Shown here piece after piece: positions 1-64,000 of a stretch of 64,000 nucleotides of DNA (positions are counted from its first letter, which is position 1; each line of letters opens with the position of its first letter). Where the stretch lies: assembly GCA_002633315.1 (NCBI GenBank), contig NWBN01000031.1:62001-126000 (forward strand), read 5' to 3'. A model generated the notes under the pieces. It searched no databases, was not told the origin of the DNA, and saw nothing but the letters and a program-made list of their open reading frames with translations. Position numbers and translations under genes: made by a program. The DNA comes from Bacteroidales bacterium Phil6 (GTDB lineage: Bacteria; Bacteroidota; Bacteroidia; Bacteroidales; F082).

Positions 1-2
1 GT

Positions 3-1043
3 AATAATACTTTCGTTCTCATGAAACATGCTGTATTTGTTGTCGCCGCTCTTGTCCTTATGTTTGGAGCCTCTCGTGTGAAATATACATATTATTCTAA
101 TATCTTCAATCTGCTGTTTTTTGTTGCCATTGTCTTGTTGATACTTACTCAACTGTTTGGTACGGAAAGCGATGATGCAAGAAGGTCATTGTCAATATCA
201 AAAATATTACCCTTCATAGGTCCTAATGCTTCGTTTATGCCAAATGAGTTTGTCAAAATAATTCTTATTGGATTTATTGCCAGAAAAATAGCGTTGAGAA
301 AAGATAATCCTGACCCTGGCTGGAAGGATATTTGTCTTAATATTATGCTTCCGGTGATATTTGTGGTAGGCCTGATAGCAACGGAGAATCTTTCTACAGC
401 TGTGCTGCTTTTTGCTACATGTATTGCCATGATGTTTGTTGGAAAGATAAAGATGAAGTATATTTTGTCTTTCGTCGGAATTGCCGTATTATTCCTTGCA
501 TTGTTTATATGTATAAAGTTTATGACAGGTAGTAGCGGTCGTCAGACGACATGGAAAGCCCGTATTACAAATACGGATAATTATCAAAAGGATTATGCTA
601 AGGCGGCTATCGCTACCGGTGGCATTTTTGGTAAACTGCCCGGCAAGAGTACAGAACGTAACTCCCTCCCTAAAGTGGAAAACGACTGTATCTATGCTAT
701 AGTTGTCGAAGAATATGGACTTGTAGGTGGTGTAATTGTGCTGTCTTTGTATCTTATCTTGTTGTATCGTGTGGTAATGATAATGGTGAAACGTCCTGAT
801 TCTTTCGGTGCTATTTTGTCATTTGGTCTGATATTGTGTATTGTCATGCAGGCTTTTATCAATATGGGCGTCTCAGTGGGATTGTTGCCTACGACAGGAC
901 AAAATCTGCCTTTCGTGAGTAGAGGCGGTACTTCTATGATATGTACGGGTATATCCTTTGGAATAATATTGAGTGTGACAAGAGATATAAATAAAAACGA
1001 TGAAAAGAGAAAAGAACTCGAACAGGTACAGGCTGCTGATTAG
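3..1043 (+). CDS. ftsW: Peptidoglycan polymerase FtsW (5' truncated by window edge)
   Basis: This is a SEDS-family polytopic membrane protein that polymerises lipid II glycan strands at the division septum with its partner penicillin-binding protein. The reading frame stays open to the window edge (codons read NNTFVL before the first visible Met), so the true start lies upstream and the N-terminal helices are missing. Visible features are a run of hydrophobic helices, the conserved PNEFVK segment, and the C-terminal LLPTTGQNLPFVSRGGTS block that is diagnostic of FtsW/RodA. Its position directly before murG fits FtsW rather than RodA. The 3' end overlaps murG by 44 bases, which suggests translational coupling within the dcw operon. 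Identification is firm; only the start is unknown. Confidence 0.95.
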   Translation, partial: NNTFVLMKHAVFVVAALVLMFGASRVKYTYYSNIFNLLFFVAIVLLILTQLFGTESDDARRSLSISKILPFIGPNASFMPNEFVKIILIGFIARKIALRKDNPDPGWKDICLNIMLPVIFVVGLIATENLSTAVLLFATCIAMMFVGKIKMKYILSFVGIAVLFLALFICIKFMTGSSGRQTTWKARITNTDNYQKDYAKAAIATGGIFGKLPGKSTERNSLPKVENDCIYAIVVEEYGLVGGVIVLSLYLILLYRVVMIMVKRPDSFGAILSFGLILCIVMQAFINMGVSVGLLPTTGQNLPFVSRGGTSMICTGISFGIILSVTRDINKNDEKRKELEQVQAAD

Positions 1044-2127
1044 CGGTGGTGGTACGGGAGGTCATATCTTTCCGGCCATTGCCATTGCAGATGCCTTTAA
1101 AAAACGCCATCCTGATGCGGAAATAATGTTTATTGGAGCAAAAGGCAGGATGGAGATGGATATGGTGCCTAAGGCAGGTTATCCTATTGAAGGCCTGTGG
1201 ATTAGCGGATTTAAAAGAAGTCTTTCTCTCGATAATCTTTTGTTCCCGTTGAAGTTGTTGTGCAGCCTGGTGAAAGCCGGAAAGATTATTCGTCGTTTTA
1301 ATCCGGATTTAGTCGTCGGGGTTGGCGGTTTTGCCAGTGGTCCAACAATGCGCCGCGCCGCTTCCATGAAAATACCTGTCATCATACAGGAACAGAATTC
1401 TTTTCCGGGTGTTACCAATAGAATGATGGCAAACAAGGCATCACGAATCTGCGTGGCTTATGATGCAATGGATAAGTGGTTTCCGGCAGAAAAAATTGTA
1501 TTGACCGGTAATCCGTTGAGAAACAATATAATGAATGTTAATGTTGACAGAGCGGAATCTGCTGCGTTTTTCAATCTTAACCCTGAAAAACCTGTGATAT
1601 TGTTGGTGGGAGGCAGTCAGGGTGCCTTGGGTATCAATAGAGGTGTTTTTGCTGCTTTGTCTTCATTCAAAGATAATGATGTGCAGTTGATATGGCAGAC
1701 GGGCAAACCTTATTTTGAGAAAGCATCTCAGGCAGTGGATGAAATGAACCTGTCGCATAAGATAAAATGTGTTGTGTTTATTGATAGAATGGATATGGCA
1801 TATTCTCTTGCTGATGTTGTGATATCAAGAGCAGGAGCTATCTCTATATCTGAACTTTCACTCATGCGCAAAACTGTCGTATTCGTGCCTTTGCCGACAG
1901 CGGCTGAAGACCATCAGACGAAAAATGCCCGCCGCCTCGTTGATGCCGACGCTGCTTTGCTCGTGCCTAATGATGCTACTGAGCAACAATTGATACCAAC
2001 AGTGTTTGCATTGCTCGCTGACAAAGACAGATGTGCTGCTATGAGTCGTAATATTTATGGATTCGCTAAGGCTAATGCTGCCGAACTTGTGGTTGATGAA
2101 ATTGATAATGTGCTGAATAATAAATGA
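1000..2127 (+). CDS. murG: UDP-N-acetylglucosamine transferase MurG
   Basis: MurG adds GlcNAc to lipid I to make lipid II on the inner face of the cytoplasmic membrane. The protein has 375 residues, normal for the family. The N-terminal glycine loop GGGTGGHIFPA sits near residues 17-27. The second domain carries GGSQGALGIN and the donor-site region ISRAGAISISELSLM, followed by AAEDHQTKNA. The chosen start lies inside the end of ftsW; it gives a short leader before the glycine loop, and no later Met precedes the motif. It ends in an ATGA overlap with murC, so ftsW, murG and murC are almost certainly translated from one mRNA. Confidence 0.96.
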   Translation: MKREKNSNRYRLLISGGGTGGHIFPAIAIADAFKKRHPDAEIMFIGAKGRMEMDMVPKAGYPIEGLWISGFKRSLSLDNLLFPLKLLCSLVKAGKIIRRFNPDLVVGVGGFASGPTMRRAASMKIPVIIQEQNSFPGVTNRMMANKASRICVAYDAMDKWFPAEKIVLTGNPLRNNIMNVNVDRAESAAFFNLNPEKPVILLVGGSQGALGINRGVFAALSSFKDNDVQLIWQTGKPYFEKASQAVDEMNLSHKIKCVVFIDRMDMAYSLADVVISRAGAISISELSLMRKTVVFVPLPTAAEDHQTKNARRLVDADAALLVPNDATEQQLIPTVFALLADKDRCAAMSRNIYGFAKANAAELVVDEIDNVLNNK

Positions 2128-3473
2128 TTATGGAAATGTTGAAAAATGATATGGTCTATTTCCTTGGTATTGGAGGCATAGGAATGAGTGCCTTGGCACG
2201 CTATTTCCTTAAAAAAGGTTATAGAGTTGCCGGTTATGACCGTACATCTTCCAACATCACTTGCAACCTCGAAAAAGAAGGTGCAATGATACATTATCAT
2301 GAGGATATAAATGTTATTCCGGATGAAATAGCATTTGTCGTCATGACAGCTGCTATACCTGCGGACTCGATTGAACTGTTGGCATTGAAACAACGTGGCG
2401 TGAAGATTTATAAAAGAGCTGAAATACTCGGAATGTTGTCTCGTAAATGTAATGCAATATGTGTGAGCGGTACTCATGGTAAAACGACGACAACTTCGTT
2501 GATAACACATATCCTGCACTGCGATAAAATGAAAATTTCTGCCTTCATAGGTGGTATAGCCAATAACTTCAACAGTAATGTCGTCATTGGCGATGCTGAT
2601 GACAAGGTGATGGTTGTAGAGGCTGACGAATATGACCATTCTTTCCTGCAGTTGTCGCCATATATCAGTATAGTAACTTCCATAGATGCAGATCATCTTG
2701 ATATATATTATGATAATCAAAATCTTATTGATAGTTTTAATGAGTTTGTAAATAAGACTGCTGTTGACGGTGTCGTGATTTGCCGTACCAATCTTCCTGT
2801 CGTTACCGAGAGGAAAATGATAGTTTACGGTTTTGAAAATGCTGACATCAAGGCGGATTCGATAAGAATTGTTGATGGTATGACGGAGTTTCATGTAACT
2901 CGCTGCGGTTTGGATCTGGGTGTCTTCCGAATGCCTTTATTCGGGGAACACAACATTTTAAATGCTCTCGCTTCTATGACTGCTGCTATGGAAATGGGTG
3001 TAGGTGCAGATGTTATTCGTGAGGCTTTGTCTTCTTTTAAAGGTGTGTGGCGTCGGTTCGACATTAGGGTTAATAATGATGATACTGTCTATATTGACGA
3101 CTATGCTCATCATCCTGAAGAAATTAAGGCAACATTGAAAACGGTGCGTACGGTATTCCCGGACAGAATGATGACTGTGGTATTTCAGCCGCATCTGTTT
3201 AGCCGTACACGTGACTTTCTTGATGGTTTTGCAGAAAGCCTTTCTATCGCCGACAGAGTGATATTGCTCGACATTTATCCTGCCCGTGAGAAACCTATTC
3301 AAGGTATTACTTCTTCAGTATTGCTCGACAGGATTTGTTGTGCAGAAAAGATGCTTTGCCATAAAAGTGAATTATTGAATGTATTGAAAAAAATACATCC
3401 TGAGTTGATAGTGACAATGGGTGCCGGCGATATTGATCGTCTTGTTCCTGAAATAGAGGAGATGCTGAAATGA
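2124..3473 (+). CDS. murC: UDP-N-acetylmuramate--L-alanine ligase MurC
   Basis: MurC is the cytoplasmic ATP-dependent ligase that adds the first amino acid, L-alanine, to UDP-MurNAc. The N-terminal Rossmann segment is FLGIGGIGMSALARYF, the Mur-ligase ATP loop is GTHGKTTT, and the C-terminal domain begins near DDYAHHPEEIKATL. These are the standard MurC signatures, and the length of 449 residues is normal. The start overlaps the murG stop in an ATGA arrangement; a second ATG six bases on (2130) is possible. The 3' end overlaps ftsQ, again as ATGA. No ddl gene follows, in contrast to proteobacterial dcw clusters. Confidence 0.96.
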   Translation: MIMEMLKNDMVYFLGIGGIGMSALARYFLKKGYRVAGYDRTSSNITCNLEKEGAMIHYHEDINVIPDEIAFVVMTAAIPADSIELLALKQRGVKIYKRAEILGMLSRKCNAICVSGTHGKTTTTSLITHILHCDKMKISAFIGGIANNFNSNVVIGDADDKVMVVEADEYDHSFLQLSPYISIVTSIDADHLDIYYDNQNLIDSFNEFVNKTAVDGVVICRTNLPVVTERKMIVYGFENADIKADSIRIVDGMTEFHVTRCGLDLGVFRMPLFGEHNILNALASMTAAMEMGVGADVIREALSSFKGVWRRFDIRVNNDDTVYIDDYAHHPEEIKATLKTVRTVFPDRMMTVVFQPHLFSRTRDFLDGFAESLSIADRVILLDIYPAREKPIQGITSSVLLDRICCAEKMLCHKSELLNVLKKIHPELIVTMGAGDIDRLVPEIEEMLK

Positions 3474-4249
3474 AAAAGGTGTTGAAAATATTGGTTTTGG
3501 TGTTTACTGTGGCTGCTTTGGCAACTCTGTGGTGGGTATCGTATCAACATCATTTCAGACATTCACTTGTTGATGTGAAGTTGTTGAATAACAATGGCAC
3601 AAAAGATGGTTTTATAGATTATGACAGAGAATTGCATACTGTATGGGATATTTGTGATACACTGACTAACAAAACAATAAGAGATGTTCCATTGGATAGT
3701 GTCCATAGTTATTTGATTGGCAATCCTTGGATTACTGATGTTAAGGTCGAGATAACATTGGATAATATCCTTGTGGTTCATGTGGAAGAAGGCAATCCTC
3801 TCATGCGCATATATAATGAAAACGGAGAATCGGTTTATGCAGATACTTTGGGAAGATTATTCCCTGTCGAAAATGAATATGTTCCACATGTCCTGGTTGG
3901 TAATGGAAATCTTAAATTTCCCGTGGTGAGGACCAGTTCCGGCAATATCGACGATCCTGTATATTCGCATACTAAATTGTTGATGATGTATGATGTAATG
4001 AAGAAAATATTGAAAGATCCATACACTTCATGTTGCGTTAAACAGGTGTATTTTGAAAATGAAAGCGATATTGAATTGGTGCTTAATAGCACTGATGTCA
4101 ATGTGGTACTCGGAGATATTAATGATATGGAAATCAAGTTGTCCAATATGCAACGTTTTTTTGATGAGATGTTGGGCAGTGAAGAGTTGAAACAGTTTAA
4201 AAAGGTGAATTTTAATTTTGTCAATCAAGTTGTTTGTACTAAATATTAA
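3470..4249 (+). CDS. ftsQ: Cell division protein FtsQ/DivIB
   Basis: This is a bitopic inner-membrane divisome protein that links FtsL/FtsB to the septal synthase. It has a short basic N-terminus (MKKVLK), one transmembrane helix at about residues 5-23, and an extracytoplasmic part with a POTRA-like region (SVHSYLIGNPWITDVKVEI, about residues 81-99) and a beta domain. FtsQ sequence is poorly conserved, so the assignment rests on topology, length (259 residues), the POTRA-like segment and the strict position between murC and ftsA. It starts by ATGA overlap with murC and ends five bases before ftsA. Confidence 0.88.
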   Translation: MKKVLKILVLVFTVAALATLWWVSYQHHFRHSLVDVKLLNNNGTKDGFIDYDRELHTVWDICDTLTNKTIRDVPLDSVHSYLIGNPWITDVKVEITLDNILVVHVEEGNPLMRIYNENGESVYADTLGRLFPVENEYVPHVLVGNGNLKFPVVRTSSGNIDDPVYSHTKLLMMYDVMKKILKDPYTSCCVKQVYFENESDIELVLNSTDVNVVLGDINDMEIKLSNMQRFFDEMLGSEELKQFKKVNFNFVNQVVCTKY

Positions 4250-4254
4250 GGCTT

Positions 4255-5598
4255 ATGAAAGAATCGGTTTACATTACAGGATTGGATATAGGAACCACGA
4301 AGATAGCATGTGTCGTGGGAGAATTGACGGAGAACAATAAGATTAAAGTCATTGGTTATGGTAAAGCAGAATCGTACGGTGTGAAAAGAGGTATGGTTTT
4401 CAATATTCAGCAAACCGTAGATTCTATTAAGAAAGCTGTCGATGAAGCTTCGGAGATGGCCGGAGTTGAGATAACGAATGTCAATGTCGGTATAGCCGGG
4501 CATCATATCAAAAGCATACAGCATAGGGGCTCTTTAACACGTAAAAATGCCAAAACATATATCACACAAGATGAACTGGATGAACTGCGTTCCAATGTTT
4601 TTAAATTGGGAATGCAACCGGGAGAAGAAATCATTGATGCTATACCACAAGAGTATATTGTTGATAATGAAGCCGGTATAAGTAATCCTAAAGGTATGCT
4701 GGGTAATACTATAGAGGCTAATTTCCATGTCATCATTGGTATGAAATCTGCAGTGGAAAACATAGTGTCATGTGTGGAAAATGCCGGACTTGTGTTGGAT
4801 AAGTTGATATTGGAACCTATCGCTTCTGCTGTGGCTGTGCTCGGAGAAGATGAGAAAGAGGCGGGCGTGGTGTTGGTCGATATTGGTGGCGGTACAACAG
4901 ATATTGCAATATTTTCCGATTCTATAATTTATCATACTGCCGTGATACCTTTCGGCGGTAATGTCATAACCGATGATATCCGCATTGGCTGTTCTGTTCT
5001 CAGAAAATATGCCGAAGAGATGAAAGTGAGATATGGATCGGCCTTGCCTAACGAAAACAACGAACATCATGTGATATCAATACCGGGTATTCATGGAAGA
5101 GAGCCTAAAGAGATAACGTTTAAAAATCTTTCGGAAATAATACATGCTCGTCTTAGCGAAATATTCGACATGGTTAAAAATGAAATAGATAAATGTCCTA
5201 ACGAATGTGCTCTTACCGGTGGTCTCGTTCTTACCGGTGGCGGTGCCTTGATGAAACATATTCAACAACTTGCGGCTTTTAAGACGAGTCTTGATGTGAG
5301 AATAGGTTACCCTAATGAACATATTGATAACGATAATCCTGATGAATTGAAAAGTCCTGTGTTTGCTACATGTATAGGCTTGATATTGGAATCTTTTAAC
5401 AGACAAAAACTATCTATTCTAAATGACGATATTGAGGAAGAGGAAAGCGTTATTGTCAATAAGAAAGAAAGTAAATCTAACAGACATAAAAGAGGAATCG
5501 GCTACCTCAAGGATATAATAACGGGTTTTGCTGATATCATATTTAAGGATGAAAGTATTGATGAAAAAAATGATAATGATACAAATCAAAATATTTAA
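4255..5598 (+). CDS. ftsA: Cell division protein FtsA
   Basis: FtsA is an actin-like ATPase that tethers FtsZ to the membrane. The phosphate-1 loop GLDIGTTKIACVVGE lies at residues 9-23, the phosphate-2 segment is VLVDIGGGTTDIAIF, and the adenosine motif is LTGGGALM. The SHS2/1C insertion is present. The length of 447 residues is slightly long because of a charged C-terminal extension rich in Asp, Glu and Asn. A basic stretch near the end (RHKRGIGYLKDIITGFAD) could be the membrane-targeting amphipathic helix, although it is followed by about 20 more residues. It lies five bases after ftsQ and six before ftsZ, in the same operon. Confidence 0.95.
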   Translation: MKESVYITGLDIGTTKIACVVGELTENNKIKVIGYGKAESYGVKRGMVFNIQQTVDSIKKAVDEASEMAGVEITNVNVGIAGHHIKSIQHRGSLTRKNAKTYITQDELDELRSNVFKLGMQPGEEIIDAIPQEYIVDNEAGISNPKGMLGNTIEANFHVIIGMKSAVENIVSCVENAGLVLDKLILEPIASAVAVLGEDEKEAGVVLVDIGGGTTDIAIFSDSIIYHTAVIPFGGNVITDDIRIGCSVLRKYAEEMKVRYGSALPNENNEHHVISIPGIHGREPKEITFKNLSEIIHARLSEIFDMVKNEIDKCPNECALTGGLVLTGGGALMKHIQQLAAFKTSLDVRIGYPNEHIDNDNPDELKSPVFATCIGLILESFNRQKLSILNDDIEEEESVIVNKKESKSNRHKRGIGYLKDIITGFADIIFKDESIDEKNDNDTNQNI

Positions 5599-5604
5599 TT
5601 AACT

Positions 5605-7125
5605 ATGAGTAACATAATAGAGTTTGAACATCCGGAAGAAAAGCCTAACATCATTAAAGTTATAGGCGTCGGAGGCGGCGGTAGTAATGCTGTCACACAC
5701 ATGTTTACCGAAGGTATTTGCGGTGTGGATTTTATATTGTGTAATACTGACAGTCAGGCATTGCAGAGAAGTCCTGTCGTCAATAAGGTGCATCTTGGGA
5801 AACGTGAACTTGGTGCCGGTAATGTCCCAGATGTGGGGCGTATGGCTGCCGAAGAAACAAAAGATGAAATAAGGGAATATCTTAGTAATAATACTAAGAT
5901 GTTGTTTATCACTGCCGGAATGGGTGGCGGTACGGGAACCGGTGCTGCCCCGGTAATAGCTTCTGTAGCTAAAGAGTTGGGTATTCTTACTGTTGGTATT
6001 GTGACTATCCCGTTTTCAGTTGAGGGAAAGAAACGAGAAAAACAGGCTTTGAAAGGTATTGAAGAATTGAGGCAAAATGTCGATACTCTTCTTGTTATTA
6101 GTAATGATAAACTTAGAGAGGAATACGGCGACATGAAATTGACTGAGGCTTTTAGAAAAGCTGACGATGTACTTAAAATCGCAGCTAAAGGTATAGCTGA
6201 GATAATTACAGTAACAGGTTATGTCAATATTGACTTCGAAGATGTCAGTACCGTGATGCGTAATAGTGGCAAAGCAATAATGGGTTCTGGTATAGCTTCC
6301 GGCGAGGATAGGGCATTGAAAGCTGTACAGGATGCTTTGAATTCTCCTCTGCTTAATGATTCCGATATTAAAGGCGCTAAGAATTTGCTCGTATATATCA
6401 CTTCTGGCAGTAAAGAGGTTACACTCGATGAGGTGATGACGATAACTGAATATGTTCAGGATGCTGCCGGCTTGAACTCCGATATGATATGGGGCAATGG
6501 CGAAGACAGTAACTTGGATGAAAGTATCAGTGTTACTATCATAGCAACAGGATTCGGCGATGACAATATCGTTAACATGAATAATGAACGACAACAACCG
6601 GAAAAGAAAGTCGTTGATATTACTTCTCCTGTGAAAGAAACAGTGCCTCTGAAAGATAAAATTGTTGAGGACAATAATGTGGATAAGGTGGTTGTCCATA
6701 CTCTCGGTGAAGAAATTCCTAAACAGAATGAATCTAAGGATAAGGTGGAATTCGAAAGTGTTTATGAAAATAGCACGTCCGGAATGGAAATTCGCACTGT
6801 TGCAGAAAAGAAAGTTAAAACCGAAGACAGCGTCGACCTTAAACTGTTTGATTCATACGAAGATAAAGAACTTGCCGTGGTAGATAAGGAAGATGTTGCC
6901 ATTGAAATGGACGAACGTAGGAAAAGACTTTCTTTGCTGAGTGATAACAGTACTTTTGACAAAATGGAATATACTATTTCACAGTTGGAGAAACAGCCTG
7001 CTTATAAACGTGCCGGCGTCAATGTCTCTTTTAAGGAGATTCAGACGTTCTCACGTAACTATTATTCCCAACAAAATGGAGAGTTGAGTTCCAATAATTC
7101 ATATCTGCATGACAATGTGGATTGA
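5605..7125 (+). CDS. ftsZ: Cell division protein FtsZ
   Basis: FtsZ is the tubulin-like GTPase that forms the Z-ring. The N-terminal GTPase domain carries VGGGGSNAV and the tubulin signature GGGTGTGAAP, followed by NKLREEYGD-type T7 residues (written here as NDKLREEYGD). After the globular domain there is a long charged linker. The tail contains EKQPAYKRAGV and ends LHDNVD; this tail is typical of Bacteroidota FtsZ and replaces the proteobacterial C-terminal peptide. The length of 506 residues is long because of the linker. It is the last gene of the dcw cluster and is followed by a clear terminator at 7173-7217. Confidence 0.97.
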   Translation: MSNIIEFEHPEEKPNIIKVIGVGGGGSNAVTHMFTEGICGVDFILCNTDSQALQRSPVVNKVHLGKRELGAGNVPDVGRMAAEETKDEIREYLSNNTKMLFITAGMGGGTGTGAAPVIASVAKELGILTVGIVTIPFSVEGKKREKQALKGIEELRQNVDTLLVISNDKLREEYGDMKLTEAFRKADDVLKIAAKGIAEIITVTGYVNIDFEDVSTVMRNSGKAIMGSGIASGEDRALKAVQDALNSPLLNDSDIKGAKNLLVYITSGSKEVTLDEVMTITEYVQDAAGLNSDMIWGNGEDSNLDESISVTIIATGFGDDNIVNMNNERQQPEKKVVDITSPVKETVPLKDKIVEDNNVDKVVVHTLGEEIPKQNESKDKVEFESVYENSTSGMEIRTVAEKKVKTEDSVDLKLFDSYEDKELAVVDKEDVAIEMDERRKRLSLLSDNSTFDKMEYTISQLEKQPAYKRAGVNVSFKEIQTFSRNYYSQQNGELSSNNSYLHDNVD

Positions 7126-7172
7126 CATTATGTGTGTAATTTTTAATTAGCATAATATTTTGATTTGTGTTG

Positions 7173-7217
7173 ACGAGTTTCCTTCGACGGTCATGCCGTC
7201 GGAGTGACTCGTTTTTT
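7173..7217 (+). terminator. Rho-independent terminator after ftsZ
   Basis: A two-part stem is visible: ACGAGT pairs with ACTCGT at the base, and an inner CGACGG/CCGTCG stem sits above it, followed directly by a run of six T. It closes the dcw transcription unit and separates it from the butyrate-kinase-like gene. Confidence 0.9.
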
Positions 7218-7275
7218 CCTCTGCATTATCAACGAACATTTTAATTGTGTCGCTCGTTATTTATAAAAAATTGAC

Positions 7276-8349
7276 ATGAGCGATACTTATCTTGTTGTCA
7301 TTACAGATGATTCGGTGACAAAAATAGCGGTATGTGAATCTGAAAATATTATATATCAATGTGATATAATACATGATAATGATGCAGTTACTGTAGATAT
7401 GGCTATGGTAGAACAAATGGCAGTACGTCGTAATGCAGTACTTTCACAACTGAAAAATGACGGCGTCAATCTTGCAGACATACGTTATGTTATTGCTGAA
7501 GGTGGTTTATTGAACCCTTGTGTATCCGGAATTTATTCTATCAATAAGCCTTTGGTGGAAGATTTGCTCGACGGAATGAATGGTGTCGATGTCGTAAATC
7601 TTGGAGGACTCGTAGCTTTCGGTGTTGCTAATATCTTAGGTGTTAAGTCTTTTGTTGTTGACCCTGCCTCTATCGATGAACGTAGCGATGTGGCACGTTT
7701 TGTTTCTCATTCTGCCTTGCGAAAAAAATCGCTCTTTCACGCCATGATACATAAGTATCTCGGATATCTATATTCATTGTCAATACATTCGGATTATAAG
7801 AAACTCAATCTTGTCATTTGTCATGTCGATGATAAAACGGTGTCTGTCGCCGCTCATAAAGAAGGTGTAGTCGTCGATGTCAACCAGGCATATCTCGGTT
7901 ATGGAGCTTTCGGACTGCAGCAATCCGGTACAGTACCCGCATCCAATATACTTTCCATGGTTTATTTTAAACATCATACTGAACAGGAAATCAAAGATTT
8001 GCTGCTTCGCTCCGGTTCTTTTCAATATTATCTCGGTACTTCTTCTGTCGATAAGATATCTGCCATGTTGCGCGACGGCAACAAAAAAGCCAGACAGATT
8101 GTCGATGCTTGTGCTTATCAAATATCAAAAGAAATTGCCTCTTGCCTTATACCTTTGGATGGTAAAATAGACGCCGTTTTGTTGAGTGGAAAAATTTTTT
8201 CGGTGAATCGTTTTTTTAAGTATATTTCCAAACGAATTGAGAATATGGCTCCAATCTCGGTCTATGTTGAAGACTTTAGATTGAAAGCATTGATTTTCAA
8301 TATGATGAAATATCTTAACGGTGATCTGAAAGCAATTGAATATGTTTAA
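7276..8349 (+). CDS. Degenerate butyrate kinase-like (ASKHA fold) protein
   Basis: The 357 residues align along their whole length with butyrate kinase (Buk). Recognisable blocks are GGLLNPCVSGIYSINK, VVDPASIDERSDVARF, KSLFHAM and YQISKEIA. Motifs that bind phosphate in Buk and acetate kinase have eroded. The N-terminal NPGSTSTK is TDDSVTK (residues 10-16). HLGGGISVGAH is HVDDKTVSVAAH (183-194). LTGGIA is LSGKIF (303-308). HALNQKAxAR is HAMIHKYLGY. The protein is therefore probably not an ordinary butyrate kinase; it may be a pseudokinase or bind another ligand. No phosphate butyryltransferase gene lies nearby. The next gene overlaps its 3' end by eight bases, suggesting linked expression. 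The family assignment is confident; the function is unknown. Confidence 0.8.
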   Translation: MSDTYLVVITDDSVTKIAVCESENIIYQCDIIHDNDAVTVDMAMVEQMAVRRNAVLSQLKNDGVNLADIRYVIAEGGLLNPCVSGIYSINKPLVEDLLDGMNGVDVVNLGGLVAFGVANILGVKSFVVDPASIDERSDVARFVSHSALRKKSLFHAMIHKYLGYLYSLSIHSDYKKLNLVICHVDDKTVSVAAHKEGVVVDVNQAYLGYGAFGLQQSGTVPASNILSMVYFKHHTEQEIKDLLLRSGSFQYYLGTSSVDKISAMLRDGNKKARQIVDACAYQISKEIASCLIPLDGKIDAVLLSGKIFSVNRFFKYISKRIENMAPISVYVEDFRLKALIFNMMKYLNGDLKAIEYV

Positions 8350-10732
8350 AAAATTTTGTTTTGTCTTATTTTTGACGTTATTCTTCCTGTATAATATGCC
8401 ATTGTCATCTTATGGACAACATTATTACATCGATTTTGAGTCTTCTGAAGAGTCTTCTATATGGTCTAATGTCAATGTGATTTTAGATACTGTTTTTTCT
8501 GATGGAAATCATGTTGCTTTGTGTGATACTAATGTTGTTTATGGTTTTGGCTTTAACATTCCTGTCGCTCGTGAGATGCGAAACAAAGCTGTTGTCATGT
8601 CATTGTCGATGTATCTCAATGCTTTAAAATGTCCTGATGCTCTTTTCGTGGTTTCTACTAATAGAAATGGCGAAAATATTTATTGGGCGTCGTTTCCTCT
8701 TGCAAACGGATTCATTGAACCTGGCGCCTGGTGGAACTTTTCACTTTCTGTCGTTATTCCCTATGACCACCATCATGATTCGGACTTGAAATGTTATATT
8801 TACAATGTTAAATCTAATGATAGAATACTTATTGATGATGTGGAACTTGAGATAAGTGAGGCGCCAAATCCTTCTTTCCTTCCGAATTTATCATCATCAT
8901 ATTGTTCATCCTATCTTTATAACATCTCGACAATCGACAGCACATTGACTTTGTTGTATTCTAAAAAAGACAAAAAACTGATGCTCGGGGATATCAGCTG
9001 TACTCCTGTTTCCAAGCCGCTGTCATTGTATTTGTCTTATATGATAGAGGGTGATACTCTTGAATGTCAATCTGATATGTGGAAGTTGACTAAGGTTTCC
9101 GATGAGTCGAATGTTACTATGCATTGTTTTAAAAACAAAAATGACATCGCTGTTACTGAGATGAATGTCGCTTCTACTGAAGGCAGTACTTCTCTTGATA
9201 TTACACTGAATACAAAATTTAAAAATGATGTCAAACTGTTGCGTGCTTCATTAGTGATGCCTTTTTTTGCTGATGATGCAGTATTTTACCGGCGTTTCCC
9301 GTTGACAAGTCGTTATAAACAGGAGTATTACCTTGATAAAGAGGGTTTTAGTGTCAGTCATGGCGATGAACAAATCAGTATTTATCATCCGTCGAATTTG
9401 TCTTCAATACAGTTTGATGGGATAGATATGACAGCGGTCCTCAATATGGATTATCATCATGATCATCCTATGATACATTTTCCTTTGCGAAACGACACTG
9501 CCGACGTTTTCGTAGATGTCTCTCATTCTCGATTTGCCGGAAAAGAACGGCTTTCTTCTTCTTTTATCATCACTATTTCCAGGAAGTGCGATTTGCCACG
9601 CATCATGCCGGTATGGGAAGGTTTTGAGGCAGCCGTGATATTTACGGAACATGCCGACTGGTCTGATATTAAGACACATAGAGCGGTATGTTTCGGAAGT
9701 GAAGATATTGTTTCGGCGGATAGTGCTGTAGGAGGTTATGTATATTATGACGTGCCTGTGACTAAAAGTGTGTTCTTTAATAATCCTGACAGCGTATGCA
9801 ATATTGAGAAAAATTCCGACTTCCCGGGATTGCATGCCTCGTTAAGTGATGATGATTTTCTCGATTTTATGATTCAATTGAAAAACAAAGGATTCGATAT
9901 TTGTCTTCATACTCCGGAACAATATACATCTACACCTGAGAATCTTGAACAGGCAATGTCTTTCATGAAAAAACATTTTAATACCAAAACATGGATAGAC
10001 CATGGCTACAACAATAGCGAAGTTCATAACCGAGAAGATATGGTATGCGACGGTTTGAATCCTTCTTCTCCTTATTATCTGTGTGACTTGTGGAAGCAAA
10101 ACGGCGTGGAGTTTCCGTGGAATGCTTCTTTGGAAGAAACACGTATTTTCGATGCCTACAGGTTCGACTGTAATCTGACAGTGCCGTATTCTGCTTTCTC
10201 AGACTGCATGCCTTTGCCACGTGTTCATTATCTGCCTGACAATAAGGATTTTATGCTTTGGACGACGACATATACCATGGAACCTCTTTCTATGTGGGGC
10301 TATTATCTTAGCGAAAACAGACTGCGTAAAATTACTGATTTTAGAGAGGTGTTCATAATTCATTGTTATTCGCCTTGGGTGACAGAAGAGAGAGGGTTTT
10401 GGACAAATGATAATGGAAAGATAGTGGCGAAACCGGATTTCAATGCAGCTCTTCGGCGTATTGCTGTTCTTAGAGAGAAAAAAATGTTGTTGCCTACAAC
10501 GGTGGAACGTTATATGCAGTATCAGAAACAGTTGCGTGATGTGAGTTACATTATTAATTATGATGGCAGTATCGTGCTCATTAACAATGGTAAGGATATA
10601 ATAAAAGGTCTTACCCTTGTTTCGTCATCCGATATTATTGCTGTTGACAAACAATATGAAAAGAAACGTTCTGATGAAGAATATATGATATGGTTCGATT
10701 TGGAACCTGATGAGAAAGTGATAATTAAATAA
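8342..10732 (+). CDS. Secreted protein with polysaccharide-deacetylase-like region
   Basis: A 796-residue protein with a signal peptide (KKFCFVLFLTLFFLY core, cleavage near SYG/QH at about residue 26). Roughly residues 28-175 look like a beta-rich carbohydrate-binding-type module, and the middle part is also beta-rich. From about residue 428 the sequence AVIFTEHADWSD, then GFDICLHTPEQY near 517-528 and TWIDHGYNN near 550-558, resembles the spacing of histidine and aspartate motifs in NodB-type deacetylases, although the classic TFDDG motif is absent. I infer a divergent carbohydrate esterase-like or pseudo-enzyme domain. ATG 8342 was chosen over TTG/other upstream codons because it directly precedes the signal peptide and overlaps the upstream gene slightly. 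It is probably exported to the periplasm or surface. Specific function is unknown. Confidence 0.6.
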   Translation: MFKKFCFVLFLTLFFLYNMPLSSYGQHYYIDFESSEESSIWSNVNVILDTVFSDGNHVALCDTNVVYGFGFNIPVAREMRNKAVVMSLSMYLNALKCPDALFVVSTNRNGENIYWASFPLANGFIEPGAWWNFSLSVVIPYDHHHDSDLKCYIYNVKSNDRILIDDVELEISEAPNPSFLPNLSSSYCSSYLYNISTIDSTLTLLYSKKDKKLMLGDISCTPVSKPLSLYLSYMIEGDTLECQSDMWKLTKVSDESNVTMHCFKNKNDIAVTEMNVASTEGSTSLDITLNTKFKNDVKLLRASLVMPFFADDAVFYRRFPLTSRYKQEYYLDKEGFSVSHGDEQISIYHPSNLSSIQFDGIDMTAVLNMDYHHDHPMIHFPLRNDTADVFVDVSHSRFAGKERLSSSFIITISRKCDLPRIMPVWEGFEAAVIFTEHADWSDIKTHRAVCFGSEDIVSADSAVGGYVYYDVPVTKSVFFNNPDSVCNIEKNSDFPGLHASLSDDDFLDFMIQLKNKGFDICLHTPEQYTSTPENLEQAMSFMKKHFNTKTWIDHGYNNSEVHNREDMVCDGLNPSSPYYLCDLWKQNGVEFPWNASLEETRIFDAYRFDCNLTVPYSAFSDCMPLPRVHYLPDNKDFMLWTTTYTMEPLSMWGYYLSENRLRKITDFREVFIIHCYSPWVTEERGFWTNDNGKIVAKPDFNAALRRIAVLREKKMLLPTTVERYMQYQKQLRDVSYIINYDGSIVLINNGKDIIKGLTLVSSSDIIAVDKQYEKKRSDEEYMIWFDLEPDEKVIIK

Positions 10733-10738
10733 TTGAAT

Positions 10739-11299
10739 ATGACTAATATAGCTGTTTTCGTTTCCGGCAATGGTACTAATTTGCAGCGTATTGCCGATTT
10801 TTTTCAAAATGATGACAATGTCAATATAGTTTGCGTGGTGTGTAACAATCCTGCTGCTTATGCAGTGCAGCGTGCCGAGAAAATGAACATACCTGTCATC
10901 ATGGTTGATAAAAAAACACTTAACGATGAATCTTTTGTCAAACTCTTGCAGGATAAAGGTGTTGATTTTATTGTACTTGCTGGGTTCTTGTTGTTGATAC
11001 CTGCTTCACTCGTCAAGGCATATCCCAATAAGATTGTCAATATACATCCGGCTTTGCTGCCTAAATATGGAGGTAAGGGATTTTATGGAGAGCATGTTCA
11101 TGAGGCTGTTGTTGCTGCCCACGAACCGGTGTCTGGAATTACCATTCACTATGTTAATGAGAAATATGATAGCGGAGATATTATATTTCAGGCACAGGTG
11201 CCTCTTGCCGACGACGAGACACCGGACAGCCTCGCAGCCAAAATCCATCAACTCGAATATGAACATTTCCCGGTGATAATTAAAAGTTTGATAGAATGA
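10739..11299 (+). CDS. purN: Phosphoribosylglycinamide formyltransferase PurN
   Basis: PurN transfers a formyl group from 10-formyl-tetrahydrofolate to GAR in purine synthesis. The N-terminal VFVSGNGTNLQ is the phosphate-binding loop, and NIHPALLPKYGGKGFYG is the formyltransferase signature with the catalytic Asn-His pair. A downstream catalytic aspartate lies in NEKYDSGDIIFQ. The length of 186 residues is normal. ATG 10739 was preferred over the in-frame TTG at 10733. It lies only six bases after the deacetylase-like gene, so the two may be cotranscribed, although no functional link is apparent. Confidence 0.95.
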   Translation: MTNIAVFVSGNGTNLQRIADFFQNDDNVNIVCVVCNNPAAYAVQRAEKMNIPVIMVDKKTLNDESFVKLLQDKGVDFIVLAGFLLLIPASLVKAYPNKIVNIHPALLPKYGGKGFYGEHVHEAVVAAHEPVSGITIHYVNEKYDSGDIIFQAQVPLADDETPDSLAAKIHQLEYEHFPVIIKSLIE

Positions 11300-11352
11300 C
11301 ATTTTGAACATATCATATTGCCTTTTGTTATATGAAAAACAATATTAAGATT

Positions 11353-11889
11353 ATGGCAAAAGGTAGCATTTTAATTTTAAAGGATAAGATTGATGTAAAT
11401 AAACTTATCGAACAACTTAACATGGCTCTCTCAGAAGAGTGGCTTGCATATTATCAATATTGGATAGGTTCTTTCCTGATAAAAGGCAATCAACGGGCAG
11501 CCATACAGAAGGAATTGATGGAACATGCACAAGAGGAACTGAAACATGCAGAGATGCTCGCTAACCGCATTATTGAACTTGAAGGTAATCCCGTCTCCGA
11601 CCCCGTACGCTGGTTCGACATGGCAAAATGTAAATATTATGACCCTAAAGATGAGAATATTGCTGTCGTCTTGCGCCAAAATATTGAGGGAGAACGTTGT
11701 GCAATTGTCAGATATAAATATATTATTGATATGACTCATGGTATAGATTATACTACTTGCGAAATGGCAAAACATATACTTCGGGAAGAAGAAGAACATG
11801 AACAGGAGATGCAGGATTTTCTTGATGACATCAATGAGATGCACAAGTGCATGATGAAACAAATGACTACTAATGATGTGAATATGTGA
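11353..11889 (+). CDS. DPS-like ferritin-family protein
   Basis: A four-helix-bundle ferritin-like protein of 178 residues, expected to oxidise and store iron or consume peroxide in the cytoplasm. Candidate ferroxidase ligands are in LSEEW (27-31), EELKHAE (61-67), NIEGER (110-115) and EEEEHE (145-150). Two cysteines, 116 and 136, flank the last two ligand regions. A cysteine pair close to the ferroxidase site is characteristic of the DPS-like (thioferritin) group known from archaea and Bacteroides, so I prefer that over classical bacterioferritin. An upstream in-frame ATG at 11332 would add seven residues (MKNNIKI); 11353 matches the family start better. It is followed by a terminator at 11939. 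Confidence 0.82.
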   Translation: MAKGSILILKDKIDVNKLIEQLNMALSEEWLAYYQYWIGSFLIKGNQRAAIQKELMEHAQEELKHAEMLANRIIELEGNPVSDPVRWFDMAKCKYYDPKDENIAVVLRQNIEGERCAIVRYKYIIDMTHGIDYTTCEMAKHILREEEEHEQEMQDFLDDINEMHKCMMKQMTTNDVNM

Positions 11890-11938
11890 TATATTAATGT
11901 AGCTGATTTGTTTTACGGATATTGTTGACAATTATAGA

Positions 11939-11965
11939 GGCTGACTGTTAATGTCGGCCTTTTTT
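11939..11965 (+). terminator. Terminator after the DPS-like gene
   Basis: GGCTGAC pairs with GTCGGCC (one G-T wobble) across a seven-base loop, followed by six T. It lies 50 bases after the DPS-like stop codon. Confidence 0.8.
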
Positions 11966-12549
11966 GTGTTGATTTGAATTGATGGTTTGTCGGTCGCTGA
12001 TGAAATTATATAAAGTTTTTATTAGAATGTCAATAAGATATGATTTGGAAATAATTTTTAAAAAGTAAGCTCCCACTAAAGTCGAATGGATGTAGTCTCA
12101 GTTTGTTTTTTCGGCTTGTTTGATATTTCAGGGTTTTCAAAAATATAGCTTTATATATAATACATTAACATTTTCGTGCTCTTCAATATTACAGTACAGT
12201 GAATGTTCATATACTTCCGTACATAATATATTATTAGAATAATATACAATAATCTGACTTTCATCTGTTTGTTGGTTTATATGTGCATGGTGTTCGAAGG
12301 ATTTTTATTTCAAAATTTTACTTCATTTTTATCACATGTGTGATTAGTCGATTTATAAGTTTTACAAACATGGAATAATCAATATGTTTTGCATATTGTT
12401 AAGATTAATCTGCTTATTGTATATTATAAATAATTTTATTATTATGAAATAATCGATTTTCATCGCTTATTATTTTTGGTGATATGGCATATTATACTTA
12501 AAATAATAAATTTATATTATAGAATATGTGTATGATTTGTGGTTTGTGA
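11966..12549. other. AT-rich convergent intergenic region without a recognised gene
   Basis: About 580 bases between two convergent genes. It is very AT-rich and holds no convincing coding sequence. The one structured element is a hairpin at 12447-12475. The patch around 12069-12110 is less AT-rich than its surroundings and could be a decayed transposase end, but I could not support that with a motif. Confidence 0.5.
12447..12475. repeat. Hairpin, possible terminator in convergent region
   Basis: AAATAATCGAT pairs with ATCG-CTT-ATTATTT around a TTTC loop, with a three-base bulge, and is followed by a short T run on the plus strand. It lies about 75 bases beyond the stop of the minus-strand outer-membrane gene, so it may help to end that transcript. 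Confidence 0.4.
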
Positions 12550-14862
12550 TTAGTTTCTGTTAAGTATTCCGGAATCCTTATCTTTATTCTGTATCTTTAA
12601 TTTCACGCCGGATTTAGACTTGCCAAATGAGAAATTGTAAACAAGATTTATATACACCATATTGGCATTATTGATAATTCTTTCAGTTTCAGTGCGATGC
12701 AAGAGTGGTGTTCCAGATACGGAAGTAACCTGTTTCCATGAATCATAGAAGGGGTATCTTATACCTCCGGTAATGGTCAGGTTCTTTATTGGTTTATATG
12801 ACAGTTCTACCGAAGCCATGCTTGGAATGCTTTTAGTCATCTGTCCGATAAGGGATTTTTTCTGGGTCTGGTAGAATAGCTGTAATACCCATTTATTGTA
12901 TGCAAGATATATTGAAGGGATTATTGAATAGCCTGTATGGTTCCATTCTGAACCGCCCAATTTATTGATCTGATGGAACACTTCGGAGTACAGTCTCAAT
13001 CTGAGTATATTGTTTGAAAATGGATACCATTGTAAAAACAAACTGGTTTTCATGTTCTGTGCATTGTCCAGATTGCCGAATGTCTCAATGATGTTATTAT
13101 CATCGGATTGGAAAATCGGTGCGATGGCATCTTTTGTATATGAATATTCTACTTCAGCATTGATTACAAATTTTTTGAAGCCTTTGAAGTAGGATAGCGA
13201 CAAATCGTGATTGTTGCTTGGCGTCAAATTGGGATTTCCCGCGAATATATAATTTGGATCCTTAAAATAAGGATTGTAAGTCAGTGAAGACACTGACGGG
13301 TTTTCGGTGTTCACTTCATAATTGAACATCAGGTCCGAGCTTTTGTCTATGAAATATCCCAATTTTACCTGAGGACGGAAATAGGTGAAATTGTAAGTCT
13401 TGTTTTCAATAGTGGTAAAAATATTGTTATTTACACCGGCACTTATACTGTAATTGAATTTTTTACCCATCATTCCGGTTATTCCCAAATAGGAGTAAAT
13501 CTCATTGGTAGTTATCCGGTTATTTGAAGGTAAATTGTTCTGAGTGTTGTTGTTATACATATACCTGGTTCCTACATACAGGTTCGTCTTTCCCATTTTA
13601 TAGTTATACAGTGCTTCACCGATAACGGAATACTTGTCCGTGTTTATTACCGTTGCTGTTTCAAAATCCGTTTTTTCATCCGGTAATTCTCTGTATTCAT
13701 AGTCATAGTCGGATTTGTAGTATGTACCGACAAGATTCATAATAAGTTCATGTTTGGAGTCGAATGATTTGCTGAAATACATATCCATAACAGGACTGAT
13801 GTATTTGTCTTTGTCCGAACTCTCGCCAATTTCAAGTGATTCCTCTCCATTTATTTTTGACATGATGTCCTGTATCGAAGAGCGTCTTCGGTTCAACGAG
13901 TTGAAGGATAGTTTTGCACTGAAAAGATAGTTGTCAACTTTCGAATTGTTGAAACTGATTTCAGCCATCTGCTGTTCATAGGCATACGGGCTGTTGCGTC
14001 CGCTTTTTGTCTTTTCGTAATCTGTTCCTCCAATCGAATACGTCATTTCTTCATCCAATACCCTTTTGTCGTAATTTCTGTAATTGATATTGTATGTCAC
14101 GCCTATCTGCGAATTGCCCCAGTTGTATCTGAAGTTGACGACATTGTTGCCGAAGCCTGTGGTTACGGCATTCTGGGTGTTGATACCGACAGAACCTCCA
14201 TCCTGTTTTTCTTTGGTTACTACATTTATTACCGCTCCTAATCCCATATTGAAGTATTGGATTGGAGGTTGTGTGTAATAATCTATTTTTGCAATGTTCT
14301 CGGGCGAAATGACAGATAGGTCTGTCGGAGTTGATGGAACACCGTTAATCAGAATCTTTACAGCCTTACCGTCCACCGATGAAACACTTTGATCAAGAAC
14401 TTGAATCTTAGGAAGAAATTCCAATGCAGCCAACGCACTACTGTATTGTTCCTTTTCTACATTAGTTAATTTATACTCCTTCTTGTCAGCGAATCTTTCC
14501 ACCATGTTTGCAGTTACGACAACCTCATCAAGGTCAAATATTCGTTTTTTTAATGTAATTATTCCGATATCAGTGTTTCCAACTACTGTGATTTCTTTTA
14601 AATAATCTTCACAACCTAAAAATGATATTTCCAATATGTATTTTCTGTCAACTATTTCTTCTATTGAGAAATGACCATCAATATCTGTCAAACAACCTTT
14701 ATAAATTAATGTATCATTTATGGTGCGTAAAACTACAGAGGCACCTGTAATGGGAATATTGTCAGAATCTTTAACAGTTCCTTTTAATATATTCTGAGAC
14801 CATGATGATATTGAAAATGATATTAAAAATAAACCTGTGAAAATAATCTTTACTTCTTTCAT
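12550..14862 (-). CDS. Outer-membrane beta-barrel (TonB-receptor-like, OMP_b-brl_3 type)
   Basis: A 770-residue outer-membrane protein. A signal peptide (residues 1-22, ending SWS) is followed by a carboxypeptidase-regulatory-like beta domain (LKGTVKDSDNIPITGASVVL, about residues 26-105), a plug-like domain (LDEVVVTANMVERFADKKEY and ILINGVPSTPTDLSVI), then about 500 residues of alternating aromatic beta strands. Without a SusD partner, this layout matches the OMP_b-brl_3 group rather than SusC. The start at 14862 is supported by a -7-like CAAATGTA (minus strand TACATTTG) at 14882-14889, which lies inside any longer version. The regulator at 14974-15738 lies upstream on the same strand and is the obvious candidate to control it. 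Substrate unknown. Confidence 0.82.
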   Translation of the reverse strand: MKEVKIIFTGLFLISFSISSWSQNILKGTVKDSDNIPITGASVVLRTINDTLIYKGCLTDIDGHFSIEEIVDRKYILEISFLGCEDYLKEITVVGNTDIGIITLKKRIFDLDEVVVTANMVERFADKKEYKLTNVEKEQYSSALAALEFLPKIQVLDQSVSSVDGKAVKILINGVPSTPTDLSVISPENIAKIDYYTQPPIQYFNMGLGAVINVVTKEKQDGGSVGINTQNAVTTGFGNNVVNFRYNWGNSQIGVTYNINYRNYDKRVLDEEMTYSIGGTDYEKTKSGRNSPYAYEQQMAEISFNNSKVDNYLFSAKLSFNSLNRRRSSIQDIMSKINGEESLEIGESSDKDKYISPVMDMYFSKSFDSKHELIMNLVGTYYKSDYDYEYRELPDEKTDFETATVINTDKYSVIGEALYNYKMGKTNLYVGTRYMYNNNTQNNLPSNNRITTNEIYSYLGITGMMGKKFNYSISAGVNNNIFTTIENKTYNFTYFRPQVKLGYFIDKSSDLMFNYEVNTENPSVSSLTYNPYFKDPNYIFAGNPNLTPSNNHDLSLSYFKGFKKFVINAEVEYSYTKDAIAPIFQSDDNNIIETFGNLDNAQNMKTSLFLQWYPFSNNILRLRLYSEVFHQINKLGGSEWNHTGYSIIPSIYLAYNKWVLQLFYQTQKKSLIGQMTKSIPSMASVELSYKPIKNLTITGGIRYPFYDSWKQVTSVSGTPLLHRTETERIINNANMVYINLVYNFSFGKSKSGVKLKIQNKDKDSGILNRN

Positions 14863-14881
14863 GATTTGCAATTTGTTGTTG

Positions 14882-14889
14882 CAAATGTA
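14882..14889 (-). promoter_or_regulatory. Bacteroidota -7 element of the outer-membrane barrel gene
   Basis: Read on the minus strand this is TACATTTG, a perfect match to TAnnTTTG. A transcript starting about six bases downstream would have a leader of roughly 14 bases before the ATG at 14862, so this element also decides the start codon. Confidence 0.6.
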
Positions 14890-14973
14890 AATACATAGTA
14901 AGAATATTCCTTTGTTAGAATGCAAACATTTAGCTTACATTTGGCTTACATTTCACTGACAACTCTTTGATAT

Positions 14974-15738
14974 TTATGATTTTCTTGTTTTAAGTATATA
15001 GAAATGTCCATTTACTGTTTCAATCTTTACATCGCTGACTTTTTCTAAAATAGGCTTTAGTCGGTGTACTAATGTATAAAGAGTATCGCGGGCATCTTCT
15101 TTTCCGGGCCAAAGACAATGGCAAATTTCTTTTATAGATAATCTATGATTCTTTGTTGTTATTAGCATCTTCATGAGTTGATGTTGCATAGGGGTGAAGT
15201 ATATTTCTTGTTTTTTTTCATCAAAAAAAAGATTTGAAGATTTTGAAAAATGCAATGTTCCAAGATTTATAATTTCCGGTTCAATGCAAAAATTGTTGTT
15301 TTTGAGCGATTTCGTCTTCAGGTATATAAAGGAAAATATACACCATATTATACTTAAAACAAATAGAATAAAGGGTGTCTTTTGTTCAGACATTCTGAAT
15401 ATAGCAACTCTTGTACAATTGGGGTATGCTCTGATGTATAATCTTTCTTTTCCAACTTTGTAACTTATCGTATCACTACAAATGGATACTTTACTTGGTT
15501 CTTCTGTGCACATTGTCAAATAAGATGTTTCTTTTAGTTGGTCAATTTTCAATTTTGACCTGTACACTTTCAACGTATCAGCCGTTATACGATCTGATGT
15601 ATATAGAATGGTTTGAGCCAAAGCCTGATTGACATCATTTATTATATGTTCTTTCGTTGTTGTATAGTTGCCATAACTTATGAACAATGATGGAATCATC
15701 AAAGAAAAATAAACTATTATTGCAGTTATAGGTTTCAT
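14974..15738 (-). CDS. Membrane-bound winged-helix transcriptional regulator (ToxR-like layout)
   Basis: A 254-residue protein with two membrane helices (about residues 3-21 and 122-140), an extracytoplasmic sensor segment of about 95 residues between them, and a cytoplasmic C-terminal OmpR/PhoB-type winged helix (about 158-251). The DNA-binding region is visible as FTPMQHQLMKMLI, SIKEICHCLWPG and DTLYTLVHRLKPILEK, ending in a VNGHFYIL wing. There is no receiver domain. The sensor part holds cysteines 77, 87 and 108, which could form disulfides. The output domain is at the C-terminus, the reverse of Vibrio ToxR. The gene lies directly upstream of the outer-membrane barrel gene on the same strand, which suggests local regulation. 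Confidence 0.8.
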   Translation of the reverse strand: MKPITAIIVYFSLMIPSLFISYGNYTTTKEHIINDVNQALAQTILYTSDRITADTLKVYRSKLKIDQLKETSYLTMCTEEPSKVSICSDTISYKVGKERLYIRAYPNCTRVAIFRMSEQKTPFILFVLSIIWCIFSFIYLKTKSLKNNNFCIEPEIINLGTLHFSKSSNLFFDEKKQEIYFTPMQHQLMKMLITTKNHRLSIKEICHCLWPGKEDARDTLYTLVHRLKPILEKVSDVKIETVNGHFYILKTRKS

Positions 15739-15935
15739 ATTCTATTTACTTAAATTATTGTCATTTACAAATGGTACAACATCCTGTTTACATTAATAAC
15801 TTATGTGAGGTGTTTTGGTGTTTCTTAAAAAAAACGAAAGAGAATCTTTCTGTATCGAGTTAGGTTCACCCTTGTTTTTTATTCAGCAGATGTGTTGAAA
15901 ATACTGTATTTATAAACTTTCCATAACTGATTTTA

Positions 15936-17033
15936 TTATTTTATCGCATCGAATTTATTAGTTTCTTTTTTTGCATAATCAATGAAAAAAGAAATAACTT
16001 GGGGATAGAAATTCTCAAAACTTCCATATCTTGATTGTCTTTTTTCGTATTTTCGCAATAGACCCACCAGTTCAGGCATCCATCTGAAATTCCGTTGTAT
16101 TTGATCCGATAACTCGTTTCTCACTTCCTGAGCAGTATAATTATGATCTAACATATAGCAGATAACAGCCGCACGGACAAGCGATTCATTTATCATAGTC
16201 TTCCAATTATTGTATGCCTGTTTTGACATACTCCATTGTGAAGACTTAAACAAATCTGTTGCAGCAGATTCAAGTCCCTTTACATTTTCAGGGTATTTGT
16301 TTTCATCCAGAAAATGATTGATGAATGAATGGTTAAATTCATGAATTAGTGTAGGAAGATAGTCTTTGCTATACATTGGCGTATCTTCTTTATTCACGTA
16401 ATAACCAACAATAGCAAAGACCTCCTTCTTTTTCCCTGTTATTTGTCGGTTTACCCCATAGTTTCCGCCTCCATTGCAAAAACCGATTATAACAGAAAAA
16501 GTTTCCTGAGGTTCATTACCATAAAAATCAGAATACCAGTCTATATCAAAATAATTTATTACATTATCCTGATAAGACGTAATACCTTTTTCATAAAGGT
16601 CTTTATGAGCATTGAAAAACTCATTGAATTTTGTATCCTTATAAAAACTGTTGAGATAAGACAGAAATTCACCCTTATCTACATTCTTCCATCTTTTTTC
16701 TAATGTGGGGAAATCTTCCTCTATCAATGAATAAGTACCGTTTCGGTTATCGAGATGTATAGCCATTGACATGACTGCATCAAAAGAAATTCCATACGTA
16801 TTTCTAAGTTCTTTCATATATTGTACAGCAGGATGTTCAGTATTATCCTTAAAATAGCAGTCCATGTCATTTATGTATTGACCTGCCATATCCATGTGAT
16901 ATTCAGGAAATCCGGCCATTCGGGATAAGATACTCATAAGCTCTACATTTTCATTTACCTGCGGAATTATTGACTGTGCTTTCGCACAAAAACATGCAAT
17001 GAATATGGCAAAAAGGATTATACATTTTTTCAT
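15936..17033 (-). CDS. Secreted HExxH protein, DUF4932-like putative metallopeptidase
   Basis: A 365-residue protein with a signal peptide (residues 1-19, MKKCIILFAIFIACFCAKA). The zinc-binding HEFNH lies at residues 231-235, and a downstream glutamate in NESLVRAA (282-289) could be the third zinc ligand, as in gluzincin peptidases. A glycine-rich patch (CNGGGNYGVN, 186-195) precedes the motif. The overall pattern matches DUF4932-type proteins, which I infer from memory to be putative zinc peptidases. It is expected in the periplasm or at the surface. It lies 200 bases upstream of the regulator gene on the same strand, but a shared transcript is not evident. No substrate can be predicted. Confidence 0.75.
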   Translation of the reverse strand: MKKCIILFAIFIACFCAKAQSIIPQVNENVELMSILSRMAGFPEYHMDMAGQYINDMDCYFKDNTEHPAVQYMKELRNTYGISFDAVMSMAIHLDNRNGTYSLIEEDFPTLEKRWKNVDKGEFLSYLNSFYKDTKFNEFFNAHKDLYEKGITSYQDNVINYFDIDWYSDFYGNEPQETFSVIIGFCNGGGNYGVNRQITGKKKEVFAIVGYYVNKEDTPMYSKDYLPTLIHEFNHSFINHFLDENKYPENVKGLESAATDLFKSSQWSMSKQAYNNWKTMINESLVRAAVICYMLDHNYTAQEVRNELSDQIQRNFRWMPELVGLLRKYEKRQSRYGSFENFYPQVISFFIDYAKKETNKFDAIK

Positions 17034-17065
17034 ATTGTAACTGTTTTTTGGTCATAAAACTTGAT

Positions 17066-17775
17066 ACTGTCCCCAAAAGTGTGTAAAATTCAAAGTCTAA
17101 TATTTTTTATTTGTTAAATTTTAAAAAATACAAATATAAATTTTACACAGGAGCAAAGATAAAAAAATTATCGAAAAGATAATCAAAGAAGGAAAAGGAA
17201 TAGGAGAAATATTGAAAATGAGTTTGGAGATACTGATGAAGAAAAAATGGTAAGGACATAATATCAGAACCAATGACTTGTGTAATGGATACAGGTATCG
17301 AAAGACATAATGGACGTGGAGAAATATAGGATATGAAATTTCCGGGAATATGAAAATGAAACTTTTATCATGTTTTTGTAAATTGGATGAACAATGAGGT
17401 AAACGGTTATCATTTTACTTATTTGGATTGTCATTATAAAAATAAGAAGTATGACATACTCCATCAATTGGATAGAGAGAATTAACAGAGATAATAAGAG
17501 AACAACAAGAAAGAGAGGAGAATTACCTAATCCGGGATCAACGATATTGTTATCGGGATATGTAACGATGACGCGAAAAAGATGTGAATATAAGATGGCA
17601 CTGTTTAGAAGGAAGATAAGAAATTCGGGTGGGAGGAATAAATACATATTGTCAAAGCCGCATGTTCCGACATGCCACCTGCGCGGTTTTATCTGACAAT
17701 TATTTGACAAATTTTTTAAAAAATGTATAATCTGCAGTCGAAATGTGAATCTCAATTACACACCTTTTGAAACAT
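17066..17775 (+). mobile_element. Decayed IS256-family insertion sequence
   Basis: A relic about 710 bases long. The left end (17066-17090) reads CCCCAAAAGTGTGTAAAATT, and the right end (17755-17775), read on the other strand, gives CAAAAGGTGTGTAATT; these are imperfect inverted repeats of the IS256 style. Between them, plus-strand translation shows an N-terminal fragment (IIEKIIKEGKGIGEILKM, from about 17165), a fragment NDLCNGYRYRKT (near 17270-17310), and a C-terminal fragment INWIERINRDNKRTTRKRG (about 17464-17520). The last matches the conserved TNxIExxNRxxRxxTKxRG of IS256 transposases. Stops and shifts interrupt the frame, and the central catalytic part is deleted (a full element needs about 1.2 kb of coding sequence). 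It cannot be active. Confidence 0.78.
17155..17697 (+). pseudogene. IS256-family transposase remnant
   Basis: These are broken pieces of the transposase inside the element described at 17066-17775. The N-terminal piece ends at a TAA near 17253. The C-terminal piece is open from about 17451 to 17696 and contains the IExxNR...TKxRG-like block, followed by LPNPGS, which corresponds to the FPtee stretch of intact enzymes. The DDE catalytic region is not recognisable. The opposite strand carries an open frame across this stretch, but its translation is only the mirror of the relic and I do not consider it a gene. Confidence 0.7.
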
Positions 17776-18011
17776 TACTCAAATAAATATTGAGTTTAAA
17801 TGCTTTTGTTGCATATTTAAATTTAATTTGTTATAAAATGAATGAAATATTGTTACTTTTTATATTCTTATCTCAATAATCTCATTTGCTATTTGGATTT
17901 CATGCTGTTGTTTATTATCAAAACAATAAAATAATTTCGATTGTATTTGTATTATTGAAACTGTATAATAAAAAAAATTGAACAAATTTGACTACGTTAA
18001 AAAAATATTTA

Positions 18012-18019
18012 TATATTTG
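18012..18019 (+). promoter_or_regulatory. Bacteroidota promoter of the methyltransferase gene
   Basis: TATATTTG matches the TAnnTTTG -7 element, and TTTG at 17987-17990 is a well spaced -33 element (21 bases between). The predicted transcript starts near 18025. CAGGAG at 18055-18060 provides a rare Shine-Dalgarno-like site before the ATG at 18065. Confidence 0.7.
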
Positions 18020-18064
18020 TGAGTTGATAAATAAAGTTTTTTATTGTTTTAATTCAGGAGAGTA

Positions 18065-18928
18065 ATGGGAGAATCAAAACTTAAATCGTTATACAGGTTC
18101 TTGTCACCGAAATTTCAGAGTGTTCATTTGGATTATAAGGTTAATACTAAGCCGAGATGTGGATATGATAATCCATGGCATCCGCTTCTGTTCGAGGTGG
18201 TAAATGCTAACAGACAGATATACAATGATCTTTTGATGTTATTTTTGGAACATATTGATAAAATTCAGGAAATAAGAAATTCCAAAGATGAAACTGATGA
18301 AGACAAAATTGCATGGAATAACGGTTTTTTGCCTGGTCTTGATATTATTGGGATTTATGGAATGATTGCTAAATATAAACCTTCAAAGTATATTGAAATC
18401 GGTTCGGGTAATTCTACAAAGGTGGCAAGAAAATCCATTAAGGAGAACAACCTTAATACTGAAATAATATCCATAGATCCTTATCCGAGAGCCAATATCG
18501 ACCATTTGTCGGATAAGGTGATTAGAAAACCTTTTGAGGATTTACTCGATAATAAATTTATAGTCGATTCATTGAATGAGAATGACATATTGTTTATTGA
18601 CAATTCGCACAGAGTGTTTCCCAATTCTGATGCCATGATTTGTTTCTTGGAACTTCTTCCGTTTTTAAAGAAAGGTGTTGTAGTTCATTTTCATGACATT
18701 TATATTCCTTACGACTATCCTCAGTTTATGTGTGACAGGTTTTATAATGAGCAGTATATGCTTGCTGCATTTATTTTGGCAAATCCGGATAAATATAAGA
18801 CTATATTACCTAATTATTTTATCAGTGAAGATAAGGAATTGTCAGATGTCATAGCACCCATGTGGAATCATTCCAATTTGGTTGGTGTGGAAAAACATGG
18901 AGGTTCTTTCTGGTTGCAGATAAATTAG
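18065..18928 (+). CDS. Class I SAM-dependent methyltransferase (Methyltransf_24-like)
   Basis: A 287-residue cytoplasmic protein. The SAM-binding motif I YIEIGSGNSTKVA lies at about residues 111-123, the acidic motif II IISIDPYP at about 136-143, and the post-I motif DILFIDNSHR near 175-184, followed by GVVVHFHDIYIP. This arrangement matches the Methyltransf_24 group, which often modifies sugars or natural products. The target cannot be told from sequence. The gene stands alone behind its own promoter, next to the IS256 relic and more AT-rich than core genes, which suggests accessory origin. No glycan or secondary-metabolite cluster accompanies it here. Confidence 0.78.
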   Translation: MGESKLKSLYRFLSPKFQSVHLDYKVNTKPRCGYDNPWHPLLFEVVNANRQIYNDLLMLFLEHIDKIQEIRNSKDETDEDKIAWNNGFLPGLDIIGIYGMIAKYKPSKYIEIGSGNSTKVARKSIKENNLNTEIISIDPYPRANIDHLSDKVIRKPFEDLLDNKFIVDSLNENDILFIDNSHRVFPNSDAMICFLELLPFLKKGVVVHFHDIYIPYDYPQFMCDRFYNEQYMLAAFILANPDKYKTILPNYFISEDKELSDVIAPMWNHSNLVGVEKHGGSFWLQIN

Positions 18929-19159
18929 GCGTATATATTTTTAATGTGTTATTCCTTGATGTCATTAGAGCATTTATCGTGTAAAATGACGTGAACGAAT
19001 TGTCGCATGGAAGCGCGTCGATATTCTGCTTTTTTAATTGTTGATTGTCAGGTTACAACATTTTTATTGTCCATGAAATTGTAAAATAATTTTTTGGATG
19101 TATGAATTACATTGTTTTGGATGCAGCTGTTTTAAATTATTATAGATTAAAAAAAATTA

Positions 19160-19167
19160 TACCTTTG
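19160..19167 (+). promoter_or_regulatory. Promoter -7 element of the DUF2147 gene
   Basis: TACCTTTG matches TAnnTTTG. A transcript starting a few bases downstream rules out the upstream in-frame ATG at 19102 and supports a start at 19204 or 19213. Confidence 0.6.
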
Positions 19168-19212
19168 CACAGAAAAACTGTTATTTGGATTGTTGTGTAT
19201 AAAATGGCAATT

Positions 19213-19617
19213 ATGAAAAAAATAGGTGTATTGGTGATATTTTTAGTGTTGGCTGTGGGATGTTTTGCTCAGGCTGACTGGGTGCTTGGAGAATGGAGAA
19301 CTGTTGATGACAAAACAGGGGAAACGAAGGGAATAGTGGAGTTTTATCAAGATGAGGATACCGGATTGTATTATGGAAGGATATTGCGTGTTTTTTACAA
19401 TGGTGAGGAACTTGAAGATTCAGGTTTCGAGAATATGATAGTCATAAAAGATATGAAAGAAGAAGACGGTATCTTGCAAGGTGGCATAATATATGAACCG
19501 GAGGGTAAGAAGAATTATTATGGAAAGATTTATCACAATGAAGATAATACAATCACTTTGCGAGGTTCCTTGGATAGAAGAGGGTGGTTGGGACGTTCGC
19601 AGACATGGGTCCGATGA
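19213..19617 (+). CDS. Secreted DUF2147-family protein
   Basis: A 134-residue exported protein with a signal peptide (MKKIGVLVIFLVLAVGCFA, about residues 1-19). The mature part begins DWVLGEWRTVDDKTGETKG and contains GLYYGRILRVF, LQGGIIYEPEGKKNYYGKIY and LRGSLDRRGWLGRSQTWVR; the W-G-x-W-x-T start and the GRSQTW end are typical of DUF2147. Family members are small, beta-rich envelope proteins of unknown role. The start at 19213 places the signal peptide at the N-terminus and lies downstream of the promoter element; ATG 19204 would add three residues. It stands alone, with a bidirectional terminator downstream. Confidence 0.85.
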   Translation: MKKIGVLVIFLVLAVGCFAQADWVLGEWRTVDDKTGETKGIVEFYQDEDTGLYYGRILRVFYNGEELEDSGFENMIVIKDMKEEDGILQGGIIYEPEGKKNYYGKIYHNEDNTITLRGSLDRRGWLGRSQTWVR

Positions 19618-19796
19618 GTGAAGAAAAACAGAACGTTATATTGCTGTAAATCAGTTTGTTGTTTTTATAATATATACCGTTTTTGTATTTGTAGGACATT
19701 TACGTCATGTTTGTCATTGGTGTTTGGCAGGTATAAGGTGGGCTGTATTACCGTTTTTCAGACATGTTTTGCATAAGTCTCGATGTGACATTAGTA

Positions 19797-19838
19797 AAAG
19801 ATGTGGTGCGTCAACAATAAATGATGCACCACATCTTT
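19797..19838. terminator. Bidirectional terminator between DUF2147 gene and tdh
   Basis: AAAGATGTGGTGC pairs perfectly with GCACCACATCTTT across a 16-base loop. It sits between convergent genes and can serve the minus-strand tdh as well as the plus-strand DUF2147 gene. Confidence 0.85.
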
Positions 19839-19856
19839 GTCGATAATATTTTTGTA

Positions 19857-20804
19857 TTACTTCAATTTTTTCTTGAGGGAATCGAGCATGTCAACAGTCA
19901 TTTTGTCGAGGTCGAATTTAGGATTCCAGCCCCATTCATCGCGAGCGCAACTGTCATCTAATTTGTTCGGCCAAGAATCGGCAATAGCCTGTTTGACAGG
20001 TTCCGGTTCATAAACCATCTCAAAATCAGGTACATATTTTTTGATGGCGTTGTACAATATCTCAGGGTCGAAACTCATGGATGTAACGTTGAATGAATTA
20101 CGATGTATGAGTTTTGACGGGTCGGCTTCCATGATGTCAACCATGGCGCCGAGAGCATCAGGCATGTACATCATATCCATAAAGGTGCCTTTTTTGAGAG
20201 GACAGACGAATTTCTCACCTTTCACTGCTGCATAATATATCTCTACGGCATAGTCGGTGGTGCCGCCGCCAGGCAAAGTCAAGTTGGAGATTAGTCCCGG
20301 AAATCTCACAGAACGTGTGTCAACACCGAAACGGCTGAAATAATAGTCACTCAAGAGTTCTCCTGTGACTTTAGTGACACCGTAAATGGTGTTGGGGCGT
20401 TGGATGGTGTCCTGTGGCGTCATGTCGTGTGGTGTTGATGGACCGAAAGCTCCTATTGAAGACGGAGTGAACACGGCACAGTTGAATACTCTTGCTGTCT
20501 CGAGACAATTTATCAGACTGCCTATTCCAACATTCCAGCCAAGCATGGGATTTTTCTCTGCCGTCGCTGAAAGAATGGCAGCCAGGTTGTATATCGTGTC
20601 GATATTGTATTTCTTCACTGCTTCTACGATCTGCATCATGCAAGTAGAGTCTATTCTCTCAAAAGGTCCTGTTTCAACTATTTCGCCTGTCAGTTGACGC
20701 AAATCACTCGCCACTACGTTGTCATTGCCGTAAATGCCACGCAGTTTTTTTACCAATTCAGTTCCTATCTGACCCCCGGAACCGACTATCAATATTTTTT
20801 TCAT
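19857..20804 (-). CDS. tdh: L-threonine 3-dehydrogenase, SDR/epimerase type
   Basis: This enzyme oxidises L-threonine to 2-amino-3-ketobutyrate with NAD. The 315-residue protein has the extended short-chain dehydrogenase fold: the nucleotide loop GSGGQIGTELV (residues 8-18), NLAAILS near residue 76, and the catalytic YGVTK motif near 144. It belongs to the SDR type found in Bacteroidota and some eukaryotes, not the zinc-dependent alcohol dehydrogenase type of E. coli. It directly follows kbl, whose stop codon it overlaps by four bases. Together the pair converts threonine to glycine and acetyl-CoA, so the assignment is strong. Confidence 0.93.
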   Translation of the reverse strand: MKKILIVGSGGQIGTELVKKLRGIYGNDNVVASDLRQLTGEIVETGPFERIDSTCMMQIVEAVKKYNIDTIYNLAAILSATAEKNPMLGWNVGIGSLINCLETARVFNCAVFTPSSIGAFGPSTPHDMTPQDTIQRPNTIYGVTKVTGELLSDYYFSRFGVDTRSVRFPGLISNLTLPGGGTTDYAVEIYYAAVKGEKFVCPLKKGTFMDMMYMPDALGAMVDIMEADPSKLIHRNSFNVTSMSFDPEILYNAIKKYVPDFEMVYEPEPVKQAIADSWPNKLDDSCARDEWGWNPKFDLDKMTVDMLDSLKKKLK

Positions 20805-21988
20805 TTGATGACGCCTAATTCTTTACCAATCTTAACAAAAGCCTCTATACATCTGTCCAGATGTTCTTTTTCATGTGCTGCAGAGATCTGAACACGGATA
20901 CGAGCCTGTCCTTTAGGAACCACAGGATAGTAGAAACCTGTTACGAAGATGCCTTCGTCCTGCATACGAGCAGCAAATCTCTGTGAGAGAGGAGCATCGT
21001 ACAACATTACAGCGCATATTGCAGACTCTGACGGTTTGCAGTCGAAACCTGCAGCTAACATTTGTTTTATGAAATAATCGGTGTTAGAATGCAGTTTGTC
21101 TTGAAGTTCGTTTGTCTCTGTCATCATCTCGAACATGCGAATGCCGGCAGCCACGAGTCCTGGTGCCATGGAATTGGAGAACAGATAAGGACGTGAACGT
21201 TGGCGTAACATGTCGATGATTTCCTTCTTACCGGTGGTAAATCCGCCCATGGCACCTCCGAAAGCCTTGCCGAGTGTGCCGGTGAGTATTTCTATCTTGC
21301 CTCTGAGGTTGAAACGTTCTGTGACACCACGTCCGGTTGTCCCGACGACACCGGCAGAATGACTCTCGTCAACCATCACCATGGCATCGTACTTCTGTGC
21401 CAATTCATAAATCTTGTCAAGAGGACATACGTTGCCGTCCATAGAGAATACACCGTCGGTGACGATTAAACGGAAACGGCATTTTTGTGCATCTTGGAGC
21501 TGTTTTTCCAGGTCTGCCATGTCAGCATTGGCATAACGGAAACGTTGTGCCTTGCAGAGACGTACTCCGTCGATGATGGAGGCATGATTCAGTGCATCTG
21601 AAATAATGGCATCTTCTGCTCCCAGCAATGGCTCGAATACACCACCGTTGGCATCGAAACATGCTGCATATAATATAGTGTCTTCAGTACCAAAAAATTC
21701 AGAGATCTTAGCCTCTAATTTCTTGTGTAAATCCTGACAACCGCAAATAAATCTTACTGATGCCATGCCAAAGCCTCTTGCATCCATGCCTTTCTTTGCC
21801 GCTTCAATAAGTTTGGGATTGTCGGCTAAACCAAGATAGTTGTTTGCGCAGAAATTCAAACATTTCTTGCCTTTTACTAAAATCTCAGCACCTTGAGGAC
21901 TCTCAATGATGCGCTCGTTCTTGTACAGTCCGTCAGCTTCGATTTGTGCCAACTCCTGTTTTAAGTAGTTTTGAAATTTTGTGTACAT
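20801..21988 (-). CDS. kbl: Glycine C-acetyltransferase (2-amino-3-ketobutyrate CoA ligase)
   Basis: This PLP enzyme cleaves 2-amino-3-ketobutyrate with CoA to give glycine and acetyl-CoA. The 395-residue protein shows CANNYLGLADNP near residue 46, the PLP-stacking region, VDESHSAGVVGTTGRG near 205-220 and the Schiff-base lysine in LTGTLGKAFGGAMGG near 240. These motifs are typical of the alpha-oxoamine synthase family. The tdh neighbour distinguishes it from serine palmitoyltransferase or BioF. A minus-strand promoter element is at 22030-22037, giving a leader of about 36 bases. Confidence 0.94.
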   Translation of the reverse strand: MYTKFQNYLKQELAQIEADGLYKNERIIESPQGAEILVKGKKCLNFCANNYLGLADNPKLIEAAKKGMDARGFGMASVRFICGCQDLHKKLEAKISEFFGTEDTILYAACFDANGGVFEPLLGAEDAIISDALNHASIIDGVRLCKAQRFRYANADMADLEKQLQDAQKCRFRLIVTDGVFSMDGNVCPLDKIYELAQKYDAMVMVDESHSAGVVGTTGRGVTERFNLRGKIEILTGTLGKAFGGAMGGFTTGKKEIIDMLRQRSRPYLFSNSMAPGLVAAGIRMFEMMTETNELQDKLHSNTDYFIKQMLAAGFDCKPSESAICAVMLYDAPLSQRFAARMQDEGIFVTGFYYPVVPKGQARIRVQISAAHEKEHLDRCIEAFVKIGKELGVIK

Positions 21989-22029
21989 GATATTGGTTAT
22001 TAAAAATTGTCTTATCTTTTTCCAACCTA

Positions 22030-22037
22030 CAAAAGTA
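22030..22037 (-). promoter_or_regulatory. Promoter -7 element of the kbl-tdh operon
   Basis: Read on the minus strand this is TACTTTTG, a match to TAnnTTTG. It lies about 42 bases before the kbl start. Confidence 0.55.
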
Positions 22038-22188
22038 GAAAATAATTTTCTTTTTTTTACTTTTTTGAAATACTTTTTTTAACTTTTTTTATCGTTATCT
22101 TTTCTCGTGTTCTTCGGTTGAATTCGTTTTATTCACGAATTGTTTGTTTTTTTACAGAACATCATGACGGTTTTTCATTGATAATTGT

Positions 22189-22196
22189 TATATTTG
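22189..22196 (+). promoter_or_regulatory. Promoter -7 element of the nitroreductase gene
   Basis: TATATTTG matches TAnnTTTG, with a T-rich -33 region near 22171. It predicts a very short leader before the ATG at 22206 or 22212. A small inverted repeat (AATTCGT/ACGAATT, 22121-22141) lies upstream and might be an operator. Confidence 0.6.
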
Positions 22197-22211
22197 CAAA
22201 AATAAATGACT

Positions 22212-22733
22212 ATGAATGATGTTTTGGATGTTTTGAAAAACAGACGCAGCGTGAGGGCATATAAAGATTCCATGCCTTCCAAAGATGTTATTGAAAAGAT
22301 TATGGAAGCCGGCAGTTATGCACCTACAGGGCGTAATCTGCAGTCGCCTGTGATAATAGCTGTTACTGATAAGACTGAACGCGATTATCTTTCAAGGCTT
22401 AATGCTGCTGTTTTGGGTACCGACAACGATCCTTTTTATGGTGCTCCCGTAGTACTTGTAGTCCTTGCCGACAGGAAGTGTCCTACATTTATTTATGACG
22501 GTTCCTTGGTGATGGGTAATCTTATGAATGCGGCATTCTCCTTGGGCATCGGCAGCTGCTGGGTTCATAGAGCTAAAGAAGTATTCAACAGTGAAGAAGG
22601 TAAAAAACTGTTGAAAAAATGGGGACTCACAGATGATTATGAAGGTATAGGTCATTGTGTTCTCGGTTATCCGGTTTCTGAAAGTGTTATGCCGGCCCCT
22701 CCGAGAAAACCGGATTATTGCCGCTTTGTGTAA
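22212..22733 (+). CDS. Nitroreductase-family flavoprotein
   Basis: An FMN-dependent NAD(P)H oxidoreductase of about 173 residues, soluble and cytoplasmic. The N-terminal NRRSVRAYKDSMPSKDVIEK and the following AGSYAPTGRNLQSPVII are FMN-contacting blocks, GNLMNAAFSLGIGSCWVH is the conserved helix region, and GIGHCVLGYP ends the fold. These are standard for the nitroreductase superfamily. The in-frame ATG at 22206 would add two residues; I chose 22212 because MNDVLDVLKNRRS is the common start and the upstream ATG would leave almost no leader. The physiological substrate cannot be inferred. Confidence 0.88.
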   Translation: MNDVLDVLKNRRSVRAYKDSMPSKDVIEKIMEAGSYAPTGRNLQSPVIIAVTDKTERDYLSRLNAAVLGTDNDPFYGAPVVLVVLADRKCPTFIYDGSLVMGNLMNAAFSLGIGSCWVHRAKEVFNSEEGKKLLKKWGLTDDYEGIGHCVLGYPVSESVMPAPPRKPDYCRFV

Positions 22734-22886
22734 TATTTTCTTTGTTGAAAATATATATTGTACTGACTCTGATATTCTTGTCTTTTCAGATGAGAAGGTT
22801 TCGTTTTTTACAAATACAAAAAATTGTGTCTTCTTGTCAAAGACTCATTAAAATTTCGTTTCTTTGCATACTAAAACTTTAGAATA

Positions 22887-24356
22887 ATGGAAAATAAACT
22901 TTATATTTACAACAGTCTTTCCCGAAAGAAAGAATTGTTCGAGCCACTTGCTGCTCCTCATGTGGGAATGTATGTTTGCGGTCCTACTGTTTATGGAGAT
23001 GCTCATTTGGGGCATGCACGTCCTGCAATAACATTTGATATAGTGTTCCGCTATTTGAAACATCTTGGTTATAAGGTGCGTTATGTGCGCAATGTTACCG
23101 ATGTGGGACATTTGGAGCATGATGCAGACGAGGGTGAAGATAAGATAGCAAAAAAAGCACGTTTGGAAGACCTTGAACCTATGGAAGTCGCTCATTATTA
23201 TACTGTCAGATATCATTACAGTATGGATAAACTCAATGTGCTGCGTCCGTCGATAGAACCTAATGCTTCAGGGCATATCATTGAGCAGATAGCCATGATA
23301 CAGAAGATCTTGGATAATGGTTATGCGTATTTGTCGAATGGGTCTGTTTACTTTGACATTGAGAAGTATGACAAGGATTATCATTATGGTATATTGTCAG
23401 GTCGCAATGTAGAAGAATTGCTTAACAACACGCGAGAATTGGCGGGACAATCCGAGAAACGCAACGGTGCCGACTTCGCCTTGTGGAAGAAGGCAGATGC
23501 TCGTCATATCATGCGTTGGCCGTCTCCTTGGAGTGACGGATTCCCGGGCTGGCATGCTGAATGTTCTGCCATGGGTTGCAAATATCTTGGGGAACAGTTC
23601 GATATTCATGGTGGCGGCATGGACTTGCTGTTCCCGCATCATGAATCGGAGATTGCCCAGTCTATGGCTGCCAACGGCAAGATGCCGGTACGTTATTGGA
23701 TGCATAATAATATGATTACCATCAACGGACAGAAAATGGGTAAGTCGTTGGGTAATGCCATGTCACTCGAAGATTTTTTCGCCGGCAACCATAAACTGCT
23801 TGAACGTCCTTATTCTCCTATGACTATACGTTTCTTTATACTTCAGGCACAGTATAGAAGTACTCTCGATTTTTCCAATGAGGCTTTGCAGGCTGCCGAA
23901 AAAGGTTATAAACGTTTGATGGAAGCTTCTGAATCTGTTAAGACACTCGTACCTGATGATACAGCTGAAGACCTTGAAATACAGAAAATTACAGATTTAT
24001 GTTATGATGCAATGAATGATGACTTCAACACTCCCGTTGTCATAGCTAATTTGTTTGAGGCTGTCCGTATCGTAAACTCTGTCAATGATGCTCATTCTAA
24101 AATTAATAATAGAGACCTGGAGTCGTTGAAAAAATTGTTCGATGTCTTTGTTTTCGAGATACTCGGTCTTGTAAATACTGAAAAGTCCGATGACAATAAC
24201 CTTGTGGATGGGTTGATGCAGACTATTATCGATATACGCAAAGAAGCAAGATCTAAAAAAGATTGGGCAACAAGCGATTTGATAAGAGACAAACTTGCAG
24301 AATTCAATGTGGTGTTGAAAGATGGTAAGGAGGGGACTACCTGGAGTGTTAAATGA
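22887..24356 (+). CDS. cysS: Cysteinyl-tRNA synthetase
   Basis: CysS charges tRNA-Cys. The 489-residue class I synthetase carries [19 protein letters not shown], with the zinc-ligand cysteine and the HIGH-type HLGH motif. The other zinc ligands are in [10 protein letters not shown] and [14 protein letters not shown]. The KMSKS-type loop is KMGKSLGN. The C-terminal anticodon-binding region is present and the length is normal. It is a single-gene unit: a possible imperfect -7 element (TTTCTTTG) lies 15-25 bases upstream, and a strong terminator follows at 24377. Confidence 0.97.
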
Positions 24357-24376
24357 TTGATTGTAGATATTAAACT

Positions 24377-24408
24377 AAAGCGGGCGTATCGAATGACACG
24401 CCCGCTTT
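24377..24408. terminator. Bidirectional terminator between cysS and the DUF2723 gene
   Basis: AAAGCGGGCGT pairs perfectly with ACGCCCGCTTT over a 10-base loop. It lies between convergent genes and is flanked by A- and T-rich tracts on either side, so it probably works in both directions. Confidence 0.9.
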
Positions 24409-24427
24409 ACTTTAATATTTGATGTTA

Positions 24428-27400
24428 TTATAAGATGTCGTAAAACATGGTGATTTTCTCGTTTAATATTGACTGAAGCTCATTACTTAGCTCAGTACGT
24501 TTGTTTTTACTTGTTATGTCATACATTTGGTTGATGAGTGCAAGGTTCTCACGAATACTTTCAGTATAATATTTTTTGAAACGAGGTTTTAGACTATCAT
24601 AATAGTTTAGGTTATCTAAAGCGTTGGTTACTATTGTATTAACCAAATTGTCACCTTTGTCGGTAGCTCCGGCTTTGTAATATAAATCAGGATAATACAT
24701 CATGTAAAAGTCGAAAGCCATTTTATCGTCAGGGAAGAATTCCAAACATTTGTCAATAACTTTTACAGCGGAGTCGTTCTTACCTTGTTCTTGCAAAGCC
24801 TGTGCTAAACGCAGATATGATTGTTTGGCATACAGAATGTTTCGTCTTGTTTCAGGGTCCAAAGTGACATCAGGGTCATTGATGTTGCCCCAGTTGACTT
24901 TGTTCATAAGCAAGTCGTATGAACCTTCTACATAAACACCTCCGGAATTTTTGTAATAATAATCAGCCTCTACGGGAATGAAACGGTGAACAAGACCCTC
25001 CTGATGCAGGTATTTGTCTATGCCCAACACATTCTTTATGTCACTGATGCTTGTGAAGTAAACTGCCCTCTCCCAGTTGTTGGAGGCGAAAAAGTCGAGT
25101 AACATGAGGTCGTTTTTATATAAAAGGTCAACATTATCCGGTATTGTCCAGAAAATGGTGTCAACAATTCTGTCTTTCATATTTTCCGGTACTATGCCGT
25201 TGCGTACGACAGCTTCCTTGTCAACAGTGAGTTTGAGTTTTCTGGATGGCAAATAATTGATTTTTTCACCACTTACTATTGGCAGTTGTGTCCTCGGATC
25301 ATCGGATTTGATGAAATCAATGGCATCTTTGAGTTCAACATAATCTCCAATGACATCGTAAATAGCCACTCTGTCGTTTACTCCGTTGTCATATTGTTTT
25401 GGTGTCAATGCGAGAGGCAGTTTTTCTGAATCGTATGTCTTGCGTGCCATTTGATGAACATACCAATATCCTGATGATAGCATGAAATTGGCGACACGTA
25501 CATCGGTACGATATTCTTCCACCTCTTGAACATACCATAATGGGAATGTATCGTTGTCTCCTCTTGTAAATATCACTGCATTAGGCTCTAAATTGGTAAG
25601 ATAATTCTTGCCCCAGTCCAATGCCGATGTCTTTCCTGAACGGTTATGACCTTCCCAGCCTTGTGCACCCATCAAAACAGGTATTAAAAGGCATAAAACG
25701 CCAACAGATGAGGCTGCAACAGTTTTATTTTTTATCACTTTTTGAGCAAGTTCTGTCAAATAGAGTACTCCGAAGCCAATCCAGATGGCAAAAGCATAAA
25801 ATGAACCGGCATAGGCGTAATCACGTTCACGTGGCTGATATGGTGTTTGATTCAGATACATCACTATGGCAAGTCCTGTCATGAAAAACAACAGGAATAC
25901 TATCCATGCATCTTCAGGTTTCTTGTTTATTTGATAGAAGAGACCAATCAAACCGAGTATGAGAGGCAGGAAATAATATTCGGTATGTCCGGGATTCTGC
26001 ATGCTTTTGGGCAGATTATCCTGGTCTCCCAATCGGGCATTGTCGATGAAACTTATGCCGCTTACCCAGTTGCCGTTTTCTATTTCTCCTTCACCCTGTA
26101 TGTCATTCTGGCGACCTGCGAAATTCCACATGAAGTAACGCCAGTACATGTGTCCGCATTGATAGTCTATAAAATATTTTAGATTTTGCCAGAAAGAAGG
26201 ACGTAAGACACGTTTTGTCTCTCCGTTATATTGTTTCTCGGTCACGGACTTCATCTTGGCTTTGTCTATGTAATGTTCGTATGTGCTTATATAAGTCTTT
26301 TTCGTTCCGTTCCACATGCGAGGAAATACTGTCATCATGTTGTCGTCATAGATAGGTTCGGTATTTCTTCTGTAATCGGTGATGACATATTTGCCTTTTT
26401 CCGTGTCTTTGACATAAATGGGACTTCCGTCCTTTGCATCGTATGGTTTGGCATTGTAATAAGGTCCGTACAAAATGGGCCATGAACCATATTGTTCACG
26501 TTTCAGATATGAAAGCATGGAAATGGCATCCTTAGGTTCGTTTTCATTTATGGGAGTGTTGGCATTGGCTCGTATAATAAGCATGAAGAATGATGAATAG
26601 CCGATTACTATGAACATAAATGACAAAACGATAGTGTTGAGAATTACTTTCTTATGTTTTTGGGTATAATATAAACCGAAAACTATCAATCCAATGAGTA
26701 AAATGAAATAAACAACAGTGCCAACGTTGAAAGGAGCTCCGAGCACGTTGACAAAGAATAATTCTATTTTTCCGGCGAGTGAGACTATCAATGGTATCAG
26801 AACTATTTGAATGAATCCTAAAAGCAGTATTGATAATATGCCGGAAAGGATAAACCCTTTTACTGTCGGTTTGTATTTTTTGAAATAAATCACATAAACA
26901 ACGGCAGGGATACATAACAGGTTCAGCAGGTGGACGCCTATGGAAAGACCAATAAGGTATGCTATAAACAATATCCAGCGATAGTTGTATGGATCGTCAG
27001 CTACTTGTTCCCATTTCAATATTGCCCAGAATGTCAAGGCGGTACAGAATGATGACATGGCATAAACTTCACCTTCTACAGCGGAGAACCAGAATGATTC
27101 AGTGAAAGTGTATGCCAAAGCACCTACAGCACCGGCAGCAAGTACGGCTATTTTGTTGGATAAAGGTGCGTCATCTCCATTTTTAAGCCATATCTTGCGC
27201 GCAAGCAATGTGATGGACCAGAAAAGAAACAATATAGTCAAACTGCTGCAAAGGGCAGACATGATATTTACCATGAGTGCTACTTTGGTGACATCGCCAA
27301 AAGCAAAAAGCGAGAAGAATCGTCCTATCATCTGAAATAAAGGCGCTCCCGGGGGATGCCCTACCTGCAATTTATATGCTGTTGAAATATATTCACCACA

Positions 27401-27502
27401 ATCCCACCAACTGACTGTGGGCTCTAACGTCAAAAAATAGACGATGGTGGCAATGAGAAATACCACCCAACCGACAATGTTGTTTAATTTTTTGAAACTC
27501 AT
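24428..27502 (-). CDS. DUF2723 polytopic membrane protein, putative glycosyltransferase
   Basis: A 1024-residue protein. The N-terminus carries the DUF2723 signature: SWWDCGEYISTAYKLQVGHP at about residues 34-53, then PPGAPLFQMIGRFFSLFA. Around twelve hydrophobic segments follow through residue 600, then a large soluble C-terminal part with TPR-like helices (LAQALQEQGKNDSAVKVIDK). DUF2723 resembles protein O-mannosyltransferases and the TMEM260 group, so a lipid-linked sugar transferase acting at the outer face of the inner membrane is likely. In Bacteroidota such proteins may serve protein O-glycosylation, but that is inference. The start at 27502 is fixed by the -7 element at 27536-27543, which overlaps the longer alternative. 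Confidence 0.85.
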   Translation of the reverse strand: MSFKKLNNIVGWVVFLIATIVYFLTLEPTVSWWDCGEYISTAYKLQVGHPPGAPLFQMIGRFFSLFAFGDVTKVALMVNIMSALCSSLTILFLFWSITLLARKIWLKNGDDAPLSNKIAVLAAGAVGALAYTFTESFWFSAVEGEVYAMSSFCTALTFWAILKWEQVADDPYNYRWILFIAYLIGLSIGVHLLNLLCIPAVVYVIYFKKYKPTVKGFILSGILSILLLGFIQIVLIPLIVSLAGKIELFFVNVLGAPFNVGTVVYFILLIGLIVFGLYYTQKHKKVILNTIVLSFMFIVIGYSSFFMLIIRANANTPINENEPKDAISMLSYLKREQYGSWPILYGPYYNAKPYDAKDGSPIYVKDTEKGKYVITDYRRNTEPIYDDNMMTVFPRMWNGTKKTYISTYEHYIDKAKMKSVTEKQYNGETKRVLRPSFWQNLKYFIDYQCGHMYWRYFMWNFAGRQNDIQGEGEIENGNWVSGISFIDNARLGDQDNLPKSMQNPGHTEYYFLPLILGLIGLFYQINKKPEDAWIVFLLFFMTGLAIVMYLNQTPYQPRERDYAYAGSFYAFAIWIGFGVLYLTELAQKVIKNKTVAASSVGVLCLLIPVLMGAQGWEGHNRSGKTSALDWGKNYLTNLEPNAVIFTRGDNDTFPLWYVQEVEEYRTDVRVANFMLSSGYWYVHQMARKTYDSEKLPLALTPKQYDNGVNDRVAIYDVIGDYVELKDAIDFIKSDDPRTQLPIVSGEKINYLPSRKLKLTVDKEAVVRNGIVPENMKDRIVDTIFWTIPDNVDLLYKNDLMLLDFFASNNWERAVYFTSISDIKNVLGIDKYLHQEGLVHRFIPVEADYYYKNSGGVYVEGSYDLLMNKVNWGNINDPDVTLDPETRRNILYAKQSYLRLAQALQEQGKNDSAVKVIDKCLEFFPDDKMAFDFYMMYYPDLYYKAGATDKGDNLVNTIVTNALDNLNYYDSLKPRFKKYYTESIRENLALINQMYDITSKNKRTELSNELQSILNEKITMFYDIL

Positions 27503-27535
27503 GAGTTTATCTTTTTTTATACAAAAAATGTTTTG

Positions 27536-27543
27536 CAAAGATA
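27536..27543 (-). promoter_or_regulatory. Promoter -7 element of the DUF2723 gene
   Basis: On the minus strand this reads TATCTTTG, matching TAnnTTTG. It gives a leader of about 28 bases to the ATG at 27502. Confidence 0.65.
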
Positions 27544-27661
27544 CTTATTTTTTGTAAAAAATTATATTTTTTTTAAACTATGGAAGATGTTTTGTTTTAA
27601 AATATTGATTTTCAACAAAGATTTTTGATATTAAAAAAATGTAAAAAATTAAGGAATTTAC

Positions 27662-27691
27662 TTGACATGTAAGAAAAAATCAGTAATTTTG
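27662..27691 (+). promoter_or_regulatory. Promoter of the tRNA-Gln gene
   Basis: TTGACA at 27662-27667 and TAATTTTG at 27684-27691 are spaced 16 bases apart. The second element matches the Bacteroidota -7 sequence exactly. The tRNA begins 26 bases downstream. Confidence 0.7.
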
Positions 27692-27716
27692 CAACCGCAT
27701 TCATGATACAAGATGG

Positions 27717-27787
27717 TGTCGAATGGTGTAATGGTAGCACTGCAGATTTTGGTTCTGCCTGTCAAGGTTCGAATCCTTGTTCGACAA
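27717..27787 (+). tRNA. tRNA-Gln (anticodon TTG)
   Basis: A full cloverleaf folds from these 71 bases. The acceptor stem TGTCGAA pairs with TTCGACA. The anticodon stem GCAGA/TCTGC encloses TTTTGGT, giving anticodon TTG. The T-arm is CAAGG-TTCGAAT-CCTTG. CCA is not encoded (the next bases are CAA). It has its own promoter and a terminator at 27802, so it is a monocistronic tRNA gene. Confidence 0.96.
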
Positions 27788-27801
27788 CAAGTTAATCATA
27801 A

Positions 27802-27830
27802 AACCTGCTACGGTCGTAACAGGTTTTTTT
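27802..27830 (+). terminator. Terminator after tRNA-Gln
   Basis: AACCTG and TACG pair with CGTA and CAGGTT in one nearly continuous stem, followed by seven or more T. It ends only 14 bases before rimP, so the rimP operon needs its own promoter or depends on readthrough. Confidence 0.85.
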
Positions 27831-27843
27831 ATTTGTTGAATAA

Positions 27844-28305
27844 ATGATGACAAAAGAACAAATATTAAATATTGCTGAAGAATGTTTGGAGGGAAGCGAC
27901 AGGTTCGTCGTAGATGTCAATGTCGATAAAAATAATGTTATTGATGTTTTTATCGATGCCGATACTCAAGTGACAATAGAGAACTGTGTGGAGTTGAGCC
28001 GCTTTGTTGAGGAACATTTGAATAGAGATGTTGAGGATTATGAGTTGAATGTGTCGTCTGCCGGTATAGATTTTCCATTGAAGAAATTAAGACAATACAA
28101 CAAATATGTTGGAAAAGATTTGTTGGTGTCTTTTGTGGATGATACAAAGAAAATATTTAGATTGATATCATTTGATGAGAAACAGATTAAAGCTCACGAG
28201 GTGGTTACAAAAAAGTACGGCAAACTGTCGAAAATGTCTTTGGCTGATGCTGTCAATTTGTGTTTTGATGAAATAAAAGAAGTAAAACCGTATATAAACT
28301 TTTAA
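27844..28305 (+). CDS. rimP: Ribosome maturation factor RimP
   Basis: RimP assists late assembly of the 30S subunit. The 153-residue protein has the RimP N-terminal domain with NVIDVFIDADTQVTIENCVE and the signature LNVSSAGIDFPLKKLRQY (normally SSPGLDRPL in proteobacteria), then a C-terminal SH3-like region. The ATG at 27847 is an alternative start one codon later. It opens the conserved rimP-nusA-infB cluster; nusA follows after 21 bases. Confidence 0.93.
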   Translation: MMTKEQILNIAEECLEGSDRFVVDVNVDKNNVIDVFIDADTQVTIENCVELSRFVEEHLNRDVEDYELNVSSAGIDFPLKKLRQYNKYVGKDLLVSFVDDTKKIFRLISFDEKQIKAHEVVTKKYGKLSKMSLADAVNLCFDEIKEVKPYINF

Positions 28306-28326
28306 AGACAAGAAAAAAATAAAAAA

Positions 28327-29580
28327 ATGGAAACGTTGAACTTAATCGATACCTTTTCCGAATTTAAGGATTTTAAGAACATCGACCGTGAGGTGATGAT
28401 GCATATTCTTAAAGATGTGTTTAAGGCTATGTTGGCAAAGAAATATGGAAGCGACGAATATTTCGATATTATTGTCAACATCGACAAAGGTGACCTTGAG
28501 GTCTATCATAATCGTGTTGTCGTCGAAGACGGCGAAGTCGTTAATCCTCTTAGCGAGATAGCTTATTCCGACGCCATCAAGATAGAACCTGATTTCGAAG
28601 TCGGTGACGAAGTGGCTGAGATTGTCAATATTCTCGATTTCGGAAGACGCGATATCCTTGCCATCAGACAAAACCTGCAAACCAAGATCTCTGAATATGA
28701 AAAAGACAATATTTATAATAAATATAAGGAAAAAGTTGGTGAGATTGTCAATGCTGAGGTAAACCAGGTCTTTAAAAAAGAGATAATGGTTGTCGATGAA
28801 GATAACATAGAATTGATATTGCCTAAAAGTGAACAGATTCCGGCTGATATTTACAAAAAAGGGGATTCTATTCGCGCTGTGGTGAAAAGTGTGGAGATTA
28901 AGAATGCCAAGCCGGTTATTATTTTGTCAAGAACCGATGAGATATTCTTGCAACGTCTTTTCGAGATGGAAGTTCCGGAAGTTTATGACGGTCTTATTAC
29001 TATTCGTAAGATAGTGAGAGAACCCGGACAAAGAGCCAAGATAGCCGTCGAATCATACGACGACCGTATTGACCCCGTGGGCGCTTGCGTCGGCATGAAA
29101 GGTTCCCGCATCCATGGTATTGTCAGAGAGTTGAGAAACGAAAATATTGATGTTATCAACTATACTTCAAAACCCGACTTGTTTATCACAAGAGCTCTTA
29201 GCCCGGCAAAGATTTCTTCTATTATTATCAAGGAAGATAAGAAAACTGCCGAGGTATATATGGATAATGACCAGGTTAGCCTCGCTATCGGTAAGGGCGG
29301 ATATAATATAAAACTCGCCGGAAAACTTACCGGTTATGCCATAGATGTCTATCGTAATACAGAAGAAATTGAGACTGAAGATGACGTTGACCTTAGAGAG
29401 TTTACCGACGAGATCGATGAATGGATTATCGAGTCTCTCATAAATATGGGTTGTGACACGGCAAAGAATGTGCTCGCCTATAAACCTGAAGAAGTGGCTT
29501 CACGTGCTGACCTCGAAATAGAAACAGTACAAGAGGTGTTCCGCATCTTGAATGCTGAGTTCGCTGACGAAGATGAATAA
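28327..29580 (+). CDS. nusA: Transcription termination/antitermination factor NusA
   Basis: NusA binds RNA polymerase and modulates pausing, termination and antitermination. The 417-residue protein has the N-terminal polymerase-binding domain, an S1 domain (about 135-200), and KH domains visible as DPVGACVGMKGSRIHGIVREL and VSLAIGKGGYNIKLAGKLTG. A short acidic C-terminal helical part follows; the extra acidic repeats of E. coli NusA are absent, as usual in Bacteroidota. It lies 21 bases after rimP and 48 before infB. Confidence 0.96.
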   Translation: METLNLIDTFSEFKDFKNIDREVMMHILKDVFKAMLAKKYGSDEYFDIIVNIDKGDLEVYHNRVVVEDGEVVNPLSEIAYSDAIKIEPDFEVGDEVAEIVNILDFGRRDILAIRQNLQTKISEYEKDNIYNKYKEKVGEIVNAEVNQVFKKEIMVVDEDNIELILPKSEQIPADIYKKGDSIRAVVKSVEIKNAKPVIILSRTDEIFLQRLFEMEVPEVYDGLITIRKIVREPGQRAKIAVESYDDRIDPVGACVGMKGSRIHGIVRELRNENIDVINYTSKPDLFITRALSPAKISSIIIKEDKKTAEVYMDNDQVSLAIGKGGYNIKLAGKLTGYAIDVYRNTEEIETEDDVDLREFTDEIDEWIIESLINMGCDTAKNVLAYKPEEVASRADLEIETVQEVFRILNAEFADEDE

Positions 29581-29628
29581 TTTTTGTTATACATCGTAAA
29601 AGATTTGATTATTAACTAACATTTACCT

Positions 29629-32600
29629 ATGTCCGAAGAAAATATAAATATCAGAATTTCAAAAGTAGCCAAGGAGTTCAATGTGGGTGTGTCCACCATT
29701 ATTGAATTTCTTGCAAAAAAAGGTCATAAGATAGACCCTTCACCGAATACTAAAATAAATAAAGAGTTATATGCTTTGCTTGAAAAAGAATATCGTTCGG
29801 AGAAAGAGGTGAAGATGAATTCCGAACAGATCTTCATTAAAAATATAAGCAAAAAAGTAGTGCAGAAAAATACTGACAATGAGTTGGAGGAAGAAAAACT
29901 CTCTATTAAGACCAATATTATAGAAAATGCTCCGGAGACGTCTTCCCAATCTCGTGATTATAGTTCTGTCAAGAAAGTTGAAGAACCTGAGTTAAAACAA
30001 GAAAAGAAACAAGAGGAGGTGGTTTCAACTATAGTGGAACCGGTGAAGGTGAATGAGCCTGTGACAGAGGTGAAGGAAGAGGTGAAATTGGCACCTGTCT
30101 CTGTTGTCCGGCCTGTCGCGGAACCTAAACAGGAACCTGTACAGGAAAAAACTGATGACATGAAACCGGATTCCGTTGACAAGGTGACTCAGATGCCAAC
30201 TGTGTCTGCTGACGAATATAAGGACCCTGTCAATAATAATGTGTCGTCACCCGATGATAATCTCCCTGTTCAGGACAAAGCAGGTATTCAGGTTACTATT
30301 GTTGGGAAAATAGACCTTCCTAATACTAAAAAGGACAAAAAAGGTAATGAACATAAGTCGGACAAATCTAATGATGATGGTAAGAAACCTCATAATCAAC
30401 ATAATAATAAAGGTGCTAATGATGCTAAGAAAGAACATGGTAAGGATAATGCCGTTAATAAGTCTTCTTTAGTCAAACCTAATGACAAACATAATCCTAT
30501 CGATAATAACAAGGATAAGAAAGAACATATTCCTGCTGCTGATGTTGCAGCTACTAAACAGGAACAGAAACAGGAACCTGTGGGTCCTCGTTTTATAGGC
30601 ACTGTGGTTGATAAACTTGAAGGTCCTAAGATAGTTGATAAAATAGATCTTCCTGATGACAATAAAAAGTTTAAAAAGTCCAAACCTCAACCTGTGGTTT
30701 CTTCTTCAGATGAGAAAATTGGTAAAGATAAAAAGAAAAAACGTAAACGCATAGACAAGAAACTTGTCGATACTAATGATATTATCTCTGAGAAATCAAA
30801 ACAGGATAATAAAGGAGGTAAACAACAAGGTGGAAATTCCGGCAAATCCGGAGGAAAGCCTAATAAAGGTGACAAAAACAAATCTAACCGTTTTGGCAAT
30901 AAAGGTAAAAATGTTGTTGAAGAGAAAGTGGAGGTGTCGGAAGAAGATATCCAGAAACAGATAAAAGAGACATTGGCTCGTCTGTCAGCTCCCGGTAAAT
31001 CGAAAACTTCAAAACATAGACGCGAGAAACGTCAGAGTATTGCCAATGAAATGGAGGAGGAAAGAATGCATGAACAGGAAGAAAAGAAAATTCTCAAGGT
31101 TACGGAGTTCGTTACTGCTAATGAACTCGCAACCATGATGAATATTCCTGTTACCAAGGTCATTTCCACATGTATGACACTCGGCGTGTTCGTATCCATA
31201 AATCAGCGTCTTGATGCTGAAATTCTTTCTGTCGTTGCTGAGGAATTCGGATTCAAGGTGGAGTTTACAAGTATTGATGTGCAGGAGGCTATTGCAGAGA
31301 ATGATGAACCTGACAGACCGGAAGATATGGTGTCAAGGGCTCCCATTGTCACTGTCATGGGACACGTTGACCACGGTAAGACCAAGTTGCTCGACTTCAT
31401 ACGGCACTCCAACGTGGTCGCCGGTGAGGCAGGCGGTATTACTCAACATATTGGTGCTTATGAGGTGCGTACCGAGTCGGGCAAGAAAATCATCTTCCTC
31501 GATACTCCGGGTCATGAGGCGTTTACTGCCATGCGTGCCCGTGGTGCCAAATTGACTGACGTCGCCATTATCGTTATTGCAGCTGACGACAGCGTCATGC
31601 CTCAGACTGTTGAGGCTATCAACCATGCTCAGGCTGCTGATGTGCCTATAGTCTTCGCAATAAATAAGATAGATAAACCTACTGCCAACCCTCAGAAGAT
31701 ATATGAACAACTTGCACAGATGAATATTCTCGTGGAGGAGTGGGGCGGCAAGTATCAATCGCAGGAGATATCTGCCAAGATGGGGCTCAATGTTGATAAA
31801 CTTCTCGAGAAAGTGCTTCTTGAAGCTGAGCTGCTCGACCTTAAAGGTAATCCTAACCGTCTTGCCAAAGGTACCATTATAGAATCGGCTTTGGATAAGG
31901 GTAGAGGTTATGTCGCCAAGGTGCTTGTTCAGGACGGTACTTTGAGAATAGGTGATATTGTACTTGCCGGTACTACTTATGGCAAAGTGAAAGCTATGTT
32001 TAATGAACGTAATCAGCTTCTCAAGGAGGCAGGTCCTTCTACCCCATTGCTGCTTCTCGGCCTTAATGGCGCTCCTCAGGCTGGCGACAACTTCAATGTT
32101 ATGTCGGATGAGAAAGAGGTGAAGTCTATTGTAAGTCGCCGCCAACAGTTGCAGAGAGAACAGGGGCTCCGAACCCAGAAACATATTACCCTCGATGAGA
32201 TTGGGCGTCGTATTGCTATAGGTGATTTTAAAGAGTTGAATATTATTGTTAAGGCAGACGTCGATGGTTCGGTGGAGGCATTGTCCGACTCATTGTTGAA
32301 GCTTTCTACCAACGAAGTACAAGTCAATGTCATACACAAGTCAGTGGGTGCTATCAGTGAGTCTGATATCATGTTGGCTTCTGCATCTAATGCTATCATA
32401 GTTGGCTTCAACGTTCGTCCTACATTGCAGGCACGCAGGATAGCAGAAAGAGAACAGATAGATATTCGTCTTTATTCGATTATTTATCAGGCTATTGAAG
32501 AGATTAAGGCAGCTATTGAAGGTATGCTCGCTCCTAAGATGGAAGAGGTCGTCACTTGTAATATTGAGATTAGAGAAGTATTCAATATCAGTAAGGTTGG

Positions 32601-32841
32601 ACGTATTGCCGGTTGCTTGGTGCTCGATGGAAAAGTCAATCGTCAGACTAAGATACGTATTATCAGAGATGGTATTGTGGTACATACAGGCACATTGGGT
32701 TCTCTGAAACGTTTTAAGGATGATGTTAAGGAGGTGTCCGCCGGTTATGAGTGCGGACTCAATATTCAGGACTACAATGACATCAAGGTCGGTGATATCA
32801 TCGAAGGATATACGGAAAAAGAGGTGGCAAGAAAACTGTAA
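29629..32841 (+). CDS. infB: Translation initiation factor IF-2
   Basis: IF-2 is the GTPase that delivers initiator tRNA to the ribosome. The 1070-residue protein starts with an IF2-N domain ([20 protein letters not shown]), followed by about 400 low-complexity residues rich in Lys, Asp, Asn, Gln and Glu (residues 70-470). The second IF2-N domain is near 490. The G domain carries [12 protein letters not shown] (G1), DTPGHEAF (G3) and NKID (G4), followed by the C-terminal beta-barrels. The long linker makes it larger than the roughly 890-residue E. coli form, as is common in Bacteroidota. It is followed by a terminator at 32870. Confidence 0.97.
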
Positions 32842-32869
32842 TCTTTTTATATTTCAATAAATATGAAAA

Positions 32870-32897
32870 AGAGGGATATGATGTCTCTCTTTTTTTT
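32870..32897 (+). terminator. Terminator after infB
   Basis: AGAGGGA pairs with TCTCTCT (one G-T wobble) over a seven-base loop and runs into eight T. It ends the rimP-nusA-infB unit. Confidence 0.8.
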
Positions 32898-32941
32898 ATT
32901 TTATTGTTTGATATATTGAATGTTGTGTCATTAAGAAAAAT

Positions 32942-32972
32942 AAAAAAAAAGAGGACGACATGCGTCATCCTC
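32942..32972 (-). terminator. Terminator after tsf
   Basis: On the minus strand, GAGGA and GAC pair with GTC and TCCTC around GCAT, then nine T follow. It ends the rplM-rpsI-rpsB-tsf unit 28 bases after the tsf stop. Confidence 0.85.
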
Positions 32973-32999
32973 AAATTTATCGATTCAAATCAATATGAT

Positions 33000-33827
33000 T
33001 TAACCTAATTTCACGCGGTAGAAAGCTGTAACTGTAGCGTCTTTGTCGCCGGTTTGAATATATTCTTTTACGCTTTTGCCTTCGGCTATCAAAGAGTCTT
33101 GATGCAACAAGGTGTTTGTTTTGTAGAATTTATTCAATTTACCCATGGCGATTTTCTCGAGCATGGCTTCCGGTTTGCCTTCATTACGAGCTTGTTCCAT
33201 GCCGATTTCCATTTCGCGTTGTTTGACGTCTGCAGGGACATCGTTTTCATCTATTGAGATGGGGTCCATTGCTGCGATCTGGAGGGCTACTTCGTGAGCT
33301 ATCTCCTTGATACCGTTAAAGGTCTTGTTGAAAGCTACTATGGTGGCAAGACGGTTGCCCTGGTGATTGTAGTTGGTTACAAAAGGAGCTTCTAAAGCGA
33401 AGTACTTGCCCAACTGTACTTTCTCACCCGTCTTACCGGACAAGTCGGTGATATGGTCTTCAATAGGACGACCGTTGAGTGATGCTGATTTAAGAGTATC
33501 GATATCTTTAATCTTATTGGCTACTGCGAAGTCGAGAATTTCTTTTGTGCAGTTTACGAAGTCGGAGTTGGCACCGACGAAGTCGGTTTCGCAGTTAAGC
33601 ATCACGACAGCGGCGAAAGTGTTGTCTTCTGTTGTTTTGGAGAGGACACAACCTTCTGCAGCTTCGCGGTCGGCTCTTTTAGCGGCTATTTTCTGCCCTT
33701 TTTTGCGGAGATAGTCAATAGCAGCTTCATAGTCGCCGTTACATTCGACAAGGGCTTTTTTGCAGTCCATCATACCTGCGCCGGTCATTTGTCTTAGTTC
33801 ATTAACTTGAGCAGCTGTAATATTCAT
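33000..33827 (-). CDS. tsf: Elongation factor Ts
   Basis: EF-Ts exchanges GDP for GTP on EF-Tu. The 275-residue protein begins with the UBA-like domain, including RQMTGAGMMDCKKALVECNG (residues 12-31), then the core with NCETDFVGANSDF and the two-part dimerisation domain. This is close to the common length. It follows rpsB by 24 bases in the classical rpsB-tsf pair. Confidence 0.96.
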   Translation of the reverse strand: MNITAAQVNELRQMTGAGMMDCKKALVECNGDYEAAIDYLRKKGQKIAAKRADREAAEGCVLSKTTEDNTFAAVVMLNCETDFVGANSDFVNCTKEILDFAVANKIKDIDTLKSASLNGRPIEDHITDLSGKTGEKVQLGKYFALEAPFVTNYNHQGNRLATIVAFNKTFNGIKEIAHEVALQIAAMDPISIDENDVPADVKQREMEIGMEQARNEGKPEAMLEKIAMGKLNKFYKTNTLLHQDSLIAEGKSVKEYIQTGDKDATVTAFYRVKLG

Positions 33828-33851
33828 GAGTTTAATATTTTACGTTAACAA

Positions 33852-34679
33852 TCAGTTTTTTTTGTTGACAGATTTGCGAGGTCTTCTTTGACGTTTGCGT
33901 TCGTCTTTTTCCTCAGTATCGTCGTCTTGTACTTTTTCTTTGATTTCTTCTTCTACCTCTTCTTCGACAAAATCTTCTTTGTCTTTAGAGTTTTTACGTT
34001 CGGTAAGCCCCTCTTCTATGGCTTCTACCATTCTGCTGACGATAAGTGCTATGGATTTTGAAGCGTCGTCATTGGCAGGTATAGGGAAGTCGATGAGGTT
34101 GGGATTGGAATTGGTATCGACTATGGCGAAAGTAGGAATGTTGAGTTTTCTTGCTTCTGCAACAGCGATATGTTCTTTTATGACATCCACCACGAATACT
34201 GCACTTGGGAGTCTGCTGAGGTCAGCGATACTGCCGAGGTTCTTCTCGAGTTTCTCACGTTCACGTTCTATCTGAAGACGTTCACGTTTTGAAAGGTTGC
34301 TGTATGAACTGCTGGCCATCATTTTGTCTATGCTGACCATTTTACGCACGGCTTTGCGTATGGTGGAGAAGTTGGTGAGCATTCCGCCGGGCCAACGTTC
34401 TGTCACGTATGGCATGTTGACTCTTTTCACGAGTTCTGCCACTATGTCTTTTGCCTGTTTCTTTGTAGCTACGAAAAGGATTTTCTTTCCTGATCTTGCT
34501 AATTGACGAAGAGCATTTGCTGCTTCATCTATTTTGGCTTGTGTCTTGTACAAGTCTATTATATGGATACCATTACGTTCCATAAAGATGTACGGTGCCA
34601 TGTTGGGATTCCATTTTCTTCTCAAGTGTCCAAAGTGACAACCGGCATCTAATAATTCTTCAAATGTTGTTTGTGTCAT
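33852..34679 (-). CDS. rpsB: 30S ribosomal protein S2
   Basis: The 275-residue protein has the S2 signatures LLDAGCHFGHLRRKWNPNM near the N-terminus, FVATKKQAKDIV, and AIVDTNSNPNLIDFPIPAND in the C-terminal half. After the globular domain there is a charged tail of about 45 residues, first acidic (EEEVEEEIKE) then basic (RKRQRRPRKS), which is longer than in E. coli but common in Bacteroidota. The gap of 105 bases upstream to rpsI includes a possible leader hairpin (34716-34747). Confidence 0.96.
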   Translation of the reverse strand: MTQTTFEELLDAGCHFGHLRRKWNPNMAPYIFMERNGIHIIDLYKTQAKIDEAANALRQLARSGKKILFVATKKQAKDIVAELVKRVNMPYVTERWPGGMLTNFSTIRKAVRKMVSIDKMMASSSYSNLSKRERLQIEREREKLEKNLGSIADLSRLPSAVFVVDVIKEHIAVAEARKLNIPTFAIVDTNSNPNLIDFPIPANDDASKSIALIVSRMVEAIEEGLTERKNSKDKEDFVEEEVEEEIKEKVQDDDTEEKDERKRQRRPRKSVNKKN

Positions 34680-34715
34680 GAGATTTCTTTTTAATGTTTA
34701 CATTCACGAATGCAA

Positions 34716-34747
34716 TTGCTGAGTAGCTCTTTTATAGATCTCAACAA
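34716..34747 (-). promoter_or_regulatory. Possible hairpin in the rpsB leader
   Basis: On the minus strand, TTGTTGAG can pair with CTCAGCAA (one wobble) around a 16-base loop, about 37 bases before the rpsB ATG. It might be an S2 autoregulation site or simply an RNA-processing structure between rpsI and rpsB. Confidence 0.3.
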
Positions 34748-34784
34748 TTTGGATACTAAACACAAATGCTTGCCTTTTGATAGA

Positions 34785-35171
34785 CTAACGTTTGCTGAAC
34801 TGGAATTTCTTACGGGCTTTCGGCTGACCGGGTTTCTTGCGTTCTACCATTCTCGGGTCACGACGCATCAAACCTTTAGCTTTCAAAGTAGGGCGATACT
34901 CCGGATTGATTTCGCATAATGCTCTGCTTATTGCTAATCTTAAAGCTTCTGCCTGTCCGTTGATTCCGCCACCGTCGAGGTTTACCTTGATGTCGAATTT
35001 TCCGATGTTGTCGGTTAACATCAAAGGTTGTTCAACAACGTAGTGAAGGATACTTGTTGGGAAATACTCCTTGTAGTCTCGCTTGTTTACCGTAATTGTG
35101 CCGTTGCCGCTCTTCATGTATATACGTGCAACAGCTGTCTTTCTTCTACCTAAAGCGTTGATTACTTCCAT
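34785..35171 (-). CDS. rpsI: 30S ribosomal protein S9
   Basis: A 128-residue S9 protein. LGRRKTAVARIYM lies near the N-terminus, DGGGINGQAEALRLAISRAL in the middle, and the basic C-terminus RKKFQFSKR reaches the P-site tRNA. It follows rplM by five bases, the universal L13-S9 pairing. Confidence 0.97.
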   Translation of the reverse strand: MEVINALGRRKTAVARIYMKSGNGTITVNKRDYKEYFPTSILHYVVEQPLMLTDNIGKFDIKVNLDGGGINGQAEALRLAISRALCEINPEYRPTLKAKGLMRRDPRMVERKKPGQPKARKKFQFSKR

Positions 35172-35176
35172 GATGA

Positions 35177-35629
35177 TTATTTGGTGTTTATTTTAAGTTC
35201 TATTGGTTGTTGTGCCTGATGTTTGTGGTCAGGTCCTTCATATACATACAGGTTGCGGAATATGGCACTGCCGAGACGTGTCTTGGGAAGCATTCCTTTT
35301 ATGGCATGTTCCAACACGAAAATAGGCTTCTTTGCCAACTGTTCCTTAACGGTTTTTACTCTCTGTCCACCGGGATATCCTGTGTAGTGAACGTATGTCT
35401 TCTGATTCATCTTGTTGCCGGTGAGGAGTATTTTTTCGGCATTGATAATGATGACATTATCGCCACAATCACTGTGGGGAGTATAGCATGTCTTCCTCTT
35501 TCCTCTCAAAATCTGTGCAACTTCCGAAGCTAATCTGCCCAGAACTTGTCCTTCAGCATCAACAACATACCACTTCTTGTTGGCATGCTCCTTATTGACG
35601 CTTACTGTTTTGTAACTTAATGTATCCAT
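35177..35629 (-). CDS. rplM: 50S ribosomal protein L13
   Basis: A 150-residue L13 protein. Recognisable segments are WYVVDAEGQVLGRLASEVAQ, HSDCGDNVIIINAEKILLTG, KTYVHYTGYPGG and AIKGMLPKTRLG. The gene begins the rplM-rpsI-rpsB-tsf operon. Its mRNA has a leader of about 125 bases containing the two-part hairpin at 35680-35719, which is a candidate L13 autoregulatory site. Confidence 0.97.
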   Translation of the reverse strand: MDTLSYKTVSVNKEHANKKWYVVDAEGQVLGRLASEVAQILRGKRKTCYTPHSDCGDNVIIINAEKILLTGNKMNQKTYVHYTGYPGGQRVKTVKEQLAKKPIFVLEHAIKGMLPKTRLGSAIFRNLYVYEGPDHKHQAQQPIELKINTK

Positions 35630-35679
35630 TTGATTAATAATAATTTATGCTGTTTGTTCAACATTTTTTGGAATCTCTT

Positions 35680-35719
35680 CAGACTGTTTCCCTCGGCTTA
35701 ATGCCGAGATTTACCAGCC
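35680..35719 (-). promoter_or_regulatory. rplM: Structured leader RNA of rplM, candidate L13 autoregulation element
   Basis: On the minus strand the base helix AGGCTG/CAGTCT (one G-U pair) and the upper helix CTCGGC/GCCGAG are separated by a purine-rich asymmetric internal loop (GTAAAT against GGAAA) and capped by ATTAA. It lies about 50 bases before the rplM ATG, in a transcript starting at the promoter at 35758. Ribosomal-protein leaders before rplM have been proposed in Bacteroidia; I could not run a covariance model to confirm that this one belongs. Confidence 0.6.
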
Positions 35720-35757
35720 TATAGAAATCCCCTTTTTTTCTTGTTTAAATCGGGTTG

Positions 35758-35784
35758 CAAAATTACAATTTTTTTTGTATCAAA
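35758..35784 (-). promoter_or_regulatory. Promoter of the rplM operon
   Basis: On the minus strand the -7 element TAATTTTG (35758-35765) and a -33 TTTG (35781-35784) are spaced by about 15 bases. This is the evident start of the ribosomal-protein operon. Confidence 0.7.
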
Positions 35785-35834
35785 CAAATAAGTTTGAAAT
35801 TATTTTTTTATTTTTAAAAATCTTTGCAAAAGAT

Positions 35835-35870
35835 AAAAAAATAAGCCGGTAAAAAAGATGTCAGGCTTAT
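35835..35870 (-). terminator. Probable terminator downstream of the orphan membrane-protein pair
   Basis: On the minus strand, ATAAGCC pairs with GGCTTAT around a 16-base loop and is followed by a run of six or more T. It lies about 345 bases after the stop of the membrane-protein gene, so the transcript may carry a long 3' region. Confidence 0.55.
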
Positions 35871-36213
35871 ATGATTCTTGATAAATTATAGATAAAACGA
35901 TATGCGTCACAAGTATTAAGATTTGATGTTTTACATGATAATATTTCTGTTTTATCATGTTTCAAGAGTAGTAATAATAAGTAGTAATAAGATTTGCCAC
36001 CTCTACACTACAACATTTTTGCTATCTGCAATACCGACTATTTATATATCCGGCATTTGCTCCTTCGCTCCGCAACAATGAGGCAAATGACACTAAAGAC
36101 CAAAAGTACAAGAAAATGAGTTCATGAGAAAAGTCTATTAAATACCATCAAATCCATTGATCAAATAAAACGAAGAAGCAAATGCCTGAAATTAAAATTG
36201 TTTTATCTCATAG
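35871..36213. other. Intergenic region with short repeats, no recognised gene
   Basis: It holds a 9-bp inverted repeat (ACATGATAA / TTATCATGT, 35933-35960), and a tandem pair of a 13-base unit starting AGTAGTAATA (35967-35992). I found no coding sequence or known RNA. The part around 36040-36130 is less AT-rich and could be old mobile-element debris, without motif support. Confidence 0.5.
35933..35960. repeat. Inverted repeat (9-bp arms)
   Basis: ACATGATAA and TTATCATGT are perfectly complementary with a 10-base spacer. There is no T run, so it is more likely an operator, processing hairpin or remnant than a terminator. Confidence 0.5.
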
Positions 36214-36867
36214 TCATTCTTTTAACTGAACATAATCATATCGTTTTTTAACAAAAAGAAAAACAGATAAAAGTAAAAATAGGAAAATTAATATCAATTC
36301 CGTTATAATAAAAGCATTCGATTGAAATATATGATAGTTGTTTTCAATAATAACGAAATAAAAATAAAGAGCGACTTGTATCAAAGGTATTATTCCTGTA
36401 AATAGCAAAGTTATGAGATTTGATATCTTCGCTACTTGTTTAATGCAAATAAAGACCGTTTGTATTATTAAAACAAGTAAAACAAAAGATAACAAATACA
36501 TAAAAGAATGTTCGCAATGTATAAACTGAAAGAAATCAATACTATTGTCGGTTGAAATTTTATAGCCGATAAATGTTCCAATTATAATGGCACAAACACT
36601 GATTATTGGATTTATCAAATAAATTCGCAAATAAAACTTGACAACATCAGTCCATTCAATTGTGGTTTTCTTGTAATTCTTTGGAAAAAGCAAAGACGTC
36701 GAATATGTCATAAATATGTAATACAGGAACAATATCACGAATAACTCACGGTAGTTTAGAAAAAAAGATTCTCCTCCCCGTAAGCCCGAAAGAAAGGAAA
36801 AAAATAATATCAAACAATTAATTAATATTATTTTGCTGTTGATCTTACAAAAAGTACTCATAGGCAT
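36214..36867 (-). CDS. Orphan integral membrane protein of unknown function
   Basis: I do not recognise a family. From the start at 36867 the protein has 217 residues and six strongly hydrophobic segments separated by short loops, for example ELFVILFLYYIFMTYSTSLL, INPIISVCAIIIGTFIGY and ELILIFLFLLLSVFLFV. It ends in a short basic tail (KKRYDYVQLKE). The frame is open further upstream, but that part overlaps the lipoprotein gene in another frame and looks non-coding, so I place the start 11 bases after the lipoprotein stop (36861 is an alternative). It is probably cotranscribed with the lipoprotein gene. It could be a partner or immunity-type protein for it, which is speculation. Confidence 0.6.
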   Translation of the reverse strand: MPMSTFCKINSKIILINCLILFFSFLSGLRGGESFFLNYRELFVILFLYYIFMTYSTSLLFPKNYKKTTIEWTDVVKFYLRIYLINPIISVCAIIIGTFIGYKISTDNSIDFFQFIHCEHSFMYLLSFVLLVLIIQTVFICIKQVAKISNLITLLFTGIIPLIQVALYFYFVIIENNYHIFQSNAFIITELILIFLFLLLSVFLFVKKRYDYVQLKE

Positions 36868-36877
36868 TTGTATTATT

Positions 36878-37600
36878 TTATTCACATATCTCAACACATT
36901 CAACACCACAAGAATGAACAATTGTGCCTTGTCCATTATTTGTGCAATTTTGTGCACCTTCTTCAATTTGTTTGTCACAATAATAGTCAATAATCGATAA
37001 AATAAGGCATGCACCACCCCAAATAATTGGCCATACTGGAAGAAATTCTTGGGTATTATGATTATACCAATTATTCTCTCCATTAATCTCAACAATAGAG
37101 ATAACGTCACCTATGTTTGCAAAATCATGAAAATCATAAGATGGCATATTGTCTTCGTGGCTTACAAAATAAATTTTCTTATCAGTCTGTGTGGTTACAA
37201 AAAAAGAAATTTCGTTACCTTTTTTCTCAATGTTGTCAAAAAGGCAAGTATCATTTCCCATTTTTATAAGCAAAAAATCATTACCTTTGTCAAGTATGTC
37301 TATTGGTGGAATGGAAGATAAATCAAATGTAATGTTTCCTATTAACTCTTCAATTGAATCTCCTTTAGAAGAAATACCTGCCTTTTTCCATTCAAAAAAT
37401 GTCATACCATTTTTATTAAATGTTGTCGTTAATGTATTATTGTAATTATCATACGTGTATTTGATGATTGTTTTATCATTGTTATCTGAATTGATAGTAT
37501 TTGTTGTATCAAACGCACTACTTGCCTTTTTACAACCAATAAAACATAAAATTGTAAAAAAAACTATGCTTATTACGCTGATAATTATATTTTTTTTCAT
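36878..37600 (-). CDS. Orphan lipoprotein with C-terminal hydrophobic and Cys-rich tail
   Basis: I do not recognise a family. The 240-residue protein begins with a lipoprotein-type signal (MKKNIIISVISIVFF, then CFIGCKK, Cys at about residue 23). The middle is a beta-rich, Asp/Asn-rich domain. Near the C-terminus there is a hydrophobic stretch (PVWPIIWGGACLILSIIDYY) followed by a tail with five further cysteines (YYCDKQIEEG, then NC, SCGVEC and EIC). The layout, an exported lipid-anchored domain with a second hydrophobic segment and a short Cys-rich end, is unusual. Start 37600 was chosen because it directly precedes the signal; the frame is open to 37705. A membrane protein follows after 11 bases. 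Confidence 0.6.
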   Translation of the reverse strand: MKKNIIISVISIVFFTILCFIGCKKASSAFDTTNTINSDNNDKTIIKYTYDNYNNTLTTTFNKNGMTFFEWKKAGISSKGDSIEELIGNITFDLSSIPPIDILDKGNDFLLIKMGNDTCLFDNIEKKGNEISFFVTTQTDKKIYFVSHEDNMPSYDFHDFANIGDVISIVEINGENNWYNHNTQEFLPVWPIIWGGACLILSIIDYYCDKQIEEGAQNCTNNGQGTIVHSCGVECVEICE

Positions 37601-38120
37601 AATATTTTTCCTTTTTTCTCGCAGTTCCTTAGACTGTTTTTTTGTGAGAAAAGGCATTTTTCTTTGCACTTTGTTAATAATTTTCCATTTTAATACGTGC
37701 TGCATTAAAACTTTAACTTCTTTTTACGAGCCAATCAATTCGGATGGATAATTAAAATATGTTTGATGCCTGTCGTTTTATTATCATCGACAACAGATAG
37801 CCGCGAAAGCTATACCTAAGATACAAACAATATCAAAAACAAGTCTTTGCCAACGGTACATCATTATGGCAAAGACACAGTTTTGGGAAGTTTTACTTTA
37901 CAAAGTTGCCATATTGTATATATTTGTGTAAAAATGATTCGCTGGAATGGGTGACATGTAAAATCAAATCCCATCTTCCATATATAATCGGAGATATACA
38001 AATGATGCCGGTTTTGATAAATGAAAACCATGTTCTTGTTATTAATTACAGTTAAAAAATCAACTTTTAAAAGTTGGGTGTAAATATATAAAATATCTTT
38101 TTAAGATGCAAGAAAAATAT
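37601..38120. other. Intergenic region between divergent genes
   Basis: About 500 AT-rich bases between the minus-strand lipoprotein gene and gldA. It holds one striking inverted repeat (37843-37876). I see no coding sequence and no clear promoter for the lipoprotein gene. The gldA promoter is at the right end. Confidence 0.5.
37843..37876. repeat. Perfect 10-bp inverted repeat
   Basis: GTCTTTGCCA and TGGCAAAGAC are perfectly complementary, separated by 14 bases. No T run follows on either strand. It could be a protein-binding palindrome, a small RNA stem or a mobile-element end. Confidence 0.6.
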
Positions 38121-38128
38121 TATCTTTG
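38121..38128 (+). promoter_or_regulatory. Promoter -7 element of gldA
   Basis: TATCTTTG matches TAnnTTTG, with a TTTTT tract at 38098-38102 at -33 spacing. It excludes the upstream ATG at 38106 and supports the start at 38148. Confidence 0.65.
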
Positions 38129-38147
38129 CCGTAAATTTTTTTCTCTT

Positions 38148-39059
38148 ATGTCGATAATAGTTGAACATGTAACTAAACAGTATGATAAACAGTTGGCATT
38201 GAATGATGTCAATTTGAATATTGGTAAAGGTCAGATTGTCGGTCTTTTGGGTCCTAACGGAGCCGGCAAATCAACATTGATGAAGATCATTACATGCTTT
38301 ATTCCTCCCACAAGTGGTACTGCGTCGGTAGAAGGCTTCGATATTACAGACAATCCCATGGAGGTACGTCGTTGTGTGGGTTATCTGCCGGAGCATAACC
38401 CTCTTTATTTGGATATGTATGTTAAGGAGTATCTGTCGTTTGTGGCAGGCATTCACGGCATACGCGGCAAAGAAGCCGACAACCGTATTGAAGAGATGAT
38501 AGTGAAAACCGGTCTTACAGTGGAGATGCGAAAGAAAATAGGCGCTTTGTCAAAAGGCTTTCGTCAACGTGTCGGCCTTGCTCAGGCAATGATGCATAAT
38601 CCTTCGGTACTTATTCTCGATGAGCCGACTTCCGGCCTCGACCCTAACCAACTTATTGATATACGAAATCTTATTAGAGAATTGGGTAAGGAAAAAACCG
38701 TCTTGTTGTCAACACATATCATGCAGGAGGTTGAGGCGTTGTGCGACAGAGTCGTTATTATTAATAAAGGTGTAGTGGTGGCTAATGACAGAATCGAAAA
38801 TATCATGCACAACGAGGAAAATCGCAATGTCCTTGTAGTCGAGTTCGAGACCATTGTCAGAAAAGAATTCCTGTCTAAAATATCAAGTTTGAAACAAGCG
38901 AGATCAGTCAATGATACTCAATGGATATTGGAACCTAAAGGTGATTTGGACATGCGTCAGGAACTGATGCGTTTGGCTGTGGATAATAATATCATCATAA
39001 AAAGTATGCAACAGGAAGATGTAAGTATGGAAGAATGTTTCCAAAAACTCACTAAATAG
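38148..39059 (+). CDS. gldA: ABC transporter ATP-binding protein GldA-like
   Basis: A 303-residue ATPase subunit with Walker A GPNGAGKST, Q-loop region VGYLPEHNPLY, signature LSKGFRQRVGLAQAMM, Walker B VLILDEPTSGLDP and the switch histidine in LLSTHIMQEVEAL. The whole pattern, including the PEHNPLYLDMYV Q-loop and C-terminal extension of about 90 residues, resembles GldA, the ATPase of the GldAFG transporter linked to gliding in Flavobacterium. GldA-like ATPases are also found in non-motile Bacteroidales, where their role is unclear. The permease genes gldF and gldG are not adjacent, so the partner must be encoded elsewhere. Confidence 0.8.
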   Translation: MSIIVEHVTKQYDKQLALNDVNLNIGKGQIVGLLGPNGAGKSTLMKIITCFIPPTSGTASVEGFDITDNPMEVRRCVGYLPEHNPLYLDMYVKEYLSFVAGIHGIRGKEADNRIEEMIVKTGLTVEMRKKIGALSKGFRQRVGLAQAMMHNPSVLILDEPTSGLDPNQLIDIRNLIRELGKEKTVLLSTHIMQEVEALCDRVVIINKGVVVANDRIENIMHNEENRNVLVVEFETIVRKEFLSKISSLKQARSVNDTQWILEPKGDLDMRQELMRLAVDNNIIIKSMQQEDVSMEECFQKLTK

Positions 39060-39260
39060 TTTGTTGAATTTCTGCTGTCATACAGATTTTATAATTTTTA
39101 AGTTTTGAATATTAATGAAATTTTTGATTCATTGAAACAAAAATTGTAGGAGTTTTTCGATTTATAACATTGTAAATACAGTCAATGATATTGATATAAT
39201 GGTATAATATATTGACGATCATATTGATATGGTTTGATGAGATAAATTTTTAAAATATGC

Positions 39261-39288
39261 TTGCTTTTATAAAAAGTTTGTATATTTG
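39261..39288 (+). promoter_or_regulatory. Promoter of metK
   Basis: TATATTTG at 39281-39288 matches the -7 element, and TTGC at 39261-39264 sits at -33 spacing. Transcription should start near 39294, directly before the SAM-II-like element. Confidence 0.7.
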
Positions 39289-39295
39289 CAACGCG

Positions 39296-39348
39296 AAAGT
39301 GGAAAGATTTGATTGATTGCAACCACAAGAAAAAATGCTAAAACAATG
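39296..39348 (+). promoter_or_regulatory. metK: SAM-II-like riboswitch in the metK leader
   Basis: The element has the order of the SAM-II aptamer. P1 is GTGG (39299-39302) pairing with CCAC (39323-39326). The loop reads GATTTGATTGATTGCAA, close to the GAUUUAACCGUAUUGCAA of the well-studied metX SAM-II RNA. After P1 comes an A-rich linker and the conserved GCTAAAA (39337-39343). CAAT (39344-39347) can pair with ATTG in the loop to form the H-type pseudoknot. A run of six T follows at once, so the switch could act on transcription or on translation. It lies between the metK promoter and the ATG at 39412, where SAM feedback makes sense. P1 is short and no covariance search was possible. Confidence 0.72.
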
Positions 39349-39411
39349 TTTTTTCCTCTATGAACAATCTCAAGTTTTCCCTAATATATGTTAAATCAAA
39401 ACAAATTTATT

Positions 39412-40698
39412 ATGGGTTATTATTTTACATCGGAATCTGTTTCAGAAGGTCATCCTGATAAGGTTTGTGACCAGATATCCGATGCTATTTTAGATGAAAT
39501 GTTGCGCAGGGACCCGGATGCCAAAGTGGCATGTGAGACAATGGTCACTACAGGCCTTGCTGTTGTTGCAGGTGAGGTCAGATACAATGGCAATGTGGAT
39601 ATTCAGGAGACGGTACGTCGTGTGATAGAGCGTATAGGATATACTAAAGCTGAATATCAATTTGACAGTAAGTCATGCGGAGTGTTGTCTGCCATACATG
39701 GACAGTCACAGGATATCAACAGAGGTGTGGTGCGCGACTGTGAAGAGGAACAGGGTGCAGGCGATCAGGGTATCATGTTCGGTTATGCTTCGAATGAGAC
39801 AAATGACTATATGCCGTTGACTATCAAATTGGCTCATAGACTTTTGCAAGAACTCGCTGCCATACGTCGCGAAGGTAAGGTGATGAAATATCTTCGTCCT
39901 GATGCCAAATCACAGGTTACTGTGGAATACGATGAGAACTGGAAGCCTGTACGTATAGATACTATCGTAATATCCACACAACATGACGAGTTTAGCGAAG
40001 ATGACGAGATGATGATACAGATTATTAAGGAGGATATCTGTAATATATTGATCCCGAGAGTTAAAGCCAAGTTGCAGAAGGAGATATGCTGTCTTTTTAA
40101 AGATGATATGAAACTCTTTGTCAATCCTACAGGCAAGTTCGTTATCGGTGGTCCTCATGGTGATACGGGAGTGACCGGAAGAAAGATTATAGTAGATACA
40201 TACGGCGGTCGTGGTGCTCATGGCGGTGGTGCATTTTCAGGTAAGGATTCCTCGAAAGTGGACCGTTCGGCAGCATACGCTGCACGTTATGTCGCAAAAA
40301 ATCTTGTCGCTGCCGGCGTGTGCGATGAGGTGTTGGTACAAATTGCTTATGCCATTGGTATAGCCCAACCTGTAGGTTTTTATGTCAATACTTATAATAC
40401 TTGTCATGTAAAAGACAATGATGGCAATGTGATTTCTGATGCTTTGTTGGCGGAACGTATAAAAGAATTATTCGATTTCAGACCATACGCCATTGTACGT
40501 CGATTCGGCTTGAAAAATCCTGTCTTTGAGGCTACTGCTTCATACGGTCATTTTGGTCATGAGCCTTATACTAAAAAGGTGGAGGTGTTTTATGAAGATG
40601 ATACTACTTATAAGGAAAACGGCAGGATATACAAAGATGTGGATTTCTTTTCATGGGAGAGACTGGATATGGTGGATGATATTAAAAAGTTGTTCTGA
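39412..40698 (+). CDS. metK: S-adenosylmethionine synthetase
   Basis: MetK makes SAM from methionine and ATP in the cytoplasm. The 428-residue protein has [18 protein letters not shown] near the N-terminus, the ATP motif [12 protein letters not shown], and the P-loop-like [15 protein letters not shown]. It is longer than the 384-residue E. coli enzyme, as in other Bacteroidales. I chose ATG 39412 ([15 protein letters not shown]) over the in-frame ATG at 39388, which would lie in the leader and adds an unconserved eight residues. A SAM-II-like riboswitch precedes it and a perfect terminator follows. Confidence 0.96.
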
Positions 40699-40750
40699 TT
40701 CATGAATTATTGGTGAATTGTAAAAATTTTTTTCATAATTTTATTTTTGT

Positions 40751-40785
40751 GACTGTCTAACACAAGTTTAGACAGTCTTTTTTTT
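40751..40785 (+). terminator. Terminator after metK
   Basis: GACTGTCTAA pairs perfectly with TTAGACAGTC across a seven-base loop, followed by eight T. Confidence 0.93.
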
Positions 40786-40909
40786 GAATACTTTTGATGC
40801 TGTATTTTGTCAATGATATTTTATATTGTTGATTCATTTCAAATAGAATCATGTATTCGTCATAATAAAAATATAAATATAAATGTTTCACATTAGTGAA
40901 AATTGTTTT

Positions 40910-41938
40910 TTAAAACCATCTTTTCTTTTTGAAAATAAATAACATAAGTATTGCTAATATTAAGCATATCAGCCATAACATATAATATCCGTATTTCCAT
41001 TTTGCTTCAGGAAGATTGATGAAATTGGTTCCGTACATTCCGGCAAGAAAGGTGATCGGAATGAAAATTGTGGATATTATTGTGAGTGTCTTCATGATGG
41101 TATTCATCTTGTTGCTGACATTGGATTGATAAAGGTCTTTCAACTGTGAGTTGTGATCTCTGTGATTCTCAAAAGATTCCTTGATATGACTTATATGGTC
41201 TTCAACATCTTTGAAATACTTCTTTTGAGGTTCATGAATCAGTTCGTTATTTGTCTTTAATATAGTGCTGATTATGGAACTTAAGTTGACAACAGCCTTT
41301 TTACATGTCAGCAGTTCTTTGTGTTTGGCTTGAATTTTCTGCATGATACTGCTGTCTGTGTTGTCGAATATAATGTCATCGAGTTCGTCAAGTTGTTCAT
41401 TGATTTTATCTGAGATGTAGAAATAGTGGTCTATCACAATATCTATCATGACATAGAGAAGATAGTCAATATCGTTGCTTCTGAACTCTTTGTCTTTAAA
41501 ACGCGTTTTTAAGACATTGAAAAGTGACAGTTCTTTCTCTTGAAAATAAATCAATAGGTTATCAAACAAGATAAAACTCAACTGATATGAAACTATGTTA
41601 TTATTATCGTCTATGGAGAGACTTCGTACAGTAATGAATATATAGTTTTCGCGAAAATCTATTTTGGGATACAGCATTGTATTCAAAATGTCTTCTAAAA
41701 ATAAATTATCGATTTTGTATATCTCTCCTATCTGGCGTATTGTATCAATGTTGGATAGTCCGGTGATGTAGATACATCGTTTGTCCGAAGTTGCCGGCAT
41801 TTGTTTCAACTCGTTGACATCAACTATCTTATCATGTATGTCGTTTTCATTGTAATCTATGACATGTATGGAGGTGTCATTGTAGATGTTGCCGGAATAT
41901 GTCAAGGTTCCGGGTGGTTTTCCTATATTGTTGTACAT
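40910..41938 (-). CDS. corA: CorA-family magnesium/divalent cation transporter with GTN variant
   Basis: A 342-residue protein with the CorA layout: a large cytoplasmic alpha/beta domain (residues 1-230), a long stalk helix, and two C-terminal membrane helices (about 282-301 and 313-334) ending in a basic tail (KKKRW). The loop between the helices normally starts with the selectivity motif YGMNF; here it reads MYGTNF, so GMN has become GTN (residues 303-305). In ZntB the same site is GIN. The change could alter ion selectivity, so transport of Mg2+ is likely but not certain. It is a single gene convergent with metK; its own promoter was not obvious. Confidence 0.88.
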   Translation of the reverse strand: MYNNIGKPPGTLTYSGNIYNDTSIHVIDYNENDIHDKIVDVNELKQMPATSDKRCIYITGLSNIDTIRQIGEIYKIDNLFLEDILNTMLYPKIDFRENYIFITVRSLSIDDNNNIVSYQLSFILFDNLLIYFQEKELSLFNVLKTRFKDKEFRSNDIDYLLYVMIDIVIDHYFYISDKINEQLDELDDIIFDNTDSSIMQKIQAKHKELLTCKKAVVNLSSIISTILKTNNELIHEPQKKYFKDVEDHISHIKESFENHRDHNSQLKDLYQSNVSNKMNTIMKTLTIISTIFIPITFLAGMYGTNFINLPEAKWKYGYYMLWLICLILAILMLFIFKKKRWF

Positions 41939-42010
41939 GTGTTTTATGTCGTTTGTTGTTATTTCTTAACAGTGAAACATTATTCAAGCTGAAAAAGTTG
42001 CTTGTAATGG

Positions 42011-44422
42011 TTATTTTAATGTCACTTTGGTGATACCTGTTCCTCCTGTTTCTAAACTTGCATCATGAAACTCCTTGATATTCGGGTTTTTACTGAGGAA
42101 GTCACGTATGATGCGTCTTAATATGCCGTTGCCTTTTCCATGCAATATGTTGACTTCTTTGATGCTTAATAAAACAGCTTCGTCGATATATTTCTCAGTC
42201 TCGTTGAGAGCTTCCTCGCCTCGTTTCCCTCTTAAATCCAATGTAAGGTTGAAGTTGGCAGCCTTCTCGTTGAGGTCGTTCATGATGTTTTTTCTGAGGA
42301 ATGTAGGGTTGTTGGCAGCTTTCCTTGCTGTCGCCTTACTGATTTTTCTTACTTTGTCGGCAGTAGTCCTGAGGTTGACAGTGCCGAGACGTATGGTGAT
42401 GTCAGTATCATTGATGTCAATAAGTTCGCCAACAATCTCCATTTCATTTATACATACTGTGTCACCGACTTTAAGTTTTTCATTAAGTTCTTTTTCTTGA
42501 GAATTTGTTTTTTTATCTTCCTCGAGTCTCTTCTCATCTTTGATGAGGCTGTCTTTCATTTTTTTAAGGTCGTTGCGCAACTCTTTGGTGCGTTCTTTCT
42601 CTGCCTGTGCCTCTTTGATCTCACGTATGGTGTTTTCTATTTTGGCATTGGCATTATCTATCAACTGTTGAGCCTCTTTATTGGCCTTTTTCATCAGTTG
42701 AGTCTTGTTTTTCTCCAAGTCGGCAAGCAATTTTTTGTATTTTGTCACCACTTCATCGAGAAGACTGTCAGCAACTTTAAGTTCATATTCTTTTTTTCGT
42801 AATTCTTTTTTCTCTATTTCAAGTTGTTGCAGTTGTTGTTCGAAGCTGAGGTGCCCTTTGCCGCTTAAATTCGAAGCTATTGTCAGAATGTCTTTTGGCA
42901 AGCCTGTTTTTCTTGCAATTTCGAAGGCAAAAGAACTTCCCGGTCTGCCTGTCATCATTATATAAAGAGGCTGCATGAAACGAGTATCGAACAACATGGC
43001 ACCGTTGATAATACCTTCGTTGTCATCGGCGAGGAGCTTTAGATTGGCATAGTGTGTCGTTACCATGCCAAAGGCTTTCTTGTCATTTAGTTTCAGCAGG
43101 ATGGCTTCAGCAATGGCACCACCGAGTTGGGGTTCTGTGCCGGAACCGAACTCATCGATAAGGAACAAAGTCCTGTCATCAGCGGCTTCAAGAAGATGCT
43201 TCATGTTGAGCAGATGAGAACTGTATGTGCTGAGGTCGTTTTCAAGAGACTGTTCGTCGCCAATATCAATAAACATGTTGTGAAAGATGCCGCAACAGGA
43301 ATCTTTGTGCATGGGTACAGCTATGCCGCATTGCAACATATATTGGAGCAGTCCTGCAGTTTTGAGGCATACCGATTTGCCTCCTGCGTTGGGTCCGGAA
43401 ATGATTAAGATGCGGTTGTCGGCATCGAGATGAAGGTCTAATGGCACAATCTCTTTGCCTTGTGATTTGAGTTTGTGTTCGAGTAACGGATGTTTTGCCT
43501 GTTTCCAGTCGAACATGGGACTGTCGTTGACTTGAGGCATCACTGCATCAATATTGTCGGCAAAGATGGCTTTGGCTCGTATGTAATCTATCATGCCGAG
43601 AAGATGCCATGCCATGACAAGAGATTGTAGCTCGGGACGTAATGTCCTTGAATATGATAAAAGTATCTTGTGTATCTCACGCCGTTCTGCGTATTCCAAC
43701 TCTTTTATCTCGTTATTGGTATCGAATATTTCCGCCGGCTCAATGTAAACGGTTTGCCCTGTAGCCGACTCGTCATGTATGAAACCTCGCAACGATTTTT
43801 TGTCCGATGCCTTGACGGGTATTACGAGACGTCCGTTGCGTATTGTCAATTCATCATTGGCATTGGTCCAGCCTTTGTTCTTGGCATTGACGAGAAGTTG
43901 TTGCATGCGTCGGTCTATGGAACTTGTCTTACGTCTTATTTCGTTTCGTATCTCTGCAAGAACGGGAGAGGCGTTATCCGGAATCTCTCCTTTGTCGTCG
44001 ATAAGACGTTCAGTGTCGATGAAAATCTGTTTGTTTATTTCTATTCCTTCTGACAGTACTTTCAGATAAGGTACTGTCAATGAGACTTCCGACTTGAAAA
44101 ACTCCATGATACGCGACAATGACCTTAATGCCTGCTTTAAGGCAAACAGACTCTCTATGTCGATGACTGTCTCAGCAATGGAAAGGTGTTTGAAGACATC
44201 ACGCAAGTCAAAAAAATCTTTTACGGGAAATGGCATACCGTTTGACAATAATCTGCGGAAGTCTTCAACCTGCAACAACTGTTCTTCAATGTGGACAATG
44301 TCGCTGCTGAACTTGGTATTGTCAACATTCTCAATGCCCATGACACTGATACATAACTCTTTAAGTCGTTCTCTTATGATGTTGAATCCGATCTTTTGTT
44401 CAAAATTGTCAGGATATACCAT
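42011..44422 (-). CDS. mutS2: MutS2-family ATPase with Smr domain
   Basis: A 803-residue MutS2. The N-terminal part holds the clamp and core helices, the ATPase has Walker A GPNAGGKSVCLKTAG (about residue 340), Walker B LFLIDEFGSGTEP and the switch MVTTHYANLK. A long coiled coil (about 515-650, rich in Lys, Glu and Gln) follows. The C-terminal Smr endonuclease domain carries LDLRG and HGKGNGILR. MutS2 proteins lack the mismatch-recognition domain; roles in recombination control and in rescue of collided ribosomes are known from other bacteria. The minus-strand promoter element TATCTTTG is at 44446-44453, giving a leader of about 20 bases. Confidence 0.95.
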   Translation of the reverse strand: MVYPDNFEQKIGFNIIRERLKELCISVMGIENVDNTKFSSDIVHIEEQLLQVEDFRRLLSNGMPFPVKDFFDLRDVFKHLSIAETVIDIESLFALKQALRSLSRIMEFFKSEVSLTVPYLKVLSEGIEINKQIFIDTERLIDDKGEIPDNASPVLAEIRNEIRRKTSSIDRRMQQLLVNAKNKGWTNANDELTIRNGRLVIPVKASDKKSLRGFIHDESATGQTVYIEPAEIFDTNNEIKELEYAERREIHKILLSYSRTLRPELQSLVMAWHLLGMIDYIRAKAIFADNIDAVMPQVNDSPMFDWKQAKHPLLEHKLKSQGKEIVPLDLHLDADNRILIISGPNAGGKSVCLKTAGLLQYMLQCGIAVPMHKDSCCGIFHNMFIDIGDEQSLENDLSTYSSHLLNMKHLLEAADDRTLFLIDEFGSGTEPQLGGAIAEAILLKLNDKKAFGMVTTHYANLKLLADDNEGIINGAMLFDTRFMQPLYIMMTGRPGSSFAFEIARKTGLPKDILTIASNLSGKGHLSFEQQLQQLEIEKKELRKKEYELKVADSLLDEVVTKYKKLLADLEKNKTQLMKKANKEAQQLIDNANAKIENTIREIKEAQAEKERTKELRNDLKKMKDSLIKDEKRLEEDKKTNSQEKELNEKLKVGDTVCINEMEIVGELIDINDTDITIRLGTVNLRTTADKVRKISKATARKAANNPTFLRKNIMNDLNEKAANFNLTLDLRGKRGEEALNETEKYIDEAVLLSIKEVNILHGKGNGILRRIIRDFLSKNPNIKEFHDASLETGGTGITKVTLK

Positions 44423-44445
44423 TATTTGTTTTTAAGTTTAGTTCG

Positions 44446-44453
44446 CAAAGATA
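44446..44453 (-). promoter_or_regulatory. Promoter -7 element of mutS2
   Basis: On the minus strand this reads TATCTTTG, a match to TAnnTTTG, about 24 bases before the mutS2 ATG. Confidence 0.6.
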
Positions 44454-44634
44454 CAAAAAAATGCTTTTTAAATCGATTTTCAGATTCTGTTCTGTTGCTT
44501 GACAATGAAAATGACATCACAGATGTGGTTGAGAATGATGTTTGTTTTTCAAGAAGAATATTGATATTTTGACTTTTTCAAAATCTATTGTTAAAAGAAA
44601 TATGAGATGGGTTTTTATATGACTGTAAAATTTG

Positions 44635-44642
44635 TATCTTTG
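44635..44642 (+). promoter_or_regulatory. Promoter -7 element of cutC
   Basis: TATCTTTG matches TAnnTTTG, with TTTTT at 44612-44616 at -33 spacing. The cutC ATG is 15 bases downstream, so the leader is very short. Confidence 0.65.
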
Positions 44643-44656
44643 CGGGAAAATAAGTA

Positions 44657-45391
44657 ATGATTAGAATAGAGATTTGTACAAGTAATTATAAATCAGTATG
44701 TAATGCGCAGGATGGCGGTGCTGACTGTGCAGAACTGTGTTCGGCATTGGAAGTGGGAGGAATAACACCTTCGTATGGTGTGTTGGCTGAGGTTGCAGAT
44801 GTCATGCGCATCCCGGTAAGGGTCTTGATACGTCCTCGTTCCGGTAATTATATTTATGATGACAGAGAGGTTGAGATGATGTGCCGAGATATTGAGAAAG
44901 TGGCGATGCTTGGCTATGAAGGTGTCGTTATCGGAGCTTTGAATGATGAAGGTGACATTGATGTCAAGGCAGTGGAATCAATGATGCGTGCCGGCAAAGG
45001 AATGAAGTTTACTTTTCATCGTGCTGTCGATGCTTCACGCGATATTTTTGAGTCTTTCCGTCAACTTGCAGAGTTGGGCTTCGACAAGGTCCTTACATCA
45101 GGAGGCTGTCATGATGCACCGCGTGGAGCTTCCGTTATTGCTGAACTACAAAAACGCTATGGAGACAAAGTGAAAATTATGCCGGGAGGTGGCATTAACA
45201 TCAGTAATGTGGAGTCTCTGCTCCGGGCCACCGGCGTGTCTGATTGTCATGCTTCATTGACGGAGAATGTGACATGTTTTCATAAATCACTGTATCCTGA
45301 TGGAGTCGATGCTACAGGCGCTTCCATGGTCTGGAAAGAATCCGACCTTAATAAAATAAAAATGTTCGTGCAGTTGTGTAGAAAATTATAA
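44657..45391 (+). CDS. cutC: CutC-family protein
   Basis: A 244-residue TIM-barrel protein of the CutC family, linked in older work to copper homeostasis, although its biochemical activity is not established. Characteristic blocks are AQDGGADCAELCSALEVGGITPS near residue 18 (shown here without its flanks), RVLIRPRSGNYIY, FHRAVDASRD, LTSGGCHDAP and IMPGGGINISN. It is followed after only four bases by the beta-mannosidase gene, so the two are probably one operon. Pairing of cutC with glycosidase genes points to a carbohydrate-related rather than a copper role, but that is inference. Confidence 0.92.
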   Translation: MIRIEICTSNYKSVCNAQDGGADCAELCSALEVGGITPSYGVLAEVADVMRIPVRVLIRPRSGNYIYDDREVEMMCRDIEKVAMLGYEGVVIGALNDEGDIDVKAVESMMRAGKGMKFTFHRAVDASRDIFESFRQLAELGFDKVLTSGGCHDAPRGASVIAELQKRYGDKVKIMPGGGINISNVESLLRATGVSDCHASLTENVTCFHKSLYPDGVDATGASMVWKESDLNKIKMFVQLCRKL

Positions 45392-45395
45392 TGTT

Positions 45396-47915
45396 ATGAA
45401 AAATAATACATTTGTTAAAAAACTTCTCTTTCTGTCTTGTCTTGTCATTGTTGGTCTTACTTCATGTTCCGATAATGACGGAGTTACCGAATATCGCAGT
45501 TTGTCGCAAGGCTGGACTGTCACTACTGATACGTTGGACCTCAGTCTCGATGTATCGTTGCCTTCCGTCATACAGAACGATTTGTATGAAGCAGGAGTCA
45601 TTCCTCATCCTTATCATGGCAAAGTTGAACAGGACCTTTTATGGATACCTCAGCGTGAATGGACGTATCGTCTTGTGTTCGATATGGATGATTTGTTGAT
45701 GTCTAAAGATAATATTGAACTCATTTTTGACGGTATAGATACTTATGCCGATGTGTGGCTTAACGGCAAACATCTTTTATATGCAGATAATATGTTCAGA
45801 ACATGGACCGCTGATGTTAAAGATGTTGTGAAACCTTTTGATAATGAGCTTGTCGTGCGATTCCTTCCTTTCGATAAGGTGCGTGACAGTCTTATTGAGA
45901 CATATCCTTTGCGTTTCCCGGAAAAATATGCTGTCATGCGTAAGGCCGGATATCAGAATGGTTGGGACTGGGCACCGCGTTATCTCAATATTGGATTGTG
46001 GAAACCTGTGTCTTTGAGGGCTTGGTCCGGTATATCTCTTTCAGACGCTTCTGTGGCTACGGTAAAATTGTCTGACAATGAGGCGATGATGTCTTTGCAT
46101 GCTACTATCGACAGCGATGTGGAAAATCCGGTTGAAATATGTGTTTTACAAGATGAAGATGTTATTTTGAATGAGACGATGGAACTTTCAAAAGGAAGGA
46201 ATGAGATATCATTACCTTTTGTGATGGAAAATCCGCTTTTGTGGTATCCTAACGGTATGGGAGAACAGAATCTTTATGATTTTGACATTAAAATATTGCG
46301 TAATGGCATGGAGAAAGATGTTGTAAACGTGGTAACCGGCATTCGTGACATTAGACTTGTCAACGAACCTGACAGTATTGGCGCAGCCATGTATTTTACT
46401 GTCAACGGTTCACCTCTTTATATCAAAGGCAGCAACTATGTGCCTGAGGAGATGCTCACAGCACGCATGTCGCGTGATAACACTCTGTATCTCATTCGGG
46501 AATGTGTCGAGGCTAATTTCAATATGTTGAGAATATGGGGTGGTGGCATTTATCCTCCTGATTATTTTTATGATATATGCGACAGTCTTGGTATTATGGT
46601 ATGGCAGGACTTTATGTTTGCCGGCTCGACATACCCTTATTCAGATGAGTTTCTCGACAATGTAAGGGAAGAAGCGGTGCAGCAGGTCAAAAGATACAGA
46701 AGTCATCCTTCTTTGGCTTTATGGTGCGGCAACAACGAAATAAGCGAAGGTTATTATAACTGGGGCTGGCAAAAGAGCCTCGGTTGGAGTGAGGATGAAG
46801 ATAAAGAGATGAAAGAAGGATATGACAGACTGTTTGAAGAGATACTTGAAGATGTGGTGGAAAAATATGACGGCACTCGTTCTTATTGGCCAAGTTCTCC
46901 TTCAAAAGGGTGGGGACGCCCTGAGAGTCTTACTGAAGGTGACGTGCATTATTGGGGCGTTTGGTGGGGCGAGATGCCATACGAGATATATCGCGACAAA
47001 GTGGGTCGTTTCAACAGTGAGTTCGGATACCAGGCTTATCCTTCCGTTTCAACATTGAGAAAAATAGACCCTGACCTTGATAATGATGTTATCCAGGCTC
47101 ATCAGAAACATGCAAGAGGTGAACTGCTAATGATGAAACATGTGAGAGAATATATAGGAAAACCGAAAGATTTTGAAGATTATGTTTATATGAGTCAGTT
47201 GTCGCAGGAATATGGTCTTTCCATTGCTATCGAGGCACAGAGAGCTGCAAAACCCCGCAGCATGGGCTCCCTTTATTGGCAACTTAATGACGCATGGCCT
47301 GTAATATCATGGTCTTCAATAGATTATTATGGTAACAAAAAGGCTTTGCAGTATAGATTGAAAGAGTTGTTCGCTCCTCTTTATGTCGGAATAAAAACTG
47401 TAGAGGATAAATATGTGCTTTGGGTTAACAATGATAATCAAACTGCTTTTGAAGGTCTTTTGTTGCTGGATGTTAAAGATATGAAAGGAAAGACAGTGTT
47501 TTCACAGAAGATTCCGGTTAAGGTAGGAGGGAATGGCTGTCATGATATTGAATTGGGAGATGATTTCTGTAGGGCTGTGAGACATCCTGAACGTATTTAT
47601 GTCAAAATGACTGTTGATGACAATGACGGCAAGGTGTTCGAACGTCTTTGTTTCTTGACAAAACCTAAAGACTTGAAACTTAAAAAGACTGATATTGCTT
47701 TTGATGTTTTGCAAGATGATGGAACTGTTATTTTGAAAGTCCGTTCATCAGCATTGGCTAAAAGCGTCTATGTGGAATGCCGGAATGCTGAAGGCAGGTT
47801 CTCTGACAACTTTTTCGACCTTGAACCTCAAAATGAAAAAGTTATTACTTTTGACCCTGAAAATAATACGGATGTTAATGATATGAAGTTTATATTCAGA
47901 ACATTGAATCCTTGA
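45396..47915 (+). CDS. GH2 beta-mannosidase, predicted lipoprotein
   Basis: A 839-residue exo-beta-mannosidase of glycoside hydrolase family 2. The N-terminus has a lipoprotein signal with lipobox LTSC (Cys24), so it is anchored in the envelope. A sugar-binding jelly roll (about 35-215), an immunoglobulin-like domain (216-320) and the TIM barrel follow. The acid/base glutamate is E448 in WCGNNE, a beta-mannosidase-type motif, and the nucleophile is E542 in FNSEFGYQAYPS. It probably removes terminal beta-mannose from N-glycan or mannan fragments. No SusCD pair or other glycosidase is adjacent, so it is not in a full utilisation locus. A terminator follows at 47959. Confidence 0.93.
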   Translation: MKNNTFVKKLLFLSCLVIVGLTSCSDNDGVTEYRSLSQGWTVTTDTLDLSLDVSLPSVIQNDLYEAGVIPHPYHGKVEQDLLWIPQREWTYRLVFDMDDLLMSKDNIELIFDGIDTYADVWLNGKHLLYADNMFRTWTADVKDVVKPFDNELVVRFLPFDKVRDSLIETYPLRFPEKYAVMRKAGYQNGWDWAPRYLNIGLWKPVSLRAWSGISLSDASVATVKLSDNEAMMSLHATIDSDVENPVEICVLQDEDVILNETMELSKGRNEISLPFVMENPLLWYPNGMGEQNLYDFDIKILRNGMEKDVVNVVTGIRDIRLVNEPDSIGAAMYFTVNGSPLYIKGSNYVPEEMLTARMSRDNTLYLIRECVEANFNMLRIWGGGIYPPDYFYDICDSLGIMVWQDFMFAGSTYPYSDEFLDNVREEAVQQVKRYRSHPSLALWCGNNEISEGYYNWGWQKSLGWSEDEDKEMKEGYDRLFEEILEDVVEKYDGTRSYWPSSPSKGWGRPESLTEGDVHYWGVWWGEMPYEIYRDKVGRFNSEFGYQAYPSVSTLRKIDPDLDNDVIQAHQKHARGELLMMKHVREYIGKPKDFEDYVYMSQLSQEYGLSIAIEAQRAAKPRSMGSLYWQLNDAWPVISWSSIDYYGNKKALQYRLKELFAPLYVGIKTVEDKYVLWVNNDNQTAFEGLLLLDVKDMKGKTVFSQKIPVKVGGNGCHDIELGDDFCRAVRHPERIYVKMTVDDNDGKVFERLCFLTKPKDLKLKKTDIAFDVLQDDGTVILKVRSSALAKSVYVECRNAEGRFSDNFFDLEPQNEKVITFDPENNTDVNDMKFIFRTLNP

Positions 47916-47958
47916 TAAATAAAATTTAATTCCAAATCTGTAGATTTATTTCGAGAAA

Positions 47959-47994
47959 AAGGCGTGTCTGATTATATGAAATTTGACACGCCTT
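47959..47994. terminator. Terminator between beta-mannosidase and lepA
   Basis: AAGGCGTGTC pairs perfectly with GACACGCCTT across a 16-base loop, with short T and A tracts outside. It lies between convergent genes and may act on both. Confidence 0.8.
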
Positions 47995-48096
47995 GTTTAT
48001 AAGATATGAAATTCAATAAAACTTTTATTGTCGTTTTTTTAAATCATTAAAGTGCAATTGCGACAATAATACTTTCATGCTAAACCAAGAAAGACA

Positions 48097-49884
48097 TCAG
48101 TCTAATTTCAAAACAGCAAGGAATGCCGATTGAGGAACCTCAACATTGCCTATTTGACGCATTCTCTTCTTGCCGGCTTTCTGTTTTTCTAACAATTTGC
48201 GTTTTCGGCTGATATCGCCTCCATAACATTTGGCTGTAACGTCTTTTCTTACTTGACGTACAGTTTCTCTTGCAATTATTTTAGATCCTATGGAAGCTTG
48301 AATCGCTATATCAAATTGTTGTCTTGGAATCAATTCTTTCAGTTTCTCGCACATCCTGCGTCCGAAAGCGTATGCATGGTCTCTGTGTATCAATGTTGAA
48401 AGTGCATCTACAGAATCGCCGTTTAGCAAAATGTCGAGTTTGACAAGGTTGGCAGGCTGATATCCTGCAATATGATAATCGAATGATGCGTATCCTCTTG
48501 AAATGGATTTCAGTTTGTCATAAAAGTCGAACACTATCTCACTGAGAGGCATTTGAAAAGTCATTTCGACTCTGTCTGTAGTGAGATATACCTGATTTTT
48601 CAACAAACCTCTTTTTTCTATGCACAGTGTCATTATGGGACCTACATATTCGTTTTTGGATATTATCTGAGCAATGATATAAGGTTCGTCTATATGGTCG
48701 AGTTTTGTCTGTTCCGGTAAACCGCTGGGGTTGTGTACATCAAGAACGGTGCCATCGGTAAGATATGCCTTGAACGACACATTGGGCACGGTGGTAATGA
48801 CATCCATGTTGAACTCACGGTCGAGGCGTTCCTGTATGATTTCCATGTGTAACAAGCCGAGAAAACCACAACGGAATCCGAATCCCAATGCAGCCGAAGA
48901 CTCCGGTTCCCAAACTAAAGACGCATCGTTGAGCTGCAATTTTTCAAGAGAACTTCTCAACTCTTCATAATCATCGGCATCGACAGGATATACTCCGGCG
49001 AATACCATGGGTTTCACATTTTCAAAACCGGCAATGGCATTGGAACATGGCTTGTCAACATGAGTGATGGTGTCACCAACCTTTACTTCCCTTGAACTTT
49101 TTATTCCGGAGATGATATAACCGACATTACCTGCCGACAATTCGTTTTGTGGCACCTGTTTCAGTTGAAGTACTCCGATCTCATCGGCATTGTATTCTTT
49201 CTCAGTGGCATAGAATTTTACAAGGTCACCTGTGCGTATGGTGCCGTTGATGATTCTGAAATAGGCTATTATACCTCTGAATGAGTTGAAAACAGAATCG
49301 AAGATAAGTGCTTGTAAAGGAGCATCAGGGTCACCTTTGGGTGCCGGAATCCTGTTTACAATGGCTTCTAATATCTCATTGACACCTAAACCTGTACGTG
49401 CACTGCATCTAAGTATCTCACTGCGTTCGCATCCTATTAGATCAACTATCTGGTCTTCTACCATATCGGGATTGGCACTTTCCATGTCTATTTTGTTGAT
49501 GACAGGAATGATTTCCAGATTGTGTTCCAGCGCCATATAGAGATTGGATATTGTCTGTGCCTGAATGCCTTGTGAAGCATCTACGACGAGCAATGCACCT
49601 TCGCATGCTGCTATTGACCTTGATACTTCATACGAAAAATCAACATGTCCGGGAGTGTCTATGAGGTTGAGAGTGTATATTTCTCCATTATGTTCATATT
49701 TCATCTGTATGGCATGACTCTTTATGGTAATGCCTCTCTCTCTCTCCAAATCCATGTCGTCAAGAACCTGGTTTACCAACTCTTTCTTCGTTAAGGTGTC
49801 GGTAAACTCAAGCAATCTGTCAGCCAATGTGCTTTTGCCATGGTCTATATGTGCAATGATGCAAAAATTTCTGATATTTTTCAT
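48097..49884 (-). CDS. lepA: Elongation factor 4 (LepA)
   Basis: LepA is a ribosome-binding GTPase affecting translation fidelity and 30S biogenesis. The 595-residue protein carries G1 [10 protein letters not shown]3 DTPGHVDF, G4 NKID, the EF-G-like domains and the unique C-terminal domain with [19 protein letters not shown] near residue 550. The length is normal. The -7 element (49889-49896) ends only four bases before the ATG, so the mRNA is probably leaderless or nearly so. Confidence 0.97.
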
Positions 49885-49888
49885 GGTG

Positions 49889-49896
49889 CAAAGATA
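49889..49896 (-). promoter_or_regulatory. Promoter -7 element of lepA, abutting the start codon
   Basis: On the minus strand this reads TATCTTTG, followed by CACC and then the ATG. In Bacteroidota promoters transcription begins several bases after this element, which places the transcript start at or next to the A of the ATG. Confidence 0.6.
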
Positions 49897-50090
49897 ATAT
49901 TTTTGAGTATTCTTTTAAAAATTATTTTTGCGCTTTGCTTAAACATTTTTCGTTGGTTTACTTTATCACTTTTATTACTGAATTTGTTTATAATGATAGA
50001 AATGGTTTTTTGAAAGAGAATTATTATTATACTCTTTTTACAAAAATTTTTAAATAAAAAATTGATTATAGTTTTTTAATGAAAAAGTTT

Positions 50091-50098
50091 TAACTTTG
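50091..50098 (+). promoter_or_regulatory. Promoter -7 element of gapA
   Basis: TAACTTTG matches TAnnTTTG, with a T tract at 50072-50077 upstream. It gives a leader of about 70 bases to the gapA ATG, in which I saw no structure. Confidence 0.6.
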
Positions 50099-50171
50099 CA
50101 AAAAATATCATTTAAAAAAAACATTGCATTTTTGAAATTGTTTGAACATTCAGTTTAATTTAAAAGTATAA

Positions 50172-51191
<1,020 letters not shown>

Positions 51192-51573
51192 TCAATGATT
51201 TATTAACAATGTATATTGTTATCTACATTGTTATGTTTTCGTTGAAACCTTACTGTTTTGATTGTTTTCAACTGATATGACTGTTTATCCATTTTATTTA
51301 TCAGGATTTCTTGGATAACAGTTGTTAATACCCACGGGGACAATGAAATACGATAAGTTTAATACTGATTCGAATTTATTGTTGCCTCGTGGGTGTTTTT
51401 TACAATATGGTGTGAGACATGATTAATAGTGTCTTTCGGCAATTATTAATTGCTGTACAACATTTCTGAAAAAATGTTTATTCAAAAAACAGTAAATTGT
51501 TGACGATTGATAAAAGATTGACGTTTCAGATAAAAGATTATTTGGATTATCAGAAAACAAACAATATCATCGT
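51192..51573. other. Convergent intergenic region after gapA
   Basis: It holds a weak hairpin near the gapA stop (AACAATGTA/TACATTGTT, about 51206-51233), the strong terminator at 51330-51401, and two copies of GATAAAAGATT about 20 bases apart near 51509-51540. I see no gene. Confidence 0.5.
51330..51401 (+). terminator. Long-armed terminator after gapA
   Basis: ACCCACG pairs with CGTGGGT at the base; above it ACAAT pairs with ATTGT and AAAT with ATTT around an internal loop; seven T follow (GTTTTTT). The stem is unusually long with an AT-rich apical region of about 25 bases. Confidence 0.8.
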
Positions 51574-52359
51574 TTACCAGCTTCCTGAGGCTCCGCCTCC
51601 TCCGAAATGACCGCCGCCAAAACCTCCAAACGATGATCCTCCTCCAAATGAGGACCCTCCTCCAAAATGATTGTTTCTGTTGTTAAAGAACATCGATAAA
51701 AGCCATAAATTGAATAAGTCTTTGCCATCGTTTTTAGAAGTGTAGGTGACACTTTTGCTTCTTCCCATTATTTTTATGATTAAAATCATTACGATTAATA
51801 TTATTATGGGAATCAAAATCAATCCGTCATTTTCTCCATTGCTTCCGGCTGGCCTGAACTTGGCAGCGACAAGTTCGTTGATAATGGAGTCTATGGCTGT
51901 GTTTATGGCAGAATAGTAATCATTGTCAATGAGATGGCTTTTCATCTGAGTTTCGATGATTCTTTTGCAGACAGCATCGGTAAGATATGGCTCTATTCCG
52001 TATCCTACAGATATTGCAACTTCGCCTTTCTCTTTTCCTTTGGGTTTGATGAGCAATACAACGCCGTTGTTTTCTTTCCCGCCAACACCCCAGTTTTCTC
52101 CGATGCTATATGCATATTCGTTAGCGCTGTATCCTTGTAAACTGTTGACTAATACTACACATATCTGAGTAGAAGTACTGTCGTTATAATTTACCACTTT
52201 CTGTTCAAGTTGGTTGATCTGGTTTTTTGACAGTGTCGAAGTGAAATCGTTTACAAGACGTGGAGGTTCCGGTCTGCCGGGAATGTCTTGTGAGAATGTC
52301 GTTTTGCAAAAAAATAAAAAAGAGAAAAATAAGATATAATAAAAAATAGACTTTTTCAT
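51574..52359 (-). CDS. TPM-domain protein with glycine-rich tail (YgcG-like)
   Basis: A 261-residue membrane-anchored protein. A signal peptide (residues 1-23, ending TFS) leads to a TPM domain (about 35-170: VNDFTSTLSKNQINQLEQKV, then NGVVLLIKPKGKEKGEVAIS and GYGIEPYLTDAV). One membrane helix follows (LILIPIIILIVMILIIKIMG, 179-198). The tail is rich in Gly, Ser and Phe (GGGSSFGG repeats, ending GASGSW). TPM domains occur in photosystem II repair phosphatase-like proteins and in uncharacterised bacterial exports. It is the last gene of the htpG-lemA-TPM-TPM cluster, seven bases from its upstream neighbour. Confidence 0.88.
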   Translation of the reverse strand: MKKSIFYYILFFSFLFFCKTTFSQDIPGRPEPPRLVNDFTSTLSKNQINQLEQKVVNYNDSTSTQICVVLVNSLQGYSANEYAYSIGENWGVGGKENNGVVLLIKPKGKEKGEVAISVGYGIEPYLTDAVCKRIIETQMKSHLIDNDYYSAINTAIDSIINELVAAKFRPAGSNGENDGLILIPIIILIVMILIIKIMGRSKSVTYTSKNDGKDLFNLWLLSMFFNNRNNHFGGGSSFGGGSSFGGFGGGHFGGGGASGSW

Positions 52360-52365
52360 GTTGTT

Positions 52366-52800
52366 TTATTCAAAAGAAATTTCGTTGCTAAGCTCATCAA
52401 TGTCGTTTTCCTGATGAGGAAAATATGCCTTTAATTTTTTACCACAGCGAAGTACTCCATATATTATGCCATCGGTAAATAAATTGTTTCTAAAAGATTG
52501 TGTCATGTCGTTTTTTATGTCTTTCCAAAAATCATTTTCAACGACATTGTTGATACCCTCATCGCCAATGATGGCAAATTTGTGGTCTTTTACTGCTAAA
52601 TATATAAGTACGCCGTTACGTTGTGCGGTTTCGTTCATTTTAAGTTTAAAAAACACTTCGGTGGCTCTTTCTATGGCGTCGCCTTTGCAGAAATTGTCTA
52701 TGTGTACACGAATCTCTCCGGATGTGTCTTTTTCCGCTTCTTGTATTGCAGCTACAATCTTTTTAATTTCTAATTTACTGAAAAAATTCCTGGCTGTCAT
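52366..52800 (-). CDS. TPM-domain protein (short, cytoplasmic or peripheral)
   Basis: A 144-residue protein consisting of a TPM domain: FFSKLEIKKIVAAIQEAEKD, SGEIRVHIDNFCKG, NGVLIYLAVKDHKFAIIGDEGIN (visible in parts) and an acidic C-terminal end. There is no signal peptide or membrane helix. It is paired with the glycine-rich TPM protein and with LemA, a combination seen repeatedly in Bacteroidota and other phyla; the shared function is unknown. A terminator-like hairpin lies just before its start codon (52812-52842). Confidence 0.87.
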   Translation of the reverse strand: MTARNFFSKLEIKKIVAAIQEAEKDTSGEIRVHIDNFCKGDAIERATEVFFKLKMNETAQRNGVLIYLAVKDHKFAIIGDEGINNVVENDFWKDIKNDMTQSFRNNLFTDGIIYGVLRCGKKLKAYFPHQENDIDELSNEISFE

Positions 52801-52811
52801 ATAATTAAGTT

Positions 52812-52842
52812 AAAAAGAGGCTGTCTTTTATGACAGCCTCTT
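52812..52842 (-). terminator. Terminator-like hairpin between lemA and the TPM genes
   Basis: On the minus strand AAGAGGCTGTC pairs perfectly with GACAGCCTCTT across six bases, then TTT AA follows (five-T tract including the stem end). It begins five bases after the lemA stop and ends about 12 bases before the TPM start, so it probably reduces transcription of the two TPM genes relative to lemA. Confidence 0.8.
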
Positions 52843-52847
52843 CGTTG

Positions 52848-53441
52848 TCAAAACTCAACTTTGGGAGCGACTTCAGCTCCCTGTTGAGCCTCAAAATATG
52901 CTATCTTTTCAAAACCGAACATATTGGCAAATATGTTGGCAGGGAAATGTCTTATTGACTGATTATAAATTCTTGCAGTGTCGTTGAACTTCTGACGCTC
53001 CACCGTGATGCGGTTTTCAGTGCCTTCAAGTTGTGCCTGCAGTTCTAAAAAGTTCTGATTTGCTTTCAGGTCCGGGTATTTTTCTACAGTTACCAACAGT
53101 CTCGACAAGGCTCCGGACAACTGTTCCTGCGCATTTTGGAATGCCTGCATGTTCTCTGGCGTCATATTGTCGGCATTAAGGTTGATGGAGGTTGCTTTCG
53201 CTCTTGCTTCAACTACATCCGTTAAAACTTTCTGTTCGTGTTCTGCATAACCTTTTACTGTGGCTACCAAATTGGGGATCAAGTCGCTACGACGTTGATA
53301 TACATTTTCTACCTGAGCCCATTGTGCATTGACGGCTTCTTCTTTTGATACTAAACCGTTGTAAGTGCCTTTTATCCAGGAAAATAGGAGTATTATGACA
53401 ACAACGACAACGATAATGATAATTGTGCTTTTCTTTTTCAT
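52848..53441 (-). CDS. lemA: LemA family protein
   Basis: A 197-residue protein with one N-terminal membrane helix (about residues 5-23, IIIIVVVVVIILLFSW) and a helical-bundle body. The signature EEAVNAQWAQVENVYQRRSDL lies at about 38-58, and the conserved FNDTARIYNQSIRHFPANIF near 152. LemA proteins are conserved in many bacteria, with the C-terminal body probably outside the cytoplasm; the function is unknown. It lies 12 bases after htpG and before two TPM-domain genes. Confidence 0.95.
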   Translation of the reverse strand: MKKKSTIIIIVVVVVIILLFSWIKGTYNGLVSKEEAVNAQWAQVENVYQRRSDLIPNLVATVKGYAEHEQKVLTDVVEARAKATSINLNADNMTPENMQAFQNAQEQLSGALSRLLVTVEKYPDLKANQNFLELQAQLEGTENRITVERQKFNDTARIYNQSIRHFPANIFANMFGFEKIAYFEAQQGAEVAPKVEF

Positions 53442-53453
53442 TTCATGAATTTG

Positions 53454-55355
53454 TTATTGCATACTGTCGAAATTGCGTTTTATGAACTCATTGAGTTCTT
53501 TTCCCTTTAAAAGATTCTTCGAGAGTCTGACAAGGTCGTATAATTGGGAAATAACCTCTTTTCGACTGTCTTCGTCTTTGTTAACGAGCGAATCTATCAC
53601 ATTATTGTTTGTGTTTACAATTAAAGTATAATGGTCAGGCATGTCTCCCCACATTGACATTCCTCCTATCATATTCATATCTTTCATACGACGCATCCAT
53701 TCGTTTTGAGTAAGTTCAACAGGAGCGTCGTTTTCTTCCATATTGACAAATTCTATAGAATATATTGTCTTGTCTATGATAGCTTCAAAAGAGGCCTTGA
53801 TGCTTTCTTTGTCACTGTCGCTTAACTTGGATGTCGTGTTATCTTCTTTCTTCTCAATAAGTTTGTCGATGGTGTTGGAATCCACTCGTGCAAATTGAGT
53901 ATTCTCGAATTTCTGTTCCAGACTGTTGATGAAATGAGAGTCGAGGATTCCGTCCATCAAGAGAACATTATATCCGCGAGACTTGGCATTTTCAATGTTG
54001 GCGTATTGCTCATCTTCGTTAGTGGCATAAAGATAGACGAGACGCTTGTCTTTGTTTGTCTGATTGTCTTCTATCTTCTTTTTATATTCCTCCAAAGTAT
54101 AATAATTGCCTTCCGTATCTTTAAGTAATGCAAACTTCTCTGCTCTTTCGAAGAATTGAGGATCGGTTATCATACCGTAAACGATGAATATTTTTATGTC
54201 ATCCCATTTCTTCTCATAATCCGCTCTGTCTTTCTTGAACATCTCTTCAAGTTTTTCAGCGACTTTTTTGGTAATATAACCTGATATTTTTTTTACGTTC
54301 TGGTCGTTTTGCAGGAATGAACGGCTGACGTTAAGCGGGATGTCGGGCGAATCAATGACACCGTGCAACAGACTCAGAAAGTCGGGCAAAATACCTTCGA
54401 CGGAGTCGGTGACAAATACTTCGTTGCAGTACAACTGTATCTTGTTGCGTTGAAATTCGTATTTGTTTTTGATTTTAGGAAAATATAGAATACCGGTGAG
54501 GTCGAAAGGATAATCTACATTAAGATGTATATGGAACAAGGGAGTATCGAAATTCATGGGATATAAGACATGATAAAAATCATCGTATTCCTTGTCCTCT
54601 ATCTTGGATGGAGATTTCTTCCATAAAGGTTCTACACTGTTGATAATCCATGGTTTTTCAACAGTTTTTGTCTTAGGGTTGCCGTTTTTGTCGGTTTCGC
54701 CTTCTATTGGTTCTTCCTCTTTCTTCATTCCAAATTGGATAGGAACAGGTAAGAACTTGCAATATTTGTTGAGCAATTCTCTTATTCTGCCTTCTTCAAG
54801 AAATTCGGAACAGTCATCAGTGATATACAATATTACGTCAGTACCTCTGTCTCCTTTTTTGATAGGTTCCATAGTATATTCCGGGCTGCCGTCGCATTCC
54901 CATATTACACCTTTGTCTTCAGGGGCTTGTGTATATGATTTAGAGATAAGCGACACTTTGTCTGATACCATGAAAGCAGAATAAAACCCCAAGCCGAAAT
55001 GACCTATTATGGATGCAGCTTCCGCCTCACTTTGTGTCTTGAATTTTTCAACGAATTCGGTGGCTCCGGAAAATGCTATCTGGTTAATGTATTTGTCTAC
55101 CTCTTCGGCTGTCATGCCAATACCTCTGTCATGTATGGTTATGGTTTTCTTTTTCTTGTTTACATCGACTTTTATGGTTAAATCGCCCAAATCTCCAGTA
55201 AACTCTCCGGCACTTGCCAATGCTTTCAGTTTTTGTGTCGCATCAACGGCATTGCTGATGAGTTCTCTTAAAAATATTTCATTTTCAGAATATAAGAACT
55301 TTTTTATTACAGGAAAAATGTTTTCTGTTTTTACACCTATAGATCCTTTTGTCAT
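53454..55355 (-). CDS. htpG: Chaperone protein HtpG (Hsp90)
   Basis: HtpG is the bacterial Hsp90 ATP-dependent chaperone of the cytoplasm. The 633-residue protein has the GHKL ATPase motifs LISNAVDATQKL, HDRGIGMT and GHFGLGFYSAFMV, the middle domain with RGTDVILYI and LNVSRSFLQND, and the C-terminal dimerisation domain. The length is normal. It is the first gene of the minus-strand unit that continues into lemA. No heat-shock inverted repeat was seen upstream. Confidence 0.97.
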   Translation of the reverse strand: MTKGSIGVKTENIFPVIKKFLYSENEIFLRELISNAVDATQKLKALASAGEFTGDLGDLTIKVDVNKKKKTITIHDRGIGMTAEEVDKYINQIAFSGATEFVEKFKTQSEAEAASIIGHFGLGFYSAFMVSDKVSLISKSYTQAPEDKGVIWECDGSPEYTMEPIKKGDRGTDVILYITDDCSEFLEEGRIRELLNKYCKFLPVPIQFGMKKEEEPIEGETDKNGNPKTKTVEKPWIINSVEPLWKKSPSKIEDKEYDDFYHVLYPMNFDTPLFHIHLNVDYPFDLTGILYFPKIKNKYEFQRNKIQLYCNEVFVTDSVEGILPDFLSLLHGVIDSPDIPLNVSRSFLQNDQNVKKISGYITKKVAEKLEEMFKKDRADYEKKWDDIKIFIVYGMITDPQFFERAEKFALLKDTEGNYYTLEEYKKKIEDNQTNKDKRLVYLYATNEDEQYANIENAKSRGYNVLLMDGILDSHFINSLEQKFENTQFARVDSNTIDKLIEKKEDNTTSKLSDSDKESIKASFEAIIDKTIYSIEFVNMEENDAPVELTQNEWMRRMKDMNMIGGMSMWGDMPDHYTLIVNTNNNVIDSLVNKDEDSRKEVISQLYDLVRLSKNLLKGKELNEFIKRNFDSMQ

Positions 55356-55445
55356 AATGTTTTGTTTTTAATTTTTTTTGTTTTTATCAAAGTATGTGCC
55401 AAATTTCAAGACTGACAAAATGACTTCTTTATTATAAAAAAGTGT

Positions 55446-55453
55446 TATTTTTG
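55446..55453 (+). promoter_or_regulatory. Promoter -7 element of the Methyltransf_32 gene
   Basis: TATTTTTG matches TAnnTTTG, 19 bases before the ATG at 55473. Confidence 0.6.
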
Positions 55454-55472
55454 CATTGATATTAATTATGCC

Positions 55473-56621
55473 ATGGAACGTTTTTTTGAAAAACTGACAG
55501 CCGCTTTGCAACAAGGTTCTTTTGTGAAACTGACTTTGTCGAAACCTGTAGCTAAAAGTGATGAATTGCGTAATGTATATATCAAACCCGTCAGAATAAA
55601 AGACAGATTGATGTATTCATTTACATATAGATACGATAGGCGAGATGAGACTTTGAATTATGACTTGGAACAGTTCGTCTCATTGCTTGAATCTTTGTTG
55701 AATAACAGATTCCTCAGTGCATCTCTGTTTACCGTTACAGAAGATATCACCTTGTTGATAAGCCGCAAAGGGAAACCTACGCTGATTTGCAAGCCGGTCA
55801 AAGAGTACAGGGAGGTGGATCTGGAACATGACCATGTTAAAAATCGTCTGATAGATCCTCGTAATATATGGTGGTTCCGACTGGGACTTACTACACGAGA
55901 AGGTAAGGTGCTCGCCGATATGCAACATAAGTTCAAGCAGATTTGTAAATATGTAGAAATAGTCGATTCTCTTATTCGCAACACTTCTTTCGACGATGAG
56001 TTGAGAATTGCCGACATGGGTGCTGGGAAGGGATATCTTACTTTTGCTTTGTATGAATATCTGTCAAAAAATTATAATAAAAGATTTATATTGGAAGGTG
56101 TTGAGGTGCGTGAGGATATTGTGTTGAAAGTCAATGAGATAATACGTGATTGCCAGATGCCTGATTTTGATTTCATTCAGAGTGCCATAGAAGATTATAA
56201 ACCTCAGAGAATAGATGTTCTTATAGCACTGCATGCATGTAATACTGCCACTGATGATGCTATCATAAAAGGGATTGAAAATAATGCAAAATTAATAATA
56301 TGTGCACCATGTTGTCATAAACAGATACGTGCCGAAATGGAAAAATCCGGGGTCTCGGACTGTATGACACGTTATGGTATATTTATGGAGCGCCAGGCTG
56401 TCATGATTACAGATACAATACGCGCTTTGATAATGGAGTATTTTGGATATAAAACTCAAATTATGGAGTTCATAGAAATGGAACATACTCCGAAAAATGT
56501 GCTTCTCGTTGGAAAAAAGACTGACGTGGTGCCGGATAAAAAACTCATCATGTCTCAGATACAGGATATTAAGAAACATTATGGAATACAATATCATTAT
56601 TTAGAAAGAATTTTTGAGTGA
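55473..56621 (+). CDS. SAM-dependent methyltransferase, Methyltransf_32-like
   Basis: A 382-residue cytoplasmic protein. The first 150 residues form an uncharacterised beta-rich domain. The Rossmann methyltransferase follows: motif I IADMGAGKGYLTFALYEYL near 183-201, then LEGVEVREDIVLKV, IALHACNTATDDAI near 246-259, and APCCHKQIRAEM near 271-282. The HACNTATDDAI and CCHKQ blocks characterise the Methyltransf_32 group, which includes eukaryotic METTL25-like proteins and may act on RNA or protein. It has its own promoter, and ilvE follows with a separate one. Confidence 0.82.
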   Translation: MERFFEKLTAALQQGSFVKLTLSKPVAKSDELRNVYIKPVRIKDRLMYSFTYRYDRRDETLNYDLEQFVSLLESLLNNRFLSASLFTVTEDITLLISRKGKPTLICKPVKEYREVDLEHDHVKNRLIDPRNIWWFRLGLTTREGKVLADMQHKFKQICKYVEIVDSLIRNTSFDDELRIADMGAGKGYLTFALYEYLSKNYNKRFILEGVEVREDIVLKVNEIIRDCQMPDFDFIQSAIEDYKPQRIDVLIALHACNTATDDAIIKGIENNAKLIICAPCCHKQIRAEMEKSGVSDCMTRYGIFMERQAVMITDTIRALIMEYFGYKTQIMEFIEMEHTPKNVLLVGKKTDVVPDKKLIMSQIQDIKKHYGIQYHYLERIFE

Positions 56622-56657
56622 CAATTGAGATGAAAAAAACATAAAATTAAAAATATG

Positions 56658-56689
56658 TTTTTGTTAAATAAAAAAAATACTTAATTTTG
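56658..56689 (+). promoter_or_regulatory. Promoter of ilvE
   Basis: TTTTTG at 56658-56663 and TAATTTTG at 56682-56689 are separated by 18 bases, a complete Bacteroidota promoter. The leader to ATG 56735 is about 40 bases. Confidence 0.7.
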
Positions 56690-56734
56690 TGCATTGTTAG
56701 AATGAATTAATGATTAACTAAAATATTTAGAATT

Positions 56735-57763
56735 ATGCAAAAGATTGAATGGGAAAAACTTCCTTTTGGTTATTATCCAACGAACTATAATGTGCGTTGC
56801 TATTACAGAAACGGTAAATGGGGAGAGTTTGAAATCTCGTCAGAGACAACTATCAATATTCACATGGCTGCTACATGTCTTCATTATGGACAGGAAGCTT
56901 TTGAAGGATTGAAGGCTTTCCGCGGTGCTGATGGCAAAGTTCGTATTTTCCGTCTTGACGAAAATGCCAAGAGACTTCAATCGTCATGTGACGGTATCAT
57001 GATGCAACGTTTCCCTCTTGACAGATTTGAGGAGGCAATGATTAAATGTGTAAAACTCAATGCAGAATTTATTCCACCTTATGAAAGTGGAGCATCATTA
57101 TATTTACGTCCTCTTATCATTGGTACGGGCGCCAAAGTTGGTGTCAGTCCGGCTGATGAATATCTGTTCCTTGTATTTGCAACGCCTGTTGGTCCTTATT
57201 TCAAAGGTGGTTTTATGGCTAACCCATATGTTATCACACGTAAATATGACCGTTCTGCTCCTCTTGGAACAGGTATTTACAAGGTGGGTGGTAATTATGC
57301 TGCAAGTATGCGTGCTCATATTGAGGCTTGTCATGGCGGTGAGTATGCCTGCGAATTTTATCTCGATGCAAAAGAAAAGAAATATATTGACGAGGCCGGC
57401 GCTGCCAACTTCTTCGCTATTAAAGATAATACTTACATCACTCCTAAATCGACTTCCATATTGCCATCCATTACCAACAAGAGTTTGATACAATTGGCAG
57501 AATCTCTCGGAATGAAAGTCGAACGCAGACCTATTGCTGAGGAAGAACTCGCTACTTTTGAAGAAGCCGGCGCTTGCGGTACTGCTGCCGTTATCAGTCC
57601 TATACAACGTATCGACGACCCTGAGACAGGTAAATCATACGTGTTCTCAAAAGACGGCAAACCGGGTCCGTGGAGTGAAAAGCTTTATAATAAGCTGCGT
57701 GGTATCCAATATGGTACAGAACCGGACGAGTTCGGCTGGACTACCATAGTGGAAGGAATATAG
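56735..57763 (+). CDS. ilvE: Branched-chain amino acid aminotransferase
   Basis: IlvE is the PLP-dependent fold-type IV transaminase acting last in valine, leucine and isoleucine synthesis. The 342-residue protein has HYGQEAFEGLKAFR at about 50-63, LYLRPLIIGTG at 122-132, the PLP lysine K183 in GIYKVGGNYAASM, and EAGAANFFAI near 215-224, then GTAAVISPI near 280. It belongs to the longer BCAT group II form. It is followed after 25 bases by the Omp28-like gene, with no clear promoter between, so cotranscription is possible. Confidence 0.94.
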   Translation: MQKIEWEKLPFGYYPTNYNVRCYYRNGKWGEFEISSETTINIHMAATCLHYGQEAFEGLKAFRGADGKVRIFRLDENAKRLQSSCDGIMMQRFPLDRFEEAMIKCVKLNAEFIPPYESGASLYLRPLIIGTGAKVGVSPADEYLFLVFATPVGPYFKGGFMANPYVITRKYDRSAPLGTGIYKVGGNYAASMRAHIEACHGGEYACEFYLDAKEKKYIDEAGAANFFAIKDNTYITPKSTSILPSITNKSLIQLAESLGMKVERRPIAEEELATFEEAGACGTAAVISPIQRIDDPETGKSYVFSKDGKPGPWSEKLYNKLRGIQYGTEPDEFGWTTIVEGI

Positions 57764-57788
57764 TTTTAACTTTAAAAAATATTAGTCT

Positions 57789-59819
57789 ATGAGAAAACTT
57801 ACACTTTTATTGTGCTTAGTATTTGCTTGCATTCTTCAAATGAATGCTCAGCAATACGTCTCGACTGAACCTTCAAACAAAAATGTTATTCTTGAAGAGT
57901 TTACGGGAAGAAACTGTGGCTATTGTCCCGATGGACACAGAATAGCTAATCAGATCATGCGTGATAATCCCGGCAGAGTATGGGCTATCAATGTTCATGC
58001 CGGCGGTTATGCTCCAACATCTTATCCTAACCTCATCTGCCAGGATGGTCAGACCATACATGGCGGATTCTCGATTTCCGGTTATCCTTCCGGTGTAGTG
58101 AATCGTACTACATCGAGTGCTATTGGCCGTGGTGAATGGACAAGTGTGGCAACTCAAGAATTGAATCAGCCGGCAGTGCTTAATGTTGCAGGTATGGCAG
58201 TCATCAATCCTGCTACTCGTATAGCTACCATTGATGTAGAAGTATATTATACCGCTAATAGTGCTCAAACAACAAACTATCTCACTGTGGCTATGTTGCA
58301 GGACAGTATTCTCGGTTCGCAGTCTGGCGGTACATCCAATCCTGAACAAATGATCAATGGACAATATTGCCACATGCACATCTTGCGTGATGTCATAACA
58401 TCTTCTGCATGGGGTGAGGAGATTACTCCAACAACACAAGGTACCTTGATAACAAGAAGTTATACTTACGAGATTCCCGAAATTATCGGTGATCCCAATG
58501 GTGTTGAAGTAGATCTCGACAACGTGTTTTTCCTCGCTTGGGTTTCTGAAACTCAACAGGGTCAAGCAACACGTCCTATTCTTTCTGCTTGTGAAATAGA
58601 AACTAATATAGGCTCCGATGAACCTATTTTCCCGTATATCACAGGTGTGGAACAAATTGCCGGTGTTTCTTGTAGTCATACTAAAGAAGTTGTCATGACA
58701 ATGAAAAATGGTGGCGTTGAAGAATTGACAAATGTTAAATTTGAGATTGAATTAGACGGCGAGGTGACTGAAAATGAATGGAATGGTTCCTTGCAGCAGT
58801 TTTTCTCAGAACAAATTACTCTCCAAATTGATGTCCCGTTCGGTACTCATAGCGGAGTAGTCAGAATTGTTGAGGCTAATGGTGCTCCTTATGATTTGGA
58901 ACAGTCTTTTACCGTTACTTGCGATGAATGGATGGACTTGAATGTTACCGGAGAAGAAGTTACTTTCACTCTCGATATCATGCAGGATAAATTCGGTAAC
59001 CAGACGACATGGGAAGTCACAGGTTATAATGGTACTGTTTATGCTTCCGGTGGTCCTTACACCATGTTGCAAGGTTCAACAGCAACAGAACTTCACAGAG
59101 AGGAATTTACTGTTCCTGCAAACGAATGTCTGTTATTGAGCATCTATGACAATGTCGGTAATGGAATTTGCTGTGCTTATGGTCAAGGTTACTATCAGTT
59201 GAAAGATGCAGACGGCAATGTCATTATTGATGGTGACGGAGAATTTGGTTCTGAGGCTTCTCACTTGATTTCAATCAATAGTGATATTACTATGTCAGTT
59301 ACTACTGCAGATGCTACGGTACTGGGTCCCACTGAAGCAATAGTCGGAGGTTCTATCGCCGGCGGTACACCTGTCGAAGTGGGTGTTATGTATCGTACTG
59401 CAGACGAGACGACATATCATGAGGCTACAGCCGCTTCGGTATCGACAGACTTCGAGGTGCAACTTACAGGTCTTGCTCATAGTACAGAGTATATGTACAA
59501 GGCATTTGCAAGGACGGGTAACAGTCAAATTGTTTATGGCGAAGAAAAGTCTTTTACGACAGAATATGATGCTATAGACGAAAATAATGGTGTCAGTTGC
59601 AGTATTTACCCAAATCCTTCGAAAGGTGTTGTTAATGTAAGTGGCGTTGACATCGCTAAAGTTATGGTGTTTAATTCTTTAGGCCAACTTGTCGAGGTTA
59701 TTGAGTCTGATAATGAGACATCGGTAAATATTGAAAATCTTTCTGGCGGTGTTTATTTCATTCGTGTTATGAATAACGAAGGCAATGCAACTACCAAGAA
59801 GGTTTCTGTAGTAAGATAA
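57789..59819 (+). CDS. Omp28-like thioredoxin-fold protein with T9SS C-terminal signal
   Basis: A 676-residue exported protein. The signal peptide is residues 1-20 (ending QMNA). The N-terminal domain (about 25-275) is an Omp28-like thioredoxin fold with VILEEFTGRNCGYCPDGH, whose CGYC (43-46) is a redox-type motif, and cis-Pro segment SGYPSGVV. Beta-sandwich modules follow (about 280-500 and 505-585). The last 75 residues, beginning CSIYPNPSKGVVNVSG and including LGQLVEVIE and LSGGVYFIRV, match the type A sorting domain of the type IX secretion system. It is therefore probably released or attached at the cell surface through T9SS. Its partner protein or substrate is unknown. Confidence 0.87.
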   Translation: MRKLTLLLCLVFACILQMNAQQYVSTEPSNKNVILEEFTGRNCGYCPDGHRIANQIMRDNPGRVWAINVHAGGYAPTSYPNLICQDGQTIHGGFSISGYPSGVVNRTTSSAIGRGEWTSVATQELNQPAVLNVAGMAVINPATRIATIDVEVYYTANSAQTTNYLTVAMLQDSILGSQSGGTSNPEQMINGQYCHMHILRDVITSSAWGEEITPTTQGTLITRSYTYEIPEIIGDPNGVEVDLDNVFFLAWVSETQQGQATRPILSACEIETNIGSDEPIFPYITGVEQIAGVSCSHTKEVVMTMKNGGVEELTNVKFEIELDGEVTENEWNGSLQQFFSEQITLQIDVPFGTHSGVVRIVEANGAPYDLEQSFTVTCDEWMDLNVTGEEVTFTLDIMQDKFGNQTTWEVTGYNGTVYASGGPYTMLQGSTATELHREEFTVPANECLLLSIYDNVGNGICCAYGQGYYQLKDADGNVIIDGDGEFGSEASHLISINSDITMSVTTADATVLGPTEAIVGGSIAGGTPVEVGVMYRTADETTYHEATAASVSTDFEVQLTGLAHSTEYMYKAFARTGNSQIVYGEEKSFTTEYDAIDENNGVSCSIYPNPSKGVVNVSGVDIAKVMVFNSLGQLVEVIESDNETSVNIENLSGGVYFIRVMNNEGNATTKKVSVVR

Positions 59820-59822
59820 CTT

Positions 59823-59838
59823 TTTGACATAATTGTCA
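59823..59838. repeat. Palindrome after the T9SS cargo gene
   Basis: TTGACA-TAAT-TGTCAA forms a small hairpin directly after the stop codon. It has no T run; the actual terminator follows at 59849. Confidence 0.5.
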
Positions 59839-59848
59839 AATAGAAAAT

Positions 59849-59882
59849 AAGGTGTGAAGGATTTTTCCCTTTACACCTTTTT
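59849..59882. terminator. Terminator between the T9SS cargo gene and pyrF
   Basis: AAGGTGT and AAGG pair with CCCTT and ACACCTT in an almost continuous stem, followed by five T on the plus strand. It lies between convergent genes. Confidence 0.8.
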
Positions 59883-60043
59883 ATGTTAAAAGTGAGAAGA
59901 AATTAAGATTATGTAAATCAAAAAATCTTACAAGTTAAGTTGTCACGGCAAAAAACATATTTTTGTCAAGGTACAATCTACAAACAAGTGTGTAAAGCAA
60001 ATGTACGTGTCACATTTTATTTATGTTTTGGGAGCATACAGTA

Positions 60044-60853
60044 TTATAGGAATAATTGCATCTTTTGTTGTAATTTTTTAGCTTCTTCTGCAGCATTTTC
60101 TGCAAAATGTGCATCTTTCGAGGCATAAATGATGCCTCGTGAAGAGTTGACTATCAGCCCACATTCCTTATTAATACCATTTTTTGCTACTTCTTCTATT
60201 GACCCGCCTTGTGCTCCTACACCGGGGACAAGAAGAAAATAATCCGGCAGTATTTCTCTTATTTCTTTAAGTTCTTCAGGGTGTGTGGCACCTACGACAA
60301 ACATCAGTTTGTTACTGTCCGCCCATTCAGTAGCCTTGTATAAGACTGTTTTATATAAAGTGCCTCTGTCTGTGTCAATATATTGGAAATCTTTGGAGCC
60401 TTTGTTTGATGTCAAAGCAAGAAGGATAACCCATTTATTATCAAAATTCAAGAAAGGTTCTACAGAATCCAGACCCATGTACGGTGCCACTGTTATGGCA
60501 TCGGCATTGAGTGTCTTGAAGAAAGCCTTTGCATAATTTGCAGAGGTATTGCCTATATCTCCTCTTTTGGCATCGGCAATTACCATAATTTCCGGGTAAT
60601 GCTCTTTGATATAAGCTATTGTTTTTTCCAATGACAGCCAGCCTTTTGCACCATCAACCTCATAAAATGCCGAATTTGGCTTGTAAGCTATGGTATATTC
60701 TGCCGTGGCATCAATGATACTCTTGTTGAATTCAAAGACCGGGTCTTCATATTCGAGAAGATATTCCGGAATCTTGGCAATATCGGTGTCTAATCCGACG
60801 CAAAGAAAAGATTTCTTCGCATAAATCTGATTTATAAGTTCTTGTTTATTCAT
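60044..60853 (-). CDS. pyrF: Orotidine 5'-phosphate decarboxylase, type 2
   Basis: PyrF decarboxylates OMP to UMP, the last step of pyrimidine synthesis. The 269-residue protein has [17 protein letters not shown] near the N-terminus, the catalytic [20 protein letters not shown] around residues 91-110 and [10 protein letters not shown] near 210. The length and the RGDIGNT motif are those of the type 2 enzyme, longer than E. coli PyrF. Its start overlaps the prfA stop by one base (TAATG), so the two are translationally coupled. Confidence 0.95.
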
Positions 60854-61929
60854 TATTCTAATCCTTCTTTTAGTCTTTCGGCATTTTCCGCCATTTGTAA
60901 TTTTTCGATAAATTCAGACAGGTCACCGTCAATGATTGCAGGTAGATTATATACTGTGAGACCAATACGGTGGTCAGTCACTCTGCCCTGAGGCCAATTG
61001 TATGTGCGTATTTTGGCAGAACGGTCTCCTGTTGAGACCATGGTTTTACGCTTTGATGCTATATCTTCAAGATATTTGTTGTATTCACGTTCAAAAAGAC
61101 GTGTTCTAAGGACCTTCATCGCTTTGGCGAGATTCTTGATCTGTGATTTTTCGTCTTGGCATGTCACCACTATGCCACTTGGTATGTGGGTGAGGCGTAT
61201 AGCAGAATATGTGGTATTGACAGATTGTCCACCTGGTCCTGATGAGCAGAAAGTGTCTTTGCGTATATCTTTTTCATTGAGTTCTATGTCAAACTCTTCA
61301 GCCTCAGGCAATACTACGACTGATGCCGCTGAAGTATGTATTCTGCCTTGCGTTTCTGTTTTTGGAACTCTTTGTACTCTATGCACTCCTGATTCGAATT
61401 TCAGAAGACCGTATGCTCCTTCTCCGATAACATTAAACACTACTTCTTTGAATCCCCCGACTGTACCTTCATTCATGTCAACAAGTTCTGTTTTCCAGTT
61501 TTTTGTCTCACAATATTTCAGATACATTCTGTATAAGTCTCCGGCAAAGATACTGGCTTCGTCACCTCCCGTTCCGGCTCGAATCTCAACAATGGCGTTT
61601 TTGCTGTCCTGCGGGTCTTTGGGAATAAGCATGATACGAATCTCTTCCTCTATTTTGGCACATTTCTCTACTGCAATGTCAAGTTCTTCTTGTGCAATTT
61701 CTTTGAGGTCTTCATCTTTTTCGATTTTTAATATTTCTTTCGCCTCATCTATATTTGCGAGTATGGTTTTGTATTGAGTGAAAGCATTGACAACAGGTTC
61801 CAAATCCTTATAATCTTTATTGATTTTGACATAACGTTTCATGTCATTCATCAATTCGGGATCATTAAGTTGTTCTTTCAAAGACTCCCATTTTGTCTTT
61901 ATCGCTTCCAGTTTGTCGATTATATCCAT
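60853..61929 (-). CDS. prfA: Peptide chain release factor 1
   Basis: RF1 recognises UAA and UAG. The 358-residue protein has the codon-recognition region [19 protein letters not shown], in which P-K-T occupies the RF1-type PxT site, and the peptidyl-hydrolase motif [12 protein letters not shown] with GGQ. The RF1-type GRIHTSA stretch distinguishes it from RF2. The length is normal. It lies 14 bases after purM and overlaps pyrF. Confidence 0.96.
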
Positions 61930-61943
61930 TGAGTTTGTATAGA

Positions 61944-63110
61944 TTAATATTCAAATATGCCATATTGACTTTTTATCGTCAGATGTTTGCTGTCCGAAGG
62001 TTCAACATGACCGATAATTTGTGATTCAATATTGAAATTTTTGGCTATTTCCATCATTGTTTCTGCTGATGCTGTGTCCGTGTAAATTTCAAGTCGGTGT
62101 CCCATGTTGAACACTTTGTACATTTCTTTCCAATCTGTTCCGGATGCAGATTGGATCATTCTGAACAAAGGAGGTAATTCGAACATGTTGTCCTTCACTA
62201 TGTGCAATTTGTCTATAAAATGCAGTACTTTTGTTTGAGCACCGCCGCTACAATGTATCATGCCATGGATTTTATGGCGTAACTCTTTGAATATTGGGAC
62301 CATAATAGGAAGGTAAGTACGGGTGGGAGACAAGATAAGTTTTCCAACATCAACACCTTCCATTTCAGTTGGGTCAGTTAGTCTGTACGGTCCGGAATAA
62401 ACCAAGTTTTCAGGCAAACTGTTGTCATAACTTTCTTTGTAATCATTGGAATAACAATGAGAAAGCATATCGTGTCTGGCAGATGTGAGACCATTGCTTC
62501 CCATACCGCCATTATATGAATTCTCGTATGAAGCCTTACCGTATGAAGCAAAGCCTACAATGACGTCACCAACCTGTATGTGGTTGTTTATTACTTCATC
62601 ACGTCTCATGCGTGTTGTTACGGTACTGTCAACGATAACAGTGCGTACCAAGTCACCGACATCAGCAGTCTCACCTCCGGTAAGATATATTCCAATACCA
62701 TGAGAACGCAATGCCGCAAGGAAATCTTCTGTTCCATTTATGATGGCAGATATCACTTCTCCGGGTATAAGATTTTTGTTGCGTCCTATTGTTGACGACA
62801 GTAACATGTTGTCAGTAGCACCGACACACATAAGGTCATCGGTGTTCATGACAATGGCATCCTGTGCTATTCCGGCCCATACCGACATGTCTCCTGTTTC
62901 TTTCCAATACAAATATGCGAGTGACGACTTGGTGCCGGCGCCGTCGGCATGCATTATATTGCAGAACTCATCGTCTCCTCCCAAGATGTCGGGTATGATT
63001 TTGCAAAAAGCATTAGGATACAGTCCTTTGTCAAGGTTTTTTATTGCTTTGTGGATGTCTTCTTTCTCAGCAGAGACACCTCGAAGTTGATATCTTTGTT
63101 CTATTGGCAT
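61944..63110 (-). CDS. purM: Phosphoribosylformylglycinamidine cyclo-ligase (AIR synthetase)
   Basis: PurM closes the imidazole ring of AIR in purine synthesis. The 388-residue protein has the PurM fold with [45 protein letters not shown] and [15 protein letters not shown]. It is longer than the 345-residue E. coli enzyme, as in other Bacteroidota. It lies 17 bases downstream of the OmpA-like gene on the minus strand and 14 before prfA, so the four genes form one operon-like run. Confidence 0.93.
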
Positions 63111-63127
63111 AATATCTTGATATTATG

Positions 63128-64000
63128 TTATTTGAAGATTAATTTCATGGTGTTGATGTCAAACTCAAAGTTGCCGAATTTCTTTAACACTTTTTGTCCA
63201 ATCACCCAGTCGTACAACAAGTTATTATATACAGTAACTTCAACATTGTAAAGAGTCTTGTCGGCTATGCGCATCTCTTTTATGACAAAGACAGAAAGAT
63301 TTTTGATGGCACCTGCAGTGATGATTTTATCTATATCATCGCCTTTGAAGTCATTTTTAGTAATGATACCGTCTTTGAGCATTGCCATGGCTTTGATTTG
63401 TGACACGCCGAAGTCGAATGACTGGTCGTAAGTAATACGTTCTGTATATGCGTTTACAATGGCATTGAACGAGAAGTTACCTCTTGTATCTTGTACAAAG
63501 TCTATTTTATTATCTTCCGGGCGAAGTCTTATTTGTGCAGTCTGATTGTCATTGATATTTGTGCGTGGAACATAGTCTTTACTAAGCACTCTGAACTCTG
63601 TTCTACGATTTAGTTGATGGGCATATTCTTTAAGGTTGTTTGATTCCAGACTGTTGATATATTCTTCTGTCAACTGTGTTCCGGATTTAAATGTATAACC
63701 GTCAAATACATAATCTTTTTGCAATGTTCGTGGCACACGTTCACCGTAACCTTTTGCTGTCAGTCTCAGTGGATCGATACCTCTCAAAATAAGATAATCG
63801 ACTACCGACTGTGCTCTTTTTTGAGACAAGATGTCATTACGTTCCTCGCTGTCGCGGTTATCAGTATGAGAGCCCAATTCTATGGTAATGGTAGGATTGA
63901 TTTGTAGTGTTTCAATAAGACTTTGCAATGAATCTTCAAATTGAGGTTTAAGATCCCATTTGGCGAGGTCATACAAGATATCAGGCAACACCACCGGTTG
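63128..64000 (-). CDS. OmpA-like domain protein, N-terminus cut by window edge
   Basis: Only the last 290 residues are visible; the frame is open to the window edge (codons read QP before VVLPDIL). The visible part starts with an OmpA/MotB peptidoglycan-binding domain: VLPDILYDLAKWDLKP, ELGSHTDNRDSEERND, LSQKRAQSVVDYLILRGI and LTAKGYGERVPR. An arginine that contacts peptidoglycan is in the RAQSV segment. The following 150 residues form a different beta-rich domain (FSFNAIVNAYTERITYDQSF, then a retroviral-protease-like stretch VYNNLLYDWVIGQKVLKKFG). It is probably an outer-membrane lipoprotein or periplasmic anchor. OmpA domain is confident; the rest is unassigned. Confidence 0.82.
   Translation of the reverse strand, partial: QPVVLPDILYDLAKWDLKPQFEDSLQSLIETLQINPTITIELGSHTDNRDSEERNDILSQKRAQSVVDYLILRGIDPLRLTAKGYGERVPRTLQKDYVFDGYTFKSGTQLTEEYINSLESNNLKEYAHQLNRRTEFRVLSKDYVPRTNINDNQTAQIRLRPEDNKIDFVQDTRGNFSFNAIVNAYTERITYDQSFDFGVSQIKAMAMLKDGIITKNDFKGDDIDKIITAGAIKNLSVFVIKEMRIADKTLYNVEVTVYNNLLYDWVIGQKVLKKFGNFEFDINTMKLIFK

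Follow-up and report, generated by a model that had tools for sequence, protein, structure and literature searches.

The window (the whole 64,000-nucleotide stretch of DNA analysed here) contains metK, the gene for methionine adenosyltransferase, preceded by a leader whose upstream neighbour is a gldA-type ABC ATPase gene. Judging from the nucleotide sequence, a SAM-II aptamer lies in this leader with near certainty. The metK frame is also open from an earlier ATG at 39388.

39281..39288, + strand: presumed -7 promoter box TATATTTG, TAnnTTTG type (from the sequence)
39293..39351, + strand: SAM-II aptamer, RF01726 (67.8 bits, above the gathering score of 44)
39299..39326, + strand: P1 stem, GTGG 39299-39302 with CCAC 39323-39326 (pairs in 128 of 128 leaders)
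39312..39347, + strand: pseudoknot P2b, ATTG 39312-39315 with CAAT 39344-39347 (second position covaries between T-A and C-G, Fisher p 2.5e-9)
39412..40698, + strand: metK, methionine adenosyltransferase (TIGR01034, 516.9 bits, E 3e-155)

The SAM-II aptamer and its relatives

A cmscan search of Rfam matched RF01726 (SAM-II) over the full model (positions 1-60) at 39293-39351 of the forward strand. With 67.8 bits and an E value of 6.2e-11, computed for the 64-kb window, a chance match is excluded, and a genome-wide search with the model returned one match in the organism's own genome, namely this copy in the metK leader. The loop segments GATTTG (39306-39311) and ATTGCAA (39316-39322) and the conserved TGCTAAA (39336-39342) can be read directly, and a single G separates the pseudoknot strand CAAT from a run of six T (39349-39354). 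According to the model alignment, the aptamer departs from the capital-letter consensus at two places, a loop C to U and a G to A after GCUAAA, which compensate each other within the pseudoknot. Regarding the promoter, we take TAnnTTTG to be the Bacteroides-type -7 box, and hence TATATTTG at 39281-39288 to be a promoter box; of 128 related leaders, 114 have the motif ahead of the aptamer, whereas shuffling single nucleotides gives a mean of 9.75. The position of this box suggests that transcription likely starts at the first bases of the aptamer.

For comparison, 178 loci were read, which are the best-scoring or listed RF01726 matches and not a random draw. The core pattern missed 15 loci, so that the set favours canonical cores; 163 were kept, and 128 remained after near-identical platforms had been dropped. 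The loop-duplex and swap tests used 127 of these leaders (L176, with a 4-nt spacer, being left out), the composition and allele tests 125 (L103 and L174, which lack metK, also being left out) and the start-codon tests 104, with spacers of 50-110 nt. P1 pairs in every one of the 128 leaders, seven of which have a changed but still paired stem. In leaders with 17-nt loops, the second position of the pseudoknot is mostly T-A (48) or C-G (26), compared with T-G in 13 and C-A in 4; another 12 loci have C or T as the partner. Pairing at the four counted pseudoknot positions is weaker in divergent groups, and leaders with GGCTG loops have CTGC at these positions in 7 of 21 cases. Six leaders with GGCTGCTTG loops (L085, L090, L101, L107, L113 and L115) have ACTGCG after GCUAAA, giving a mismatch at one counted pseudoknot position; the spacer of GGCTG-loop leaders is longer (median 115 nt), and L085 and L090 contain a GC-rich, hairpin-like stretch. 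The GGCTGCTTG-loop leaders perhaps use another platform.

The leader of the window thus combines a score above the cut-off, covariation of P1 and the pseudoknot, and a methionine/SAM gene downstream, as expected of SAM-II. The original prediction had placed a SAM-II-like riboswitch at 39296..39348, between a promoter and metK, and had described its P1, loop, GCTAAAA core and ATTG/CAAT pseudoknot. This description is borne out: all of these parts can be read in the sequence, the presumed promoter box lies upstream and the metK ATG at 39412 downstream, and the covariance model, TIGR01034 and the covariation among relatives agree with it.

The gene downstream of the aptamer is metK in 126 of the 128 related leaders. 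In L103 (G233:C269, 121-179), an RF01726 match of 66.6 bits stands, without metK, before a methionine-synthase-like frame, which was named by eye. In L174 (G055:C90:1-1500), no metK follows the SAM-II copy at 43-79, and a second, partial copy at 694-753 runs into ABC-ATPase sequence; the same contig also bears a normal metK copy (L175), and the arrangement is either a rearrangement or an assembly artefact. In L176 (G092:C1:382260-383060), the aptamer lies only 4 nt ahead of the metK ATG and the pseudoknot strand is unpaired. This locus has the lowest full-length RF01726 score of the genus among the matches listed (50.2 bits), and platform and pseudoknot seem to have been lost together.

Distribution and known relatives of the element

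RF01726 was detected in 84 of 99 genomes at genus level, in 99 of 108 at family level, in 216 of 295 at order level and in 45 of 296 at phylum level, the searches overlapping in genomes. In addition, ten metK loci from titled records were scanned, six of which carry RF01726 (L282-L285, L287 and L289); they come from uncultured Bacteroidia and Bacteroidales, Porphyromonas circumdentaria and an uncultured bacterium, and judging from isolate names they include rumen (RUG) isolates. At the other four of the ten (L286, L288 from Prevotella sp., L290 and L302), RF01726 was not found at metK. SAM-II elements from other orders of the class (L209, L212, L215, L217-L219, L222 and L227) have long inserts, either between P1 and GCUAAA or, in L227, within the loop.

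SAM-II had been reported from the Bacteroides group already in 2005 (Corbino 2005, PMC1273637), and for RF01726 the distribution is given as 'Bacteroidetes, marine' (Weinberg 2010, PMC2864571). The aptamer is therefore a further representative of a common family already described from this group; the remark in the original prediction that SAM-II was described mainly from alphaproteobacteria is corrected by these reports, and the frequency in the order makes the element ordinary here. The long-loop SAM-II of the 2010 report is like the window leader in its full-length match, core, P1, pseudoknot, metK context and occurrence in Bacteroidetes. The two aptamers do not differ, and main-text passages of that report do not cover the expression platform.

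Alphaproteobacterial SAM-II (the metA element, RF00521, PMC1273637; metA and metZ of S. meliloti, PMC9373788) shares the aptamer class, the gene pathway and a promoter just before P1. Those leaders, as described in these sources, have either intrinsic terminators or a pseudoknot that contains a Shine-Dalgarno sequence, whereas neither was found in the window leader, which instead has a C-rich platform and a predicted anti-aptamer strand covarying with the loop. Terminators are reported to be frequent behind alpha- and betaproteobacterial SAM-II (PMC1273637, PMC2258182), unlike in the Bacteroidales leaders. The new part looks to be the expression platform, in which a conserved alternative fold, not a classical terminator, would hide or free a C-rich strand. 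The literature search, which covered mainly openly accessible papers, returned no study of a Bacteroidota SAM-II platform and no Rho-dependent SAM-II.

A probable competing fold and a C-rich platform

Downstream of and overlapping the aptamer, three further features were delineated.

39304..39378, + strand: predicted competing anti-aptamer helix, 39304-39312 with 39370-39378 and 39315-39319 with 39365-39369 (minimum-energy fold; loop-swap z -8.5, n=127)
39329..39355, + strand: predicted second competing helix, GAAAAAAT 39329-39336 with GTTTTTTC 39348-39355, which includes the six T (minimum-energy fold; linker-swap z -4.7, n=127)
39352..39381, + strand: C-rich, G-poor expression platform, rut-like (C 0.30, G 0.07)

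The minimum-energy fold of the window leader, computed by a method that cannot represent pseudoknots, is a long hairpin and not the aptamer. Since the competing helix occupies the loop strand of the pseudoknot, it excludes the SAM-bound fold. In the window alone, significance was reached neither by the leader fold (z -0.59 against shuffles), nor by the duplex between the loop and downstream sequence (p 0.20), nor by the pairing between loop and platform (0.83 vs 0.43, sd 0.26). The support for the competing fold comes from the comparison of relatives. Across 127 leaders, the loop-downstream duplex has a mean z of -1.34 against dinucleotide shuffles and is individually at p<=0.05 in 32. In the swap test, the fit of each platform to its own loop was compared with its fit to other loop alleles (23 in all): the own loop is 1.25 kcal/mol better than expected (z -8.5, reached in 0 of 10000 permutations, which remove shared ancestry only partly). 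A strict set of 29 dissimilar platforms gives z -3.6 (1 of 10000), and the second helix likewise prefers its own linker over swapped ones.

The loop alleles and their exact complements point in the same direction. CAATC is present in 52 of 62 leaders with GATTG loops vs 15 of 63 others, CAGTC in 6 of 13 with GACTG loops vs 6 of 112, and CTACTC in 2 of 2 with GAGTAG loops vs 1 of 123. CAGCC was found in 0 of 21 leaders of the GGCTG-loop lineage, and for several rare loop alleles no exact complement was found among the 125 leaders. Ensemble pairing between loop and platform averages 0.644 in native leaders and 0.404 with shuffled platforms, the native value being higher in 111 of 125. Of the six leaders from titled records, five show more loop pairing than their mononucleotide shuffles and L287 shows none; the two-strand duplexes of these leaders range from weak to moderate in strength (-2.3 to -8.4 kcal/mol). 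Loop complements were also seen by eye in some putative Flavobacteria-type leaders, whose order name is a guess. On this comparative evidence, the competing anti-aptamer fold is quite probably part of the Bacteroidales switch.

Regarding composition, positions 10-39 after GCUAAA have a mean C of 0.305 and G of 0.102 in 125 leaders, and C exceeds G in 98% of them, compared with C 0.121 and G 0.148 in 123 leaders of the own genome (ORFs of >=150 aa in 464 kb). A cut-off of C>=.26 and G<=.10, which was set after looking at the data, is passed by 61 of 125 SAM-II platforms, by none of the relatives' 23 TPP and 30 cobalamin loci, and by 3 of 123 own-genome leaders at the fixed place (8 of 123, including metK, with the best of nine placements). 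C-richness as a general trait of leaders or riboswitches is rejected by its absence from these own-genome, TPP and cobalamin sets. It is also not a by-product of the complementary strand, as the platform outside the paired stretch is nearly as C-rich (C 0.294, G 0.084). Three of the six titled-record leaders pass the cut-off, and the GGCTG lineage is C-rich (0.322), yet less G-poor (0.183). As a separate observation, TPP riboswitches of the genus (L229, L230, L234 and L242-L246) are followed directly by recurring short leaders of the CCCCTTCACATTTATTA or TCCTCTATTGATTTA type near the ATG, which is a conserved platform of another kind.

Possible outputs of the switch

Rho typically loads on RNA that is rich in C, poor in G and has little structure. 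In the TPP riboswitch of E. coli thiC, ligand binding governs whether such a site is accessible and sets off Rho action (PMC5234074). The thiC leader and the metK leader share a C-rich, G-poor platform strand and an alternative lock fold, without an intrinsic terminator; they differ in aptamer and ligand, and the Rho action shown for thiC would be an extrapolation for metK. In the window, the platform strand has the thiC-type composition; partial cover of this strand by the competing fold, through which the ligand would control access, is supported in relatives and is not significant in the window alone. A Rho with an RNA-binding domain is encoded in the genome. Rho is named as the effector only tentatively, at somewhat below even chances.

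Binding of SAM and the off direction are carried over from the family, and the order of events below is a proposal. The riboswitch would switch metK off at high SAM. The RNA would begin at or just ahead of the aptamer, and if SAM were bound while the leader is synthesized, P1 and the pseudoknot would close and keep the loop strand busy. The C-rich, G-poor strand downstream would then be single and could serve as a landing site for Rho, which would stop transcription ahead of or early within metK. When SAM is scarce, the loop strand (39304-39319) would form pairs with 39365-39378, and the six U would pair with the A-tract; the resulting anti-aptamer fold would open the pseudoknot and cover much of the C-rich strand, so that metK would be transcribed. 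The whole chain, including Rho, is the single best guess, though one that we would put slightly under an even bet. It is weakened by the GGCTG leaders, which are without the complement and less G-poor, as well as by L287, which is without loop pairing, and by the fact that only half of the separately found leaders pass the composition cut-off.

Shine-Dalgarno sequences are seldom used in Bacteroidota. A translational switch, ranked next after Rho and rather unlikely, would use the same competition of folds, with the freed platform or the pseudoknot hindering ribosome loading by pairing with the start codon or at a standby site, without a Shine-Dalgarno sequence. SAM-II is a textbook direct-occlusion riboswitch (PMC10907184), and translation of S. 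meliloti metA is reported to be controlled at a distance (PMC9373788). Accessibility of the region -15..+12 falls slightly below that obtained with shuffled platforms (mean z -0.36, se 0.11, n=104), and the metK ATG is paired with 39379-39386 in the window fold. However, accessibility of -2..+6 with the platform free, as with SAM bound, is 0.410 compared with 0.412 for shuffled platforms (n=104), and it rises to 0.473 when the platform is sequestered, as without SAM, a gain of 0.063 vs 0.049 in the shuffled controls. In the window the corresponding values are 0.342 and 0.350, and pairing between the platform and the start region is at z -0.17 (se 0.13). Start-codon occlusion as the main route is therefore rejected, the modelling showing little beyond one measure with a small effect. 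Direct occlusion of the metX type does not fit the leader either, as the 3' strand consists of CAAT followed by GTTTTTTCC, without a ribosome-binding site, and the metK ATG lies 64 nt beyond the pseudoknot.

A switch in RNA stability, in which the two folds would differ in nuclease exposure and SAM would act via the half-life of the mRNA, is improbable. SAM-dependent stabilisation of mRNA has been reported for the SAM-II elements of S. meliloti metA and metZ (PMC9373788), but a stabilising SAM-bound form would oppose an off switch, and nothing in the data indicates a nuclease site.

Intrinsic termination at the six T, in which the original prediction saw a hint of action on transcription, is hardly credible. 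The run does come after the pseudoknot, and terminators are common behind proteobacterial SAM-II, but the run has no GC hairpin before it, and a simple scan of 39060-39420 found no terminator-like hairpin. Of 128 leaders, 12 have six T in this position, and terminator-like sites occur about as often as chance predicts (3 of 127 leaders vs 2.2 expected). In the predicted competing fold, the T run pairs as the 3' arm of the second helix. The idea of action on transcription may hold nevertheless, though through Rho and not through the six T. A leader peptide from the ATG at 39346-39348 in the pseudoknot strand was also considered and is regarded as chance, since only 16 of 128 leaders have an ATG in the same or an adjacent position.

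Returning to the Rho reading, SAM-II in Bacteroidales, and perhaps in other Bacteroidota, may be a two-state switch in which an anti-aptamer strand coevolving with the loop hides a rut-like strand that SAM hands to Rho, in place of direct occlusion; in this general form the proposal is advanced more cautiously still than for the window. The Rho of B. thetaiotaomicron has a long disordered region, and its condensation raises termination activity (PMC13269538). The covarying competing fold provides a concrete two-state model for SAM-II in Bacteroidota, and the C-rich strand offers a direct way to test whether Rho controls a leader in Bacteroidota. If true, SAM-II would here have a platform that depends on Rho, and the leader would be a natural target of Rho regulation in a phylum in which Rho has such a disordered region.
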